In this document: positions 1 through 64,000 of the stretch, piece after piece
Layout: each line of letters starts with the position of its first letter
Position numbering within the stretch: the stretch's first letter is position 1
Origin: Gallionellaceae bacterium
Lineage (GTDB): Bacteria; Pseudomonadota; Gammaproteobacteria; Burkholderiales; Thiobacillaceae
Length of the DNA: 64,000 bases
Direction of reading: 5' to 3'
Assembly (NCBI GenBank): GCA_028714875.1
Contig: JAQTLN010000021.1
Coordinates: forward strand, 1-64,000
Program-made: the position numbers and the translations under genes
The notes under the pieces: generated by a model
Database searches by the model: none
The model's input: only the letters and a program-made list of their open reading frames with translations
What the model was told of the DNA's origin: nothing

Positions 1-130
1 CCAATGGTCGCGGGCTGGCGCTCGGCGCATGCCTCGGCATGAAGAACATCGGAAAGCCGTGTGCGGGAAAACTGCATGCACGGTTTGATGAGGGAGGGCA
101 GGTGAAAACCTGTTTTCTACTCTACCCAAT
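1..130 (+). mobile_element. 3' end of a probable bacterial group II intron (domains V and VI), truncated by window edge
   Basis: AGCCGTGTGCGGGAAAACTGCATGCACGGTTT resembles the domain V hairpin. It is followed by a domain VI-like hairpin (GGGAGGGCAGGTGAAAACCTGTTTTCTACTCTACCC) ending in ...CCCAAT (AY end). Confidence 0.7.
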
Positions 131-337
131 TACGCTCGCCACGTCTGCCTGCCGGCTATCCGAATGAGCGCGGATTTCGGCTGTGTTGGCCTGCTGGTGG
201 ATGCCAAGCCGGAGGCGGTGGGCTTTTACGCGACATTCGGCTTCCTGCCCCTGACCCCGGTGACCGGCGAGTCGTCCATGCAGCCGGTGCCGCTTTTTCT
301 CGCCATCCAGAAGCTGACTCGCCTGTTGGCGCGGTGA
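131..337 (+). pseudogene. GNAT family N-acetyltransferase, C-terminal exon (interrupted upstream by the group II intron)
   Basis: In-frame translation ARHVCLPAIRMSADFGCVGLLVDAKPEAVGFYATFGFLPLTPVTGESSMQPVPLFLAIQKLTRLLAR* resembles the C-terminus of TacT-like GNAT proteins. No start codon or N-terminal half is present after the intron end. Confidence 0.6.
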
Positions 338-369
338 TTCCTCCCGCATGGGCGGGCACGCCCCGTCGC

Positions 370-1413
370 TTACGGGGCCGGGTTCATCTGGCGCAGGTGG
401 ATGTCTTCGATTGCCGCAAGCGCGTCGGCATTCAGCGGCTTGTCCCATGCGTCCAGATTTTCGCTGAGCTGTGCCAGGGAGGTGGCGCCGATGATCGTGC
501 TGCCCATGAACCAGCGGCGATAGACGAAGGACAGCGCCATTTGCGCGGGCGACATGTCGAACTTTTGCGCGAGCGTGGCATAGGCCGCGACGGCGGGTTG
601 GACGCCGGGTTTCTCATAGCGCTGCGCGAAGCCTTTGAAGCGCGTCACGCGGCCGTCCGCGTTGGGGTTTTTCCAGTATTTGCCTGACAGCAGGCCGAAC
701 GCCAGGGGGGAGTACGCCAGCAGGCTGAGTTGTTCCCGATAGCTGATTTCGCTCAGGCCGAACTCGAACACCCGGTTGATCAGGCTGTAGGAGTTCTGGA
801 TCGAAACCACGCGCGGGAGGCCATGTTCATGTGCCAGGCGCAGGAATTCCATGACGCCCCAGGGCGTTTCGTTGGATAGGCCGATATGGCGAATCTTGCC
901 TTCACGGATCAATTCGGCCAGCGCCTCCAGCTGCGCGCGGATGGGTAGGGCGTCCGTCTCCTGGTCGGGAGAAAACTGATATTCGCCGAACATGGGCACG
1001 TTACGTTCCGGCCAGTGCAACTGGTAGAGGTCGAGGTAATCGGTGCCGAGACGGCGCAGGGAACCTTCGAGTGCCGCCCGCAGGTTGTCGCCATCCAGGG
1101 AGGCCGGGCCGCCGCGTATCCAGTTCAGCGGTCGCCTTGGCCCCGCCACCTTGCTGGCGAGGATGACCTGGTCGCGCGGTTTGCCACGCAGCCAGGTGCC
1201 GATGATGGATTCGCTGCGGGTGAACGTTTCCGGGCGCGGCGGCACCGGGTACATCTCCGCCGTGTCGATGAAATTGACGCCCCGCTCGAAGGCCAGATCG
1301 AGCTGGGCATGGGCCTCCGCTTCACTGTTCTGCTCACCGAAGGTCATGGTGCCTAGACAGATGGCGGAGACCGAGAGGTCACTGTTGCCAAGTTTGCGGT
1401 AGTCCACGGTCAA
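370..1413 (-). CDS. tas: Aldo/keto reductase (Tas-like)
   Basis: 347-aa ORF MTVDYRKLGNSDLSVSAICLGTMTFGEQNSE...FIDTAEMYPVPPRPET. Confidence 0.9.
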   Translation of the reverse strand: MTVDYRKLGNSDLSVSAICLGTMTFGEQNSEAEAHAQLDLAFERGVNFIDTAEMYPVPPRPETFTRSESIIGTWLRGKPRDQVILASKVAGPRRPLNWIRGGPASLDGDNLRAALEGSLRRLGTDYLDLYQLHWPERNVPMFGEYQFSPDQETDALPIRAQLEALAELIREGKIRHIGLSNETPWGVMEFLRLAHEHGLPRVVSIQNSYSLINRVFEFGLSEISYREQLSLLAYSPLAFGLLSGKYWKNPNADGRVTRFKGFAQRYEKPGVQPAVAAYATLAQKFDMSPAQMALSFVYRRWFMGSTIIGATSLAQLSENLDAWDKPLNADALAAIEDIHLRQMNPAP

Positions 1414-1423
1414 TCAACTCCTG

Positions 1424-2305
1424 TCAGTCGATCAGGCGGCGCCGCGCTTCCTCATATTTCTCGGCGGTGCGCGCCACCACTTCGGCGGGCAGTTCCGGGC
1501 CGGGCGCTTGTTTGTTCCAACCGGATTGGGTCAGCCAGTCGCGTACATACTGTTTGTCGAAGCTGGGTGGGTTGCCGCCGATCTGGTACTGATCCAGCGG
1601 CCAGAAGCGGGAGGAGTCCGGGGTGAGCACTTCGTCGATCAGGGTCAGGGTGCCATTTTCGTCGAGGCCGAATTCAAACTTGGTGTCGGCGATGATGATG
1701 CCGCGTGTCAGCGCATATTCAGCCGCCGCCTGGTAGAGGGCGATGGCGGCATCGCGTACCCGGGCGGCGAGGTCGCCACCCAACAGTTCGGCACACTGGG
1801 CAAAATCGATGTTCTCGTCGTGCGCGCCCAGAGCCGCCTTGGTGGAGGGGGTGAACAGCGGTTGCGGCAGCTTGGCCGCCTGTTTCAGGCCGGCCGGCAG
1901 CGAAATGCCGCAGACCGATCCGGTTTTCTGATAGTCGGCCCAGCCGCTACCCACCAGATAACCACGCACGATGGCTTCCACCGGCAGAGCCTTCAGTCGT
2001 TTCACGACGATGGCGCGGCCGGCTACCTGGGGGCGTTCATCCGGGGTCACCACACTCTCCGGAGCGTCTCCGGTAAGTTGGTTGGGCAGGATGTCGGCCA
2101 GTTTCCTGAACCAGAAATCGGCCACCGCCGTGAGCACCTTGCCCTTGCCGGGAATCGGCGTCGGCATGATCACGTCGAAGGCGGACAGGCGGTCGCTGGT
2201 GACGATCAGCATGCGCTTGTCATCCACCGCATAGATGTCTCGCACCTTGCCTTTGTGGATCAATGGCAAGGAATGGATGGTCGATTCGTAGAGGGCGTCG
2301 GTCAT
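1424..2305 (-). CDS. purC: Phosphoribosylaminoimidazole-succinocarboxamide synthase
   Basis: ORF with [29 protein letters not shown]...; start placed at the internal ATG (2305) rather than the longer ORF start. Confidence 0.95.
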
Positions 2306-2393
2306 GGTGTGTGAAAGGGCGGTTGCCGGAAGACGGCATTCTACAGAGCGAAGTAATCGGTCCGTAGTCAACAAATCGCGCCGATGCACCACC

Positions 2394-2451
2394 TGTAGCG
2401 CCGGCATCCTTGCCGGCGTCTTAAAACAGCCGGCTGGAAGTCGGCGCTACA
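2394..2451. repeat. Dispersed palindromic repeat (TGTAGCGCCGGC family)
   Basis: TGTAGCGCCGGCATCCTTGCCGGCG...CAGCCGGCTGGAAGTCGGCGCTACA; related sequences at 58242, 60169 and 63566. Confidence 0.75.
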
Positions 2452-2464
2452 TTGCGCGTCGGCT

Positions 2465-2866
2465 TCAGTCAGTCTGCTCTGGCGTGGAGAGGTAAACGAT
2501 CTGATGGCCCTTCAGCGCGACCAGGGCTTTGGTTTCTTCGCTCACTTGCGCGGGATCGGCCAGGGCGAGGGCGGTGATGCCCCGGTAACGGCCCAGGTAG
2601 CTGAGGATTTCCTCGCTCATTTCGCCGTGGGCGCTGCTCACGTGGTAGTCGATGCCGCTGTGTTCGAGTCGCAGCAGCAGCAGGGCGAGCATGGTGGTGG
2701 GCTCGCGCGGCGGGTTGATCAGGAGGATGTCCAGACGTGGACAGATGTGCGCGCAGTGGCGCAACAAGGTGGCGAGCAGCTCGCGTTCCAGGGTGCGACC
2801 GTTGAGTGCAAGCAGGACGCGGGTGTGCGGGCGCAGGGACTTCATGGTTTTCGCTGGCGGCGGCAA
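2465..2866 (-). CDS. Hypothetical protein, possible universal-stress-like fold
   Basis: 133-aa ORF; alternating hydrophobic segments such as VLLALNGRTLERELLATLL; family not certain. Confidence 0.5.
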   Translation of the reverse strand: MPPPAKTMKSLRPHTRVLLALNGRTLERELLATLLRHCAHICPRLDILLINPPREPTTMLALLLLRLEHSGIDYHVSSAHGEMSEEILSYLGRYRGITALALADPAQVSEETKALVALKGHQIVYLSTPEQTD

Positions 2867-2869
2867 GCA

Positions 2870-2894
2870 AAAAGCGGCCCCGGAGGGCCGCTTT
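2870..2894 (-). terminator. Rho-independent terminator downstream of fba
   Basis: Minus-strand AAAGCGGCCCTCCGGGGCCGCTTTTTG: GC-rich stem followed by a T run, about 30 nt after the fba stop. Confidence 0.75.
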
Positions 2895-2920
2895 CAGGAT
2901 GCCGATCGAACAAGGAAGTC

Positions 2921-3988
2921 TTAGTTGACTTTGGGGTCAAGCTCGCCCTTGTCGTAGCGCTTCTGCATGTCTTCCAGGCTGTAGACCTTGGTGATCTTGC
3001 TGGCCATGCCGGCGGCGCCGAAGGCTTCGTAACGGGCCGAGCAGATGCCGCTCATGGCCTTGGTGGCTTCCTTCAGGAACTTGCGCGGGTCGAAGTTGGC
3101 CTTGTTCTCGGCCAGGTGCTTGCGGATGGCGCCGGTGGACGCCATGCGCAGGTCGGTGTCGATGTTGACCTTGCGCACGCCGTTCTTGATGCCTTCGACG
3201 ATTTCCGAAACCGGCACACCGTAGGTCTGGCCCATGTCGCCGCCGTAGCTGTTGATGATGGCGAGCCAGTCTTCCGGAACCGAGGAGGAACCGTGCATGA
3301 CCAGGTGCACGTTAGGGATGCGATCGTGGATTTCTTTCACGCGGTCGATGCGCAGCACTTTGCCGGTGGGCTTCTGGGTGAACTTGTAGGCGCCGTGGCT
3401 GGTGCCGATGGCGATGGCCAGGGCGTCGACCTTGGTCTTGGTCACGAAATCGGCGGCCTCGTTGGGGTCGGTGAGCAATTGGTCGTGAGACAGTTTGCCC
3501 TCGGCGCCGTGGCCGTCTTCCTCGCCGGCCATGCCGGATTCCAGGGAGCCCAGGCAGCCCAGTTCGCCTTCCACGGAAACGCCGCAGGCATGCGCCAGTT
3601 CGGTCACATGGGCGGTGGTATTCACGTTGTATTCATAGGTCGAGGGGGTTTTGCCGTCGGTACCCAGCGAGCCGTCCATCATCACCGAGCTGAAACCGGA
3701 CTGGATGGAACGGAAGCAGATGCTGGGGGAAGCGCCGTGATCCTGGTGCATGCAGACCGGGATATGCGGGTATTGCTCGATGGCGGCCAGGATCAGGTGG
3801 CGCAGGAAGGGCTCGCCGGCGTAGGAACGCGCGCCAGCGGAACCTTGCAGGATCACCGGGCTGTTGGTCTTGTCGGCGGCCTGCATGATGGCCTGGACCT
3901 GTTCCATGTTGTTGACGTTGAAGGCGGGCAGGCCATAGCCGTTTTCGGCGGCGTGGTCGAGTAGTTGACGCAGGGAAATCAGAGCCAT
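2921..3988 (-). CDS. fba: Class II fructose-bisphosphate aldolase
   Basis: 355 aa [35 protein letters not shown]... Confidence 0.96.
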
Positions 3989-4010
3989 CGTGTTTCTCCT
4001 ATTCGGTTGA

Positions 4011-5444
4011 TCAGGCTTTTTTGCGTTCGCCGACGCGAACGATTTTCAGGGTATTGGTGCCGCCGGGTTTGCCAATCGGCTCACCGATGGTGAGCAGAAT
4101 CAGGTCGCCGTTGCGTACCGCGCCGCGCCGCCGTAGTTCGTCTTCCGCCTCGGCAAGCAACTGGTCACGTTCGTTGCTGGACGGGCGGAAGTTGACCGGG
4201 TAGACGCCACGGAAGAGCGTCACCTTTCTACGGGTCTCGACTTCCGGCGTCAAGGCGTAGATCGGCACATGGGTGCTGATGCGGCTCATCCACAGGGCGG
4301 TCGAGCCGGACTGGGTCATGGCGGCAATCGCCTTGACGTTGAGGTTGAGCGCCGTGAACGCGGCCGACATGGCGATGGCTTCGTCCACCCGGAGAAAACC
4401 GTGGTCGAGCATGCCCTTGCCGAAGGCCGGTTCCATCTCTTTCTCGGCTTCCAGGCAGACCCGGTGCATGGCGGAAATGGCTTCCACCGGGTACTTGCCG
4501 GCGGCCGTCTCGGCCGAGAGCATGACCGCGTCGGTGCCGTCCAGCACCGCGTTGGCGACGTCGGAGACTTCGGCGCGCGTGGGAATCGGGGACTCGATCA
4601 TCGATTCCATCATCTGCGTGGCGGTGATGACCACCTTGTTCTTTTCCCGCGCCATCCGGGTCATGCGCTTTTGCAGCGCGGGCACGGCGGCGTCGCCCAC
4701 TTCCACTCCGAGGTCGCCACGCGCCACCATGATGGCATCGGAGGCATTGAGGATTTCGTCTAGCGCCTCGATGGCTTCCGCGCGTTCGATCTTGGCGACG
4801 ATCCAGGCACGGCCGCCGGCTGCGCGGAGGATTTCGCGCGCTTGCTGGATGTCCGCGGCGGATCGCGGGAATGAAACCGCCAGGTAATCCGCCTTGATCA
4901 GGGCGGCGGTCTTGATGTCCTCGATGTCCTTCTCGGTCAGCGCGGCGGCGGAAAGGCCGCCGCCCTTGCGGTTGATGCCCTTGTTATTGGACAGCACGCC
5001 GCCTTGCACGACCTTGCAGAACACTTCATCGCCCTTGACCTCTTCCACCCACATCTCGATGCGGCCGTCGTCCAGCAGCAGGGTGGCGCCGCGCGCCACA
5101 TCCTTCACCAGTTGCGGGTAATCGAGGCCGACCCGGGTCTGGTCGCCCAGTTTGCAGGCGGCATCGAAAACGAAGGGGTCGCCGGGGCTCAGGGAAATCT
5201 TGCCGTCCTTGAACCGGCCGATGCGGATCTTGGGGCCTTGCAGGTCCACCAGCACGCCGACGGCGCGACCGCGCGTCTTGGCCAGCGAGCGCACCAGCTC
5301 GCAGCGCTGTTGATGTTCCTCGGCGCTGCCGTGGGAGAAATTCAGGCGAACGACGTCCACCCCGGCTTCCAGCATCTTGTCCAGAACTTTGGGGTCGGAA
5401 CAGGCGGGGCCGAGGGTGGCGACGATTTTGGTTCTACGGAGCAT
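4011..5444 (-). CDS. pyk: Pyruvate kinase
   Basis: [39 protein letters not shown]; start at internal ATG 5444. Confidence 0.96.
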
Positions 5445-5529
5445 GTGTTTCTCGATGTAGGAGGCCCTGAGGGAAAACCCCGGTGGGCCGATTTGACTCA
5501 TTTCGCGCCGCGAGCGGCGCTCCTACGTA

Positions 5530-6714
5530 TCAGCCGGCAGCTCGCTTTTCCAGGATGTCCACGGCGGGCAGAACCTTGCCCTCCAGGTATTCCAGGAAGG
5601 CGCCGCCGGCGGTGGAGATGTAGGACACCTTGTCGTAGATGTCGTACTTCTGGATGGCGGCGATGGTGTCGCCGCCACCGGCCAGGGTGAAGGCCTTGGT
5701 ATTGGCGATGGCCATGGCGATGGCCTTGGTGCCTTCGCCGAACTGGTCGAATTCGAACACGCCGACGGGGCCGTTCCAGACCACGGTGCCGGCACTCATG
5801 ATGATGTCGACGAGTTCCTGAGCCGATTTCGGGCCGATGTCGAAAATCATGTCGTCGTCGGAAACGTCGCCGGCATCCTTCAGCACGGCGGGTTCATTGG
5901 CGTCGAATTGCTTGCCGCAAACCACGTCGACGGCGATGGGGATGGTGGCGCCGCGCGCGGTCATCTTGGTGATCAGGGCCTGGGCGGTGGGGACCAGGTC
6001 GTCTTCGCAGAGGGACTTGCCGACGTTCTTGCCGGTGGCCTTGAGGAAGGTGTTGGCGATGCCGCCGCCGACCACCAGTTGCTCGCATTTCTCGGACAGG
6101 GCTTCCAGCACGGTCAGCTTGGTGGAGACCTTGGAGCCGCCGACGATGGCGACCATGGGACGGGCCGGGTTGGCCAGGGCCTTGTCCAGGGCTTCCAGTT
6201 CCTGGCTGACCAGGATACCGGCGCAGGCGGTCGGCGCGAATTCGGCGATGCCGTAGGTGGAGGCCTGGGCGCGGTGGGCGGTGCCGAAGGCGTCCAGCAC
6301 GAACACGTCGCACAGGGCGGCGTATTTCTTCGCGGTTTCCTCGACGTTTTTCTTCTCGCCCTTGTTGACGCGGCAGTTCTCCAGCAGCACGACTTCGCCC
6401 TCGGCGACGTCAAATCCGCCGTCGACCCAATCCTTGATCAGGCGCACCGGCTTGCCCAGTTTGGCGGCCATGACATCGGCGACCGGCTGCAAGGAAACTT
6501 CAGGCGTCCATTCGCCTTCGGTTGGACGACCCAGGTGGGAGGTGACCATGACCTTGGCGCCGGCCTTGAGGGCGTGCTCGATGGTGGGCATGGACGCGGT
6601 GATGCGGGCGTCGGAGGTGACCTTGCCTTCCTTGACGGGGACGTTCAGATCGGCGCGGATGAAGACGCGCTTGCCCTTGAGGTCGAGGTCGGTCATGCGG
6701 AGGAATTTGGCCAT
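5530..6714 (-). CDS. pgk: Phosphoglycerate kinase
   Basis: 394 aa [32 protein letters not shown]. Confidence 0.97.
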
Positions 6715-6780
6715 TTGGGTGCTCCTGGAAAGTAAGTGGTAAGGGTTGAGTGGGCTCAGGCCTTACGGCTCACGGGGTGG

Positions 6781-6851
6781 GTAGGTCGGGTTAGGCCAAA
6801 GGCCGTAACCCGACATGGAACGTCGGGTTACGCTTCGCTAACCCGACCTAC
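6781..6851. repeat. Dispersed inverted repeat (GTAGGTCGGGTTA family)
   Basis: GTAGGTCGGGTTAGGCC...CGTAACCCGACATGGAACGTCGGGTTACGCTTCGCTAACCCGACCTAC between gap and pgk. Confidence 0.8.
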
Positions 6852-6859
6852 AGCCTTCA

Positions 6860-7861
<1,002 letters not shown>

Positions 7862-7934
7862 TTATCTCCTTGATAAGAAAACATCGGATCGGGTGGCATG
7901 ACGGCCAACCCCGATCCGCATATTCAATTGATGC

Positions 7935-9923
7935 TTACAGAATGCCCTTGACGGTGGCGACCACGTTCTCGACGGTGAAGCCGAACTCCTTGAACAACTC
8001 CGGAGCGGGCGCGGACTCGCCGAAACGGTCGAGGCCGACCACGGCGCCGCGCAGGCCGACGTACTTCCACCAGCCGTCGGTGACGCCGGCTTCGATGGCG
8101 ACCTTGTGCACGGTGGGCAGCAGCACGCTGTCCTTGTAGGCCTTGTCCTGCTTGTCGAACACGTTGGTGGAAGGCATGGACACCACGCGGGCGGCAATGC
8201 CTTCGGCCTTCAGGGCTTCCTGCGACTTCATCGCCAGTTCCACTTCGGAACCGGTGGCGATCAGCACGACCTTGGCGTCACCCTCGCAATCGGAGATCAC
8301 ATAGCCGCCGCGGCGGATGTCGGCGATCTGCGCGTCGGAACGCTTGACGAAGGGCAGGTTCTGGCGCGACAGGATGTGGCAGCTGGGGCCGTCCGTCTTC
8401 TCGACGCTGGCCGCCCAGGCGACCAGGGTCTCGGTGCTGTCGCAGGGACGCCAGACGGTCATGTTGGGGATCATGCGCAGGGTGGCGGTCTGCTCGACCG
8501 GCTGGTGCGTCGGGCCGTCTTCGCCCAGGCCGATGGAGTCGTGGGTGAACACATACACCACGCGCTGCTTCATCAGCGCCGACATGCGCAGGGCGTTGCG
8601 GGCGTATTCCGAGAACATCAGGAAGGTGCCGCCGAACGGGAACAGGCCACCGTGCAGCGCCATGCCGTTCATGATGTGGCTCATGCCGAACTCGCGCACG
8701 CCGTAGGAGATGTAGTTGCCGCCCGGGTTGCGGTGCAGGGGGTGGCAGCCAGGCCAGTTGGTCAGATTGGAACCGGTCAGATCGGCGGAACCGCCAACAC
8801 GCTCGGGCAGGGTGGACACCAGACGCTCGATGGCCAGTTGGCTGGACTTGCGAGTGGCGACGTTTTCCGCTTTTTCCAGGGTGGTGGCCAGCGCGGCTTG
8901 CACGCGACCATTCCAGTCGGCGGGCAGTTCACCATTCACGCGACGAGTGAATTCGGCGGCCAGTTCGGGGAACTGAGTCGTGTATTCGGAGAACTTGTTG
9001 TTCCACAGCTTTTCCAGGCCCTCGCCCTTGGTCTTGGCGTCCCAGCCGTCGTAGACATCCTGGGGAATGACGAAGGGCTCGTGGTTCCAGCCGATGTGCT
9101 TGCGGGTGGCTTCGATCTCGGCGTTGCCCAGCGCGGCGCCGTGCACGTCGTGGGTGCCTTCCTTGTTCGGGGAACCTTTGCCGATGATGGTCTTGCAGCA
9201 GATCAGAGTGGGCTTGTCGCTGGACTGCTTGGCTTTCTGCACGGCGGCTTCGATGGCAACCGCGTCGTGGCCGTTGACGCCGGCAATCACGTTCCAGCCG
9301 TAGGCTTCGAAACGCTTCGGGGTGTCGTCGGTGAACCAGCCGTCGGTGTGGCCATCGATGGAGATGCCGTTGTCGTCCCAGAAGGCGATCAGTTTGTTCA
9401 GGTGCCAGGTGCCTGCCAGGGCGCAGGCTTCGTGCGAGATGCCTTCCATCATGCAGCCGTCACCCATGAACACATAGGTGTGATGGTTGACGATGTCGAG
9501 GCCGGGCTTGTTGAACTCGTGCGCCAGCAGTTTTTCGGCCAGCGCCATGCCGACCGCGTTGGTGATGCCTTGGCCGAGGGGGCCGGTGGTGGTCTCGACG
9601 CCTGGGGTGTAGCCCAGTTCCGGGTGGCCCGGGGTCTTGGAGTGCAGCTGGCGGAACTGCTTGAGGTCGTCGATGCTGAGGTCGTAGCCGGTCAGGTGCA
9701 GCAGCGCGTAGATCAGCATGGAGCCGTGGCCGTTGGACAGGACGAAGCGGTCGCGATCGGCCCACTTGGGGTTGGTCGGGTTGTGGCGCATGTGGTGGTT
9801 CCACACCACTTCCGAGATTTCCGCCATGCCCATGGGCGCGCCGGGGTGGCCGGAATTGGCTTTCTGCACAGCATCCATCGCCAGGGCGCGGATTGCGTTC
9901 GCGAGGTCGTTACGTGTTGCCAT
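7935..9923 (-). CDS. tkt: Transketolase
   Basis: 662 aa [36 protein letters not shown]. Confidence 0.97.
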
Positions 9924-10266
9924 GTTTTTGATTCCTCAAGAAAAAAACCGGTATCGACACCCAGTCCGGGCGGAAAGCTTCGATTATGTGCAAGCCCGAT
10001 ATGCCAGAGCAAGCCCCGCTAGCGCCTGAAAGGCGCTGATCTGAGCCGCATAACCGGCCTCGCGGCCTTGATTCATGCGGGGAGATGGGTTCGGACCAGG
10101 AAAAATTAAAATGTTTTTATATGCTGTTGTTGCTCGCTTATGGAATCAGCCATGAAGCCGCTTCTGGTGCGGTGCACAAAGGCATCATTGGGGGCATTTC
10201 GACAGCATCATTAATATTCATTGATTGTTCATTGGCCGGGAAAAAGTCGCTGGCCCTCGTAAAGCG

Positions 10267-11082
10267 TCAATTCTCCGCCATTTCCCGTCCGCGGGACACC
10301 CAGTTCCGCCACTGTGCCAGCAATTCCGGTGTCTGTGCCGCCAGCACCGAGCGGCACCAAGGGTCGGCCGCCAGGAATTCGTCGCCATTGAGGCCGCAAA
10401 CGGCGGCGCCGGCTTCTTTCAGGATCAGCCAGCCGGCGGCGTAGTCCCACATTTTCTGGCCGCCGTGCAGGTAGATGTGCAGGCGGCCCGCCGCCACATA
10501 GCACCAGTCGAGCGTGCTGGCGCCGAGATTGCGTTGCGAGGCGTAGGGATGTTCCCGCGCCAGAACGCCGGCCAGGGCGCGATCGATGCGCTTCAGGTCG
10601 ATTCCGGCCATGCAGCGATTCAGATTATCGGGCGGCAGTTTCAAAGGCAGCGGGTCGCCATTCATGAAAGCGCCACCGCCTTCGCTCGCATAGAAGGCCT
10701 CGTCGGCCTGCGGGTCGTAGACCACGCCCAGGATCGTGCGGCCGTGTCGGACCAGGGCAATGGAAATGGCGAAGAAGGGCAGGCCGTTGACGAAGTTGCT
10801 GGTGCCGTCGATGGGGTCCACGCACCAGAATCCGTCGTCGCCTTGGCTCCAGACCGCTTTCTGTTCGTCCTCGCTCATTTCCTCGCCCAGCATGGGGTAG
10901 GGCGCGATGGCGTGGAGTCGCGCGAAAAGGGCGCTCTGCGCGGCGAGGTCGGCCTCGGTGAGCAGGCTTCCGTCCACCTTGCGCTGGTGAGCAACCTTGA
11001 GATAGCGCGGCATCACCTCCTCGCGCCCGACTGAGCGGGCGGCGGCGATGACCTGGTCGAGCAGTGCTTTCATTCCCGCCAC
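10267..11082 (-). CDS. Inositol monophosphatase family protein
   Basis: 271 aa with GEEMSEDE...CVDPIDGTSNFVNGLPFFAISIALV (IMPase motifs). Confidence 0.88.
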   Translation of the reverse strand: MAGMKALLDQVIAAARSVGREEVMPRYLKVAHQRKVDGSLLTEADLAAQSALFARLHAIAPYPMLGEEMSEDEQKAVWSQGDDGFWCVDPIDGTSNFVNGLPFFAISIALVRHGRTILGVVYDPQADEAFYASEGGGAFMNGDPLPLKLPPDNLNRCMAGIDLKRIDRALAGVLAREHPYASQRNLGASTLDWCYVAAGRLHIYLHGGQKMWDYAAGWLILKEAGAAVCGLNGDEFLAADPWCRSVLAAQTPELLAQWRNWVSRGREMAEN

Positions 11083-11621
11083 TTGATCGAGCAGCCCATG
11101 CTGGGAATCTGTTCAGTCGGGCCGCGTTGGGTTTCGGCCACCTGTTTCATGGCCTCGAACAGGTCGCGCCGCGCATCGGGCGCGGCTTCCTTGCGCGATG
11201 CGTCGAGGCGGCCGCGATATTGCAGTTCCAGGTCGCGGTTGAAGCCGAAGAAATCCGGCGTGCAAACCGCGTCGTAACGGCGCGCGACCGCCTGGCTTTC
11301 ATCCAGGACATAGGGCATGGGAAAGCCGAGTTCGTCAGCGATGCGCCGCATGTTCTCGAAGCTGTCTTCCGGGTACTCGGCGGGGTCGTTGGACATGATG
11401 GCGATGGCGCCGATGCCCAACGTTTTCAGTTCCGCCACGTCACGCACGATGCGGTCGATCACCGCTTTCACATAAGGGCAGTGATTGCAGATGAACATCA
11501 CCAACAGCCCGTTCGGGCCGGCCGCCTGTTGCGGCGTCCAGGTCTTGCCATCGACGCCGGGCAGGGTGAATTCCGGGGCTTTCCAGCCAAAATCACAGAC
11601 CGGGGTTTCCATACGCACCAT
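11070..11621 (-). CDS. Thioredoxin-fold / AhpC-TSA family protein
   Basis: MVRMETPVCDFGWKAPEFTLPGVDGKTWTPQQAAGPNGLLVMFICNHCPYVKAVIDR; start chosen at internal ATG. Confidence 0.85.
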   Translation of the reverse strand: MVRMETPVCDFGWKAPEFTLPGVDGKTWTPQQAAGPNGLLVMFICNHCPYVKAVIDRIVRDVAELKTLGIGAIAIMSNDPAEYPEDSFENMRRIADELGFPMPYVLDESQAVARRYDAVCTPDFFGFNRDLELQYRGRLDASRKEAAPDARRDLFEAMKQVAETQRGPTEQIPSMGCSIKWRE

Positions 11622-11688
11622 CTTGAGACTCCGCCAGAGTTGAGTGCGGCTGATAATAGCACTCGTCAAAACCCAGCCTTTGCCGAGC

Positions 11689-12432
11689 ATGCCGCGTTTC
11701 TATTGTGATCTCCCTCTCGTGACCGGCCACCTTGTCGCGTTGCCCGACGCGGTGGCGCGCCATGCCGTCGGCGTCCTGCGTCTGCGTGCCGGCGAAGCCG
11801 TGGTGCTGTTCAACGGCGACGGGGCCGAATACCACGGCATGCTGGAGAACGTGGGTGGCAAGGGCGCGTCCGTGCGTCTTGCCAGTCGCCATGAACCGGA
11901 GCGGGAATCGCCGCTCCTGGTGCATCTGGCGCAAGGCATTTCCAGCGGCGAACGCATGGATTACACCCTTCAGAAAGCGGTGGAACTGGGAGTGTCCGCG
12001 ATCCAGCCCCTGACCATGCGACGCACCGTAGTGCGCCTTTCCGCCGACAAGGCGATCAAGCGGCGCGCGCACTGGCAAGGCGTGGTGCATTCCGCCTGCG
12101 AGCAGTGCGGGCGCAACCTATTGCCGCCGGTGGCCGAGATACAGGAATTCGTGGCCTGGGTGCGGACACTCTCCCCTCCCCCCTCGGGGGAGGGGAGGCT
12201 GCGTTTGCTGCTCGATCCGGAAGGCGATCTCTGTCTGCGTGACCTACCGCCCCCGACCTTGCCCATCCTGCTGCTCGCCGGCCCGGAAGGCGGCTTCGAT
12301 CCGGCCGAGCGCAAACTGGCGCGCGCCGCCGGATTTCACGGCCTGCGCCTGGGACCGCGCGTGCTGCGCACGGAAACGGCGGCGCTGGCGGCGCTGGCCG
12401 CGATGCAGGCGATATGGGGGGATTTTCGCTGA
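11689..12432 (+). CDS. rsmE: 16S rRNA (uracil-1498-N3)-methyltransferase
   Basis: MPRFYCDLPLVTGHLVALPDAVARHAVGVLRLRAGEAVVLFNGDG...LLAGPEGGFDPAE...GLRLGPRVLRTETAALAALAAMQAIWGDFR. Confidence 0.93.
   Translation: MPRFYCDLPLVTGHLVALPDAVARHAVGVLRLRAGEAVVLFNGDGAEYHGMLENVGGKGASVRLASRHEPERESPLLVHLAQGISSGERMDYTLQKAVELGVSAIQPLTMRRTVVRLSADKAIKRRAHWQGVVHSACEQCGRNLLPPVAEIQEFVAWVRTLSPPPSGEGRLRLLLDPEGDLCLRDLPPPTLPILLLAGPEGGFDPAERKLARAAGFHGLRLGPRVLRTETAALAALAAMQAIWGDFR
12169..12198. repeat. Palindromic CTCTCCCC...GGGGAGGGGAGG repeat inside rsmE
   Basis: CTCTCCCCTCCCCCCTCGGGGGAGGGGAGG translated in frame as LSPPPSGEG. Confidence 0.75.
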
Positions 12433-12438
12433 CGGAAA

Positions 12439-12522
12439 GTAGGATGTGGTGAGCGCGGCGAACCGCATCAAATAGCAACGCAACCGTGATAGATGCGGTT
12501 CGCCGGGCTCACCACATCCTAC
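12439..12522. repeat. Dispersed palindrome, GTAGGATGTGGTGAGCG family, copy 1
   Basis: GTAGGATGTGGTGAGCGCGGCGAACCGCATC...GATGCGGTTCGCCGGGCTCACCACATCCTAC; related copies at 18350, 37591, 42149 and 55753. Confidence 0.85.
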
Positions 12523-12645
12523 GCAGGCTGGCGGCGATGCAGGCGGTGTGGGGCGATTTCAAGTAGTAGTCTGCCCGCCCGCCTCAAGTTTTCCAGTGTT
12601 CCGCCGTAACATCGCAAGCATTTTGAAAATTCTGGAATCGTAGTC

Positions 12646-13977
12646 ATGACAAAAACGGTCACGGCAAAGGAGGCGAGCGCTACCGCCTTCGTCGAATGGT
12701 TTCGCGCGGCCGCGCCCTATATCCATGCGTTTCGCGACAAGACCTTTGTGCTGGCCTTCGGCGGCGACGCGATGTTGCGCGAGGATTTTGTCGATCTGGT
12801 CTACGACATCAACCTGCTCAACGCGCTCGGCGTGCGCCTGGTGCTGGTACATGGGGTGCGGCCGCAGGTGGAAGAACGCCTGACGGGTGAGGCGCAATAT
12901 GTGCGCGGTCGCCGGGTAACCGACGCCGATGCCCTGGAGCACGTCAAGGACGCGGTCGGCTCGGTGCGCGTGGATATCGAAAGCATGCTCTCCGTCGGCC
13001 TACCCAACACCCCGATGGCTGGCGCCGAGATTCGCGTCGCCTCCGGTAATTACGTCACCGCGCAGCCCGCCGGCGTGGTCGATGGTGTCGATCTGCTGTT
13101 CACCGGCGAGGTGCGCAAGATCGCCGTCGCTCCCATCCGCGACCGCCTCGATGCCGGCGAGATCGTCCTGCTCTCGCCGATCGGCTATTCCCCCACCGGA
13201 GAAGTGTTCAACCTGACCCTGGAAGAAGTGGCCACCCAGGCCGCCATCGCGCTGGTGGCGGACAAACTGGTGTTCATCCTAGACCACGGCGACACCGTCG
13301 ATGGCAAAGGCCGCCGCATCAACCGGGTCACCGCCGCGCAGGTGCCCAAGCTGCTGCGTGACCTGCCGGACGGCGACATGGCGCTGTATCTCCCGCACGC
13401 CGCGCATGCCTGCAAGAAAGGCGTGGCCAAGGTGCATCTGGTCAGCGCGGATGTCGATGGCGCCCTGCTCATGGAGCTGTTCACTCATGCCGGTGTCGGC
13501 ACCATGGTCACGCGCCAGTCGGTGGAAAGCCTGCGCCCGGCCAGCATCGACGATGTTGGCGGCATCCTCTCGGTGATCGAACCTCTGGAGGCCGACGGCA
13601 TCCTGGTGCGGCGCTCGCGCGAGTTGCTGGAACAGGAGGTGGAACAGTTTTTCGTCGATGAACTGGATGGCCGCATCGTCGGCTGCGTGGCGCTCTACCC
13701 GTTCCCGGAAGCCCAGGCGGCGGAAATGGCCTGCCTCGCGGTGGCGCCGGGATTCCAGCGCGGTGGGCGTGGCGATGCCCTGCTCGCCGCCGTCGAGGAC
13801 GCCGCGCGCGAACTCGGCCTGACCCAGTTGTTCGTGCTCACCACGCGCACCGCGCACTGGTTCATCGAACGCGGCTTTGCTCTCGGTGGCCCGGAAGATC
13901 TGCCGGCGCCGCGCCAGGCCATGTACAACTGGCAACGGCGCTCCAAGGTGCTGGTGAAGCGGCTGGAGGGAGAATGA
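12646..13977 (+). CDS. argA: Amino-acid N-acetyltransferase (N-acetylglutamate synthase)
   Basis: 443 aa: N-terminal amino-acid kinase domain (FVLAFGGDAML) plus C-terminal GNAT (CLAVAPGFQRGGRGDALLAAVE). Confidence 0.94.
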   Translation: MTKTVTAKEASATAFVEWFRAAAPYIHAFRDKTFVLAFGGDAMLREDFVDLVYDINLLNALGVRLVLVHGVRPQVEERLTGEAQYVRGRRVTDADALEHVKDAVGSVRVDIESMLSVGLPNTPMAGAEIRVASGNYVTAQPAGVVDGVDLLFTGEVRKIAVAPIRDRLDAGEIVLLSPIGYSPTGEVFNLTLEEVATQAAIALVADKLVFILDHGDTVDGKGRRINRVTAAQVPKLLRDLPDGDMALYLPHAAHACKKGVAKVHLVSADVDGALLMELFTHAGVGTMVTRQSVESLRPASIDDVGGILSVIEPLEADGILVRRSRELLEQEVEQFFVDELDGRIVGCVALYPFPEAQAAEMACLAVAPGFQRGGRGDALLAAVEDAARELGLTQLFVLTTRTAHWFIERGFALGGPEDLPAPRQAMYNWQRRSKVLVKRLEGE

Positions 13978-14792
13978 CCCGCCTGCTCGTCTTCTGCCTG
14001 TGTCTGCTTGGATATTCCACGCATGCCGCCGCCGCGTTCACGCTGGGCGTCCTGCCCATCCACAGCGCGCGGGTATTGGCGGAGCGTTACGAGCCGCTGC
14101 GCGCGTACCTGGAAAAGCAACTGAAGCAGCCGGTGCGGGTCGAAAGCGCGGTGGATTTCGCGCGCTTCCAGGCGCGCACCCTGAACGGCGATTTCGACCT
14201 CACCCTCACCCCCTCGCATTTCGCGCGCCTGGCGCAAAAGGACGCTGGGTTCCAGACGCTCGCGCAGCTCACGCCGGACCATGACGCCCTGCTGGTCACT
14301 TCGTCCGATCGCCCGCTGGATAGGATCGACGACCTGCGTGGCAAGAAGCTGGCGGTGATCGACCGCCTCGCCGTCACCGTCATGGCCACCTTGAGCTATC
14401 TCGATGAACAGGGGCTGGAGGCCGACCGTGACTATGTCGTCACGGAACACCGCACCCACGCCAGCGCGGTCTATTCGCTGATCACCGGCCTGGCCGCCGC
14501 CGCCGTCACCACCAGCCAGGGCATGTTGCAGATTCCCGAGTATCTGCGGCGCAAGCTGGTGGTGCGCAAGCACATCGCCGACATTCCCGCTTTCGTGTTC
14601 CTGGCCCGGCCCGATGTGCCGCGCGCCAAAGCCGAACACCTGAAAACGTTGTTGCTGGAATTTCCCGCCACGGCCGAAGGTGGCGAGTTCCTGAGCAGCA
14701 TTGGCTACACTACCGTGGTCGCGGCCAGTGAAACACGTTTGAAGCGCGCGGATGCCTACCTCAAGGCCACGCGCAAGGCTCTGACACCCTGA
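13974..14792 (+). CDS. PhnD-like phosphate/phosphonate periplasmic substrate-binding protein
   Basis: Signal peptide, then FTLGVLPIHSARVLAERYEPLRAYLEKQLKQPVRVESAVDFARFQARTLNGDFDLTLTPSHFARLA; ATG overlaps the argA stop. Confidence 0.85.
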   Translation: MTRLLVFCLCLLGYSTHAAAAFTLGVLPIHSARVLAERYEPLRAYLEKQLKQPVRVESAVDFARFQARTLNGDFDLTLTPSHFARLAQKDAGFQTLAQLTPDHDALLVTSSDRPLDRIDDLRGKKLAVIDRLAVTVMATLSYLDEQGLEADRDYVVTEHRTHASAVYSLITGLAAAAVTTSQGMLQIPEYLRRKLVVRKHIADIPAFVFLARPDVPRAKAEHLKTLLLEFPATAEGGEFLSSIGYTTVVAASETRLKRADAYLKATRKALTP

Positions 14793-14915
14793 CGGGCGGG
14801 GCGATAGACCGCCGCCACTGATCATGCTCGACCCGCACCCCGCGCGCTCCCTCAACCCCAACCCCTCTATTCGCGGTCGCGGGGCGCTTCGAGCGTCGCG
14901 TTCGCGACCTTCACG

Positions 14916-17330
14916 TTGATGCGCCGCTATCTGCACCCGCCGCTCTGGCTCAAGCTCACGCTCGCGGGCCTGCTGGTGGAAGCCTTGATCCTGGGCCTGC
15001 TGGTATTCAGCAATGTGCGCCTGACCGAGGAAGAACTCATCCGCAAAACCCGGCTACGGGTGGAAAGCGCGACGCCTCTGCTCAATGCCGCGCTGGCGCC
15101 ACATCTGTTGCAGCGCGACTACGGCGCGCTGCAAGAAGTTCTCAGTGAAGCGCGCGGCAACAACGCCTATCGCTACCTGGTACTGCTGGGTCCGGATGGG
15201 CATCGCCTGGCCGCCTCCGGCCTGGGTGCCGAGGAGGCGCTGCCGCCGGCGGATGAACGGCTGAGCGCGGATGATCCGGTATACAACACCATGATCCCCA
15301 TTCGTCTCGCCGGCACTGAATACGGGCGCTTGTATTTCGGCATTTCCACCGGCTTTCTCGTTGAAGCGCGCGCGCGCGTGCTGCGCCAGGGCGTCTATGC
15401 CGGCCTGGCGGCGGTACTGTCGACCTTTCTCACCCTGTCGCTGATCGGCTACCTGTTGACCCGCAGGCTGGCGCTGCTCACCGAGGCCAGCCGGGCGCTC
15501 GCCGCCGGCGATTTCACGGCCCGGCTGCCCGCGCCCGCGCTCGACGAAGTGGGGCGTCTCGCCACAGCCTTCCAGGAAATGGCGCGGCAACTGCACAGCC
15601 GCATTACGGCGTTGCGGGAATCGGAAACCCATACGCAAACTTACCTGGCTGAGTCGGAAGCCGAACATGCCCGCCTGCAAGCCCTGCTCTCGGCGATGAA
15701 TCTGGGCATTCTGTTCGTCGCGGCGGATGGCCGCGTGGTCTATCACAACCCCGCGTTCAACCGCCTCTGGCTGATCCCGGAAACGGAGTCTCTGGTGGGC
15801 TGGGAGCCAAGCGTGGTGTTCGCTCGCGGCGGCTGCCAACTAGTGCAACCCAAGGCGTTCGCCGATCACATCGAGACCATCCTGGGCGGGCGCGAACAGG
15901 GGGAAAGCCTGGACTTCATGGTGAAGGACGGCCGCATCGCCACCCAGTTGAGTTACCCGGTATTCGAGCGCGACGGCCGCTTCATCGGCCATCTCTGGAT
16001 TTACGAGGACGTCACGCGCGAACGCCAGACCGCCGAACAACTGCTCTACCTGGCGGAACGCGATTCGCTCACCGGCCTGTTCAACCGGCACCGCTTCCAG
16101 ATCGAGCTGGAGCGCACGCTGGCCGAAACCGTGCGCCAGGACAGTCCCACGGCGCTGCTCTATTTCGACCTCGACGAGTTCAAGGCGATCAACGACCATT
16201 TCGGCCATACCGTCGGCGATGCCTTGCTGATCCGCGTGGCAGGCGAGGTTTCCGGCCTCATCCGCAAGAACGAGATGCTGTTTCGCCTGGGTGGCGACGA
16301 ATTCGCCTTGCTCCTGCCCTACGCGGAAGAAGCCCAGGCGCAAGCCCTGGCCGAACGCGTCGTGCGCGCCATCGCCGCGATTCCCTTCCGCTTCGATGGC
16401 CGCACCCTGCATATCTCCTCCAGCCTGGGGATCGCCCTTTACCCGTTGCATGCCGCCGACCAGGACCAACTGGTGGCCTGCGCCGACGCCGCCATGTACC
16501 AGGCCAAGCAAGCCGGCAAGAACACCTGGCGCCTGTATCGCGCCGATCTCGACACCGCCCCGGAAATGGTCAACCGTCTGTCCTGGAACGAGCGCTTGGC
16601 GCGCGCGCTCGGCAATAACCTGTTCGAATTGCATTTCCAGGGCGTCTATGGCGTGCGCGACCGCAAGCTTTGCCACCTGGAAGCCCTGATTCGCCTGCGT
16701 GACGAAACCACGGGCGAACTGATCGCTCCCGGCCAGTTCATCCCGGTGGCGGAAAAGAGCAACAAAATTCTGGAAATCGACCGCTGGGTGTTGGCCCAGG
16801 TGGCGCGCCTGCTCGCCAGCCAAGCGGCGGGACCGGCCATCGCCGTGAATATTTCCGGCCGTTCCTTCGACGACCCCGGACTGCCCGGCTACATCGCCGA
16901 CCTCCTGCATAGCCAGAACATCAACCCGGCACGCCTGCTGATCGAAGTCACAGAAACCGCCGCCGTATCCGATCTAACCGATGCCCAGCGTTTCATCGGC
17001 GCCCTGCGGGCGACCGGCTGCGGCGTCTGCCTCGACGACTTCGGCGCCGGTTTCGCTTCCTTCGCCTACCTCAAGCACATTCGCGTCGACACCATCAAGC
17101 TCGACGGCATGTTCATCCGTGACTTGCCGCGCGACCACGAAAATCAGGTGTTCGTGCGCGGCATGGTGGAAGTCGCGCGTGGCCTCGGCAAGCGCACGGT
17201 GGCGGAATTCGTGGAAGACGAAGCGACGTTGAACCTGTTGGTCGACCTCGGTGTCGATATGGCCCAGGGCTACCATCTCGACCGTCCTCAGGCCGATCAC
17301 CCGGCGCTGCGGCGGGGAGTGGAGGCATGA
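14916..17330 (+). CDS. Membrane HAMP-PAS-GGDEF-EAL protein (c-di-GMP turnover)
   Basis: 804 aa; TM segments, HAMP-like region, RLGGDEFALLLPY, LEALIRLRDE, DDFGAGFASFAYLK. Confidence 0.93.
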   Translation: MMRRYLHPPLWLKLTLAGLLVEALILGLLVFSNVRLTEEELIRKTRLRVESATPLLNAALAPHLLQRDYGALQEVLSEARGNNAYRYLVLLGPDGHRLAASGLGAEEALPPADERLSADDPVYNTMIPIRLAGTEYGRLYFGISTGFLVEARARVLRQGVYAGLAAVLSTFLTLSLIGYLLTRRLALLTEASRALAAGDFTARLPAPALDEVGRLATAFQEMARQLHSRITALRESETHTQTYLAESEAEHARLQALLSAMNLGILFVAADGRVVYHNPAFNRLWLIPETESLVGWEPSVVFARGGCQLVQPKAFADHIETILGGREQGESLDFMVKDGRIATQLSYPVFERDGRFIGHLWIYEDVTRERQTAEQLLYLAERDSLTGLFNRHRFQIELERTLAETVRQDSPTALLYFDLDEFKAINDHFGHTVGDALLIRVAGEVSGLIRKNEMLFRLGGDEFALLLPYAEEAQAQALAERVVRAIAAIPFRFDGRTLHISSSLGIALYPLHAADQDQLVACADAAMYQAKQAGKNTWRLYRADLDTAPEMVNRLSWNERLARALGNNLFELHFQGVYGVRDRKLCHLEALIRLRDETTGELIAPGQFIPVAEKSNKILEIDRWVLAQVARLLASQAAGPAIAVNISGRSFDDPGLPGYIADLLHSQNINPARLLIEVTETAAVSDLTDAQRFIGALRATGCGVCLDDFGAGFASFAYLKHIRVDTIKLDGMFIRDLPRDHENQVFVRGMVEVARGLGKRTVAEFVEDEATLNLLVDLGVDMAQGYHLDRPQADHPALRRGVEA

Positions 17331-17339
17331 ACACCCTGT

Positions 17340-17412
17340 GTAGGTTGGGCAAAGCGCGGCGCGCCCAACATTGCGGCGGTTTGTTGGGCACGCCGCGCTT
17401 TGCCCAACCTAC
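17340..17412. repeat. Inverted repeat GTAGGTTGGGCAAAGCGCGGCG...CGCCGCGCTTTGCCCAACCTAC
   Basis: Near-perfect arms; a solo copy occurs at 52053-52086. Confidence 0.85.
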
Positions 17413-17430
17413 TCATTCGAGAGCAAAACC

Positions 17431-18339
17431 ATGAACCCCCTCCAGCAAGACAACGCCGCCACCCTGGCGCGCCTGCATGACCTCGATCGCGCCATCGCCA
17501 GCCACGCTACCTGGCTGGCGCGCTTCAATCGGCAACTGATTTGCCGGGAAGCGGCCAGCGCCGACGACCTGGCCGAGGATGCTCACGCGCGCTGCCGCTT
17601 CGGCGTCTGGTTTTACTCCGCCAACCAGACTGATTTGACGGATGCGGCCAGTCTCGCCGCCATCGAATCCGCGCATCGCTCCATGCACGACATCGCCCGC
17701 CATCTGCTCGCCTGCCAGGCCGCCGGCGAGCCCGTGCCGGGCGATGATTACGACGCCTTCACCGCCATCGCGAGCCAATTCCGGCAATTGCTGCGTCGTC
17801 TTGAACTCGACCTCATGGGCCGCCTCGGCGCGGTGGACAACCTCACCGGGGTATGGAACCGGCAGGCCGTGAATCTGCGCCTGGCGGAGGAGATCGAACG
17901 GGTGCAGCGCACCCACCAGCCCTGCGCCGTCTGCTATGCCGATCTGGACGATTTCGGCCGCTTCAACGAACAGCACGGGCAGCGCCTGGGCGATGCCATG
18001 CTGCAAGCCATCGCCAGTTTCTTCGCCGACCATCTGCGCCGCTACGACACCATATTCCGCATCGGCGGCGAGGAATTCCTGCTCTGCCTGCCCAGCACCG
18101 ACATCATCCAGGCCGGCGTCCTCATCGACCGCCTGCGCGTCAGCCTGGCCGCCCATAGCTTCAATCTGGAAGGCCAGCCGCTGAAGATCACCGCCTCGTT
18201 CGGCGTGGTCGCCCTGGAGCCGGTGTTCTTCATCGATGAAACCCTGGAACGGGTGGAGCGCGCCCAACTCATCGCCAAAGCCGAGGGCGGCAACCAGGTT
18301 TGCGTGTGGCGCGACGAGTGGGAAGAGAGCGGGGCGTAA
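17431..18339 (+). CDS. Diguanylate cyclase with N-terminal CZB (zinc-binding)-like domain, DgcZ-like
   Basis: MNPLQQDNAATLARLHDLDRAIASHATWLARFNRQLIC...CRFGVWFYSA...SAHRSMHDIARHLL then GGDEF domain RIGGEEFLLCLP. Confidence 0.88.
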   Translation: MNPLQQDNAATLARLHDLDRAIASHATWLARFNRQLICREAASADDLAEDAHARCRFGVWFYSANQTDLTDAASLAAIESAHRSMHDIARHLLACQAAGEPVPGDDYDAFTAIASQFRQLLRRLELDLMGRLGAVDNLTGVWNRQAVNLRLAEEIERVQRTHQPCAVCYADLDDFGRFNEQHGQRLGDAMLQAIASFFADHLRRYDTIFRIGGEEFLLCLPSTDIIQAGVLIDRLRVSLAAHSFNLEGQPLKITASFGVVALEPVFFIDETLERVERAQLIAKAEGGNQVCVWRDEWEESGA

Positions 18340-18349
18340 TTCGTAGACC

Positions 18350-18426
18350 GTAGGATGTGGTGAGCGTAGCGAACGAACCGCATCATTCATCAGGTGATGC
18401 GGTTCGTTACGCTCACCACATCCTAC
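18350..18426. repeat. Dispersed palindrome, GTAGGATG family, copy 2
   Basis: GTAGGATGTGGTGAGCGTAGCGAACGAACCGCATC...GATGCGGTTCGTTACGCTCACCACATCCTAC; overlaps the mshN stop codon. Confidence 0.85.
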
Positions 18427-19502
18427 GGCACCAACTCCGCCGCCTTTTTCGCCGCGAATTCCCGCACTTCCGCGCCGAGCTTCGTTTGGAGCGCGCGCTG
18501 GTAAGCGGCGGCGGCGTCCGGGCGTTGCCCGGTCTGCTCCAGCGACACGGCCAGGCCGATCCACCAGGGGCCGTGGTTCGGATTCAAACGCGCGGCTTCT
18601 CGATAGGCTTGTGCCGCTTCCTCCGGCTGGCCGGACTTGCCCAGGACGCCGGCATAAAGCCCCCAATAGGCGGCATCCGGATTCTTGCCGAGGCCGGCCT
18701 TCAACGTCGCGACGGACTGGCGCAGGTCGCCGCGTTGCAGATAAAGCTGGCCTAAGGCCCGGTTGTACCAGGCGTCATTCGCGTGCAATTGCATGCCTTC
18801 GCGCAGCAGGGTTTCGCCGCGCGCCACATCGTGTGCCATATCGCCGGCTTCCAGGCTCAGGGCAATCAGTGTCTGCCGCGCCTGGCCGTGATTCGGGTCC
18901 AGACGCAGCGCGGCTTCCAGACTTTCCAGCGCCTCGCGCCCGCGACCCTGTTCGATCAGGCGCGCGGCCTGGCGCCAGGCCTGCTCCGCCTGTTCGCGTG
19001 GCGTCTGCGGGTGAACGTCCTTGACGACCTTGGGCTGGCGCGGCTCGGGTAGGTGGGTGTCGAGGCGGGAGGCGATAGCGGCTTCGGCTTTTCTCTCCTC
19101 TCCCTCCGGGGGCGGGGCGGGGGCGGGGGCGCTTCGCTGAAGCTCGCGAGTAGGCTCGTGCTTGGTGGGCTCTGGGGGCGCGGTTTGAGCGGTGGCGCTG
19201 GTACTAACTGTTGCTCCCTCTCCCTCGGGAGGGGAGGGGAGTTCGGGGCTGCTCAGGGTTTCGCTCAAACGCAGTTGTGGGGTGGCGTCCGCCACGGCCA
19301 GTGGCGCGGCGGGGTTTTCCTGGCGCGCGACGGGCCAGAACCACCAGGCGAGGGCAAGGCCGCCGAGTAGCGGCGCGAACAACCAGGGCCAGCGTGGACG
19401 CGCCGGCGTCAAGCTGGTCTGCACCGCCTGCACGCCGGACAGCGGGGTAGGCGCCGTGCCTTTCTGGTCGAGATCCTTGAGGACGCGGTTGATGACGCTC
19501 AT
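18423..19502 (-). CDS. mshN: MSHA biogenesis protein MshN (TPR protein)
   Basis: MSVINRVLKDLDQKG N-terminus, one TM segment, Pro-rich linker, TPR-like C-terminus; position in operon. Confidence 0.82.
   Translation of the reverse strand: MSVINRVLKDLDQKGTAPTPLSGVQAVQTSLTPARPRWPWLFAPLLGGLALAWWFWPVARQENPAAPLAVADATPQLRLSETLSSPELPSPPEGEGATVSTSATAQTAPPEPTKHEPTRELQRSAPAPAPPPEGEERKAEAAIASRLDTHLPEPRQPKVVKDVHPQTPREQAEQAWRQAARLIEQGRGREALESLEAALRLDPNHGQARQTLIALSLEAGDMAHDVARGETLLREGMQLHANDAWYNRALGQLYLQRGDLRQSVATLKAGLGKNPDAAYWGLYAGVLGKSGQPEEAAQAYREAARLNPNHGPWWIGLAVSLEQTGQRPDAAAAYQRALQTKLGAEVREFAAKKAAELVP
19093..19133. repeat. GC-rich palindrome remnant inside the mshN linker
   Basis: CTCTCCTCTCCCTCCGGGGGCGGGGCGGGGGCGGGGGCG, read in frame as APAPAPPPEGEE. 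Confidence 0.55.
19214..19241. repeat. CCCTCTCCCTCGGGAGGGGAGGGGAG palindrome inside the mshN linker
   Basis: Read in frame as SPELPSPPEGEGA. Confidence 0.6.
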
Positions 19503-20338
19503 ACGGGTAGCAGGCGATCAAACAGCGTCAGGCGCGCGCCCGGCGTGTCACGCCCGGCCAGGCGAACATGGCGCGGCGCCACCTGATCGGCGCCTTCACC
19601 GAAGGCCAGCATCAGGGCCTTGTGCGCCAGGATGTTGAGCAGGCGCGGCACGCCCTGGCTGGCGTGGTGCATCTTTTTCGCCGCCGCCGCCTGGAACAGC
19701 GGCCGGGTGGCGCCGGCAAGACCGCCGCGGTGCATCAGGTAGGCCGGGGTTTCCGCGCTGGAGAGCGGCGTGAGCTGGTCATGGAAGGCGATGCGGCTCT
19801 TGATCTGGCGTACCGAAGGGTCGCTCAGGCGTGTATCCAGTTCCGGTTGGCCGAACAGGACGATCTGCAACAATTTGCGTTTCTCCGTTTCCAGATTGGA
19901 AATCAGGCGCAACGCTTCCAGGCTTTCCAACGGGATGGCCTGAGCTTCGTCGATCAGCGCGACGGCGCGGCGGCCGCTCCGCGCCAGTTCCAGTAGCCGT
20001 ATTTCCAGGGCCTTGGTAAGGCCGTAGGCGAGGCTGCGCTTCATGCCGCCACCGAGTTCCGCGAGCAGGGCGTGGTTGAGGGCGGCCGGGGTGAGATGCG
20101 GGTTGGGAATGTAGGCCGTCGCCCAGCGCTCGGCCTCCAGGTGATTGAGCAGGTAGCGGCACAGCAAGGTCTTGCCAGAGCCGACCTCGCCGACGATCTT
20201 GATCAGCCCCTCGCCCGAGTCCAGCGCCACCAGCAGCGTATTGAGCGCGGCCTGGGTGCCGGCGCCGGGAAAGAAATAGCCGGTGTCCGGGGTCAGGCCG
20301 AAGGGGAATTCTTTCAGGCCGAAATGAGCGAGGTACAT
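19499..20338 (-). CDS. mshM: MSHA biogenesis ATPase MshM (ExeA/GspA-like AAA)
   Basis: MYLAHFGLKEFPFGLTPDTGYFFPGAGTQAALNTLLVALDSGEGLIKIVGEVGSGKTLLCRYLL; start at internal ATG 20338. Confidence 0.9.
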   Translation of the reverse strand: MYLAHFGLKEFPFGLTPDTGYFFPGAGTQAALNTLLVALDSGEGLIKIVGEVGSGKTLLCRYLLNHLEAERWATAYIPNPHLTPAALNHALLAELGGGMKRSLAYGLTKALEIRLLELARSGRRAVALIDEAQAIPLESLEALRLISNLETEKRKLLQIVLFGQPELDTRLSDPSVRQIKSRIAFHDQLTPLSSAETPAYLMHRGGLAGATRPLFQAAAAKKMHHASQGVPRLLNILAHKALMLAFGEGADQVAPRHVRLAGRDTPGARLTLFDRLLPV

Positions 20339-20343
20339 CCTGC

Positions 20344-20452
20344 TCCCCCCTTTTCCAAAGGGGGGCCGGGGGGGATTCCTTGGACGTTGGCGCCAGCGCA
20401 AGTCATTTCAAATCCCCCCTGCCCCCCTCTGACAAAGGGGGGTGAAGGGCGC
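20344..20452. repeat. MITE-like paired palindrome (CCCCCTTTTCCAAAGGGGG family) between mshL and mshM
   Basis: CCCCCCTTTTCCAAAGGGGGG...CCCCCCTCTGACAAAGGGGGG, inward paired palindromes. Confidence 0.75.
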
Positions 20453-20468
20453 GTTGCGTGGGCAGCCA

Positions 20469-22253
20469 TCAACGCGCGGCCGGCGCGGCGGAATATTCCC
20501 GCATGCGCCCCTCGGCTTCCCGCGCTGTGTCCATCCAGTCCGATTGCTGTTTGATCACGGTGGGTTTGAGCAGGATCACCAGTTCCTGTTTCAGGCGCGA
20601 GGCATTGCTGTTCTTGAAGAAGGCGCCAAGGCCGGGGATGTCGCCGAGGCCGGGCACGCCACTGTTTGCATCACGCGACTCGCGCTTCATCAGACCACCG
20701 ATGGCGGCGATTTCGCCGTCTTTCAGGCGCACCACGCTATCGGTCTCGGAGACGCTGCTTTTCGCCAGCGGCAAGCTGAAATTCGCTCCCCCCACGGTGA
20801 TGGATTTTGTGTCGTCAACGACCTGGCTGACCGAGGGATGCACATGCAGGATGATGTTGTCCGCCTCGTCGATCTGTGGCGTTACATCCAGCGCAATGCC
20901 CGAGAAGAACGGCTGGGTGGTGATGCTGGTCGAGGTGGTCGTGCCGGCGCCACCACTGGTGGAAGGGGTGCTGGTAATTTCGGTGACGAAGAATTCGTCA
21001 GTGCCCACCTTGAGAATGGCTTTCTGGTTGTTGATGGCGGCGATGCGCGGGCTCGACAACACCTGCACGCCACCTTGGGTTTCCAGGAAATTGATCAGCG
21101 CGGCGAAGCTGCCGGTCTGGAAAGCCAGGCCGAACACGCCGGCGGATGTGGCGGTCACGCCGCTGGTGGTGGGCAGCCCGGTGGCGAGCAGTGTGCCCAG
21201 GGTGGTGGCGGGCGCCGCGCCGGGCACCGGGAACACGGTGGTATCCGCGCCTTTGGACCAGCGGTGCGCGCCATTGTTGAAATTGGTCCAGTTGATGCCG
21301 CTTTGCGCGCCCTCGTTCAGGGTCACTTCGAGGATTTTGGCCTCGATCATCACCTGTCGTTGCACCGAGACTTTGGCGGCTGTGAGGTATTCCGTGATCT
21401 GGCGCTGCTGCGCCGGCAAAGCGCGCACAGCCAGCATGCCGGTGTGCGGGCTGATCACCACGCTGCGCCCTTCCGGGCAGATCGTGGTGGAAGAAGTCGC
21501 GCCCGTTCCCGCCGCCACGGTGGGGCCGGAACTGGAACCGCCGGGAGCGCTGGAACCGCTGGAGCAGCCGATCAGCAAGCCGATGGTCATGCGCAGTTCC
21601 GACCAGAAATCAGTGGCGGTATTGGTGACGATGCGGCTGCTGTCGACCTGGCCGGCACTGGCCGATGGGCTGGAACCGCTGGAGGAGCTTTTGCCGCTGG
21701 AATCCGCTATGGAGCCGGAAATTACCCGCAGTTCCGATTTTCCCTGGCGCTGCCCGGAAGGATAGTTGATGGAGTAAAAGCGGGTCTGCGCGGTCAGCGG
21801 TTGCACAAAAATACGGCTGCCGTCGATGCGGTAGTCGTAGCCGTATAACTCGCGGATCGCGCTCATGGCCTCGGGCACGCTCACATCCTTGAGGTTGACC
21901 GTGATGCTGCCCGCCACGTCCGGATGCAGCAGCATGCTGTAGCGGGTGCCGGAAGCGATACCCAGGAAGACTTGCTGCGCCGAGGCATTGTTCACCGCGA
22001 GATCGAAACGCGGCTCCACCGGCTGCGCGGCGTTTTTCGGCAACTCCAGCTTGCTTTCCGGCGCCAGGGCGGCCACCACGGCGGCCGGCAGGGGCGCGGG
22101 TTTCGCGCTGGCCGTGGCTTTGCGCATTTCCTCCTGGATCGCCGACAGCGCCGGTTTCTCCTTGACCTGGGCGCAGCCCGAGAGAATGAGCGCGAAGGCC
22201 AGGCACAGTAGAACCCCGCCGCTTGCGCCTTGTTCCTGGTATCTGGTTTTCAT
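20469..22253 (-). CDS. mshL: MSHA-type pilus secretin MshL
   Basis: 594 aa lipoprotein signal ILSGCAQ; secretin domains; C-terminal GVPGLGDIPGLGAFFKNS. Confidence 0.93.
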   Translation of the reverse strand: MKTRYQEQGASGGVLLCLAFALILSGCAQVKEKPALSAIQEEMRKATASAKPAPLPAAVVAALAPESKLELPKNAAQPVEPRFDLAVNNASAQQVFLGIASGTRYSMLLHPDVAGSITVNLKDVSVPEAMSAIRELYGYDYRIDGSRIFVQPLTAQTRFYSINYPSGQRQGKSELRVISGSIADSSGKSSSSGSSPSASAGQVDSSRIVTNTATDFWSELRMTIGLLIGCSSGSSAPGGSSSGPTVAAGTGATSSTTICPEGRSVVISPHTGMLAVRALPAQQRQITEYLTAAKVSVQRQVMIEAKILEVTLNEGAQSGINWTNFNNGAHRWSKGADTTVFPVPGAAPATTLGTLLATGLPTTSGVTATSAGVFGLAFQTGSFAALINFLETQGGVQVLSSPRIAAINNQKAILKVGTDEFFVTEITSTPSTSGGAGTTTSTSITTQPFFSGIALDVTPQIDEADNIILHVHPSVSQVVDDTKSITVGGANFSLPLAKSSVSETDSVVRLKDGEIAAIGGLMKRESRDANSGVPGLGDIPGLGAFFKNSNASRLKQELVILLKPTVIKQQSDWMDTAREAEGRMREYSAAPAAR

Positions 22254-22621
22254 CGTTTCTCCACCTTTTTCTTGCCATGGCCGGCGGGGGTCTTGCTCAC
22301 GTCCGGCAATAGTTTGAGTTGTCGCATGCCGGTCGGCGTCTTCAACCAGACGCCGGATTCATCGATCTTGCGGATACGTCCGGCTTCCAGTTTGTCGCCA
22401 ACCCGCACCACCTGGCCGTCGAGGATGGCATAGGGCTTGGCGCCCATGAGAAACACGCTGTTGACCAGCAGGGGCGCTTCTCGCGGAGCTTCCGCCGCGC
22501 GGGGTTGCTCACTGAATCCCTTGGGTGGGCGAGTGGGGTCGCCCATGTCGGCGGCGCCGGCGGGAAGCGCGCAGGCCAGCAGAAGCAGTGCTAGTACCGG
22601 ATATTGATTGGCTCTTTTCAC
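22250..22621 (-). CDS. mshK: MSHA biogenesis protein MshK
   Basis: GTG start at 22621 gives signal peptide VKRANQYPVLALLLLACALPAGA then ADMGDPTRPP; a longer in-frame ORF starts at 22825 through a repeat. Confidence 0.75.
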   Translation of the reverse strand: MKRANQYPVLALLLLACALPAGAADMGDPTRPPKGFSEQPRAAEAPREAPLLVNSVFLMGAKPYAILDGQVVRVGDKLEAGRIRKIDESGVWLKTPTGMRQLKLLPDVSKTPAGHGKKKVEKR

Positions 22622-22654
22622 ATCGCCTGGAGAGAGGAGTGAAGGGGCCGGCGC

Positions 22655-22765
22655 GAGTGGCTTCCCCCTTTGGGAAAGGGGGATTGAGGGGGATTTTGCC
22701 CTCGCCGCATGGCCAACGTCCAAAGAAATCCCCCCTAACCCCCCTTTGAGAAAGGGGGGAATCTC
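22655..22765. repeat. MITE-like paired palindrome (CCCCCTTTGGGAAAGGGGG) between mshJ and mshK
   Basis: TTCCCCCTTTGGGAAAGGGGGATTGAGGGGGATTTT...AAATCCCCCCTAACCCCCCTTTGAGAAAGGGGGGAA. Confidence 0.8.
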
Positions 22766-22809
22766 CACCCCAAGTGCTTCACCCGCCAACGCAAAAAGAA
22801 GCTTCTGAT

Positions 22810-23463
22810 TCATACCGTCAGCCATGTCATCTCCGTGCTCAGGGTATAGAGGGTCAGCGTGAGTTCGATCTCGGGGTGATGGCTGGCGTCCAGTTCGGCG
22901 CGCGACCAGTAGAAGCCCACCGGCAGTTTTTCCAGGCCTTCCATGTAGCGAACCAGGTTTTCATAGCCGCCGGCGAGGGTGATGCGCACACCCTGGCGGA
23001 ACAGGGCGGCCTCCTCCGGCTTGGCTTCGGCGGGTAAACCCAGCGGCTCGGGGGCCAGGGTTTTCAGGTTGACCAGGCGCAGGCCGGGCTGGTTGCGCAG
23101 CAGGCCTTGCAGTACCCGCGCCATATCTTTGGCGGCGACCAGGCGGCTTTGCGTGAATTCGGCTTCGCGCATGCGCGTCTCCAGTGCCTTGCGAGCGCCT
23201 TCCAGGCGCTCCCGCGCGGCGCGCGCGGGGTCGATCTGGTTGGCTCGCCGCGTAATGCTGTCCTGGGCACTGGCGATCTGGGCGACCGCGGCACGCAGCT
23301 TTTCCTGTTCGGCGTGGCGCGATTTGTCCAGCGCGCCCAGCAGCAGGCCGTCCACCACCGCCCAGATGCCGGCCAATAGCAGCAGGAACAGAATCACCCG
23401 CTCACGCGGGCTGAGGGCGTCGATCTTTTCCAGGTACCCGGCAAGCTCTTTTGTGGCTTTCAT
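22810..23463 (-). CDS. mshJ: MSHA biogenesis protein MshJ (PilO-like)
   Basis: 217 aa, one N-terminal TM plus coiled coil; operon position. Confidence 0.82.
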   Translation of the reverse strand: MKATKELAGYLEKIDALSPRERVILFLLLLAGIWAVVDGLLLGALDKSRHAEQEKLRAAVAQIASAQDSITRRANQIDPARAARERLEGARKALETRMREAEFTQSRLVAAKDMARVLQGLLRNQPGLRLVNLKTLAPEPLGLPAEAKPEEAALFRQGVRITLAGGYENLVRYMEGLEKLPVGFYWSRAELDASHHPEIELTLTLYTLSTEMTWLTV

Positions 23464-24227
23464 GGCATTTTCCCCGCGGCGGCGGCCCGCATGGCCTGGT
23501 TCACATCCAGCTTGCCGGCGGCCGCTCGCGCGGCCAAGGCAGCCAGGGCGGCCGGATCAGGGCGCTGAGCAAGTGGCGCGCCGCTGATCGCCGCCGCCGT
23601 GCCGGGCCGCGCCGGATTCAGTTGGGCGCTCAGGGCGAATTCCAGGAAGCGGGGGACGGCCGCTGTGGTTTCCGCATCCTTCGATTTGTCTTCCGGTGGT
23701 TCCAGGGTGAGGCCGGCGAAAGAGAGTCCGACGAACAGCGGTTCGCGGCGCAGGCTGGCGATCAGGCGGGCGCTGTCTTCGCCGGTGAGCGCGCGACCAC
23801 GCAGGTTCAGTTCATGGCCACTCGCGGCGATTTCCACCCGAGTCAGCCAGGCACCGGGCACGCGGGCACGGGCGAGGGCGCTGAATTGCGCGGAATAGCC
23901 GGTGGTCGAACCCAGGGCGCCGCTGGCCAGGGCTTCCTGGGCCAGTTGCAGGTTACGCAGCCGGGCTTCCACGCTTTCCGTTTCGGCCAGTACTTTCGGG
24001 TCCGCCCGCCTGACCACGTTGCCGGCGTTGACCTGGGTTTCCAGATGGCTCGCGCGTTGCGTCAACTGGCCCACTTCCTGGCGTAGTTGCGCGAGGCGCA
24101 AGGCATCCCAGGCATACACCGCCAACAGGCCGCACAAAAAAACCACGCCGCCCGCCAGCAGCTTGCGCGCCGGCAATGGCGTCTTCGGCGGGTGAAAGGC
24201 GGCTTGGTAGAGGTTGATGTGTTTCAT
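23460..24227 (-). CDS. MSHA biogenesis PilN-like protein (second MshI-type)
   Basis: MKHINLYQAAFHPPKTPLPARKLLAGGVVFLCGLLAVYAWDAL; ATG at 24227. Confidence 0.82.
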   Translation of the reverse strand: MKHINLYQAAFHPPKTPLPARKLLAGGVVFLCGLLAVYAWDALRLAQLRQEVGQLTQRASHLETQVNAGNVVRRADPKVLAETESVEARLRNLQLAQEALASGALGSTTGYSAQFSALARARVPGAWLTRVEIAASGHELNLRGRALTGEDSARLIASLRREPLFVGLSFAGLTLEPPEDKSKDAETTAAVPRFLEFALSAQLNPARPGTAAAISGAPLAQRPDPAALAALAARAAAGKLDVNQAMRAAAAGKMP

Positions 24228-24476
24228 CTCGCCTCCCGCGGGGCCGTCCCAAGGGAGGCGAGCAGCCCCCTCGGGGGGCAGCGAACGAAGTGAGCGTGGG
24301 GGCGGTTCATCTCGCCTCCCGCGGGGCCGTCCCAAGGGAGGCGAGCAGCCCCCTCGGGGGGCAGCGAACGAAGTGAGCGTGGGGGCGGTTCATCTCGCCT
24401 CCCGCGGGGCCGTCCCAAGGGAGGCGAGCAGCCCCCTCGGGGGGCAGCGAACGAAGTGAGCGTGGGGGCTGTTCAT
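24228..24476. repeat. Three tandem copies of an 83-bp unit at the mshI/mshI2 junction
   Basis: CTCGCCTCCCGCGGGGCCGTCCCAAGGGAGGCGAGCAGCCCCCTCGGGGGGCAGCGAACGAAGTGAGCGTGGGGGCGGTTCAT starts at 24228, 24311 and 24394; third copy differs slightly near its end. Confidence 0.95.
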
Positions 24477-25372
24477 CTCTCCTCCCGCAGGGCCGCGCCG
24501 AGCAGATGGAATACGCGGTTCTGCATGCGTTCGTCGAGCAGGCGTTCCTGCCCGGACAGATCGAACAGGCGGCCGAGATCGAGCACTTCCGCGCCGACCG
24601 GCAGGTATTCGGCCAGCTTGCGCGCCAGCGGGGCCGAATCCGGCATCGGCGCCAGATACAGCTTGGCGAGCGGCAGCCAGGAGAACTGGCGCTCGAAATA
24701 GTCCACGGAACGCTGCGCTTCCATCGCTACCCGATCGAACAGGAAATCACCGCCGGCGCCGCGTCCCTCGATGCGGCGCGAGAGCACGAGATCCTCGCCG
24801 AAGGTGAAAGTGAGCAGGCCGCTCTCACCATCGAAATGCAGGATGGCGACGGCGTAATCCTCCGGCGCCAGACGCACGCCCAGATTGCGCTGCGCGGCTT
24901 CGCGGATGTCGATGGCGGCCAGCGGCAGGTCGGCCTGCTGGTAGGGCCGCGCCAGTTCGCGTACCGCCGGCGCCTGAGCGGCGACCACGTAGAGCGAAGA
25001 TGGCTGGCCGGCGCGTCCGGGTACCGGCAGGTGATCCAGCACGGCGTCGTCGATATGAAAATTGATCAGGTCTTTCACCTTCCAGCGCAGCGCGCTGGGG
25101 AGTTCCTCGTCGGGTACGTTGGGCGCCTCGATCAGCACGGTCTGATAGGCCTCCTGATCGAGCAGGGTGGTGAGTGGAGCATGCTGGATGCCCGCCTCGC
25201 GCGCCAGGCGGTCGAGCAGATCCGGCGTCAGGGCCGGGTTATCGGCCACCGCGAAAGACGCGACCCGGGGATGGCCGGGATCGCCCTCCAGGCGCAGCGC
25301 GGCCGCGCCACCCTGGCAGGGCGAGAGCACGGCGTGGCTGGTGGCGCGGGCGGGACGTTTGAAAGAAAACAT
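24473..25372 (-). CDS. mshI: MSHA biogenesis protein MshI (PilM-like)
   Basis: 299 aa MFSFKRPARATSHAVLSPCQGGAAALRLEG; operon position. Confidence 0.85.
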   Translation of the reverse strand: MFSFKRPARATSHAVLSPCQGGAAALRLEGDPGHPRVASFAVADNPALTPDLLDRLAREAGIQHAPLTTLLDQEAYQTVLIEAPNVPDEELPSALRWKVKDLINFHIDDAVLDHLPVPGRAGQPSSLYVVAAQAPAVRELARPYQQADLPLAAIDIREAAQRNLGVRLAPEDYAVAILHFDGESGLLTFTFGEDLVLSRRIEGRGAGGDFLFDRVAMEAQRSVDYFERQFSWLPLAKLYLAPMPDSAPLARKLAEYLPVGAEVLDLGRLFDLSGQERLLDERMQNRVFHLLGAALREER

Positions 25373-25383
25373 GGGCTAATCAG

Positions 25384-25416
25384 AATTTCGGATTTCGGAT
25401 TTCGGATATCGGATTT
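25384..25416. repeat. Heptameric tandem repeat (TTTCGGA)n between mshQ and mshI
   Basis: AATTTCGGATTTCGGATTTCGGATATCGGATTTT. Confidence 0.8.
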
Positions 25417-25457
25417 TCATCGCGCCATCCTCCTGGTTTGCACACTCGCTGCTCATT

Positions 25458-28400
25458 TCAATAAATCTCCCGCCGAATGATGACCTTGTCACTGCCGCGG
25501 CGTTTGCCGAAGGTGGCGCGGGCGCGCGGATCGTCGTCCAACCAATTGCCATCGCCACCCTGGTCCACGCCATCCCAGTTGAACTTCAACCAGGCCGGCG
25601 CGGCGACGCTCAAATCCATGAAACCGAAATTGCCCGCGCCAGGGGCGGAAAAACGCAAATTGCCGTTGCCGGCGACCAGAGTGGCGTTGAAGCTGGCCGT
25701 GGTTTCCCCCTGGCTAAGCTGGTTATCGGCAGTTTGTGGAAAAAATGTAATGGCTGGCGTGGAAATTGTCGTGCAGTTGTCCGCGCTGTTGCTCACATAG
25801 CCTTGTCCGTTCCAGTACTGCGCGGTGAGCGGCAGCGGCAGGGGCAGCAGTTCGGAACCCACGGCGTTGGCGAGGCGCAGGCGGCCGAAACGATGTGGGG
25901 CGGCGGCATTGCTCACCGCGCCGGCCGTCATGGTGACGCCATCGCTGTCGCTGGCCTGGGCGGTAACCGTCAGATCAGCGGGAGACGGGGGGGCGCCGCT
26001 TTGTGGGCGGCTGGCGCTGTGGCTGGCGCTCATGCTCGCGACGCCGCTGTTCCAGGAGCCGCTTGGCGCCGTGCCGCCGGCGGCCAGGGTGGCGCCCGAG
26101 GCGGCGAAGGCGAAATCGCTCCAGTTGGCCAGGCCCAGCCTGGCATAGCCGCCCGCGTAGTTTTGCGTGGTGGCATTGGCGCTGTTTTGCGCGAACAGGG
26201 TGAAATCCGTCGTGAAGTCCTGCCCGTAATAGGTAAAGCTGCCGCAGCCCTGAGTCAGCGCCCCGGGCGAGATGGAAAAATGATCGGGGATGAAACGTCC
26301 GAAGTAGTTGCTGGCGGCGCTGTTGCCGAAGTAACAGCCGAACCTTCCGCCCACCAGGCTATTGGAATAGTCGGCCGTGCAGTCGCCGTTGGCCGCGTCC
26401 ACCGTGGTGAAGGCGGTGTCGATCACGCCGTTCGCGGCGAAGCGGAAATAGCCCGCTTCGTCATAGGCAAAGCTGCCCGTGGCGACGCCGCTGGCCGCGT
26501 TGGCGGCGGCGAACGCGCCACTCAGACCGCCGGCGCGCGCGGCGCCCGTGTGCGCCTGGAGCTTGCTCACATCCAGGCTGGGCGTGCCGTTGTAGCCGGC
26601 CTGGGCGGTGGCGCTCAGGATGAAACTGGTTCCGGCCTTCACCGTGGGGGTCGCGGCGGGGTTGCCGCCTGTCGCGTCGGCATTCGCGCTCGCCGTGATC
26701 GTCAAGCCGCTGGGGCGTACCGCGAAATTGTCGGTGGAGCAGCCGGTGACGCCGCCGTCGGAGACCCGGCAACGCAGGTTGGGGTAGGCATTGGCGACGC
26801 CCGCCGCGCTGGCGGTCATGCGCCCCGCGTTGCCGCTGGTGAAGGTCTGTGCCGGCCAGTTGACCAGGCTGGCGCGACTGGCGCAGGCGGTGGCGCCGGC
26901 GCCGTCGACCAGTTGCACGGTGACGGTTTTGTTGGCGTCTCTCGCATAGCTGGTTTCCACAGTGCCGTCCGCCTTCAACGCGACGATATCGAAGTTGAAG
27001 CCGACGCCGGCCAGCTTGGTGTAAAGATGCCCGCCGCCGGCATTGGCGCCGACTTCCACGCAGTTGAAATTGGCCGGCGCGGTGGACGCCGGCGTGGTGC
27101 CGCCGCCACAGACTCCCGAGCCCAGCAGCGCGGTGGTGACCGCGCTGGTGTAGGTCATTCTTGCTTCCTTGTCGATGTCGATGGCGCCGCCGGTGATGAA
27201 GGCGCCGGTCATCACCAGTTCCTTGCCCACCGTGATGTCCGAGGCGGCGCTGTTGGCGACGACGATGCCGTCGAAACGCAGTTCCTTTGCCGCTGTCCAG
27301 TCCGCCGAGTCGTACAGGTAAAACTGCGCCCAGGGATTGTGGGCGCCGGAGCCGTCCAGCATGGACACCTGTTTCTCGGCGGAGAACGCGACGCCGATGC
27401 GGAACCGGGTCGCCGAGGTAAACGACAGGTTGCTTTCTTTGTCGACCGCCATGGTCTTGGCGTAAAAGGTGCCCCCCGTGAAGGTCACATTGCCGTCCAC
27501 GCTCAAGGTGCCGATGTTGTAGGTGCCGCCGGGCGCGGTGCCGGTGGTCAGGGTGACCGAGTTGTAGGTGGCGCCGGGCACCAGGCCGCTGGCGGAACCG
27601 CTGTAGTTGGCGCCGCCGCTGTAGCTGGGGAAGCTGGCGGGAACGTGGGCGCCCAACGTCTGGGCCGCGTTGATCAGATTGCCGTTGGCGGGGTCGAGGG
27701 CATTGCCGGAGCCGGAGATGCTGTTTCCGTTGATGCTTGATTCCTTGTCCAGCGTCAGCGACACACCCCCGTGCACGGGATAGGCGCAGGTGGTGCCGCC
27801 GCAAGGCTGTGCCCGCCGGTAGAGCGTGTCCACCTCGGCCGCGCCGAGTTCACCTTGATGGATGCTCAGGCTGTCGAGTGAGCCGCCGTACTTGTAGCCA
27901 TTCGACCAGTTGCCGCCGGCGCCGATGAACGCGCCGGTACTGATGAGGCGCGCGGCATGGCTGCCGTCGGACTGCAAGATGCGCGCCTGTCCATCCAGAT
28001 AGATCTTGTTGCCCCCGACGCCGCCGCTGGTGAACACCGCCGCCACATGGTGCCAGCCGTTGGCCAGGGTGGCGCTGGAAAAACCATAGACATCGCCTTG
28101 CCCGGTATTGAAACCGAACCAGCCGTTGCTCTTGAACGCCAGGTCGTAATACTGGCCCGCCCAGCGAAACGGCATGGCCCAGCCATCGGAGGGATAGCGG
28201 CCGTCCCAGTACATCCAGAACGATACTGTCGCCTTGGCCCCGGCGCGGGTGTCCAGCGGCAGCGCGTTGGTCTCGAAGTAGCCGTCGCGGCTGAAGCTGC
28301 CCGCCTTGCAGGTATCCGGCTTGAGGCCGCCGGCGGGCGCGCTTACCTGAGTCACCGCGCCGCCGCTGAGCACCGCGTCGAGCCCGTTGCCGGAGCTGTC

Positions 28401-29207
28401 CGCGAGGGGGGTGGAACCGCTCCAGCCGTCGTCGAAGCGGTATTCCGCCGCCAGCGTGGCTGCGGGCGCGGGCGGGTGCGCCGGACAGGCATGGGTCGCC
28501 GCGTATACGGCGTCGACCTCGGTCTGGCTGAGCGCGCCGTTGTAGATCTTCACGTCGTCGATGCGCCCGGAAAAGCGGTAGTTGCTATCCGCGCCCCAGC
28601 CGCTGACCTGGAGCGTGCTTCTGACGTAGCCGTTCGGATTGTTCGGGCTGGACAGCCGCTGTGTCAGGGTTTGTCTGGCGCCGTCAACATACAACTCGTT
28701 GGAGGTGACCGCGCCATTGGTGAAGACCGCCACGACATGGTGCCAGCCGTTGGCGAGCGCGGCGGAGGAAATGCCGAAAACGTCGCTGTTGCCGGTGTTG
28801 AAGCCGAATACCCCGCTGACCAGCCAGAGGTCGTGCACATTCCAGCCGATCGGCATGACGTTGTTGCCGCCGTCCCAATACATCCAGAACGCCACGCTGG
28901 TTTTGGCGCCCGGGCTGGTATCGACCGGCAGGCCGGGCAGGGTGAGGGCGGGGCCGCCGCTGGAAGCACCACCGAATACGCCGTAGTCGCAGGTGCCGGG
29001 GCTGCCGCCGCGCGCCGGCGCGCCGAAGTCCAAACCGGGTAGCGGAGTGCCGATGGCGGTGCCGTGGTGGTTGTTGCCGGAGCTGTCCTTCACCTCGCCG
29101 CTCACGCCGGCCCAGGTGTCCTCCTCCAGCCGCCATTCGCCCAACAGGGTGGCGGCCTGGGCGGGCAAGGCCAGGCACAGCAGGAAGCAGAACAGCCAGC
29201 GCCTCAT
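25458..29207 (-). CDS. mshQ: MshQ-like large secreted protein with two LamG-like domains
   Basis: 1249 aa with signal peptide; two paralogous blocks (VAFWMYWDG...GFNTGNSDVFGISSAALANGWHHVVAVFT and VSFWMYWDG...GFNTGQGDVYGFSSATLANGWHHVAAVFT); MshQ-like C-terminal half. Confidence 0.83.
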   Translation of the reverse strand: MRRWLFCFLLCLALPAQAATLLGEWRLEEDTWAGVSGEVKDSSGNNHHGTAIGTPLPGLDFGAPARGGSPGTCDYGVFGGASSGGPALTLPGLPVDTSPGAKTSVAFWMYWDGGNNVMPIGWNVHDLWLVSGVFGFNTGNSDVFGISSAALANGWHHVVAVFTNGAVTSNELYVDGARQTLTQRLSSPNNPNGYVRSTLQVSGWGADSNYRFSGRIDDVKIYNGALSQTEVDAVYAATHACPAHPPAPAATLAAEYRFDDGWSGSTPLADSSGNGLDAVLSGGAVTQVSAPAGGLKPDTCKAGSFSRDGYFETNALPLDTRAGAKATVSFWMYWDGRYPSDGWAMPFRWAGQYYDLAFKSNGWFGFNTGQGDVYGFSSATLANGWHHVAAVFTSGGVGGNKIYLDGQARILQSDGSHAARLISTGAFIGAGGNWSNGYKYGGSLDSLSIHQGELGAAEVDTLYRRAQPCGGTTCAYPVHGGVSLTLDKESSINGNSISGSGNALDPANGNLINAAQTLGAHVPASFPSYSGGANYSGSASGLVPGATYNSVTLTTGTAPGGTYNIGTLSVDGNVTFTGGTFYAKTMAVDKESNLSFTSATRFRIGVAFSAEKQVSMLDGSGAHNPWAQFYLYDSADWTAAKELRFDGIVVANSAASDITVGKELVMTGAFITGGAIDIDKEARMTYTSAVTTALLGSGVCGGGTTPASTAPANFNCVEVGANAGGGHLYTKLAGVGFNFDIVALKADGTVETSYARDANKTVTVQLVDGAGATACASRASLVNWPAQTFTSGNAGRMTASAAGVANAYPNLRCRVSDGGVTGCSTDNFAVRPSGLTITASANADATGGNPAATPTVKAGTSFILSATAQAGYNGTPSLDVSKLQAHTGAARAGGLSGAFAAANAASGVATGSFAYDEAGYFRFAANGVIDTAFTTVDAANGDCTADYSNSLVGGRFGCYFGNSAASNYFGRFIPDHFSISPGALTQGCGSFTYYGQDFTTDFTLFAQNSANATTQNYAGGYARLGLANWSDFAFAASGATLAAGGTAPSGSWNSGVASMSASHSASRPQSGAPPSPADLTVTAQASDSDGVTMTAGAVSNAAAPHRFGRLRLANAVGSELLPLPLPLTAQYWNGQGYVSNSADNCTTISTPAITFFPQTADNQLSQGETTASFNATLVAGNGNLRFSAPGAGNFGFMDLSVAAPAWLKFNWDGVDQGGDGNWLDDDPRARATFGKRRGSDKVIIRREIY

Positions 29208-29773
29208 CGTTCCACCGTCGCGGTCATGTGCCGCTCCGCGTATTCGCCCAGCGTGGGCGCGGCGTTGGGACAGGCGCCGCCGCTTGGCTGGTTGCAGGCC
29301 ACGCTGGTGATGCGATACAGCGTCACGCTCTGGCCGCCTTCATCCGCGCTATATGACGCGCACGCCACGCTGGCGGTGAAGCGGCCAAGCTGGCCGCTGA
29401 AGGTCAGCGTTTGCGCCGCGCAACCGCCATTCACCCGCGCCGCGTAGATGCCCGCCTCCACGCCCGCTTGCGCCGCCTGGTAGGCGCGCGTGCCTTCCAG
29501 TTCCAGTGCCTCCTGTGCCAGCGTCGCCGTGGTCAGCCGCATCAACCAGCCCACCAGTCCGCCCATCACCACCAGCAGGAAGATGGCGGCGGGGAGGGCG
29601 AAGCCGTTGCCGCCCCCCCTTCTCAAAGGGGGGCGTGGGGGGATTTCCGTGGGTGGCGGCGGTGCGTGCGTCGTTAAATCCCCCTCACTCCCCCTTTGGA
29701 AAAGGGGGAAGGCGCCCAGTCCAGCGTCCTCGTCGATATCGACGCAACCCAACGCTTTACGCTCAAGCATCAT
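29204..29773 (-). CDS. mshP: MSHA biogenesis protein MshP
   Basis: GNGFALPAAIFLLVVMGGLVGWLMRL hydrophobic N-terminus after a 50-residue repeat-derived extension; ATG overlaps the mshO stop. Confidence 0.8.
   Translation of the reverse strand: MMLERKALGCVDIDEDAGLGAFPLFQRGSEGDLTTHAPPPPTEIPPRPPLRRGGGNGFALPAAIFLLVVMGGLVGWLMRLTTATLAQEALELEGTRAYQAAQAGVEAGIYAARVNGGCAAQTLTFSGQLGRFTASVACASYSADEGGQSVTLYRITSVACNQPSGGACPNAAPTLGEYAERHMTATVER
29619..29712. repeat. MITE-like paired palindrome inside the mshP 5' coding region
   Basis: CCCCCTTCTCAAAGGGGGGCGTGGGGGGATTT...AAATCCCCCTCACTCCCCCTTTGGAAAAGGGGG. Confidence 0.8.
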
Positions 29774-30653
29774 TGTTTACCGCCACTTCGCGATAAAGCG
29801 TCACGGTTTCGCCGTCCTGTGTGAGCTGGATGCGCAAGGTGAGCTGGCCCAGGCGTTGCGAGGCGCCGGGGGTATAGGCGAAGGCGCAGGTGGCCACGTG
29901 GTTGGCCAGCAGCCTGGAGGTGGCGCCACCGAAGCTGGTGGGTTGCGCGGCTTGCGGGGCGTAGCCGGAAATGCGGCGCAGCTCGCCACCGCTCGGGTTA
30001 CAGGCGTAGGTGACCGGGGCGCCGACCAGATAGAAGCGTTTGCCCGGCGACTCCAGCGGCAGCGGCGTACCGGTGGCGGTGAAGTTGAGGTTGGATACCG
30101 TGCCGGCGCTGGTGACGACGCGCCGGTTGCCGCCCCGCCAGGCGTCGGTACTGGCATCCAGGCCGAGGTTGTAGACCACCAGATATTGCCCGACGGCGGC
30201 GTTGACGGCGGGGCCAAGCACATCGAAGCCACTATCGGTTCCCGAGGTGAAATCGAGTAGGTCGCCTGTCCCGGCGCCGGTCTGTTCCGCCCGATAGCGG
30301 CCGCCATCCTGGAGCGGCAGATATTCCAGATAGGTAACGCCGCCGCCTTGCGTGACGCGCAGGCTGTTGGGCAAGGCGCCTTGAACGTCGCGGGCGATGC
30401 GCAACAAGGCGGTGTCGGCCGCATCCACCAGCGCGGCGCGGCGCGAGGCCGCCATATAGGCTTCCAGCGGGTGCTGGATGAACATCGCGATGATGCCGGA
30501 GAGGATGCCCACCACCATCATGACGACGATGAGTTCGATCAGGGTGAAGCCCTTGTCGTAGCGCAGGCGTCTCGCCTGCATCGACAGTGGCATGCAGGCG
30601 AGGACGCCTGCGCTACCTGGGGCGGGGAGGAAGGCGCGCCGCATCTCGCCCAT
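29763..30653 (-). CDS. mshO: MSHA prepilin-like protein MshO
   Basis: KGFTLIELIVVMMVVGILSGIIAMFI type IV prepilin motif; ORF start ATG 30653 is 1 nt after the mshD stop. Confidence 0.88.
   Translation of the reverse strand: MGEMRRAFLPAPGSAGVLACMPLSMQARRLRYDKGFTLIELIVVMMVVGILSGIIAMFIQHPLEAYMAASRRAALVDAADTALLRIARDVQGALPNSLRVTQGGGVTYLEYLPLQDGGRYRAEQTGAGTGDLLDFTSGTDSGFDVLGPAVNAAVGQYLVVYNLGLDASTDAWRGGNRRVVTSAGTVSNLNFTATGTPLPLESPGKRFYLVGAPVTYACNPSGGELRRISGYAPQAAQPTSFGGATSRLLANHVATCAFAYTPGASQRLGQLTLRIQLTQDGETVTLYREVAVNNDA
30558..30615. repeat. Palindrome GTAGCGCAGGCGTCTCGCCTGCAT...ATGCAGGCGAGGACGCCTGCGCTAC in the mshO leader
   Basis: Inverted arms visible directly; read in frame as SAGVLACMPLSMQARRLRY. 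Confidence 0.85.
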
Positions 30654-30654
30654 C

Positions 30655-31245
30655 TCAGTAATTCGCCCGATACCCTTCCAGGGCGAGTTGCTGCCCGGCG
30701 GGATCGGTGACCGTGACGGTAATGCGCCAGCCGGCGCTGGAAGGAACGTTGCCGAAGGCCGCGGCGGCGACCGTGATGCCGGCGCGGTAGCCGGACAGCC
30801 CGGCCAGCGCCGTGCCGGATAGATCGCTGATGCCGTTCAGGGTGAGGCCGTTGTAGTCCATCACGTCGTCGAACTGGCTCCGGGTGGTGGCGTTGTAGGG
30901 GCCGGCATAGCCGCCGGGGGTGGGGTTGGCGAAGTCCTTGTAGCTGATTTCTTCCAGCAGCGACTGCGCGATCGCCAGCGACTGACGTCGCAATATCGGG
31001 TCGGCGCTGGCCACGGCGGCCTGGTTGAATGCCTTTACCAGCACCACCAGCGCCACGCTGACCACGACCATGAACAGGACGGCCTCGATCAGGCTGACGC
31101 CGGTCGCCGCGAATTGGCGGCCTTGCCCCCTCTCTCTCCGGGAGAGGGCCGGGGTGAGGGCGCGACCGTTGCCCATGCGCGCGGCGGGTTCCCTCTCCCC
31201 CAGCCCCTCCCCCGGAGGGAGAGGGGGGCGGTAGTCAGTACACAT
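30655..31245 (-). CDS. mshD: MSHA prepilin-like protein MshD
   Basis: ATGVSLIEAVLFMVVVSVALVVLVKAF prepilin-like motif; ATG at 31245 overlaps the mshC stop. Confidence 0.85.
   Translation of the reverse strand: MCTDYRPPLPPGEGLGEREPAARMGNGRALTPALSRRERGQGRQFAATGVSLIEAVLFMVVVSVALVVLVKAFNQAAVASADPILRRQSLAIAQSLLEEISYKDFANPTPGGYAGPYNATTRSQFDDVMDYNGLTLNGISDLSGTALAGLSGYRAGITVAAAAFGNVPSSAGWRITVTVTDPAGQQLALEGYRANY
31127..31228. repeat. Paired CCCTCTCTCTCCGGGAGAGGG / CCCTCTCCC...GGGAGAGGGG palindromes in the mshD leader
   Basis: Read in frame as RPPLPPGEGLGERE...ALTPALSRRERG. Confidence 0.85.
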
Positions 31246-31717
31246 AGCCTGTCTCCGCCTCCACCGTCAGGGTGCGCACCGTGTCGCCACTGATGGTGAG
31301 GGTGATGCCGTTGCTGGGGCGGCCCTGGGCGTCGAAGCTGACAGCGGCGGCGCTGCCGGTCAGGGTGACGCCGCCCGGCGCATCGGCACGGTAAGGGGTT
31401 TCGCCTTGCGGGCCGGGCCAGGGGTTGACGTCGGCACAGGGATTGCCGGCGCTCGCGCAGAGTGACAGGCCGCTGCCGCCGACCTGCACGGTCACGTCGG
31501 CATGGCGGGCGATGGCCAGTTTTTGCGCATAACGGAGGAGGCCGGTGGCCTGGTCGGCATAGCCGCGTGAAGCGAAGGTGGCGGCGTTGAAGAAGCGGGG
31601 TCCGGCGACGGCGGCCAGGATGCCCGCGATGATGATGATGGCCACCAGTTCCACCAGGGTGAAACCGGCAAGGCGTGAGGGGTGAGGCGTGAGGTGTGAG
31701 GCGAGACCTCGCTTCAC
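31235..31717 (-). CDS. mshC: MSHA prepilin-like protein MshC
   Basis: GTG start with upstream GAGGAG; LAGFTLVELVAIIIIAGILAAVAGPRFF. Confidence 0.87.
   Translation of the reverse strand: MKRGLASHLTPHPSRLAGFTLVELVAIIIIAGILAAVAGPRFFNAATFASRGYADQATGLLRYAQKLAIARHADVTVQVGGSGLSLCASAGNPCADVNPWPGPQGETPYRADAPGGVTLTGSAAAVSFDAQGRPSNGITLTISGDTVRTLTVEAETGYVY
31671..31705. repeat. Short tandem repeat (GTGAGGN)n in the mshC leader
   Basis: AGGCGTGAGGGGTGAGGCGTGAGGTGTGAGGCGAG. Confidence 0.8.
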
Positions 31718-31744
31718 ACCTTGCTCCTCATGCCCGTGGCCGGA

Positions 31745-32194
31745 TCAGCAGCCGCCCTTGGCCACCGCGATGGTCGGCGCGGCGCCGCTGGAAGCGGCTT
31801 CCGTATAACTCACCCGGCAAGTGGCCAGGGTGGTGGCGCCATTGACGTCGATGGTGGTGGTGGTGCCGGTGGTGGTGATGGTCACGTTGTCGTTGGTGGC
31901 GTTCAGATTGGCGGCGACGACGATGCCGGCGGCGGTGGGGTAACCGTTGGCGAGGGCGACCGCCTGGCCTTCCAGTGTGACGCTGGCCGTGCTGGCGCTG
32001 CCGGTGACCAGGTAGGCGGAATGGGAGATGGCGGACGCGGAACGCACCGTGCCGAAGATGCCGTCGGCCTTGGCCTTGCGGGCATCGGTTTGCAGGTCAT
32101 AGAAGCGCGGCAGGGCGACGGCGGCGAGAATGCCGAGGATGACGATGACCATGACCAGTTCGATCATGGTGAAACCTTTTTGCAGCTTGGGCAT
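31745..32194 (-). CDS. mshA: Major MSHA-type pilin (MshA/MshB)
   Basis: MPKLQKGFTMIELVMVIVILGILAAVALPRFYDLQTDARKAK canonical prepilin with short leader. Confidence 0.9.
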   Translation of the reverse strand: MPKLQKGFTMIELVMVIVILGILAAVALPRFYDLQTDARKAKADGIFGTVRSASAISHSAYLVTGSASTASVTLEGQAVALANGYPTAAGIVVAANLNATNDNVTITTTGTTTTIDVNGATTLATCRVSYTEAASSGAAPTIAVAKGGC

Positions 32195-32292
32195 GTTGAT
32201 CTCCTTCGGGAACCAGTTGATTTTGTGGACGATTAGCCGCTATTTCGGCGGGGTTATGGAAAACTTGAGGCCAAGGCAGTGATTTGAATCAC

Positions 32293-33528
32293 TTATTTCT
32301 TCGTCATGGTGGAACCGAGGTCCCAGATCGGTAGAAACACCCCAAGGGCGACCACCAGGACGATGCCGCCGAGGCCGGCGATCAATATGGGTTCGATCTG
32401 TTCCGAGAGGGTGCGAATCTCGTATTCCACATCGCGCTGATAGAGCTCGCCGATCTCGGTCAGCAGGCGGTCCAGTTCGCCGGTCTCCTCGCCCACCGCC
32501 ATCATCTGCAAGACCACCGGGGTGAACACGGCCGTGGTGGCGGCGGTTCGAGTAAGCGATTCGCCGCGTTCGACGCCGTCACGCATCTGCTCGATACGGC
32601 TGGCGATGAAGGCGTTGTCCACCACCTGGGCGGCGTTGCTCAGGCCTTGCACGATGGGCACGCCGCTTTGGTAGGTCATGCCCAGGCCCTTGGCGAAGCG
32701 GGCCAGCGCGGCCTTGTGCACGATCTTGCCGACGATGGGTACGCGCAGCAAAAACTTGTCCCAGAGGTAGCGGCCGTCCGTGGTGCGCAGCCACCAGCGG
32801 AAGGTGATGACGGCGACCACCAGGCCGGCCAGCAGCCAAGGCCACCAGGCCACGGTGAAGTCGGATGCGCCGATGAGAATTTTGGTCACGAACGGCAGCT
32901 CGGCGTGGGAGCTCTTGTAGACCTTGGCGAAGGCGGGAATCACCAGCACGTTGATCACACCCAGCGCGATCACCAGCGCGGCGATCACGAAGCTGGGGTA
33001 ACGCAGGGCGCTTTTCACCCGCTCGCGCATCTCGCGCTCGAATTCCAGATGGTGGAACAGGCGCATGAACACCTCGTCCAGGCGACCGGTGGTTTCTCCC
33101 ACCCGCACCATGTTGACGAAAAATGGCTGGAATACCGAGGCGTGCTTGCGCAGGCAGGCGGAGAGTTCGCGCCCGGAGGAGAGCCCTTCGCGCAGGTCCA
33201 GCAGCACCGCGCGAAAAACCTTGTGCGCGCTCGATTCGGCCAGCGAAGTGAGCGCGCGCAGGATCGGTACTCCGGCCTTCAACAGGCTGGCCATCTGGCG
33301 ACAGAACAACATCAGGTCGGCCTCGCCGACCTTCTCCTCGAACAGTTGGCCGAGCATCTGGCCGGCATCGTTCCCACCCTCGCTTTTGGCCGCGGCCCCG
33401 GTGATATCGACCGGCGTCAGGCCGGAGCGCAGCAACTCGTCCGCCACCGCGGCCTCGGAGCCGCCCTCCAGTTTGCCGGTGAGCAGTTCACCACGGGTGT
33501 TGCGGGCTTTGTAGGTGTAGGAGGGCAT
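32293..33528 (-). CDS. mshG: MSHA inner-membrane platform protein MshG (PilC/GspF-like)
   Basis: MPSYTYKARNTRGELLTGKLEGGSEAAVADEL...LMLFCRQMASLLKAGVPILRAL. Confidence 0.92.
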   Translation of the reverse strand: MPSYTYKARNTRGELLTGKLEGGSEAAVADELLRSGLTPVDITGAAAKSEGGNDAGQMLGQLFEEKVGEADLMLFCRQMASLLKAGVPILRALTSLAESSAHKVFRAVLLDLREGLSSGRELSACLRKHASVFQPFFVNMVRVGETTGRLDEVFMRLFHHLEFEREMRERVKSALRYPSFVIAALVIALGVINVLVIPAFAKVYKSSHAELPFVTKILIGASDFTVAWWPWLLAGLVVAVITFRWWLRTTDGRYLWDKFLLRVPIVGKIVHKAALARFAKGLGMTYQSGVPIVQGLSNAAQVVDNAFIASRIEQMRDGVERGESLTRTAATTAVFTPVVLQMMAVGEETGELDRLLTEIGELYQRDVEYEIRTLSEQIEPILIAGLGGIVLVVALGVFLPIWDLGSTMTKK

Positions 33529-33538
33529 GGGCGGTTAC

Positions 33539-33745
33539 TCCCCCCTTTTTGTGTTGGCTGGGGATGCGACAGAAAGCGTATGAGGGAGTGGCCTCCCCCT
33601 TTTCCAAAGGGGGAATGGGGATTTCGCGACGTTTACCCGAGCCGCCGCCTCAGAAATCCCCCCTGTCCCCCCTTTGGAAAAGGGGGGAACCAACGCGCCA
33701 ACCGCATCACCCATCGACGAGAAAAGTGCCTTTGCGAAAGAGTGG
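33539..33745. repeat. MITE-like element with imperfect terminal inverted repeats between mshE and mshG
   Basis: TTTTTGTGTTGGCTGGGGATGCG...CCCCCTTTTCCAAAGGGGG...CCCCCCTTTGGAAAAGGGGGG...CGCCAACCGCATCACCCATCGACGAGAAAA. Confidence 0.7.
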
Positions 33746-33749
33746 CGTT

Positions 33750-33770
33750 GGCGCGCGCGCGCGCGCGCGG
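33750..33770. repeat. Alternating (GC)n dinucleotide tract
   Basis: GGCGCGCGCGCGCGCGCGCGG, 21 nt. Confidence 0.9.
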
Positions 33771-33776
33771 CCAGCT

Positions 33777-35477
<1,701 letters not shown>

Positions 35478-35540
35478 AGATGCCTCCAGGGGAGAAATTC
35501 CCGCGTAAATTAGCGACTTACGCTCTATGTCTCAAGTTAT

Positions 35541-36005
35541 ATGTTCGAAATTGTTCTGGTTCAGCCGGAAATCCCTCCCAACACCGGCAACGTGATTCGC
35601 CTCAGCGCCAATACCGGTTGTCGTTTGCACCTGGTACGCCCTCTGGGGTTCGATCTCTCGGACAAAAATCTGCGCCGCGCCGGGCTCGACTATCACGAGT
35701 ACGCGGAACTGCGCGTGCATGACGATTGGCCGGCCTTGCGCGCCGCGCTGGCCGGGCGGCGCCTGTTTGCCTTTACCAGCAAAGGCTCGCATCTGCTGGG
35801 CACGGCCCGGTTTCAGCCCGGCGATGCGTTCGTGTTCGGCGCGGAAACGCGTGGTCTGCCAGCCGAAGTGCTGGCCGAATTCCCTGAGTCGCAACGTCTG
35901 CGTCTGCCCATGCTGCCCGGCCAGCGCAGCCTCAACTTGTCCAATGCCGTGGCGGTCACGGTGTTCGAGGCCTGGCGCCAGTGCGGGTATGGCGGCGGCT
36001 TGTGA
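35541..36005 (+). CDS. trmL: tRNA (cytidine(34)-2'-O)-methyltransferase
   Basis: MFEIVLVQPEIPPNTGNVIRLSANTGCRLHLVRPLGF. Confidence 0.93.
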   Translation: MFEIVLVQPEIPPNTGNVIRLSANTGCRLHLVRPLGFDLSDKNLRRAGLDYHEYAELRVHDDWPALRAALAGRRLFAFTSKGSHLLGTARFQPGDAFVFGAETRGLPAEVLAEFPESQRLRLPMLPGQRSLNLSNAVAVTVFEAWRQCGYGGGL

Positions 36006-36053
36006 CGCCCGCCTTCGTCCCCATGTCCCCTCAATCCCGTTACGGAGTTCGCC

Positions 36054-36386
36054 ATGAACGCCCTGGAAACCTTTGAAAAGATGCTGGCCGACGGCAAGGA
36101 CAACCTCCTGCTGCGCTATTCCCTGGGCAACGAGTATTTCAAGCTGGGCCGGTTCGACGCCGCGCGCGCGCATCTCGAAGCCGCGCTGGTATTTGACCCG
36201 CGCCATTCCGCCGCCTGGAAGTTGCTGGGCAAGACATTGGCCGATTCGGGCGCTCTGGCGGAAGCGCTGGAGACCTATCGGCGCGGCATTGCCGCCGCCG
36301 AGGAGAAGGGCGATTTGCAGGCGGTGAAGGAGATGCGGGTGTTCGCCCGCCGTATAGAGAAACAGTTGGCCGAAGAATCACAGTGA
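36054..36386 (+). CDS. TPR-like protein
   Basis: 110 aa, YSLGNEYFKLGRFDAARAHLEAALVFDPRHSAAWKLLGKTLADSG. Confidence 0.75.
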   Translation: MNALETFEKMLADGKDNLLLRYSLGNEYFKLGRFDAARAHLEAALVFDPRHSAAWKLLGKTLADSGALAEALETYRRGIAAAEEKGDLQAVKEMRVFARRIEKQLAEESQ

Positions 36387-36466
36387 GTAGCGGCCGGTCG
36401 GAGTGACGCCCGCCATCGCGTTGGGCTACCATCCGCCAGAATTGAATCTGGAAACTGGAGAAACAA

Positions 36467-36733
36467 ATGGCTCGTATGGTGCAGTGCGTAAAACTCGGTC
36501 GCGAGGCCGAAGGCATGGATTTTCCGATGCTCCCCGGTGAACTGGGCAAGCGCGTGTTCGAGAGTGTTTCCAAGGAAGCCTGGCAAGGCTGGATCAAGCT
36601 CCAGACCATGATCATCAACGAGAACCGCCTCAACCTGGCCGATGCCCAGCATCGCAAATACCTGATGGAACAGGCGGAAAAATACTTCTTCGGCGAGGGC
36701 GTCGGCGCTCCCGAAGGTTTCAAGCCGCATTGA
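36467..36733 (+). CDS. yggX: Probable Fe(2+)-trafficking protein
   Basis: [52 protein letters not shown]. Confidence 0.95.
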
Positions 36734-36813
36734 GATGAGACAACAGCCCCCACGCTCACCGCGTTCGCTGCCTGAAAAGACCCCTACCCTTCGTTCGGCC
36801 GGGCGGTACTGAC

Positions 36814-37551
36814 ATGACCGACAAGCAAACCCATTTCGGCTTCAAGACCGTCGCGGAGGAAGAAAAAGCCGCCAAGGTCGCCGAGGTGTTCCACTCCGTG
36901 GCGCAACGCTACGACGTGATGAACGACCTCATGTCCATGGGGCTGCATCGCCTCTGGAAACGCTTTCTTTCCCTGCACGCGCGGGTGCGGCCGGGCGCGA
37001 AGATTCTCGACATCGCCGGCGGCACCGGCGACATCTCCCGCCTGCTGGCGAAGGATGCCGGCCCGACCGGCGAAGTGTGGCTGACCGACATCAACGGCTC
37101 CATGCTGGGTGTCGGCCGCGATCGCATGATGGATCAGGGTCTGATGCTGCCGGTGGCGCAGTGTGACGCCGAGAAACTGCCGTTTCCGTCCGATTATTTC
37201 GACCTGGTCACGGTGGCCTTCGGTCTGCGCAACATGACCCACAAGGAAGACGCCCTGGCCGAGATGCGGCGGGTGCTGAAGCCGGGCGGCAAGCTGATGG
37301 TGCTGGAGTTCTCCAAGGTCTGGAAACCGCTGGCGCCGGTCTACGACACCTACTCCTTCCAGATCCTGCCGCGCCTGGGCGACCTGGTGACCAAGGACGC
37401 GGAAAGCTACCGTTACCTGGCGGAATCCATCCGCATGCACCCGGACCAGGAAACCCTGAAGGGCATGATGGAGTCAGTCGGCTTCCAGCGCGTGGATTAC
37501 TTCAATCTCACCGTCGGCGTGGTCGCGCTGCACGTGGGTTACAAGGTTTGA
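36814..37551 (+). CDS. ubiE: Ubiquinone/menaquinone biosynthesis C-methyltransferase
   Basis: [40 protein letters not shown]. Confidence 0.95.
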
Positions 37552-37590
37552 GGCGCCTAACCGGCCGCCCCGTCCTTATGAAACAGCGAC

Positions 37591-37669
37591 GTAGGATGCG
37601 GTAAGGTACGAACCGCATCAAGCGGCGCGTCGTTGTTCGATGCGGTTCGCTACGCTCACCACATCCTAC
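37591..37669. repeat. Dispersed palindrome, GTAGGATG family, copy 3
   Basis: GTAGGATGCGGTAAGGTACGAACCGCATC...GATGCGGTTCGCTACGCTCACCACATCCTAC. Confidence 0.85.
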
Positions 37670-37712
37670 GCAGGCTTCTTCCCGTCTCTTACTCCGCCTA
37701 CCTCTCACCCCC

Positions 37713-38660
37713 ATGAACATCCAGCCAGTTAAAGAATTCCTCCTGGAGTTGCAGGATCTCATCGTCGAGCGCATGGAGCAGATCGACGGCAAGCCCTTCC
37801 GGCGCGATAGCTGGGAGCGGCCGGATGGCGGCGGTGGCATCTCCCGGCTGATCGAGGAAGGCAATTTCCTGGAACGCGGCGGGGTGAATTTCTCCCATGT
37901 GACCGGCGACAAGCTGCCGCCGTCCGCCAGCGCGCACCGCCCGGAACTGGCCGGCCGCCACTGGGAGGCGATGGGGGTGTCGCTGGTGATGCACCCGCGC
38001 AATCCCTATGTGCCCACCACCCACATGAACGTGCGCTTCTTCGTCGCCGAGAAGCCGGGTGAAGAGCCGGTGTGGTGGTTCGGCGGCGGCATGGACCTGA
38101 CGCCCTACTATGGCTTCGAGGAAGACGCGGTCCACTTTCACGCCATGTGCAAGCGCGCGCTCGACCCGTTCGACGCCGAGTACTACCCGCGCTTCAAGCA
38201 ATGGTGCGACGAGTATTTCTTCCTCAAGCACCGTAACGAGCCGCGCGGCATCGGCGGCATCTTTTTCGATGACCTCTGTTCTCTCCCCTCCCCCCCCGGG
38301 GGAGGGGCCGGGGGAGAGGGCGCATTCACGCACTGTTTCAACCTGATCGAGAGTGTCGGCGACCATTTCCTGGCGGCCTATCTGCCCATCGTCGAACGCC
38401 GTGGCGACCTGCCTTACGGCGAGCGGGAGCGTGACTTCCAGGCCTACCGGCGCGGGCGCTATGTCGAGTTCAACCTGGTGTTTGACCGCGGCACCCTGTT
38501 CGGCCTGCAATCCGGCGGCCGTACGGAATCCATCCTGATGTCCATGCCGCCCATCGTGAAATGGCGCTACGACTGGAAGCCCGAGCCGGGCAGTCCGGAA
38601 GCGCGCCTGTACAGCGACTTTTTGCGCCCGCGCGACTGGCTGGGCGAGTTTCCGGGTTGA
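37713..38660 (+). CDS. hemF: Oxygen-dependent coproporphyrinogen III oxidase
   Basis: [33 protein letters not shown]...[46 protein letters not shown]. Confidence 0.95.
38279..38320. repeat. Palindromic CTCTCCCC...GGGGAGAGGG repeat inside hemF
   Basis: CTCTCCCCTCCCCCCCCGGGGGAGGGGCCGGGGGAGAGGG, in frame as [14 protein letters not shown]. Confidence 0.85.
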
Positions 38661-38663
38661 ACC

Positions 38664-41600
38664 ATGTCGTCTGAAGCCGAACCGCCGGAGAGCGGAGCGC
38701 CCGCGCAGCCGCCGCGCGTGCTGCCGCCGGACCCCTTGAAGCGCAAGATTCGCCGCTTCCAGATCGCGATGTTGATCGTCTTTTTGATCATCGTCGGCGC
38801 GGTGATCGCCGCTTACGAAATGATCGCCTCACCGTTCCAGGCCATGCTGTTGGCGGGCTACGGCAAGCGTCTGACGTTCCAGACCGATGCGGGCGAGAAC
38901 CCGGCGTTGCGGGTGCCGAAGCATGGCCCCTACAACATCCGCAACGGCTATGCCGAATTGCCCAAGTTCGTGCGCAGACTGAAGGAACAGGGCTTCGAGG
39001 TCACCGCGCAGGCGCGCATTTCGCCGGACATGGCGCACATCCTCGATTACGGCCTGTATCTGCCCTACAAGGAAAAATCGGTCACCGGCCTCACCCTGCT
39101 CGATTGCAGCAACAAGCCGTTGTATGAGACGCGCTACCCGCGCTATGCCTACCCGGATTTCAACGCCGTGCCGCCGATGATCGCCAACACCTTGTTGTTC
39201 ATCGAAAATCGCGAACTGCTCGACCCCAACCATCCGGAACGCAATCCCGCCGTGGAATGGGACCGTCTCGCGCAGGCGGTGATGGAAAAGGCGATCCAGA
39301 CCGTCGATCCGTCGCGCAACGTGCCGGGCGGCTCCACCCTGGCCACTCAGATCGAGAAATACCGCCACTCGCCCGATGGCCTGACCATGACGGCTTCCGA
39401 CAAGCTCACCCAGATGGCCTCCGCCTCGCTGCGCGCCTATCTGGACGGCGAGGACACCCGCGCCAGCCGGCGCCGCATCGTGCTCGATTACCTCAACACC
39501 GTTCCCTTGTCCGCCGCGGCCGGTTTCGGCGAGATCAACGGCATCGGCGAGGGGCTGGAAGGCTGGTTCGGGATGGATTTCGCCAAGGTCAACCAGTTGC
39601 TGATGCACCCACGCAACACCCCGGAGGAGGCGCGCGCCTACAAGCATGTGCTGGGACTGCTGATCTCGCAGCGCAAACCCTCCTATCACCTGTTGTCCGG
39701 GCGCAAGGGCCTGAATGCCTATGCCGATACCCATCTCAGGCTGCTGGCGGCCGCCCACGTCATCACGCCGGCATTCCGCGACCTTGCCCTGCGCGAAAAG
39801 ATCACTTTTCAAACCAGCAACGGCAAGAAATCGGCGAATGGCGGTTTCGCCGAAAACAAGGCGGCCAGCACTCTGCGCGTGGAACTCGCCGGCAATCTGG
39901 GTGTGCGGCGCCTGTACGACCTCGATCGCCTTGATCTCAAGGCCAACGCCACCCTGCATGCCGCCACCCAGCGCACCGTCTCGGATTTCCTGCGCCGCCT
40001 GTCCGATCCGGTGGTGGTGGAGGCCGCCGGCCTCTATGGGCACTACCTGCTGTCTCCGGAAAACGACCTGACCAAGCCCATCTACAGCTTCACCCTCTAC
40101 GAAAACACCGAGGATGGCGCGTTGCTGCGCGTCCAGGCGGACAACCTGAACCAGCCCTTCGATATCAACAAGAGCGCCAAGCTGGACATGGGCTCCTCGG
40201 CCAAGCTGCGCACGCTGCTCACCTACCTGCATCTGATCACCGAGCTGCATGATCAGTATGTCGATATGCCGCGCGCCGAGTTGCTCAAGCTGAAGGTCGG
40301 CGAAAAAGATCTGCTCATGCAGTGGGTGCGCGATTACCTGCTGCGTAGCGAGGACAAGTCGATCACCCCCATGCTGGAAGCGGCGATGTCGCGGCAGTAT
40401 TCCGCCAACCCGGCGGAGGCCTTCTTCACCGGCGGCGGGGTGCATCACTTCTCCAACTTCCATAGCGATGACAACCACAAGGTCATGGACCTGTGGGAGG
40501 CCACGCGCAATTCCGTGAACCTGCCGTTCATCCGCCTGATGCGCGATCTGGTGCGCCACTTCATGTACCGCGATCCCGATGGCGCCGCGCAGATCCTGGC
40601 CGACCCGGACGACCCCCGACGCGAGGACTACCTGAAGCGTTTCGCCGACAAGGAAGGCAAGGCCTACCTGGCCCGCTTCAACAAGAAATACAAGGGCTCG
40701 ACGCCGGAGGAGGCCGCCGACGCCCTGCTCAACCACCTCACCGCCAACCCCAAGCGCCTGGCGGCCGTCTACCGCTACCTGGAGCCGAATGCCGACCTTG
40801 CCGCCTTCACCGAGTCCCTGAAGGCGCGCCTCAACAACCCCGCCCGCCTCGACGAGAGCGACTACCTGTACCTGTTCGAGACCTACGGGCCGGACAAATT
40901 CAATCTCGCGGATCGCGGCTACATCAGCCAGATTCATCCTCTGGAACTCTGGCTGGTGGCCTATCTGCGCTCACACCCTGGCGCCGGCTGGAACGAAATC
41001 GTCAAGGCCAGCGTCCAGGAGCGCATCGACGTCTACGACTGGCTGATCAATACCAGCCACAAGAACGCGCAGGACATCCGCATCCTGTCCCTGCTGGAAA
41101 TCGAAGCCTTCCAGGAAATTCATAAACGCTGGCGCCGTCTCGGCTACCCCTTCAGCAGCCTGGTGCCGTCCTACGCCACCGCCATCGGCTCCTCCGCCGA
41201 CCGCCCCGCCGCCCTCGCCGAGTTGATGGGCGTGATCCTCAACGATGGTGAAAAACTGCCGCCAGTCACCCTCACCCGCGTGGAGTTCGCAGAGGGCACG
41301 CCCTATCACACCCTGCTCAAGCGCAAGCGGCCGGTGGCGCAACGCATCTTCCCGGAGGAGGTGGCAACCGTGGTGAAGCGGGCGCTCGCCAATGTGGTGC
41401 AGGAGGGTACCGCGCGCCGCCTGCGCGGCAGCTTCAAGCTGGATGACGGCAGTTTCCTGCCGATCGGCGGCAAGACCGGCACCGGCGACCATCGCCTGGA
41501 GGTCTATTCCGCCAAAGGCCAGGTGATCGAATCCAAGGTCATGAACCGCACCGCCACCTTTGCGTTCTATCTCGGCCCCCGCTTTTTCGGCGTAATGACG

Positions 41601-42104
41601 GTGTTCGTGCCGGGCGAAGCGGCGGCGAACTACCATTTCACCAGCGCCATCGCCGTGCAGATATTGAAGGACATGGAACCCGCCTTGCGCGGCCTGGTGC
41701 TGGGCAACGAGAGGCCGGAACCTACCTGGGAGGAGCAGTCGCTGGCGTTCGACAGCGAAGAGAGCGTCCCCAGTGGCGCCCCGCCCAAGGCTGGAGCCCT
41801 GCCACCACCGGGAACCCCCACCGCCACCCCGGTCGCGCCAAGCGCGGCGAAACCGGTGATGGGCGCCAAACCGGTCGAGAGCAAACCTGTTCCCGGCAAG
41901 CCCGCGCCCAAACCCGTGGCGAAACCGGTCGCCAAACCCGTGGTCAAGCCGGCTCTGGAACACGCTGAACCGCCCCCGGCTCCGCCGCCGCCACAAATGG
42001 ACAAACCCGATCCCCCGCCGCCGCCGCGCGCGCCCCCTCCTCCGGCCACCAAAGCGAAGAAATCCACTTTTACCTGGCAGGAAGGCGACAACCCGTTGTT
42101 CTGA
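38664..42104 (+). CDS. Divergent class A penicillin-binding protein (GT51 transglycosylase plus transpeptidase-like) with Pro/Lys-rich C-terminus
   Basis: 1146 aa; GGSTLATQIEKYRHS, candidate SSAK (SxxK), SVN (SxN) and KTGTGDH motifs; tail KPVESKPVPGKPAPKPVAKPVAKPVVKPALEHAEPPPAPPPPQ. Confidence 0.75.
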   Translation: MSSEAEPPESGAPAQPPRVLPPDPLKRKIRRFQIAMLIVFLIIVGAVIAAYEMIASPFQAMLLAGYGKRLTFQTDAGENPALRVPKHGPYNIRNGYAELPKFVRRLKEQGFEVTAQARISPDMAHILDYGLYLPYKEKSVTGLTLLDCSNKPLYETRYPRYAYPDFNAVPPMIANTLLFIENRELLDPNHPERNPAVEWDRLAQAVMEKAIQTVDPSRNVPGGSTLATQIEKYRHSPDGLTMTASDKLTQMASASLRAYLDGEDTRASRRRIVLDYLNTVPLSAAAGFGEINGIGEGLEGWFGMDFAKVNQLLMHPRNTPEEARAYKHVLGLLISQRKPSYHLLSGRKGLNAYADTHLRLLAAAHVITPAFRDLALREKITFQTSNGKKSANGGFAENKAASTLRVELAGNLGVRRLYDLDRLDLKANATLHAATQRTVSDFLRRLSDPVVVEAAGLYGHYLLSPENDLTKPIYSFTLYENTEDGALLRVQADNLNQPFDINKSAKLDMGSSAKLRTLLTYLHLITELHDQYVDMPRAELLKLKVGEKDLLMQWVRDYLLRSEDKSITPMLEAAMSRQYSANPAEAFFTGGGVHHFSNFHSDDNHKVMDLWEATRNSVNLPFIRLMRDLVRHFMYRDPDGAAQILADPDDPRREDYLKRFADKEGKAYLARFNKKYKGSTPEEAADALLNHLTANPKRLAAVYRYLEPNADLAAFTESLKARLNNPARLDESDYLYLFETYGPDKFNLADRGYISQIHPLELWLVAYLRSHPGAGWNEIVKASVQERIDVYDWLINTSHKNAQDIRILSLLEIEAFQEIHKRWRRLGYPFSSLVPSYATAIGSSADRPAALAELMGVILNDGEKLPPVTLTRVEFAEGTPYHTLLKRKRPVAQRIFPEEVATVVKRALANVVQEGTARRLRGSFKLDDGSFLPIGGKTGTGDHRLEVYSAKGQVIESKVMNRTATFAFYLGPRFFGVMTVFVPGEAAANYHFTSAIAVQILKDMEPALRGLVLGNERPEPTWEEQSLAFDSEESVPSGAPPKAGALPPPGTPTATPVAPSAAKPVMGAKPVESKPVPGKPAPKPVAKPVAKPVVKPALEHAEPPPAPPPPQMDKPDPPPPPRAPPPPATKAKKSTFTWQEGDNPLF

Positions 42105-42148
42105 GCCACAGTGGGGCCGGAGTCAGTTCCGCGTGTCCCAACCTGGAC

Positions 42149-42225
42149 GTGGGGTGTGGAGAGCACAGCGAGCCGAGCCGCACCATGCAATACGCACCGT
42201 ACTCGATGCGGCTCGCTACGCTCTG
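42149..42225. repeat. Degenerate GTAGGATG-family palindrome
   Basis: GTGGGGTGTGGAGAGCACAGCGAGCCGAGCCGCACC...GATGCGGCTCGCTACGCTC. Confidence 0.5.
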
Positions 42226-42262
42226 ATGAAGCCCCTACCCTTCGGTAACCACATCTACGAAC

Positions 42263-45136
42263 CTAATCCAACTTCGTGTTCGTTCGAGCCAATGCGGCCC
42301 AGGGCAGGCCACCGCCCAGCAGCAGAAAAAGCAGCAACAGGGTGGCCAGGCGTGGCGCATCCAGCAAGCTGTCGAACATCCCCACTGTCAACAGGCTGGA
42401 CAGCGATGCCAGCACCACCCAGGCCAGTCGCGAGCCGTTCCAGGCCGCCCGCGCCGAACGCGCCAAGGCCAGCAGCGTCAGCGCGCTGAACAAGGCGAGG
42501 CCTAGCCAGCCCTGCTCGAACAGCAGATGCACCCAGAGATTCTTGATGTGCCAGGGCAGGTGGACATGGGTCTTGAAGAACCAGCAATCACCGCCGCGCT
42601 CGAAGCCGCCATTGCACAGCAGTTCATGGCCGCCGGCATCGAGTAAACGGAGATTGTCTATATCCACCGTGCCGCCACTGCCGGGATGGTAGAGGGACAA
42701 CTCCACCGGGGGATGGCGCAGCGGCCCGCCCGCGCCGACCGTGATGGCGGCCAGTTCACGGGTATGGCGATGCCATAGCCCATCGCCCGGCGGCGTGAAT
42801 TCCGTCCAGACGCAGGCGCGTGAGTCGAGCATCTGCTTTTCACATAACGGCAGCGCCAGGCGTTCGCCGTTCTGATGGCCGCGTATATCCACGCTCAGGC
42901 GGTAGGTTTGTCCCGCGCTGGCCTGAACGCGCTGCGCGTAATACATCGTTTCACCGCTGCCGAGGCGCAGGAAGGTGTTGTCTTTTTCCGCGACGAAGCC
43001 ATAGGTGGCCGGTTGTTTGTCGACCGGCCCGCGCTCCAGGTAGACACGCGGGAAACTGCCCAGGCCCATGCCGAACAGCCGCGCCGACAGCTTGTCATCA
43101 CGCATGGCCAGAGCCTGGCTCCAGTGATCCACCCGTGTCCGCCAGTCATCGCCGGCCTGGGCCAGGCGCTTCTGGAAATAACCCCCGCCCACCCCCACTC
43201 CGAGCGCCACGGCAAGCAGCAGCAGGATGCCCAGTGGCGCGGCAAGCCTGGCCCAGCCCTGGCGAGCGGAAAGACGCAGGCTGGCGATGGCGAGAATGGC
43301 GAGCGCGACACCCAGCGCCAGGGCGCCGCCGCGTGACACCGTGTAGACGAGTATGGCCGTCACCAGCAACATGAGCGGCAGGGTCAGGGCGAGGTGGCGC
43401 GCTCGCGTCGTGCCCAACCAGAGAAACGGCAGCGCGGCGACCAGATACGCCTCGATGTGGCCGCCGCCGGTGTGCATGCTGGAGAAGAGGCTGGTGATGC
43501 GGTAAGTCTGCGCGCCATCGCTCAAGCCGGCGTACAGCCAGCGCTCCCAGAGGCCGACCAGACTCACCCCGAGCAGGCCGATGCCCATGCCGATGGCGAG
43601 GAGGCGCCCGAGGCCGGCAAGATCGCAGCCGCCTCGGCGGATCAGCAGCATGATCAGCCCCCCCCAGAGAAAGCTCTTGGCGACTCTTAAACTGTTGTAG
43701 GGGCTCCAGTAAGCGGAGAAAGCATTGGCATCGAGCGCGGGAAGCGGCAGCAAATTGCCCAGGCTGGCGAGCAGCGCGACGGCAGCCAGCGCCAGGTACA
43801 GCGACAGCGCGAGCAGCGGTACGCGTCCGGCCTGACGAGTTGGCGGTTTCAGCAGCAGAATCCCCGCTGTCGCCAGCATCAGAAAATCGAATTCGTCGAA
43901 GAAAAACCTTCCGCTCCACGGCGCGAAATCCAGCAAGGGCAAGGCGGCGGGTACCACCACCAGCCAGGCCAGGGGCCAAACCCAGAGCGCCGCCATGTAG
44001 AGCATCAGGCCCAGGCCGAGACCCCACTGCCACAGGGAAAAACCGGCCACGCCGACAAGGGCCGCCAGCAGCATGAGCGATCCCGCGAGCCAGGGCAGCA
44101 GATATGAGTGGCGACTGGTTTTCGGCCGGGAACGATGTTTGCGCCGCCGGGAGCGGCGCGCCGAAGTCCTGGCTGGCTCCGGCGCGGCCGGGGGGCCGGG
44201 CTCCAGCGCGACGTCGCGGGTCGCGCTGGGCCGCTGTTCCGGAATGGCTTCCTCCACCTCCCGGCGCGCTCGGGGTGCCCTGGATAACACCGCTGGCGCC
44301 CATTGCGGGAGACTGCGCTCGCCCAGCCAAGCACCGAACCACAGGCCGGGCAGGGCGAAGAGCAGCTCCAGCACCTCCAGCAGCGGCTGCCCCAGCAGCA
44401 ACGGCACCCCCTCCAGAATCAAGGCCACAGCCAGCGCCACACCCCAGCGCGGCAGCGCCGCGCCACGCCCGGATAGGGCATAGAGGAATCCGACAGGCAC
44501 CCAGAGAATGGAGCTCTTGATCAACAGATAGAGGCGTTGCGGGATGTCGGTGGCATACGCGGACAGGCTCCCCGGCAGGGCCGGGGCGCTCATTGACGTC
44601 CGCGGGTCCAGGGGGAGCAGGGCGGATAGCGCGGCGGTTGCGGCCAACGCGGGCCAGAACCACGTCGGTAGACCCGGCGGGCGCCGGCTCAGGGACGGCC
44701 CGAGTAGCCACCACAACGCCATCCCGGCCGCGAAGCCCAGCAGCGGGGCCGGCAGCCCAGCGGGGGTGGCCAGAAGAGGCGGAAAGTGGATCTGGCCCAA
44801 TTGCAGCAGCACCGCAAGCAGTCCCAGCAACAGGAACACGGCTGCCGCGGCCGCGGGCCGCGCCGAGGCTGCGCGTGGCCACGCGGCTCCCTGCCAGAAA
44901 AATCCCAAGGGAAGGGCCAGGAACACGGGTAGGGCAGGGAGCCCAGCTATAGCCAGGCGACTGGGCAGCAAGCCCAGCGCTTCAGGCCAGCCAACCCCGG
45001 CCGGCGCGAACGGCAGCAGGCCCAAGCCCAGGTAGAGTGCGGTACAGGTGACGGCGAAGGGAAGCAGGGCGGAGTTCACGGAGTGAGCGGGGATAGAGGA
45101 GGTATCGAGGCGCACGATAGGATGCGCCGCAGCCAT
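42263..45136 (-). CDS. Large polytopic protein: VanZ-like N-terminal region, O-antigen-ligase-like region and C-terminal extracytoplasmic insert
   Basis: 957 aa, many TM segments; ligase-like ITSLFSSMHTGGGHIEAYLVAALPFLWLG; late loop ETMYYAQRVQASAGQTYRLSVDIRG...GGTVDIDNLRLLDAGGHELLCNGGFERGGDCW resembles a carbohydrate-binding fold. Confidence 0.7.
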   Translation of the reverse strand: MAAAHPIVRLDTSSIPAHSVNSALLPFAVTCTALYLGLGLLPFAPAGVGWPEALGLLPSRLAIAGLPALPVFLALPLGFFWQGAAWPRAASARPAAAAAVFLLLGLLAVLLQLGQIHFPPLLATPAGLPAPLLGFAAGMALWWLLGPSLSRRPPGLPTWFWPALAATAALSALLPLDPRTSMSAPALPGSLSAYATDIPQRLYLLIKSSILWVPVGFLYALSGRGAALPRWGVALAVALILEGVPLLLGQPLLEVLELLFALPGLWFGAWLGERSLPQWAPAVLSRAPRARREVEEAIPEQRPSATRDVALEPGPPAAPEPARTSARRSRRRKHRSRPKTSRHSYLLPWLAGSLMLLAALVGVAGFSLWQWGLGLGLMLYMAALWVWPLAWLVVVPAALPLLDFAPWSGRFFFDEFDFLMLATAGILLLKPPTRQAGRVPLLALSLYLALAAVALLASLGNLLPLPALDANAFSAYWSPYNSLRVAKSFLWGGLIMLLIRRGGCDLAGLGRLLAIGMGIGLLGVSLVGLWERWLYAGLSDGAQTYRITSLFSSMHTGGGHIEAYLVAALPFLWLGTTRARHLALTLPLMLLVTAILVYTVSRGGALALGVALAILAIASLRLSARQGWARLAAPLGILLLLAVALGVGVGGGYFQKRLAQAGDDWRTRVDHWSQALAMRDDKLSARLFGMGLGSFPRVYLERGPVDKQPATYGFVAEKDNTFLRLGSGETMYYAQRVQASAGQTYRLSVDIRGHQNGERLALPLCEKQMLDSRACVWTEFTPPGDGLWHRHTRELAAITVGAGGPLRHPPVELSLYHPGSGGTVDIDNLRLLDAGGHELLCNGGFERGGDCWFFKTHVHLPWHIKNLWVHLLFEQGWLGLALFSALTLLALARSARAAWNGSRLAWVVLASLSSLLTVGMFDSLLDAPRLATLLLLFLLLGGGLPWAALARTNTKLD

Positions 45137-45172
45137 ATGCCTCGCGCGGCGAAGCCTGATTTGGGGTTACAC

Positions 45173-45205
45173 CAAAAAAAGGGGGGCGCAGCGCGCCCCC
45201 CTTTC
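45173..45205 (-). terminator. Rho-independent terminator downstream of the PEP-CTERM gene
   Basis: Minus strand GGGGGGCGCGCTGCGCCCCCCTTTTTTT. Confidence 0.8.
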
Positions 45206-45222
45206 ATCGGTCATTCGAAGCC

Positions 45223-45945
45223 TCAGCGTATGCGGCGACGCATCAACCCCAGGCCAGTCAGACCAAGACCCAACAAGGCCAGGGTCGCGGGTTCGGGGAT
45301 GGTGCCACCGCCGCTACCACCGCCACCGCCACCGCCACCGCCACCGCCGCCACTGGAGCAAGCGGGATCGGTCGGGTGGGCGGTGCAGAACGGGATGGCG
45401 GTGCCGTTCAGGTTGAAGACGATGCTATTCCAGATGGCGTCCTCGGAATAACTCTCGCCCTCCCAGAAAGCCTGGTCACTGAGATTCTCATAGAAACGGA
45501 AGGAGAAGACTCCGCCCGCTGTGACGGTGGTATCCACCACATCCAACAGACCACTGAACGCTACGTTTTGGCCGAGACTGTAATCACCGCTGCCCAGTTG
45601 GAAGCTTCCCAGATTGCTGGCGCCGTAGAGAATGTTCACAAACAGGTGCTGACCGGCCGTGTCGTACAGTGTGACAGCACTGGCAACGCCCGAGAAGTCG
45701 ATGGTCTCGATGGTGTAGCCATCCGGCGCACCCGTGGACGAGGTGAATGATGTCGTGATGTTGTAGGGGTCGCCTGCCGGAACCGTGCTCGGGCTGCCGG
45801 TACTTAACTCGTTGTTGCTACCCCAACTTTTTATGTCGGTATAGGTCGTGGTGGTTTCCATTAGTGTGGCGTTGGCCAGGCCGCTTCCCAGCAAGGGAAG
45901 CATGGTCGCCAGAAGCGCGAGTGTCTGTTTGAGTGTCATGATCAT
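45223..45945 (-). CDS. PEP-CTERM sorting domain-containing secreted protein
   Basis: Signal peptide, poly-Gly linker (GGGGGGGGGGGG), C-terminal IPEPATLALLGLGLTGLGLMRRRIR. Confidence 0.92.
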   Translation of the reverse strand: MIMTLKQTLALLATMLPLLGSGLANATLMETTTTYTDIKSWGSNNELSTGSPSTVPAGDPYNITTSFTSSTGAPDGYTIETIDFSGVASAVTLYDTAGQHLFVNILYGASNLGSFQLGSGDYSLGQNVAFSGLLDVVDTTVTAGGVFSFRFYENLSDQAFWEGESYSEDAIWNSIVFNLNGTAIPFCTAHPTDPACSSGGGGGGGGGGGGSGGGTIPEPATLALLGLGLTGLGLMRRRIR

Positions 45946-45959
45946 CTCCTGTCAAAGGT

Positions 45960-46748
45960 TCAATTCAGTGTCCGGGCAGAAGCCTTGCCGCGCCGACCGC
46001 GTAGTGCCAGACCCGCTGCGGCGGCTCCCGCTAACAGCAGGGCTAAGCTCCCAGGTTCCGGAATCGAGCCGTCGGGGTGTGTCTTGAGGGATTGTGGGTT
46101 CCAGATGTGATACTGGTTTCCGCCAGAAATGACCTTCCAGCAAGGAGCTGCGGCGGGGGCGCATTGGGCGGTGGTGGTCCAGTAACGCTCAACGTCGTAG
46201 GTACGGGTGAAGCTGTAACTGGTCTTGCCATCCGGGCAGGTGGACGCAGTCTTGGACAGTTTGAAGTTCAGCGCCAGCGTAATAGATGCCGCCCCAACTA
46301 TCTTGCTACCCGTGAGACGGTAGCGCATACCCTCTACATTGGGCCCCTGCCACAAATGCTCGACCACGGGAGCGTTGCTTCCCCGGTCACCCGATTTGCA
46401 TAGATTGTTTGTCACCACCACGACCTTCAGCGGGGTCAAGGGATCCACAGTGTCGAAAGTGAATGGCCGCAAAGTAGTTGGTAAAAAAGATGCGGTGGGG
46501 ATAGTGATGCTGGGAGAAGGACTGCCTTGAGGATTTAGTTCCTGTTCCACACCGGCCTGCTCGTTCGGAGGCGTCACCTCTTGATCACTGTCGAAAGACA
46601 GCCCACCGGAACCGAGTTGAGAGGGGGTTGAAGCGCTGTCCTTGACGACGATGCTGTACGGCTCCACGTTGACGGCCATGGCGGGTGTCCAGGGCCAAGC
46701 CGCCGCGGTTAGGCAGGCCATGGCAATGGTGAGAACACGTCTGATCAT
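45960..46748 (-). CDS. PEP-CTERM sorting domain-containing secreted protein
   Basis: Signal peptide; C-terminal SIPEPGSLALLLAGAAAAGLALRGRRGK. Confidence 0.88.
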   Translation of the reverse strand: MIRRVLTIAMACLTAAAWPWTPAMAVNVEPYSIVVKDSASTPSQLGSGGLSFDSDQEVTPPNEQAGVEQELNPQGSPSPSITIPTASFLPTTLRPFTFDTVDPLTPLKVVVVTNNLCKSGDRGSNAPVVEHLWQGPNVEGMRYRLTGSKIVGAASITLALNFKLSKTASTCPDGKTSYSFTRTYDVERYWTTTAQCAPAAAPCWKVISGGNQYHIWNPQSLKTHPDGSIPEPGSLALLLAGAAAAGLALRGRRGKASARTLN

Positions 46749-46924
46749 TTCTTGCTCCTAAATGCGGAGCGGGCTACGCCCGGTATCCAGCATTGCAATT
46801 CAATCGATTTAACATAAGCAATTTTTGGTCCAACATTATTTCTGTTTAATATCAAAGACATGCACAAGCGCATGGTGTGATGCGGTCAGTTATGTAAAAA
46901 AAACCGACAGCCCGACCGTCGCCA

Positions 46925-48187
46925 TCAGGGAGTGGCTGGATACTTCGCCCCCGCCCCCGCTTCCCTCCTGCCCAGATGCCCCAGTAGCACGGAGAGGATG
47001 ATCAGGTGATAGGGGATATCCCAGTAGGCCAGCCCCAAAAACAGACCTCCCGCCGCATAGGCCGCCAGGGAGGCGCGCAGCATGACGGCATAGTCGCCCG
47101 CCCAGGGGGGGGCGCGGGAACGACCCGCCTGCCAGATGATGCGAGTGAGGGCGAGCATGGAGCCGAAGATCAGCAGACTCCACAGAGTGAGTCCGAGCAA
47201 GCCGTGTTCGGTGACGATCTGCACATAACTGCTATGCCAAGCTATGGGGTGCTCGGGGTCCGGCTGGACCGCGATCCAGCCGTCGAAGCCGGCACCCGTC
47301 AGAGGGTGTTCACGGGCGTAGGCGAACCCTATCCGCCATGCGTCCAGACGGCTGGTCGCGGAGGCATCCTGCTCATAGGTGCTGATGGTACCCATGCGTT
47401 CGAACCACTTCGCCGGCAATGTGGTGATGGCAAGCACCCCCCCGGCCAAAAGAAGCGGCAGCATCAGTTGTCTGCGCTTGCCACTCCAGAGCAGGAAGAG
47501 GCTGGTCACCCCCAGAGTAATCAGGCCACCACGGGACCAGGAAGAGAGAACAGCCGCATAACTCAAACCGACCAAGGCCATGAGGATCCAACGTAAGCGT
47601 CCGTGCCTGGCCTCGCGCAGCCAGAGCGCCAGCAGGGGGATGTTCATGGCCATGGCCACCGCGAACTCATTGTTGCCGTAAAAATGGCTGCCTGGTGGGC
47701 CGTACACACGGTCCTGGAAGCCGGTCATGACCGCCCAATAACCTCCCTTCAGGGTAACCAGGCCGAAGGAAATGGCGATGGTGATGATCAGGAAGAAGAG
47801 TTTCCGCCGGCTATCGATGAGCAGCAGGGTGGGCAACAGCGCCAGGAATATCTTGCTTATATCGGAGAGCTTGATCCAGGCTGACCAGGGAAACTGGGAA
47901 TGCCAGGTAGTGAAGAAGAAGCAGACCCATAATAGGAGAAAGATCAGGAGTCGCCAGTCCCAGGGTGGTTTGGGCAGAGTCCCACGACGATAAGCGTCCC
48001 AACCCAGAGAGAGGCCGACGACGGCGAACAGGGTCTGGTACACAGGGAAATTGGACATGAATCCCACACCATAGGAATGGGGATTCATGTAGGCGAGGAC
48101 AGCCAATCCCAATACCCCCACCCACGGCCACAACCAGGCAGCCCAGGCCAGGGCGGCGAGAATCAGGAATATGGCCAGATCGCGCAT
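46925..48187 (-). CDS. Putative O-glycosylation ligase, exosortase A system-associated (Wzy/O-antigen ligase family)
   Basis: MRDLAIFLILAALAWAAWLWPWVGVLGLAVLAYMNPHSYGVGF...DRVYGPPGSHFYGNNEFAVAMAMNIPLL. Confidence 0.85.
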   Translation of the reverse strand: MRDLAIFLILAALAWAAWLWPWVGVLGLAVLAYMNPHSYGVGFMSNFPVYQTLFAVVGLSLGWDAYRRGTLPKPPWDWRLLIFLLLWVCFFFTTWHSQFPWSAWIKLSDISKIFLALLPTLLLIDSRRKLFFLIITIAISFGLVTLKGGYWAVMTGFQDRVYGPPGSHFYGNNEFAVAMAMNIPLLALWLREARHGRLRWILMALVGLSYAAVLSSWSRGGLITLGVTSLFLLWSGKRRQLMLPLLLAGGVLAITTLPAKWFERMGTISTYEQDASATSRLDAWRIGFAYAREHPLTGAGFDGWIAVQPDPEHPIAWHSSYVQIVTEHGLLGLTLWSLLIFGSMLALTRIIWQAGRSRAPPWAGDYAVMLRASLAAYAAGGLFLGLAYWDIPYHLIILSVLLGHLGRREAGAGAKYPATP

Positions 48188-48203
48188 CTTGGTTCCGCCT
48201 CAG

Positions 48204-49667
48204 TCAGTGTTTGCCATGAGCGCGCGCTGTTTCTCGCACTCTTTCACTTTTTGGATAGCTGACAGCGGCTGTTGCCAAGCCTCCTCTATGCTTGGGTCTG
48301 GGCAACAACCGGTTGTGGATGATCCTGAGCATGACATAGCCCAGTATTCCCCCCACGCTTTCCAGGAACCAGTCGGTGGTATCGGGAAACTTGCCCGGCA
48401 GCAGCACCTGGCCGAGTTCGATTCCCAGGGCGATGGCGATCATGCTGAGCAACGAGGCCGCCGCCGCGTAGCCACGCCAGCGCCAGGACAGGCCGCCCAC
48501 CCACCAGGCCAGCAGGCCGCCCAGGGGAGCGAAGAACAGGGTCTTGTGGAACACCTCGGTGATGGCGCGGAATTCCGTGCCGAAGTAATACACCTGGAAC
48601 GGCACGTGGTTGAGGAATTCCATGCGCTCGCGCACGAAATCGCCGTCAGCGCGGAAATCGAAGGGATACCAGAACACCAGCATCAATACTGGCAACCAGG
48701 CGAGGGCGAGGGCCAGGCGTAGCCAGTTCGGCGAGGCCGCGCGAATCGCGGAACCGGCTTTTCCGGTTCCGCCGCGACCGAACTGGCGGCCGCCCAGCCA
48801 GGCGCCGATAGCCGCGCCCAGCGCGCCAGTGAACAGATCGGTCATGTCGCTGACCCGCGAATAGACGAACAACTGCATGAACTCCACGGCGACGGCCGCG
48901 AGAAAGGTCATGCGCCAGACCTTCAGATTGTCGCGACCGGGCCGCGCGCGCCAGAGCCAGGCCAGCGGCACCCAGAGCAGGATGTCGGTTCCGATCTGAT
49001 ACAGGGCCTGCATGAAATTGCCGGGCAGGTCGGCGAAGGGGATCAGATTGACCTTGCCCTCGTGCCACTTGTGATAGATCTCGACCACGCTGATGGTGAG
49101 ATCCAGCGGCAGGACGCTGTAGCCGATGACCATGGCGAAGTAGGCCCAGGCGACGCGCTCCGCCATTCCCGCCGGCTCGCGTTCGCGATGCCAGCCCTCG
49201 TGCCAGGCCAGGAGGCGGGCGCCGAAGCCCCACCAGCAGGCGGTGCCGATCAGGGCGCCCAGGACTTCCGCCGCGATGTCGTTCTGCGACACCGTGCGTT
49301 GCGGGAAGAATAACTGGGTGAATTCGATGCCCAGGCTCAGCGCCGCCGCCGCCAGCCAGACGAACAAGGTCGCCGCCGCGCCGAGCGCGGCGTGACGACC
49401 CTGCGCCAGGGTGCCGTTCCAGAGGAAGGCCAGCGGAATGAACAGCAGCAAATTGGCCATCCAGTCGGCGCGCGAGCCGATGCCGAGGCTCAGAAAGGGG
49501 ATGGCCTGGAACCGCGCCGTCGCTTCGTCCCAGGGCAGAGCATGGTAATCCAGCGGAACCAGGCTGCCGTAGACGACGAATACCAGGTAAAGCAGTCCCA
49601 GCCAGAACAACAGGCCGCGCTGTCGCGCCAGGGCGCGGCGGCGGCTGGGATGTCGTTCAGTGGCCAT
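48204..49667 (-). CDS. VanZ-like family membrane protein
   Basis: YGSLVPLDYHALPWDEA...NLLLFIPLAFLW...EFTQLFFPQRTVSQNDIAAEVLGALIG; second VanZ-like segment toward the C-terminus. Confidence 0.85.
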   Translation of the reverse strand: MATERHPSRRRALARQRGLLFWLGLLYLVFVVYGSLVPLDYHALPWDEATARFQAIPFLSLGIGSRADWMANLLLFIPLAFLWNGTLAQGRHAALGAAATLFVWLAAAALSLGIEFTQLFFPQRTVSQNDIAAEVLGALIGTACWWGFGARLLAWHEGWHREREPAGMAERVAWAYFAMVIGYSVLPLDLTISVVEIYHKWHEGKVNLIPFADLPGNFMQALYQIGTDILLWVPLAWLWRARPGRDNLKVWRMTFLAAVAVEFMQLFVYSRVSDMTDLFTGALGAAIGAWLGGRQFGRGGTGKAGSAIRAASPNWLRLALALAWLPVLMLVFWYPFDFRADGDFVRERMEFLNHVPFQVYYFGTEFRAITEVFHKTLFFAPLGGLLAWWVGGLSWRWRGYAAAASLLSMIAIALGIELGQVLLPGKFPDTTDWFLESVGGILGYVMLRIIHNRLLPRPKHRGGLATAAVSYPKSERVRETARAHGKH

Positions 49668-51039
49668 GTGTGGGTCTCGGGCAGGGTGAGGTGAGGCCGG
49701 AGATACAGGCACCCAGCACGGGCGCCAGCCGCGCGCGCCGGTCGAAATCCTGGTTACTGTCGGGGTAAGCGTCCAGCCCCAGGCTGTCCGGCCAGACTTC
49801 GCCGGCCAATGTCATGCGCGGCGCGAGGTCGAGTTGCTCCAGTTCCGCGTAAGGTTTCTTCAGAAAGCGCGCGGCGCCATCCACACCCCCCGTCAGATTG
49901 TCGACGGCCTCGCCACCCGCGATGGGCCGCGCGGCGAAAACCAGATTGCGCAGCACCCGTTGCGGCCAGGCCGGCGCCGTTCCTTCGCGCCGCAATATGC
50001 GGATGCCGTGGCCGCGCGCCAATACCGTGTTGTGGAAGATGTCCACCTGGCGCGGTACGTCGTTGTGCGGCTGGATGTGAATGGCGTGGCCTTGCGAATT
50101 TACGAACAGGTTGTTGTAGAGCGCGAGGTGGCCCTCGCCCTGGAACAGCGCCTCGCTGGGGTTCTGCCAGAACAGGTTGCCATAGACCAGAACGCGGTCG
50201 CGCGAACCGGGGCCGTCGAGTGGCGCATGTCCGACCAGGACGTTGGGGCGGGCGGCGCGGTCGGGCCAGGCGGTTTCTTTCGCGAAAACGTTGTAGCGGA
50301 TCACCGTGTCATGGGCGCGGTCGCCCTCCGGCAGATCGGCCGGACGCGACAGCTGGTGCTTGATCTGGAGGTTGTAACCGATCGTGTCGCCGACCCGGTT
50401 GCCTTCGATGAGGCCGGCCACGAACGGGTCGCCGCCGTCGGAATCGCCAAAATACATGCCGGTGCCGACCCGCTCGATGCGGTTGCCGCGCACCACCCAG
50501 CCGAACGCCGGGCACTTGCTGGAGATGCCGACGTTCTGCTGGCTGGCGGCGTGGTCGTGGATATAAAGATTTTCCAGGGTGATGTGGTGAGCGTAGCGGC
50601 CGTGCCCCTCGGCCTTCACCGCGTCCACCGGCTGATTGCGCCCATCCAGTTCCAGATGGCGGATTACCAGGTGGCTGACGTCGAGCAGGCTGATGGTGTT
50701 GGCGCCGGCGCGGGCGAGAAAGCGGGCGCCGATCAAGTCGCTCGCCGGGTCGAGGCCGCGTGGGGGGTGGTTCGCCCCGTCAGGGCGAGCCGGGGGGGCA
50801 ATCTCGCCCTCGATGACGATGGGCCGTCCCGGTTCGCCCGCGAGATGATGCAGCGGCAGGCCGCGTTCATAGTCGCCCGCGCGCAGCAAGAGGTGGTCGC
50901 CGGCGCGCAGGCGCGACAAAAGCGGAAAGTAATCCTCGGGGCCGGCCTGGTAGTCGATCGCCCAGGCCGGCGATAGGAACAGCGCCGCGAGCAGTGGACA
51001 AATCAGCCGGCCACTTAGCAGGCCACTGAGGGCGTGCAT
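49657..51039 (-). CDS. Secreted right-handed beta-helix repeat protein
   Basis: Signal peptide; RAGDHLLLRAGDYERGLPLHHLAGEPGRPIVIEG...HHITLENLYIHDHAASQQNVGISS. Confidence 0.8.
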   Translation of the reverse strand: MHALSGLLSGRLICPLLAALFLSPAWAIDYQAGPEDYFPLLSRLRAGDHLLLRAGDYERGLPLHHLAGEPGRPIVIEGEIAPPARPDGANHPPRGLDPASDLIGARFLARAGANTISLLDVSHLVIRHLELDGRNQPVDAVKAEGHGRYAHHITLENLYIHDHAASQQNVGISSKCPAFGWVVRGNRIERVGTGMYFGDSDGGDPFVAGLIEGNRVGDTIGYNLQIKHQLSRPADLPEGDRAHDTVIRYNVFAKETAWPDRAARPNVLVGHAPLDGPGSRDRVLVYGNLFWQNPSEALFQGEGHLALYNNLFVNSQGHAIHIQPHNDVPRQVDIFHNTVLARGHGIRILRREGTAPAWPQRVLRNLVFAARPIAGGEAVDNLTGGVDGAARFLKKPYAELEQLDLAPRMTLAGEVWPDSLGLDAYPDSNQDFDRRARLAPVLGACISGLTSPCPRPTHGH

Positions 51040-51575
51040 TTTTCACCACGCGCCACGCCCGCCAGATCCAGGCTGTTCTCCAGGCGGCGCACCAGGCAAT
51101 GCGCGCTCTGCCGCCCGGAGTCCAGGACGATGTCGGCGGCTTCCATGTACAAGGCATGGCGCGCGGCATACAGCTCCTGGAGTTTCTTCAGCGGATCGTC
51201 AGTTTGCAGCAGGGGTCGGTTCTTGTCGTGGCGGGTGCGCAGATACAACTCGCGCGGCTGGCATCTCAGATACACCACGGCGCCGCGCCCCTTCAGATTG
51301 GCGCGATTCTCCGGGCGGAGAACGGCGCCGCCGCCAGTGGCCAGGACGACGCGCTGGCGCTGGCTGAGTTCGTCGATCACACAGGCCTCGCGCTTGCGAA
51401 AGCCTTCCTCGCCCTCGATCTCGAAAATGGTGGGAATGGAAACACCGCAACGGGAGACGATTTCGTGGTCGGAATCGACGAAAGCCAGGCCGCGATGCTT
51501 GGCCAGCAACTTGGCGATGGTGGTCTTGCCGGAACCCATCAGGCCGACCAGGAAAATGTTTGAACTGGGAATCAT
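51015..51575 (-). CDS. aroK: Shikimate kinase
   Basis: NIFLVGLMGSGKTTIAKLLAKHRGLAFVDSDHEIV. Confidence 0.94.
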   Translation of the reverse strand: MIPSSNIFLVGLMGSGKTTIAKLLAKHRGLAFVDSDHEIVSRCGVSIPTIFEIEGEEGFRKREACVIDELSQRQRVVLATGGGAVLRPENRANLKGRGAVVYLRCQPRELYLRTRHDKNRPLLQTDDPLKKLQELYAARHALYMEAADIVLDSGRQSAHCLVRRLENSLDLAGVARGEKCTPSVAC

Positions 51576-51600
51576 GGGGCGCGATTGTAAACGCGCGCGG

Positions 51601-52041
51601 CTAGCCGCGTCGCCGCGCCAACAGGGCGTCCACGGCGGCTTTCAGGTCGCCCTCCGGCAAGGCGTTGTCAAGGTCGCGGAAGGCGTTGAGGGCGGCCGGC
51701 CCGAGATCCGTTTTTTCGCGTTTCTCCGGCAGGGTCCAGTCGGCGCGCACTTTCACCTTTACCGTCAGCACCGGCGCGTCGGGCCGTGTCAGCACCCGGC
51801 CGACGCCGGTCGCCTGGCTGCGCACGCGGCTGGCGGCGGCGCCGTTGGCGCAATAGATCAGCGCCGTTTCCCCCTGGATCGCCGCCACCCGGCAGGCGCG
51901 CGCCACCGCCGGCGGCACCACCCCGGCGAAGCGCCGGTTGAGTTCGCGCAGGCGCTCGGCTTCCGGCAGGGCGACCGCCAGTGTCGGGTCGCCGCGCAGA
52001 ATGCCGCGGATGCGTTGCAGGGAGGACGGACGATAGGCCAT
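51601..52041 (-). CDS. DUF721/DciA-like protein
   Basis: MAYRPSSLQRIRGILRGDPTLAVALPEAERLRELNRRFAGVVPPAVARACRVAAIQGETALIYCANGAAASRVR; divergent from and adjacent to secA. Confidence 0.75.
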   Translation of the reverse strand: MAYRPSSLQRIRGILRGDPTLAVALPEAERLRELNRRFAGVVPPAVARACRVAAIQGETALIYCANGAAASRVRSQATGVGRVLTRPDAPVLTVKVKVRADWTLPEKREKTDLGPAALNAFRDLDNALPEGDLKAAVDALLARRRG

Positions 52042-52052
52042 GGATGAATTGC

Positions 52053-52086
52053 GTAGATTGGGCACGCCGCGCTTTGCCCAACCTAC
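52053..52086. repeat. Solo copy of the TTGGGCACGCCGCGCTTTGCCCAACCTAC repeat
   Basis: GTAGATTGGGCACGCCGCGCTTTGCCCAACCTAC, matches the arm at 17380-17412. Confidence 0.8.
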
Positions 52087-52169
52087 AACTGCCGCCTTAA
52101 TAGGGCCGATACGGCGGTATGGTAGCATTCGCCGCTTATCCGAAATTCCACCTATCTCCTTCATTTTTC

Positions 52170-54917
52170 ATGATTTCCAACCTACTCAAGAAAGTTTTCG
52201 GCAGCCGCAATGACCGGTTGTTGAAGCAATACCGTGGCGTTGTCGCCAAGGTCAATGCCCAGGAATCGGCGTATCAGGCGCTCAGCGATGAGCAACTGCG
52301 CGGCAAGACCGACGAATTCAAGGCGCGCCTGGAAAAAGGGGAGACGCTGGAGGCGTTGCTGCCGGAGGCCTTTGCCGCCGTCCGCGAAGCCGCCGTGCGG
52401 GTGCTCGGCATGCGCCATTTCGATGTGCAGTTGATCGGCGGCATGGCGCTCAACGACGGCAAGATCGCGGAAATGCGCACTGGTGAAGGCAAGACCTTGA
52501 TGGCCACCCTGTCCGCCTACCTCAATGCCCTGCCGGGCAAGGGCGTGCACATCGTCACCGTCAACGACTACCTGGCTTCCCGCGACGCCGAGACGATGGG
52601 CCGTGTCTACGGCTTCCTCGGTCTGACCACGGGTTGCAACCTGGCGCAGCTCGATCACGAGCAGAAGCAAGCCGCCTACAACGCCGACATCACCTACGGC
52701 ACCAACAACGAATTCGGCTTCGACTACCTGCGCGATAACATGGTGTTCGAGCCGTCGCAGCGGGTGCAGCGGCCCCTCAACTACGGCATCGTCGACGAGG
52801 TGGACTCGATCCTGATCGACGAGGCGCGCACGCCGCTGATCATTTCCGGCCAGGCCGACGACAACGTCGCCATGTACCAGGCCATGAACGTCGTGCCGTC
52901 GCGCCTGGAACGCCAGGAGCGGGACAACAAGGACGACGAGGCGGAAGCGGACCGCTGCGCGGTGGGCGACTACGTGGTGGACGAGAAAGCCCATCAGGTG
53001 ACCTTGACCGAGCGCGGCCACGAACGCGTGGAAAGCATCCTCGCCGAACTGGGCATCCTCGCCCCCGGCACCAGCCTCTACGACCCCGCCAACATCACCT
53101 TGATGCACCACGTCTATGCCGCCCTGCGCGCCCACGTGCTGTATTTCAAGGATCAGCATTATGTGGTGCAGAACAACGAGGTGATGATCGTCGACGAATT
53201 CACCGGCCGCCTGATGCAGGGTCGCCGCTGGTCCGACGGCCTGCACCAGGCGGTGGAAGCCAAGGAAGGCGTGGTCATCCAGCGCGAGAACCAGACGCTC
53301 GCCTCGATCACCTTCCAGAACTTCTTCCGTATGTACAAGAAGCTGTCCGGCATGACCGGCACGGCGGATACCGAAGCCTACGAATTCCAGCAGATCTACG
53401 GCCTTGAGACGGTCATCATTCCGACCAACGTACCGATGATCCGCAAGGACATGAACGATCTGGTCTACCGCACCGCCGACGAGAAATGGCAAGCGGTGAT
53501 CGAAGACCTGCGCGACTGCCACCAGCGTGGCCAGCCGGTGCTGGTCGGCACCACTTCCATCGAGGTGAACGAGTTCCTCTCGGCGCTGCTCAAGAAAGCC
53601 GATCTGCCGCATCAGTTGCTCAACGCCAAACAGCATGCGCAGGAAGCGCAGGTGGTCACGCAGGCCGGCCTACCCGGCGCCATCACCATCGCCACCAACA
53701 TGGCCGGCCGCGGCACCGACATCGTCCTGGGCGGCAGCATCAACAAGGAACTCGATCTGATCCGTCTCGCCGAGAACCTCTCCGACGAGGACAAGGCCGC
53801 CCGCACCGCCGCCCTCAAGGAAGCCTGGAAACCGCGCCACGCCGAGGTCATCGCCGCCGGCGGCCTGCACATCATCGGCACCGAACGGCACGAGTCGCGC
53901 CGCGTCGACAACCAGTTGCGCGGCCGCTCCGGACGCCAGGGCGACCCCGGCTCCTCGCGCTTCTACCTGTCGCTGGACGACCCCTTGCTGCGCATCTTCG
54001 GCGGCGAACGCCTGAAGAGCATCATGGATCGCCTGAAGATGCCGGAAGGCGAGGCCATCGAACACGCCATGGTCAACCGCTCTCTGGAATCCGCGCAGCG
54101 CAAGGTGGAACAGCGCAACTTCGACATCCGCAAGCAATTGCTGGAATACGACGACGTCGCCAACGACCAGCGCAAGGTCATCTACACGCAACGCAACGAG
54201 TTGCTGGAAACCGACGATGTCTACGAAGGCATCCTCGGCATGCGCGCCCAGGTGCTGGGCGACACCATCAACGAGTACATTCTGCCCGGCACTCTGGCGG
54301 AACAATGGGACGTGGCCGGCCTGGAACAGGCGCTGGCGGGGCAATATCTGCTGCAATGTCCCCTCCAGCAATGGCTGGACGCGGACGAACGCCTGGATGA
54401 GCAGGGCTTGCGCGAGCGCATCCTGGAAGTCGCCAACCAGGCCTACGAAATGAAGATCGAGCTGGCTGGCGCCCCCGGCATGCGCAATTTCGAACGCGCC
54501 ATGCTGTTGCAAAGCCTGGACAGCCACTGGCGCGAGCACCTGGCGGCGATGGACCACCTGCGCCAGGGCATCCACCTGCGCGGCTACGCGGCCAAGAACC
54601 CGAAGCAGGAATACAAGCGGGAAGCCTTCGAACTGTTCGAGCGCATGCTCAACGCCATCGCCGAGGAAGTCACCAAGGTCACGCTCACCGTGCAGATTCG
54701 CGGCGCGGAAGATGTGGAGGAAGTGGAAGTGCACGAAGACCTGAGCAACGTGCAATACCACCACGCCGACTACGAGGAAGCTCTGGCCAGCGCCGCCGAG
54801 GAAACCGCCGCCGGCCCGCATCCGTTCGAGCGCGACCACGCCAAGGTCGGCCGCAACGACCCCTGCCCTTGCGGCTCCGGCAAAAAGTACAAGCACTGCC
54901 ACGGCCAGTTGAGCTAA
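52170..54917 (+). CDS. secA: Preprotein translocase subunit SecA
   Basis: [30 protein letters not shown]...[13 protein letters not shown]...C-terminal [18 protein letters not shown]. Confidence 0.98.
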
Positions 54918-54938
54918 CCCTCGTTGGAATGAAGCGAA

Positions 54939-54967
54939 ACAACGCCGGCAACTTGCCGGCGTTGTTG
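54939..54967 (+). terminator. Rho-independent terminator after secA
   Basis: ACAACGCCGGCAACTTGCCGGCGTTGT hairpin; weak T tail. Confidence 0.65.
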
Positions 54968-55009
54968 TAATAGCCGACAATTCCGCTCAACTATTCACGG
55001 AGTTCCCGC

Positions 55010-55240
55010 ATGCCCTATTTCATCTACAAGATCGGTGGCCCGTTCAATCTCCTGGAAAAGCAGGGGCAGGCCGACAGCTTCAAGGAAGCCAAGACCCTCG
55101 CCAACGAGTTGCGCCGTGAACTCGATCCCAATACCGGCTACATGGTGAAGATGATCTTCGCTGAAAACGAACTCGCCGCCGAGGACACCCTCTCGCAGCC
55201 GCGCGAACTGGATGCCTCGCTGGCCGGGGACGATTATTGA
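55010..55240 (+). CDS. Conserved hypothetical small protein
   Basis: MPYFIYKIGGPFNLLEKQGQADSFKEAKTLANELRRELDPNTGYMVKMIFAENELAAEDTL. Confidence 0.7.
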   Translation: MPYFIYKIGGPFNLLEKQGQADSFKEAKTLANELRRELDPNTGYMVKMIFAENELAAEDTLSQPRELDASLAGDDY

Positions 55241-55270
55241 TGAGCAATGAGTACTGAGGACTGAGTGGTG

Positions 55271-55302
55271 CCCCCAGCACTCAGCACTCAGCACTCAGCC
55301 CC
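55271..55302. repeat. Heptameric tandem repeat (CAGCACT)n
   Basis: CCAGCACTCAGCACTCAGCACTCAGC. Confidence 0.8.
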
Positions 55303-55315
55303 CCAGTCCTGAAAA

Positions 55316-55756
55316 ATGTCCGGTTACAACGAACAAGCCTACAAACAGGCGCGCGACGCGGCCATCAGCCGTCCCTGCCCATTCGAGCGCGCGCTGCTCT
55401 CCCGCTGTGTTTCCTGCATGCATGCCCGCAAACTGTTGTTGGCGGAGCGGGAAGCCATCACCTGCGGCCATGAAGTATCCAATCAGTCCTGCCAGACGTT
55501 TCACCAGGCGCTGCACATCAACGCCCGCTTCGCTCTGCACATGGACGCCAACCAGGCCTGGCCGTTCGGCAAGGAAATCCGCGCGCAATGCGGTGGCGTA
55601 CTGGGGCTGAAGGAGGCCTTGGGCGTGGACCACGTCGACGTCGCCTCGCTGGTCGCCGAGGGCGCGCAACACTATGGCGGCATCGACCTTTTTCCCTACT
55701 CGGAAATCATGCGCGGCGTGGTGCATTACGAGCCGCGCAAGAAGCGGACTCCGTAG
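55316..55756 (+). CDS. Hypothetical cysteine-containing protein
   Basis: MSGYNEQAYKQARDAAISRPCPFERALLSRCVSCMHARKLLLAEREAITCGHEVSNQSCQTF; stop codon lies inside the following repeat. Confidence 0.7.
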   Translation: MSGYNEQAYKQARDAAISRPCPFERALLSRCVSCMHARKLLLAEREAITCGHEVSNQSCQTFHQALHINARFALHMDANQAWPFGKEIRAQCGGVLGLKEALGVDHVDVASLVAEGAQHYGGIDLFPYSEIMRGVVHYEPRKKRTP

Positions 55757-55828
55757 GATGTGGTGAGCGCGGCGAACCGCATCAAGTACGGTTGCATGGT
55801 GCGGTTCGCTGCGCTCACCGCACCCTAC
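55753..55828. repeat. Dispersed palindrome, GTAGGATG family, copy 5
   Basis: GTAGGATGTGGTGAGCGCGGCGAACCGCATC...GGTGCGGTTCGCTGCGCTCACCGCACCCTAC. Confidence 0.85.
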
Positions 55829-55856
55829 GTCCCGTTGGGACGCAACGCGTCCCCTC

Positions 55857-56933
55857 CTACGAACGTTCCGCCAGCAACTCCAGTAGCCGCCGCGCCGCCA
55901 CCGCCGCGCCATCCACCGCTACCCCGGGCAAGCGTGGCGCGGCCAGGAGCGCGGCCAGTGGCGTGGCGATAGCGGGGTCGAACAAGCCCGCCTCGTCAAT
56001 CACCGCCGCCCGGGTATGGGCCCGTAGCCAGTCCACCAGAAAAGGGGTTTCCGGCCAGTCCGGACGATCGATATAGAGCACCGGAATGCCCGCCGCCGCG
56101 GCCTCCACGAAACTGCCGTAGCCGACCTTGGTGACCAGCGCGTCGCAGGAGGCGATCAGGTCGATGAAAGCCAGGCCGCCGCGTGAGAAGGGAATCAGAT
56201 CACCCCGTTCCTGGCGCCAGTCATCGGGCACCAGCCAGCGCCCGCCATTCAGGACAGGCAATGGCTTGGCGGTCTGGTAGCTGATGCCGCCGAAGCCGAG
56301 CAGAACCAGGCGTTCGTCATGTCCCAGCCCCAGCCGCGCGCGCAATTCCGCGCGCCGATCAACACCGAGGGCGGCGATCGGCGGCAAGGCTTCGCGCTTC
56401 TCCAGCCAGCCCATGGGCATGGCGGGCAGCACACGCAGAAAAGCCCGCGCCGAGCGGTAGGCCGCCGCCAACTGATCCAGCACGGTTGCCATGCCGGGTT
56501 GCTCCGCCAGATAGGCGCCGGCGATGTCGACCCAGTTCAGCGAGCACATGGCAACAGCAGGAATGCCAGCCTGAGCGGCGGCGGCCAGCGGCAGGCAGGC
56601 GACATCGGAGAGCACGCCGCCGATACCCTGGTCGCGCAGCCAGGCCGCCTCGTCGGCGACCCGCGTGTCCCAATCCTGATGAAACGCCAGATAGGCGGCC
56701 CGGCTTGCCGCCAGATCCACTCGCACCGCGTCGTGCATGGCGAGGCCGACATCGGCCGGCTCATGGCGATGCTGGAAGGGGGCGTGGATACGCGCCACCA
56801 GAGCGGCACGCGGCACCCCGCTCCAGACCAGGAACTCCAGGTCCGGGCTCGTCGCATGCAGCGCGTTGAGCACGGGTGCCGCCTGCGCCAGATGGCCCAG
56901 GCCGTGGTGGCTGATGGCGACCAGCAGGCGCAT
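55857..56933 (-). CDS. Glycosyltransferase-like protein (GT28/MurG-type fold)
   Basis: MRLLVAISHHGLGHLAQAAPVLNALHATSPDLEFLVWSGVP...CDALVTKVGYGSFVEAAAAGIPVLYIDR. Confidence 0.75.
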   Translation of the reverse strand: MRLLVAISHHGLGHLAQAAPVLNALHATSPDLEFLVWSGVPRAALVARIHAPFQHRHEPADVGLAMHDAVRVDLAASRAAYLAFHQDWDTRVADEAAWLRDQGIGGVLSDVACLPLAAAAQAGIPAVAMCSLNWVDIAGAYLAEQPGMATVLDQLAAAYRSARAFLRVLPAMPMGWLEKREALPPIAALGVDRRAELRARLGLGHDERLVLLGFGGISYQTAKPLPVLNGGRWLVPDDWRQERGDLIPFSRGGLAFIDLIASCDALVTKVGYGSFVEAAAAGIPVLYIDRPDWPETPFLVDWLRAHTRAAVIDEAGLFDPAIATPLAALLAAPRLPGVAVDGAAVAARRLLELLAERS

Positions 56934-57670
56934 TACAAGGTCAGGCGCAGCATTTCCTTGAGCAAGGGCACGGAAACAGGGCGTTTACGGCTCAAAGAAA
57001 AGGTGTCGAGGGCATCCACTGTGGCGAGCAGGCGCGGCAGGTCGCGACGTGTGTGGGTGAGCAGGTAACGGGTCACTTCTTCCGGCAAGCGCAGGCCGCG
57101 CCCCTCGGCGCGGATTACCAGGGCGGCGGCCTTGTCGACGTCGGACAGGGGCAGCAGGCGGAACACCAGGCCTTGCGCCAGGCGCGTGGCCAGGTCGGGC
57201 CGCAAACCATGCGGTGCCCCCGGCTCGGAAAATACGCCCGAGCCGCCCTCCAGGGGGGCCAAGTCGTTCTCGGGGCGGCCCGGCGAACGACTTGTGAGTT
57301 GCGCCGGCGGCAGGGTGCCGCTGGCGAGCAGCAGGCCGCCTTGTTCGCGCGCCGAGTTGATCAGGCCGAACAGGCGAATCTGGTTGTCCGCGTCGAGCGC
57401 CTCCACGTCGTCCACCGCCAGGGCGGGAGTCGGCGGCTCCGGCAGCGTTTCGCCGGCGCGGAACAAGGCCGCGCCCACCGCGCCGGCCCAGGCTCGCAAC
57501 AGATGGCTTTTCCCCACCCCCGCTTCGCCCCAGAGGTAGAGCAGAGGCTCACACGCGGCGCCGGGCACATGGGCATGCAACGCCGCCAGCGCCTCGACAT
57601 TCTGGCCGGGCAGGTAGTTGCTGAAATCGGGGGGGGAGTCGGGACGGAGGTCGAGGATCAATTGCCGCAT
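56933..57670 (-). CDS. hda: DnaA regulatory inactivator Hda
   Basis: MRQLILDLRPDSPPDFSNYLPGQNVEALAAL...LYLWGEAGVGKSHLLRAW. Confidence 0.9.
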   Translation of the reverse strand: MRQLILDLRPDSPPDFSNYLPGQNVEALAALHAHVPGAACEPLLYLWGEAGVGKSHLLRAWAGAVGAALFRAGETLPEPPTPALAVDDVEALDADNQIRLFGLINSAREQGGLLLASGTLPPAQLTSRSPGRPENDLAPLEGGSGVFSEPGAPHGLRPDLATRLAQGLVFRLLPLSDVDKAAALVIRAEGRGLRLPEEVTRYLLTHTRRDLPRLLATVDALDTFSLSRKRPVSVPLLKEMLRLTL

Positions 57671-57756
57671 GGGTGCGATTTTAGCAGTGAGCGGCTCACA
57701 CTCGCCTAAGTGGGCGGCGCGCTAAAATGCCGTCAGTCAGCTTTCGGAATATCGCC

Positions 57757-58233
57757 ATGATCAGGTTGCTCCTCTTTTACTTGTTGTTCGCCGTTGGCGC
57801 CGCCCAGGCGGGTGAACTGTATCGCTGGGTGGATGAACGCGGCGCGGTCTCCTACTCCGATCAGCCACCGCCGCCCAGCGCGAAGAAAGCGCAGAAGCTC
57901 AAAGGCAAGGGCAATGTGGTCGAGGTGGACAAGAGCTCATACGAACTCAAACAGGCGAAGAATCTGAGCCCGGTCACGCTGTATGTCACCGCCTGCGGCC
58001 AGTTCTGCGACCAGGCCACGGATTTCCTGAAGCAGCGCGGTATTCCCTACACCCCGAAAGACCCGTCCAAGGAACTTGAGATCGCGGTCGAGCTGAAGAA
58101 ACTGACCGGCGCCGTCGATGTGCCGGTCATCGTGGTGGGCGGCAGCCACTTCAAGGGCTTCGACGCCGCCACCTGGGGTCGTCTGCTGGACGCGGCGAAT
58201 TATCCCAGGGCGAGTGAAGGGAAAGGCAAGTGA
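57757..58233 (+). CDS. Secreted DUF4124-glutaredoxin-like protein
   Basis: Signal peptide AAQAGELYRWVDERGAVSYSDQPPP (DUF4124-like) then VTLYVTACGQFCDQATDFLKQRGIPYTPKDPSKELEIAVELKKLTGAVDVPVIVVGG. Confidence 0.85.
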   Translation: MIRLLLFYLLFAVGAAQAGELYRWVDERGAVSYSDQPPPPSAKKAQKLKGKGNVVEVDKSSYELKQAKNLSPVTLYVTACGQFCDQATDFLKQRGIPYTPKDPSKELEIAVELKKLTGAVDVPVIVVGGSHFKGFDAATWGRLLDAANYPRASEGKGK

Positions 58234-58241
58234 GCGAATTC

Positions 58242-58320
58242 GTAGCGCCGGCATCCTTGCCGGCAGGCCCGCCGCGAGGCGGGCTTTCAGCCCGTTTGCC
58301 GGCAAGCGGGCCGGCACTAC
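58242..58320. repeat. Dispersed compound palindrome, GTAGCGCCGGC family
   Basis: GTAGCGCCGGCATCCTTGCCGGC AGGCCCGCCGCGAGGCGGGCTTTCAGCCCG TTTGCCGGCAAGCGGGCCGGCACTAC. Confidence 0.8.
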
Positions 58321-58363
58321 CGTCAGAGCAACAAACCAATTACCTACATAGAGGCAACATACG

Positions 58364-60163
58364 ATGCGCGGTTTGATGGGTTGGCTGGGCACGGCGCCCG
58401 ATGGCACTTTCGAGGCGATGTGGAAAGGCGCCGGCCGGCCGCTACCGTTGAGTCTGGAGCGGAAAGCCACCGCGGCCGCGACCCTGGCCGCCTGGGGCGG
58501 CAACCTGCACAGGGAAGCGGGCGTGGCCTGCGTTATCGCCGGGCGTCCCTATTTCAATGATCCCGAATTGCAGGCGCTGCCCGCTGCCGTGGCCTTGGCC
58601 CGGCTCTGGCGCGCGCACGGCAACGACGCGCCGGCCCACATCCACGGCAGTTTTTCCCTGGCGGTGATCGACCAAGACCAGGATTGCGTCTTCCTGGCGC
58701 TCGATCGCATCGGCGACCACGCCCTGGCCTTCGCCGCCCGCCCCGACGGCTGCGTGTTCGCCAGCCGCGCCGATCTGGTGGCGGCGCATCCGGCGCTGGG
58801 ACGCAGCCTCGACCCGCAGGGCCTGTTCAACTACCTCTATTTCCACGTCGTGCCGTCGCCCGGCAGCGTCTATCAGGGAGTGGAAAAACTGCTGCCCGGC
58901 CAGTGGGCGCGGTGCAAGGGCGGAACAGTCACACGCGGCTTCTACTGGGCGTTGAAATACCGCGACCAGCCGCGCCACGACTTCGAGGCGCAGAAAACAC
59001 GCTTCCTAGATCTGATCCGCGACAGCGTGAAACGCGCCAAGGGCGACGACGAGGTCGCCACCTTCCTTTCCGGCGGCACCGACAGTTCCACCGTCTCCGG
59101 CATGTTGAAGCGGGTCGCCGGACAGGCGCGCACCTATTCCATCGGCTTTCCGGCGGCGGGCTTCGACGAGATGGAATACGCCCGTCTCGCCGGCAAACAC
59201 TTCGGCCTGGACATGTGCGAGTACTACATGCAGCCGGCCGACATCATGGAAGCGCTACCGATCATCGCCGGCCATTACGACGAACCGTTCGGCAACGACT
59301 CCGCCGTGCCCGCCTATTTCTGCGCCAAGCTGGCGGCGGCCGACGGCCACAAGATCATGCTGGCCGGCGACGGCGGCGACGAGTACTTCGGCGGCAATGC
59401 GCGTTACGCCAAGCAGAAGGTGTTCGAGGCTTACCACAAGCTGCCCGGCTTCCTGCGCGGCGGCCTGATCGAACCCCTGGCCAACCTGCCCGGCCTGAGC
59501 GCGCTCGGGCCGGGGCGCAAGCTGCAAAGCTATCTGCGCCAAGCCAACACCCCATTGCCGGAACGCATGGAGTCGTACAACTTCATCTACCGGCAACCGC
59601 TGAACGACATGTTCGCGGCGGATTTCCTCGCCAGTGTTGACGAGCAGCAGCCGCACACCTGGCTGAAGGAGGTATACGACCGCGCCGATTCCGCGTCCTA
59701 CATCAACCGCATGCTGCACCTGGACATCAAGTTCACGCTGGCCGACAACGACCTGCGCAAGGTGGGCGGTATGACCGAAGCGGCCGGCATCGAGGTGCGC
59801 TACCCGCTGATGGACGACGCCATCATCGACTTCTCCGGCGAAATTCCACCCGATTGGAAAGTGAAGGGGCAATACCTGCGCTGGTTCTTCAAGACCGCGC
59901 TGAAAGGCTTCCTGCCCGACGAAATCATCGACAAGAGCAAACACGGCTTCGGCCTGCCCTTCGGCGTCTGGGCCAAGGACTACGCCCCGCTGCGCGAACG
60001 CATAGAGGACCGCCTCTCCGACTTCCGCAAACGCGGCCTGCTCACCCCCACTTACATCGACCACCTGCGCAACGAACACATGTCCGGCCACGCCACCTAC
60101 TTCGGCAACATGCTCTGGGTGATGCTGATCCTGGAAGAATGGCTGGCGGCGCGCGGGCTGTGA
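58364..60163 (+). CDS. Asparagine synthase-family protein with no N-terminal catalytic Cys
   Basis: MRGLMGWLGTAPDGTFE...VATFLSGGTDSSTVSGMLKRVAGQARTYSIGFPAAGFDEMEYARLAGKHFG; synthetase PP-loop SGGTDSS. Confidence 0.88.
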   Translation: MRGLMGWLGTAPDGTFEAMWKGAGRPLPLSLERKATAAATLAAWGGNLHREAGVACVIAGRPYFNDPELQALPAAVALARLWRAHGNDAPAHIHGSFSLAVIDQDQDCVFLALDRIGDHALAFAARPDGCVFASRADLVAAHPALGRSLDPQGLFNYLYFHVVPSPGSVYQGVEKLLPGQWARCKGGTVTRGFYWALKYRDQPRHDFEAQKTRFLDLIRDSVKRAKGDDEVATFLSGGTDSSTVSGMLKRVAGQARTYSIGFPAAGFDEMEYARLAGKHFGLDMCEYYMQPADIMEALPIIAGHYDEPFGNDSAVPAYFCAKLAAADGHKIMLAGDGGDEYFGGNARYAKQKVFEAYHKLPGFLRGGLIEPLANLPGLSALGPGRKLQSYLRQANTPLPERMESYNFIYRQPLNDMFAADFLASVDEQQPHTWLKEVYDRADSASYINRMLHLDIKFTLADNDLRKVGGMTEAAGIEVRYPLMDDAIIDFSGEIPPDWKVKGQYLRWFFKTALKGFLPDEIIDKSKHGFGLPFGVWAKDYAPLRERIEDRLSDFRKRGLLTPTYIDHLRNEHMSGHATYFGNMLWVMLILEEWLAARGL

Positions 60164-60168
60164 CGAAA

Positions 60169-60193
60169 TGTAGCGCCGGCTTCCAGCCGGCTG
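60169..60193. repeat. Solo hairpin TGTAGCGCCGGCTTCCAGCCGGCTG
   Basis: Same family as 2394 and 63566; immediately 5' of lipB. Confidence 0.75.
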
Positions 60194-60195
60194 TT

Positions 60196-60813
60196 TTGAC
60201 AACCGTCGTGCTACGCCGCCTCAGCCAGGTCGCCTACGAACCCACCTGGCGCGCCATGCAGGCCTTCACCGCCACGCGCCACGCCGACACCCCGGACGAA
60301 ATCTGGCTGCTCGAACACCCCCCCGTGTTCACCCAGGGCCAGGCCGGCAAACGTGAACACCTGCTCACCGACATCGGCATTCCCGTCATCCCCATCGACC
60401 GCGGCGGCCAAGTCACCTACCACGGCCCCGGCCAGGTCATCGCCTATCTCCTGATCGACCTGAAACGGCGCGGTTACGGCGTGCGCGAATTGGTGCGGCG
60501 CATGGAGCAGGCCCTCATCGACCTCCTGGCCGAACTCGGCATCGCCGCCGAACGCCGGGAGGGCGCCCCCGGCGTCTATGTAAACGGCGCCAAGATCGCC
60601 GCCCTCGGCCTGCGCGTGAAAGGCGGCTGCACCTATCACGGCCTCAGTCTCAACGTCGACCTCGCCCTCGCCCCGTTCCAGGCCATCAACCCCTGCGGTT
60701 ATGCCGGATTGGAAGTCACCCGCACGCGCGACCTGGGCGTCGCGGCGACCAGCGATGAAATCGCCGACAAACTCGCCCGGCATTTACTGGAAGTGCTCGA
60801 CTCGGACGGCTGA
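60196..60813 (+). CDS. lipB: Octanoyltransferase LipB (non-ATG start, TTG 60196 or GTG 60208)
   Basis: VVLRRLSQVAYEPTWRAMQAFTATRHADTPDEIWLLEHPPVFTQGQAGKREHLL...QVTYHGPGQVIAYLL. Confidence 0.88.
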   Translation: MTTVVLRRLSQVAYEPTWRAMQAFTATRHADTPDEIWLLEHPPVFTQGQAGKREHLLTDIGIPVIPIDRGGQVTYHGPGQVIAYLLIDLKRRGYGVRELVRRMEQALIDLLAELGIAAERREGAPGVYVNGAKIAALGLRVKGGCTYHGLSLNVDLALAPFQAINPCGYAGLEVTRTRDLGVAATSDEIADKLARHLLEVLDSDG

Positions 60814-60819
60814 ACCCGA

Positions 60820-60915
60820 GTAGGCCAGGTTGGCGCGCAACGACTACCTGACGATCGTGCCGCTCAAGCTTTAGGTTGGATCGTCAGGTAGCGATAAAGC
60901 CGCAACCTGACCTAC
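60820..60915. repeat. Imperfect inverted repeat downstream of lipB
   Basis: GTAGGCCAGGTTG...CTACCTGACGATCG...GATCGTCAGGTAG...CAACCTGACCTAC. Confidence 0.75.
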
Positions 60916-60930
60916 GCCACTGACGCCCGT

Positions 60931-61353
60931 TCAGGCGTGCCGCCGCAACCAATCCTCCAGTTGCTGCGCCGACAGCGCCCCGGACACCCGATCCACCTCG
61001 CGCCCGCCCTTGAACAACGCCAGGGTGGGAATGCTGCGGATGTTGTGCTGGCCGGCCAGCGCTTGCTCGGCCTCGGTGTTCACCTTGGCGAAGCGCACCC
61101 GGCCGGTATACCGGCCCGCCATCTGGGTGTAGGTCGGCGCGAACATCTTGCACGGCCCGCACCACGGCGCCCAGAAATCCACCAACACCGGCAAAGCGTC
61201 GCGCGAGACAAACTTGCCGAAGCTGCCGCCGTTCAATTCGATCGGCCGCGCGGGTAACACTTCGCCCCCGCACTTGCCGCACTTCGGGTGTTGTTGCAGC
61301 CGTTCTTCCGGCACGCGATTGACCGCGCCGCAGGCGGGACAGACGAGTTCCAT
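60931..61353 (-). CDS. trxC: Thioredoxin 2 (zinc-ribbon thioredoxin)
   Basis: MELVCPACGAVNRVPEERLQQHPKCGKCGGEVLPARPIEL...VDFWAPWCGPCKMFAP. Confidence 0.93.
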   Translation of the reverse strand: MELVCPACGAVNRVPEERLQQHPKCGKCGGEVLPARPIELNGGSFGKFVSRDALPVLVDFWAPWCGPCKMFAPTYTQMAGRYTGRVRFAKVNTEAEQALAGQHNIRSIPTLALFKGGREVDRVSGALSAQQLEDWLRRHA

Positions 61354-61419
61354 GAGGTGCTCCAGAGAGGTTCGAATGGAAGAGTAATGGCGGCCATCGC
61401 GGCGAAATCAAGCCAGGCT

Positions 61420-61448
61420 GTAGGTCGGGTTAGCGCTGCGTAACCCCA
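61420..61448. repeat. Partial copy of the GTAGGTCGGGTTA family
   Basis: GTAGGTCGGGTTAGCGCTGCGTAACCCCA. Confidence 0.65.
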
Positions 61449-61616
61449 CGTTTTCGCGATGCGGCTTACGCGATAGAACCGCTCACGCTCCTCCCGCTCG
61501 GTTTTCTCGGCGATGGCTTGCAGGATGAAGTTATGCGACGAGATACCGGCGCGTTGCGCCGCGCTGGTGACGCGAGCCTTCAGGTCTTCCGGCAGTCGGA
61601 TGCTGGTGGTGGACAT
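61449..61616 (-). pseudogene. Ribbon-helix-helix (CopG-like) protein, apparently 3'-truncated
   Basis: MSTTSIRLPEDLKARVTSAAQRAGISSHNFILQAIAEKTEREERERFYRV then runs into repeat sequence in frame (TWGYAALTRPTA). Confidence 0.65.
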
Positions 61617-61761
61617 GGCTGCCTCCTGAGGTGCCGGCGCAGTGCAGCGCTCCAGTGCTACACGGGCGCAACCACCCTTACCCGGAATAAAGGGAACCAC
61701 GAATTCCCCAAATCCGGTTACAAATCACATCCCCCCAACCCTCTCCCTGGAGCCATCCCGT

Positions 61762-63009
61762 ATGAGTCACGCCAACCCCGCACTGCCCCATCCACTAGTC
61801 GCCACGCTGTGTGCTTTGATCCTTTTGGCCGTCCCGCTCGATGGCATCGCGGCTGCGTCCGGCAAGAAGAAAGTCCAGGCGGTGGGGAATGCCGGCAGCT
61901 GGGTGAAGCGCTTCAAGCCGGTCTATCTCGATACCGCCTGGTCGGCGGTCAATACCCGTGACGGCAATGTCGTGGTCGGCATCCAGACGCTCGGCGCCAG
62001 GGGTAGCCCCAACGACATGGTGCTGGCCAAGCTGGATTTGCGCGGCAAGCAGCTTTGGCAAGCGCGCGTGGCCGGCAGCGATGACGGCAGCGGCAGCCAA
62101 CCTTGCGAGATTCCCATGGCCTTGCGCGAGGCGGCCGATGGGGCGCTGCTGCTGGCGGGCAACCGCTGTCGGCAGTCGTGGCCGTATGCCTGGTTCGCCC
62201 GCCTCAGCCCGGAGGCGAAGCTGCTCTGGGAAGCCGCGCCGGATACGGACACCCCCATCGTTCCCGGCAAGTTTCCGGCGCAGTCCTATGGCTGGGATGT
62301 CGTCGAGTGGCCGGATGGGGGCGTGCTGGGCCTGGGGCTGCACACCGGGTCGATGGGCTTTTCCCTGTGGATGCTGGACATCGCGTCAGACGGCCGGGTG
62401 AACAAACAGCGGGCCGATTACAACGCCTTGTTCGACGAGTATTGGTGGGGTGTGAGCGCCGGCGCCGCCGACGGTCGGCGCGCGCGCGTCGCGTTCACGG
62501 TGGGCGAGAACCGGGGCGATACGCGGGTCGGCTGGCTGAGCCGCGATCTGGAGTTCAACGAGGAGACGCGCCATCCCACACCGGATTCCGATGAGGCGCG
62601 CGCGCTGCGAGCCACCCCGGATGGTGGTTATTGCCTGTTGTTGGCGCGGGATTACGCGCGAATCCTGGAACGCCGTGACGCCGCCGGCGCCCTGCTCTGG
62701 CAACACCCCATCGTCGACCACGGCACCCGCCTGTTGGCCTTGCGCGACGGCGGTTGCGTGGTCGGCGCCGGGCCGGAGTCCGGCGCGACGTCGCTGCGGC
62801 TGCGCAAATACGCAAAAGACGGCGAGGTGGCGTGGAGCCAGGAGATCGCCGGTCGCTGGACGCCGAAATCGTTGCTGGAAACCCCGGCGGGCGGCTTGAT
62901 CGTCACCGGCACCGAAGTCCCCGCGAACTACCGGGGCGCCACGGCCTATGTGATGCACATTGCCGCCGGCGACCTGGGCCGGGCGAACCTCAAGCCGCCC
63001 GGGCGTTGA
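61762..63009 (+). CDS. Secreted protein of unknown function, possible beta-propeller
   Basis: Signal peptide; repeated blades such as TRDGNVVVGIQTLGA...NDMVLAKLDLRGKQLWQARV, DGALLLAGNR...AWFARLSPEAKLLWE. Confidence 0.7.
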   Translation: MSHANPALPHPLVATLCALILLAVPLDGIAAASGKKKVQAVGNAGSWVKRFKPVYLDTAWSAVNTRDGNVVVGIQTLGARGSPNDMVLAKLDLRGKQLWQARVAGSDDGSGSQPCEIPMALREAADGALLLAGNRCRQSWPYAWFARLSPEAKLLWEAAPDTDTPIVPGKFPAQSYGWDVVEWPDGGVLGLGLHTGSMGFSLWMLDIASDGRVNKQRADYNALFDEYWWGVSAGAADGRRARVAFTVGENRGDTRVGWLSRDLEFNEETRHPTPDSDEARALRATPDGGYCLLLARDYARILERRDAAGALLWQHPIVDHGTRLLALRDGGCVVGAGPESGATSLRLRKYAKDGEVAWSQEIAGRWTPKSLLETPAGGLIVTGTEVPANYRGATAYVMHIAAGDLGRANLKPPGR

Positions 63010-63016
63010 GCCTCGA

Positions 63017-63439
63017 TCAGTAGTCGAGACGAATCTCGATGCGGCTGTCCGCATCCGGCGCCTCGAAGGCGGCATCCTTGAATTGTGGCGGGCCGAACAG
63101 CTTGGGGTGGGTGCTCAGGCCGTGACCTTCTTTCGGGAACATGCCGAGGCGCAGGTCGAGTTTGCCGTTGCCGTTTTCATCGTGATAAACGATGACGGCG
63201 TAACGGCCGGCGGGCAAGCCGGGAAAAACCGCGTTGACTGTCCCGGCGGTGGCCGGCAACGCCAGTTTCGCGCGCGCCTTGTCCTCCTTGCGGAAGCCTT
63301 CATCGCGATCGAACAGCATCAGCCTGATTTCGCCTTCGCCGTTGCGAATGCCGTGCACGGCGACGGTCAAGTCGCCGGCGCCCACCTGGGCGGCGGCCAG
63401 CGCGGCGAGGGTGAATAGAACAAGTCCTGGTTTGGTCAT
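63017..63439 (-). CDS. DUF2141-like secreted protein
   Basis: MTKPGLVLFTLAALAAAQVGAGDLTVAVHGIRNGEGEIRLMLFDRDEGF...GLPAGRYAVIVYHDENGNGKLD. Confidence 0.8.
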   Translation of the reverse strand: MTKPGLVLFTLAALAAAQVGAGDLTVAVHGIRNGEGEIRLMLFDRDEGFRKEDKARAKLALPATAGTVNAVFPGLPAGRYAVIVYHDENGNGKLDLRLGMFPKEGHGLSTHPKLFGPPQFKDAAFEAPDADSRIEIRLDY

Positions 63440-63565
63440 CGTGGTTTGCGCGGTTTCCTGAACCGCGCCTCCATAGGTTCGTTGGTGAACTTCATCGGCG
63501 CTCAAGCGTACAGCGCGCCCGTCAAGGTGATGTGGTTTGTGTGGCGTCGGCTTCCATTACTGAAA

Positions 63566-63591
63566 CGACGCCGGCTGGAAGCCGGTGCTGC
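63566..63591. repeat. Solo GCCGGCTGGAAGCCGG hairpin of the TAGCGCCGGC family
   Basis: CGACGCCGGCTGGAAGCCGGTGCTGC. Confidence 0.6.
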
Positions 63592-63839
63592 ACGGGCCAA
63601 ATCATTTCGGCACGAGTTGCGGCGGCGGACCCTGCGCAGAGGCAAACCATTCCAGTGCCGACTCGCACCGATTTGAACCAGCGCGCCTCGTTCGAGTGCG
63701 TTAACCGTATGGCACGCACCCGATTGATGCACATTTTGCTCGAATATCACCCAAGAACCCCGTAATGGTGCGGTTTGTGGCGCATGGCACGACTCCTGCT
63801 TTAGCTCCCTTATCTTTTTGATGCACTCTGGAGCACATG

Positions 63840-64000
63840 ATGAACAAGGGATTCTGGAAATCCGGCCACACACCGACCTTGCTGTCCGCATTTCTTTATT
63901 TCGACCTGGCCTTCATGGTCTGGGTCCTACTCGGGCCGATGGGCGTGCAGATCGCCGCCGACCTGCAACTCACCCCGGCGCAGAAGGGCTTGATGGTGGC
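63840..64000 (+). CDS. MFS transporter, NarK/NasA nitrate/nitrite type, 5' portion only
   Basis: MNKGFWKSGHTPTLLSAFLYFDLAFMVWVLLGPMGVQIAADLQLTPAQKGLMV; no stop before window end. Confidence 0.8.
   Translation, partial: MNKGFWKSGHTPTLLSAFLYFDLAFMVWVLLGPMGVQIAADLQLTPAQKGLMV

Follow-up and report, generated by a model that had tools for sequence, protein, structure and literature searches.

A dispersed two-hairpin repeat forms a chain of stop/start-coupled mini-ORFs between mshI and mshI2 in a Gallionellaceae bacterium

The junction between an mshI-like gene and mshI2 in a Gallionellaceae bacterium (GCA_028714875.1, contig JAQTLN010000021.1; the 64,000 nucleotides analyzed are called the window) is occupied by three tandem copies of a dispersed two-hairpin element of ~72-93 bp, other copies of which are found in this genome, in the genus and in many Betaproteobacteria. 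We propose, with a probability of roughly 0.7, that this is a selfish mobile repeat, very likely the little-studied Beta-proteobacterial repeat element BRE (Hot et al., 2011), which would be tolerated between mshI and mshI2 because its mini-ORFs keep the translation of the two genes coupled. The array runs on the minus strand from 24476 to 24228, with mshI on one side and mshI2 on the other:

24473..25372, minus strand: mshI-like gene of 299 aa, 5' of the array, with orthologues (58-89% identical) found in 16 related genomes
24394..24476, minus strand: element unit 1 (83 bp), with the mini-ORF MNSPHAHFVRCPPRGLLASLGTAPREAR and its stop at 24390-24476
24311..24393, minus strand: element unit 2, with the mini-ORF MNRPHAHFVRCPPRGLLASLGTAPREAR and its stop at 24307-24393
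24228..24310, minus strand: element unit 3, identical in sequence to unit 2, with a mini-ORF at 24224-24310 whose TGA overlaps the mshI2 ATG
23460..24227, minus strand: mshI2 / PilN-like gene (PF05137 PilN, E = 0.00027, just under the curated cut-off)

Tandem Repeats Finder reports this array (period 83, 98% matches, score 525) as by far the strongest of the window, and three such near-identical 83-bp copies cannot be a product of chance. Unit 1 differs from the other two by a single base, A/C at unit position 7, resulting in MNS instead of MNR. Each mini-ORF consists of 28 codons and a TGA that overlaps the next ATG as ATGA: the mshI stop (TGA, 24475-24473) overlaps the ATG of the first mini-ORF at 24476, and the last ATGA is the mshI2 start (24227). 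A GGGAGG lies a few bases 5' of every ATG within the array. In all these respects, namely the three 83-bp units, the 28-codon ORFs, the ATGA overlaps and the GGGAGG of each unit, the DNA is exactly as the initial annotation described it, and the resemblance it saw between the unit end (GCGGGAGGCGAGATGAA) and the mshI end (GCGGGAGGMGAGATGAAC) extends over ~24 nearly identical nucleotides. The copy number of the array may be under-counted in this short-read assembly; in one related species (G006) the contigs break at the array. Searches of Pfam and NCBIfam with the 299-aa mshI-like protein returned no match.

The annotation had also suggested looking for the unit at other gene junctions of this genome, and at least nine further element loci were found, with copies preceding or inside hisH, an amrS-like gene, nirB, a fabF-like gene, ubiE, hflX and others (gene names other than ubiE were read off translations). 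One of these copies, single and diverged, lies in the window:

36735..36812, plus strand: second element copy, with a 28-aa mini-ORF whose TGA lies one base before the ubiE ATG (TGACATG)
36814..37551, plus strand: ubiE, 3' of this copy (PF01209, E = 5.6e-85)

The site of the ubiE copy is empty in the sister species G008 and G011. Species with empty sites were likewise found for the hflX and cobC insertions, while the relatives of hisH were not used in this way because they are just 38-48% identical. Of 61 genomes from the same order that were searched, 22 contain matches to the element, and its exact 26-base core pattern occurs in at least 120 stretches of named genomes, nearly all of them from Betaproteobacteria among the matches listed. 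A search of phages gave no match, while a search of plasmids recovered 13 records, all from Burkholderia, Paraburkholderia, Variovorax or Azoarcus. The element is probably a non-autonomous mobile DNA. Certain copies lie in frame within proteins, namely HflX (in G015 and this genome), MurD (in G017) and CobC (three tandem units in G018, with further copies in G011 and G013), and one is found at the start of the CoaE gene of G009.

Several variants of the element were observed along the way. The nirB genes of this genome (G000 C15:8163-8373, locus L159; three 72-bp units) and of G006 (L379) carry copies in frame at the N-terminus, with ATAA in place of ATGA at the inner junctions. This genome further has a related subfamily whose body is CCCCCGGCTCGG...CCGAGCCGCCCCCCGAGGGGGC and whose arms, CAAGTCGTTC/GAACGACTTG, hardly vary (L142-L146, L149, L150 and L153, on C18, C15, C9, C1, C23 and C20), as well as one copy with AT-rich arms, TAATAAAAAC/GTTTTTATTA (L147). 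Achromobacter has arrays with an 82-bp period and the arms TTTTTTACC/GGTAAAAAG, one of at least seven units (L394, G061 C1:28556-29091) and one of at least three (L395). Many copies of the element do not lie at gene starts, these intergenic arrays among them, and the Achromobacter arrays might act as terminators.

We examined the relationship of the element to start codons in 204 copies, parsed by loop and arm patterns from among the matches listed. An ATG is present in a 9-nt window at the end of the right arm in 108 of 200 copies, as against 15-24 in six control windows, and 130 of 200 have one directly preceding the left end (15-27 in controls). After dropping copies with similar downstream proteins there were 85 loci with start codons at both ends, the genes in these counts being ORFs. 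At 72 of them the stop of the mini-ORF overlaps the downstream start or lies right next to it, mostly as ATGA or TGANATG, as against 30.7 ± 4.1 expected from a random frame given each sequence; this excess is inflated to some degree by the shared ancestry of the copies, and part of it may be inherited since 58 of the 85 copies share one body frame. The other 13 loci comprise seven in-frame fusions and six overruns, with no early stops, so that faulty outcomes (overrun or early stop) number six in the real frame, as against 40 and 39 when the frame is shifted. Thus the unit is not a mostly non-coupled one, the finding that the initial annotation had named as counting against its reading. Across loci all three frames of the body are in use, with coupling in 52/58, 9/12 and 9/12 cases, indicating that the relay and not the peptide is conserved. 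In 67 of the 85, the left start lies no more than 40 nt from the end of an upstream ORF of 100 or more codons, the junction most often being ATGA, TGATG or TGANATG; hence, these loci are mostly operon junctions.

The mshI-mshI2 junction itself was compared between this genome (G000) and 18 others, with one genome per species. In 18 of the 19 the two genes are linked by overlapping or near-adjacent stop and start codons or by fusion. A direct ATGA/GTGA overlap devoid of any insert is seen in G005, G013, G002, G004, G024 and G026, a TGATG junction in G021, and a short TGA-to-start gap or an in-frame extension in G012 (TGAGATG, by eye), G014 (8-nt offset), G016 and G030. The inserts found in the other genomes are of diverse kinds. 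G000 and G022 have three units each, whose internal differences are compensating indels, and the middle of the unit is read in different frames, as IRSLPPGG in the former and FVRCPPRG in the latter. G017 has one unit carrying a nested insert, G008 and G009 have inserts of 8 codons, and G007 has two 5-codon ORFs. The insert of G011 is an unrelated repeat of 50 codons, whereas that of G006 consists of two units fused by a +1 change and followed by the same unrelated repeat, here of 63 codons. The ORFs of this unrelated repeat (loci L193 and L186, respectively) are ATGA-coupled and differ in length by 39 nt (3n), and the frame is kept; the repeat itself (GTAGGAGCGGGCTTGCCCGCGA type) presumably resembles the REP sequences of Pseudomonas. 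In every case with an insert (8 genomes, about five kinds), the stop/start chain reaches the mshI2 start as ATGA. As a rough figure, which assumes neutrality and no early stops, the chance that about five independent inserts would all couple is about (1/3)^5.

The ATGA chain is thus real, genus-wide and a statistical trait of the family at starts, which makes a termination/re-initiation relay its best reading. Accordingly, the ribosome relay advanced in the initial annotation is upheld by the junction and by the family-level statistics, but not as a device peculiar to the msh genes, since the element is dispersed. Nor is the special meaning it gave to 83 bp supported: tandem periods in the family range from 72 to 93, mostly 78-83, and coupling is attained through ATGA, TGATG, TGANATG or in-frame fusion.

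Each unit has two predicted hairpins:

24263..24282, minus strand: hairpin 1 of unit 3, GCTGCCCCCCGAGGGGGCTG / GCTGCCCCCCGAGGGGGC, the most conserved core, with an equivalent place in units 1 and 2
24228..24262, minus strand: hairpin 2 of unit 3, CTCGCCTCCC - TTGGGACGGCCCCGC - GGGAGGCGAG, corresponding to 24311-24345 in unit 2 and 24394-24428 in unit 1

In predicted hairpin 2 the Shine-Dalgarno-like GGGAGG is paired within the 3' arm, which is flush with the next ATG. The unit has a predicted fold of -42.5 kcal/mol, as against -34.2 ± 3.1 for shuffles. When two other copies from this genome were folded, hairpin 2 was present in one and absent in the other, and neither was clearly better than shuffles. 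Across 182 copies, the arms of hairpin 2 show 85-99% pairing over the first eight positions, falling to near background by the tenth. Upon swapping partners between copies, pairing over the eight positions drops to 30-86%, with about 30-43% at positions three to eight; hence, the arms co-vary copy by copy. A search of the region against Rfam gave no match above the gathering score, the sole hit, mir-448 (21 bits vs 90 required), being a chance one.

These features suggest how the array might have arisen and persisted. An original single copy would have had an ATGA start codon at its left edge, a right end flush with the mshI2 ATGA, and an open frame of the correct phase from the one to the other. 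Unequal exchange or slippage between the ATGA-containing ends of mshI and the unit could then have duplicated it; a duplicated interval running from ATGA to ATGA would account for both the 83-bp period and the preserved overlap. Ribosomes leaving mshI would re-initiate at each mini-ORF and so arrive at mshI2, opening both hairpins on their way and freeing the Shine-Dalgarno sequence otherwise held in the stem. As hairpin 2 is predicted to mask that sequence for as long as the mini-ORF goes untranslated, an insert could be tolerated provided that it brings a start codon and an open frame that terminates at the next start. Insertions that break the relay would be purged by selection because the coupling of mshI and mshI2 matters, while the peptides themselves would be unimportant. 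By bringing its own relay mini-ORF, the element could occupy operons without breaking them. This offers a testable reason for the presence of a widespread short repeat inside operons, where insertions usually break expression, and its many natural replicates across genera could reveal whether downstream translation survives the insertion of a short coupled cistron that carries a strong hairpin. At such sites, annotation pipelines probably err over starts or small hypothetical proteins.

It is conceivable, though unlikely, that the mini-ORFs are instead accidents of a GC-rich, stop-poor element residing near starts, with their geometry coming from a duplicated TGANATGA target and with no selection for a relay. 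Consistent with this, the forward body is free of stops in all frames in 169 of 188 copies; however, this is so for just 109 of 188 shuffles and 36 on the reverse strand. The TGANATGA target gives apparent coupling in two of three frames, but the expected 30.7 coupled loci already take into account the junction and stops of each copy, against which 72 were observed. Finally, duplication between ATGA-containing ends would by itself keep the geometry of an array, yet the unrelated inserts at the msh junction, with ORF lengths differing by 3n, keep the ATGA chain too.

We regard as rather improbable the proposal of the initial annotation that the units constitute a copy-number-variable translational attenuator, which would lower or tune mshI2 translation such that changes in unit number adjust pilus assembly. 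The survey of relatives, which that annotation had suggested, did reveal tandem arrays at the junction, with three units in G000 and G022, two in G006 and 0-1 elsewhere, but with copy number known from one genome per species, and with related species doing without the element. Each unit would add a strong predicted hairpin over a Shine-Dalgarno sequence, yet the element is also found at unrelated starts (hisH, ubiE, fabF-like, nirB and amrS-like) that have no common regulation. The published BRE repeat is described as a VNTR in Bordetella (PMC3110155). Against this, we found no regulatory signal, no conserved peptide and no evidence of adaptive copy number, all body frames being used. A leader-peptide attenuator is not supported either, as no conserved sensing peptide or codons were found, the reading frame of one and the same DNA differing across loci among all three. 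A role for the 28-aa peptides as conserved, functional small proteins of the msh operon is scarcely credible and was rejected, even though two species have three near-identical ORFs in a good start context, since the body frame varies between loci, even in the unit middle of G022 and G000, and most species lack the peptides.

Returning to the tolerated, coupled repeat as the preferred reading, we compared the element with known systems. According to its published description, BRE is ~75-91 bp long, GC-rich and arranged in tandem, its copies being contiguous or a few bases apart, mostly intergenic but in some cases entirely within ORFs, variable in number between strains, and found in Bordetella, Azoarcus and Comamonadaceae (PMC3110155; e.g. 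B. pertussis 3605317-3605401). Our element agrees with that account in length (unit of 83 bp), GC-richness, tandem habit, numerous copies, coding insertions and betaproteobacterial range, and by this match of descriptions is probably BRE. The arrays of at least seven 82-bp copies in Achromobacter, a relative of Bordetella, also agree with its tandem habit. No element copy was found beside lexA of Achromobacter, a result uninformative on this identity as it is a different genus. In the text of that paper, no function is proposed and there is no mention of start-codon-flush ends, mini-ORFs, frame bias or a target-matching stem (PMC3110155). A text search of the literature with the core sequence of the element found no mention of it.

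Other short repeats have partly comparable habits. The Rickettsia palindromic elements (RPE) and other coding palindromes are short repeats inserted in frame into protein genes, whereas the present element is found chiefly at operon stop/start junctions and forms a relay ORF of its own instead of an insertion within a protein. REP/BIME sequences are, like it, short, dispersed hairpin repeats with tandem copies, but they are mostly extragenic and are moved by RAYT transposases. A RAYT flanked by the repeat was looked for and not found in this genome: none of its five Y1-transposase (PF01797) loci has the element within the ~3.2-3.4 kb around it, and no transposase could be linked to the element. 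With respect to classical MITE features, the left end RTGRACRRCCCCCACG is not, on inspection, the reverse complement of the right end, and target duplications are weakly above swapped pairs. The array has the geometry of termination-reinitiation, with overlapping or adjacent stop and start codons; it is established that ribosomes terminating at ATGA or TGATG can begin anew there, often aided by a Shine-Dalgarno sequence (PMC6728339). Engineered short leader cistrons that end on the next start can remove structure from it (PMC13255528). The array resembles both in having a short upstream cistron ending on the next start, but here a mobile repeat supplies it.

The covariation of the arms bears on how the element might insert. 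In cobC, the right arm is the native sequence (native GGCTGGCTG; G006 has the empty site GGCGGCTGGCTGGTG), and the inner arm CAGCCAGCC is the reverse complement of the native host sequence at the insertion edge. It is thus possible, if only tentatively so, that this is selfish DNA adapted to translation starts, which installs a relay cistron and copies or recognizes a target of ~8-9 nt upon insertion; alternatively, the match of stem and target might arise through later palindrome correction. In the test for target duplication, the mean common substring is 4.42, as against 3.98 for swapped pairs, a weak difference on which target-site duplication as a general rule was dropped and because of which the notion of the left ATG as a copied host start draws on few loci. 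We know of no bacterial short repeat with target-templated or target-guided transposition, and a target-matching stem would be a novelty if it proves to belong to the way in which the element inserts.

Two further repeats were noted around the msh genes. At the junction 5' of mshI (25475-25370, minus strand), a TGAAATG opens another mini-ORF, MSSECANQEDGAMKIRYPKSEIRNSD followed by a stop, which is partly built on a 7-bp ATTTCGG repeat and ends 3 nt before the mshI ATG; it is a possible second relay derived from a different repeat. A second dispersed palindrome family (CCCCCTTTTTNAAAGGGGG, translated PPFxKGG) is found at several gene starts in or near the msh operon, at positions 20345, 22664, 22739, 29613, 29690, 33595 and 33667 of the window, where it lengthens the predicted N-termini of the adjacent genes.
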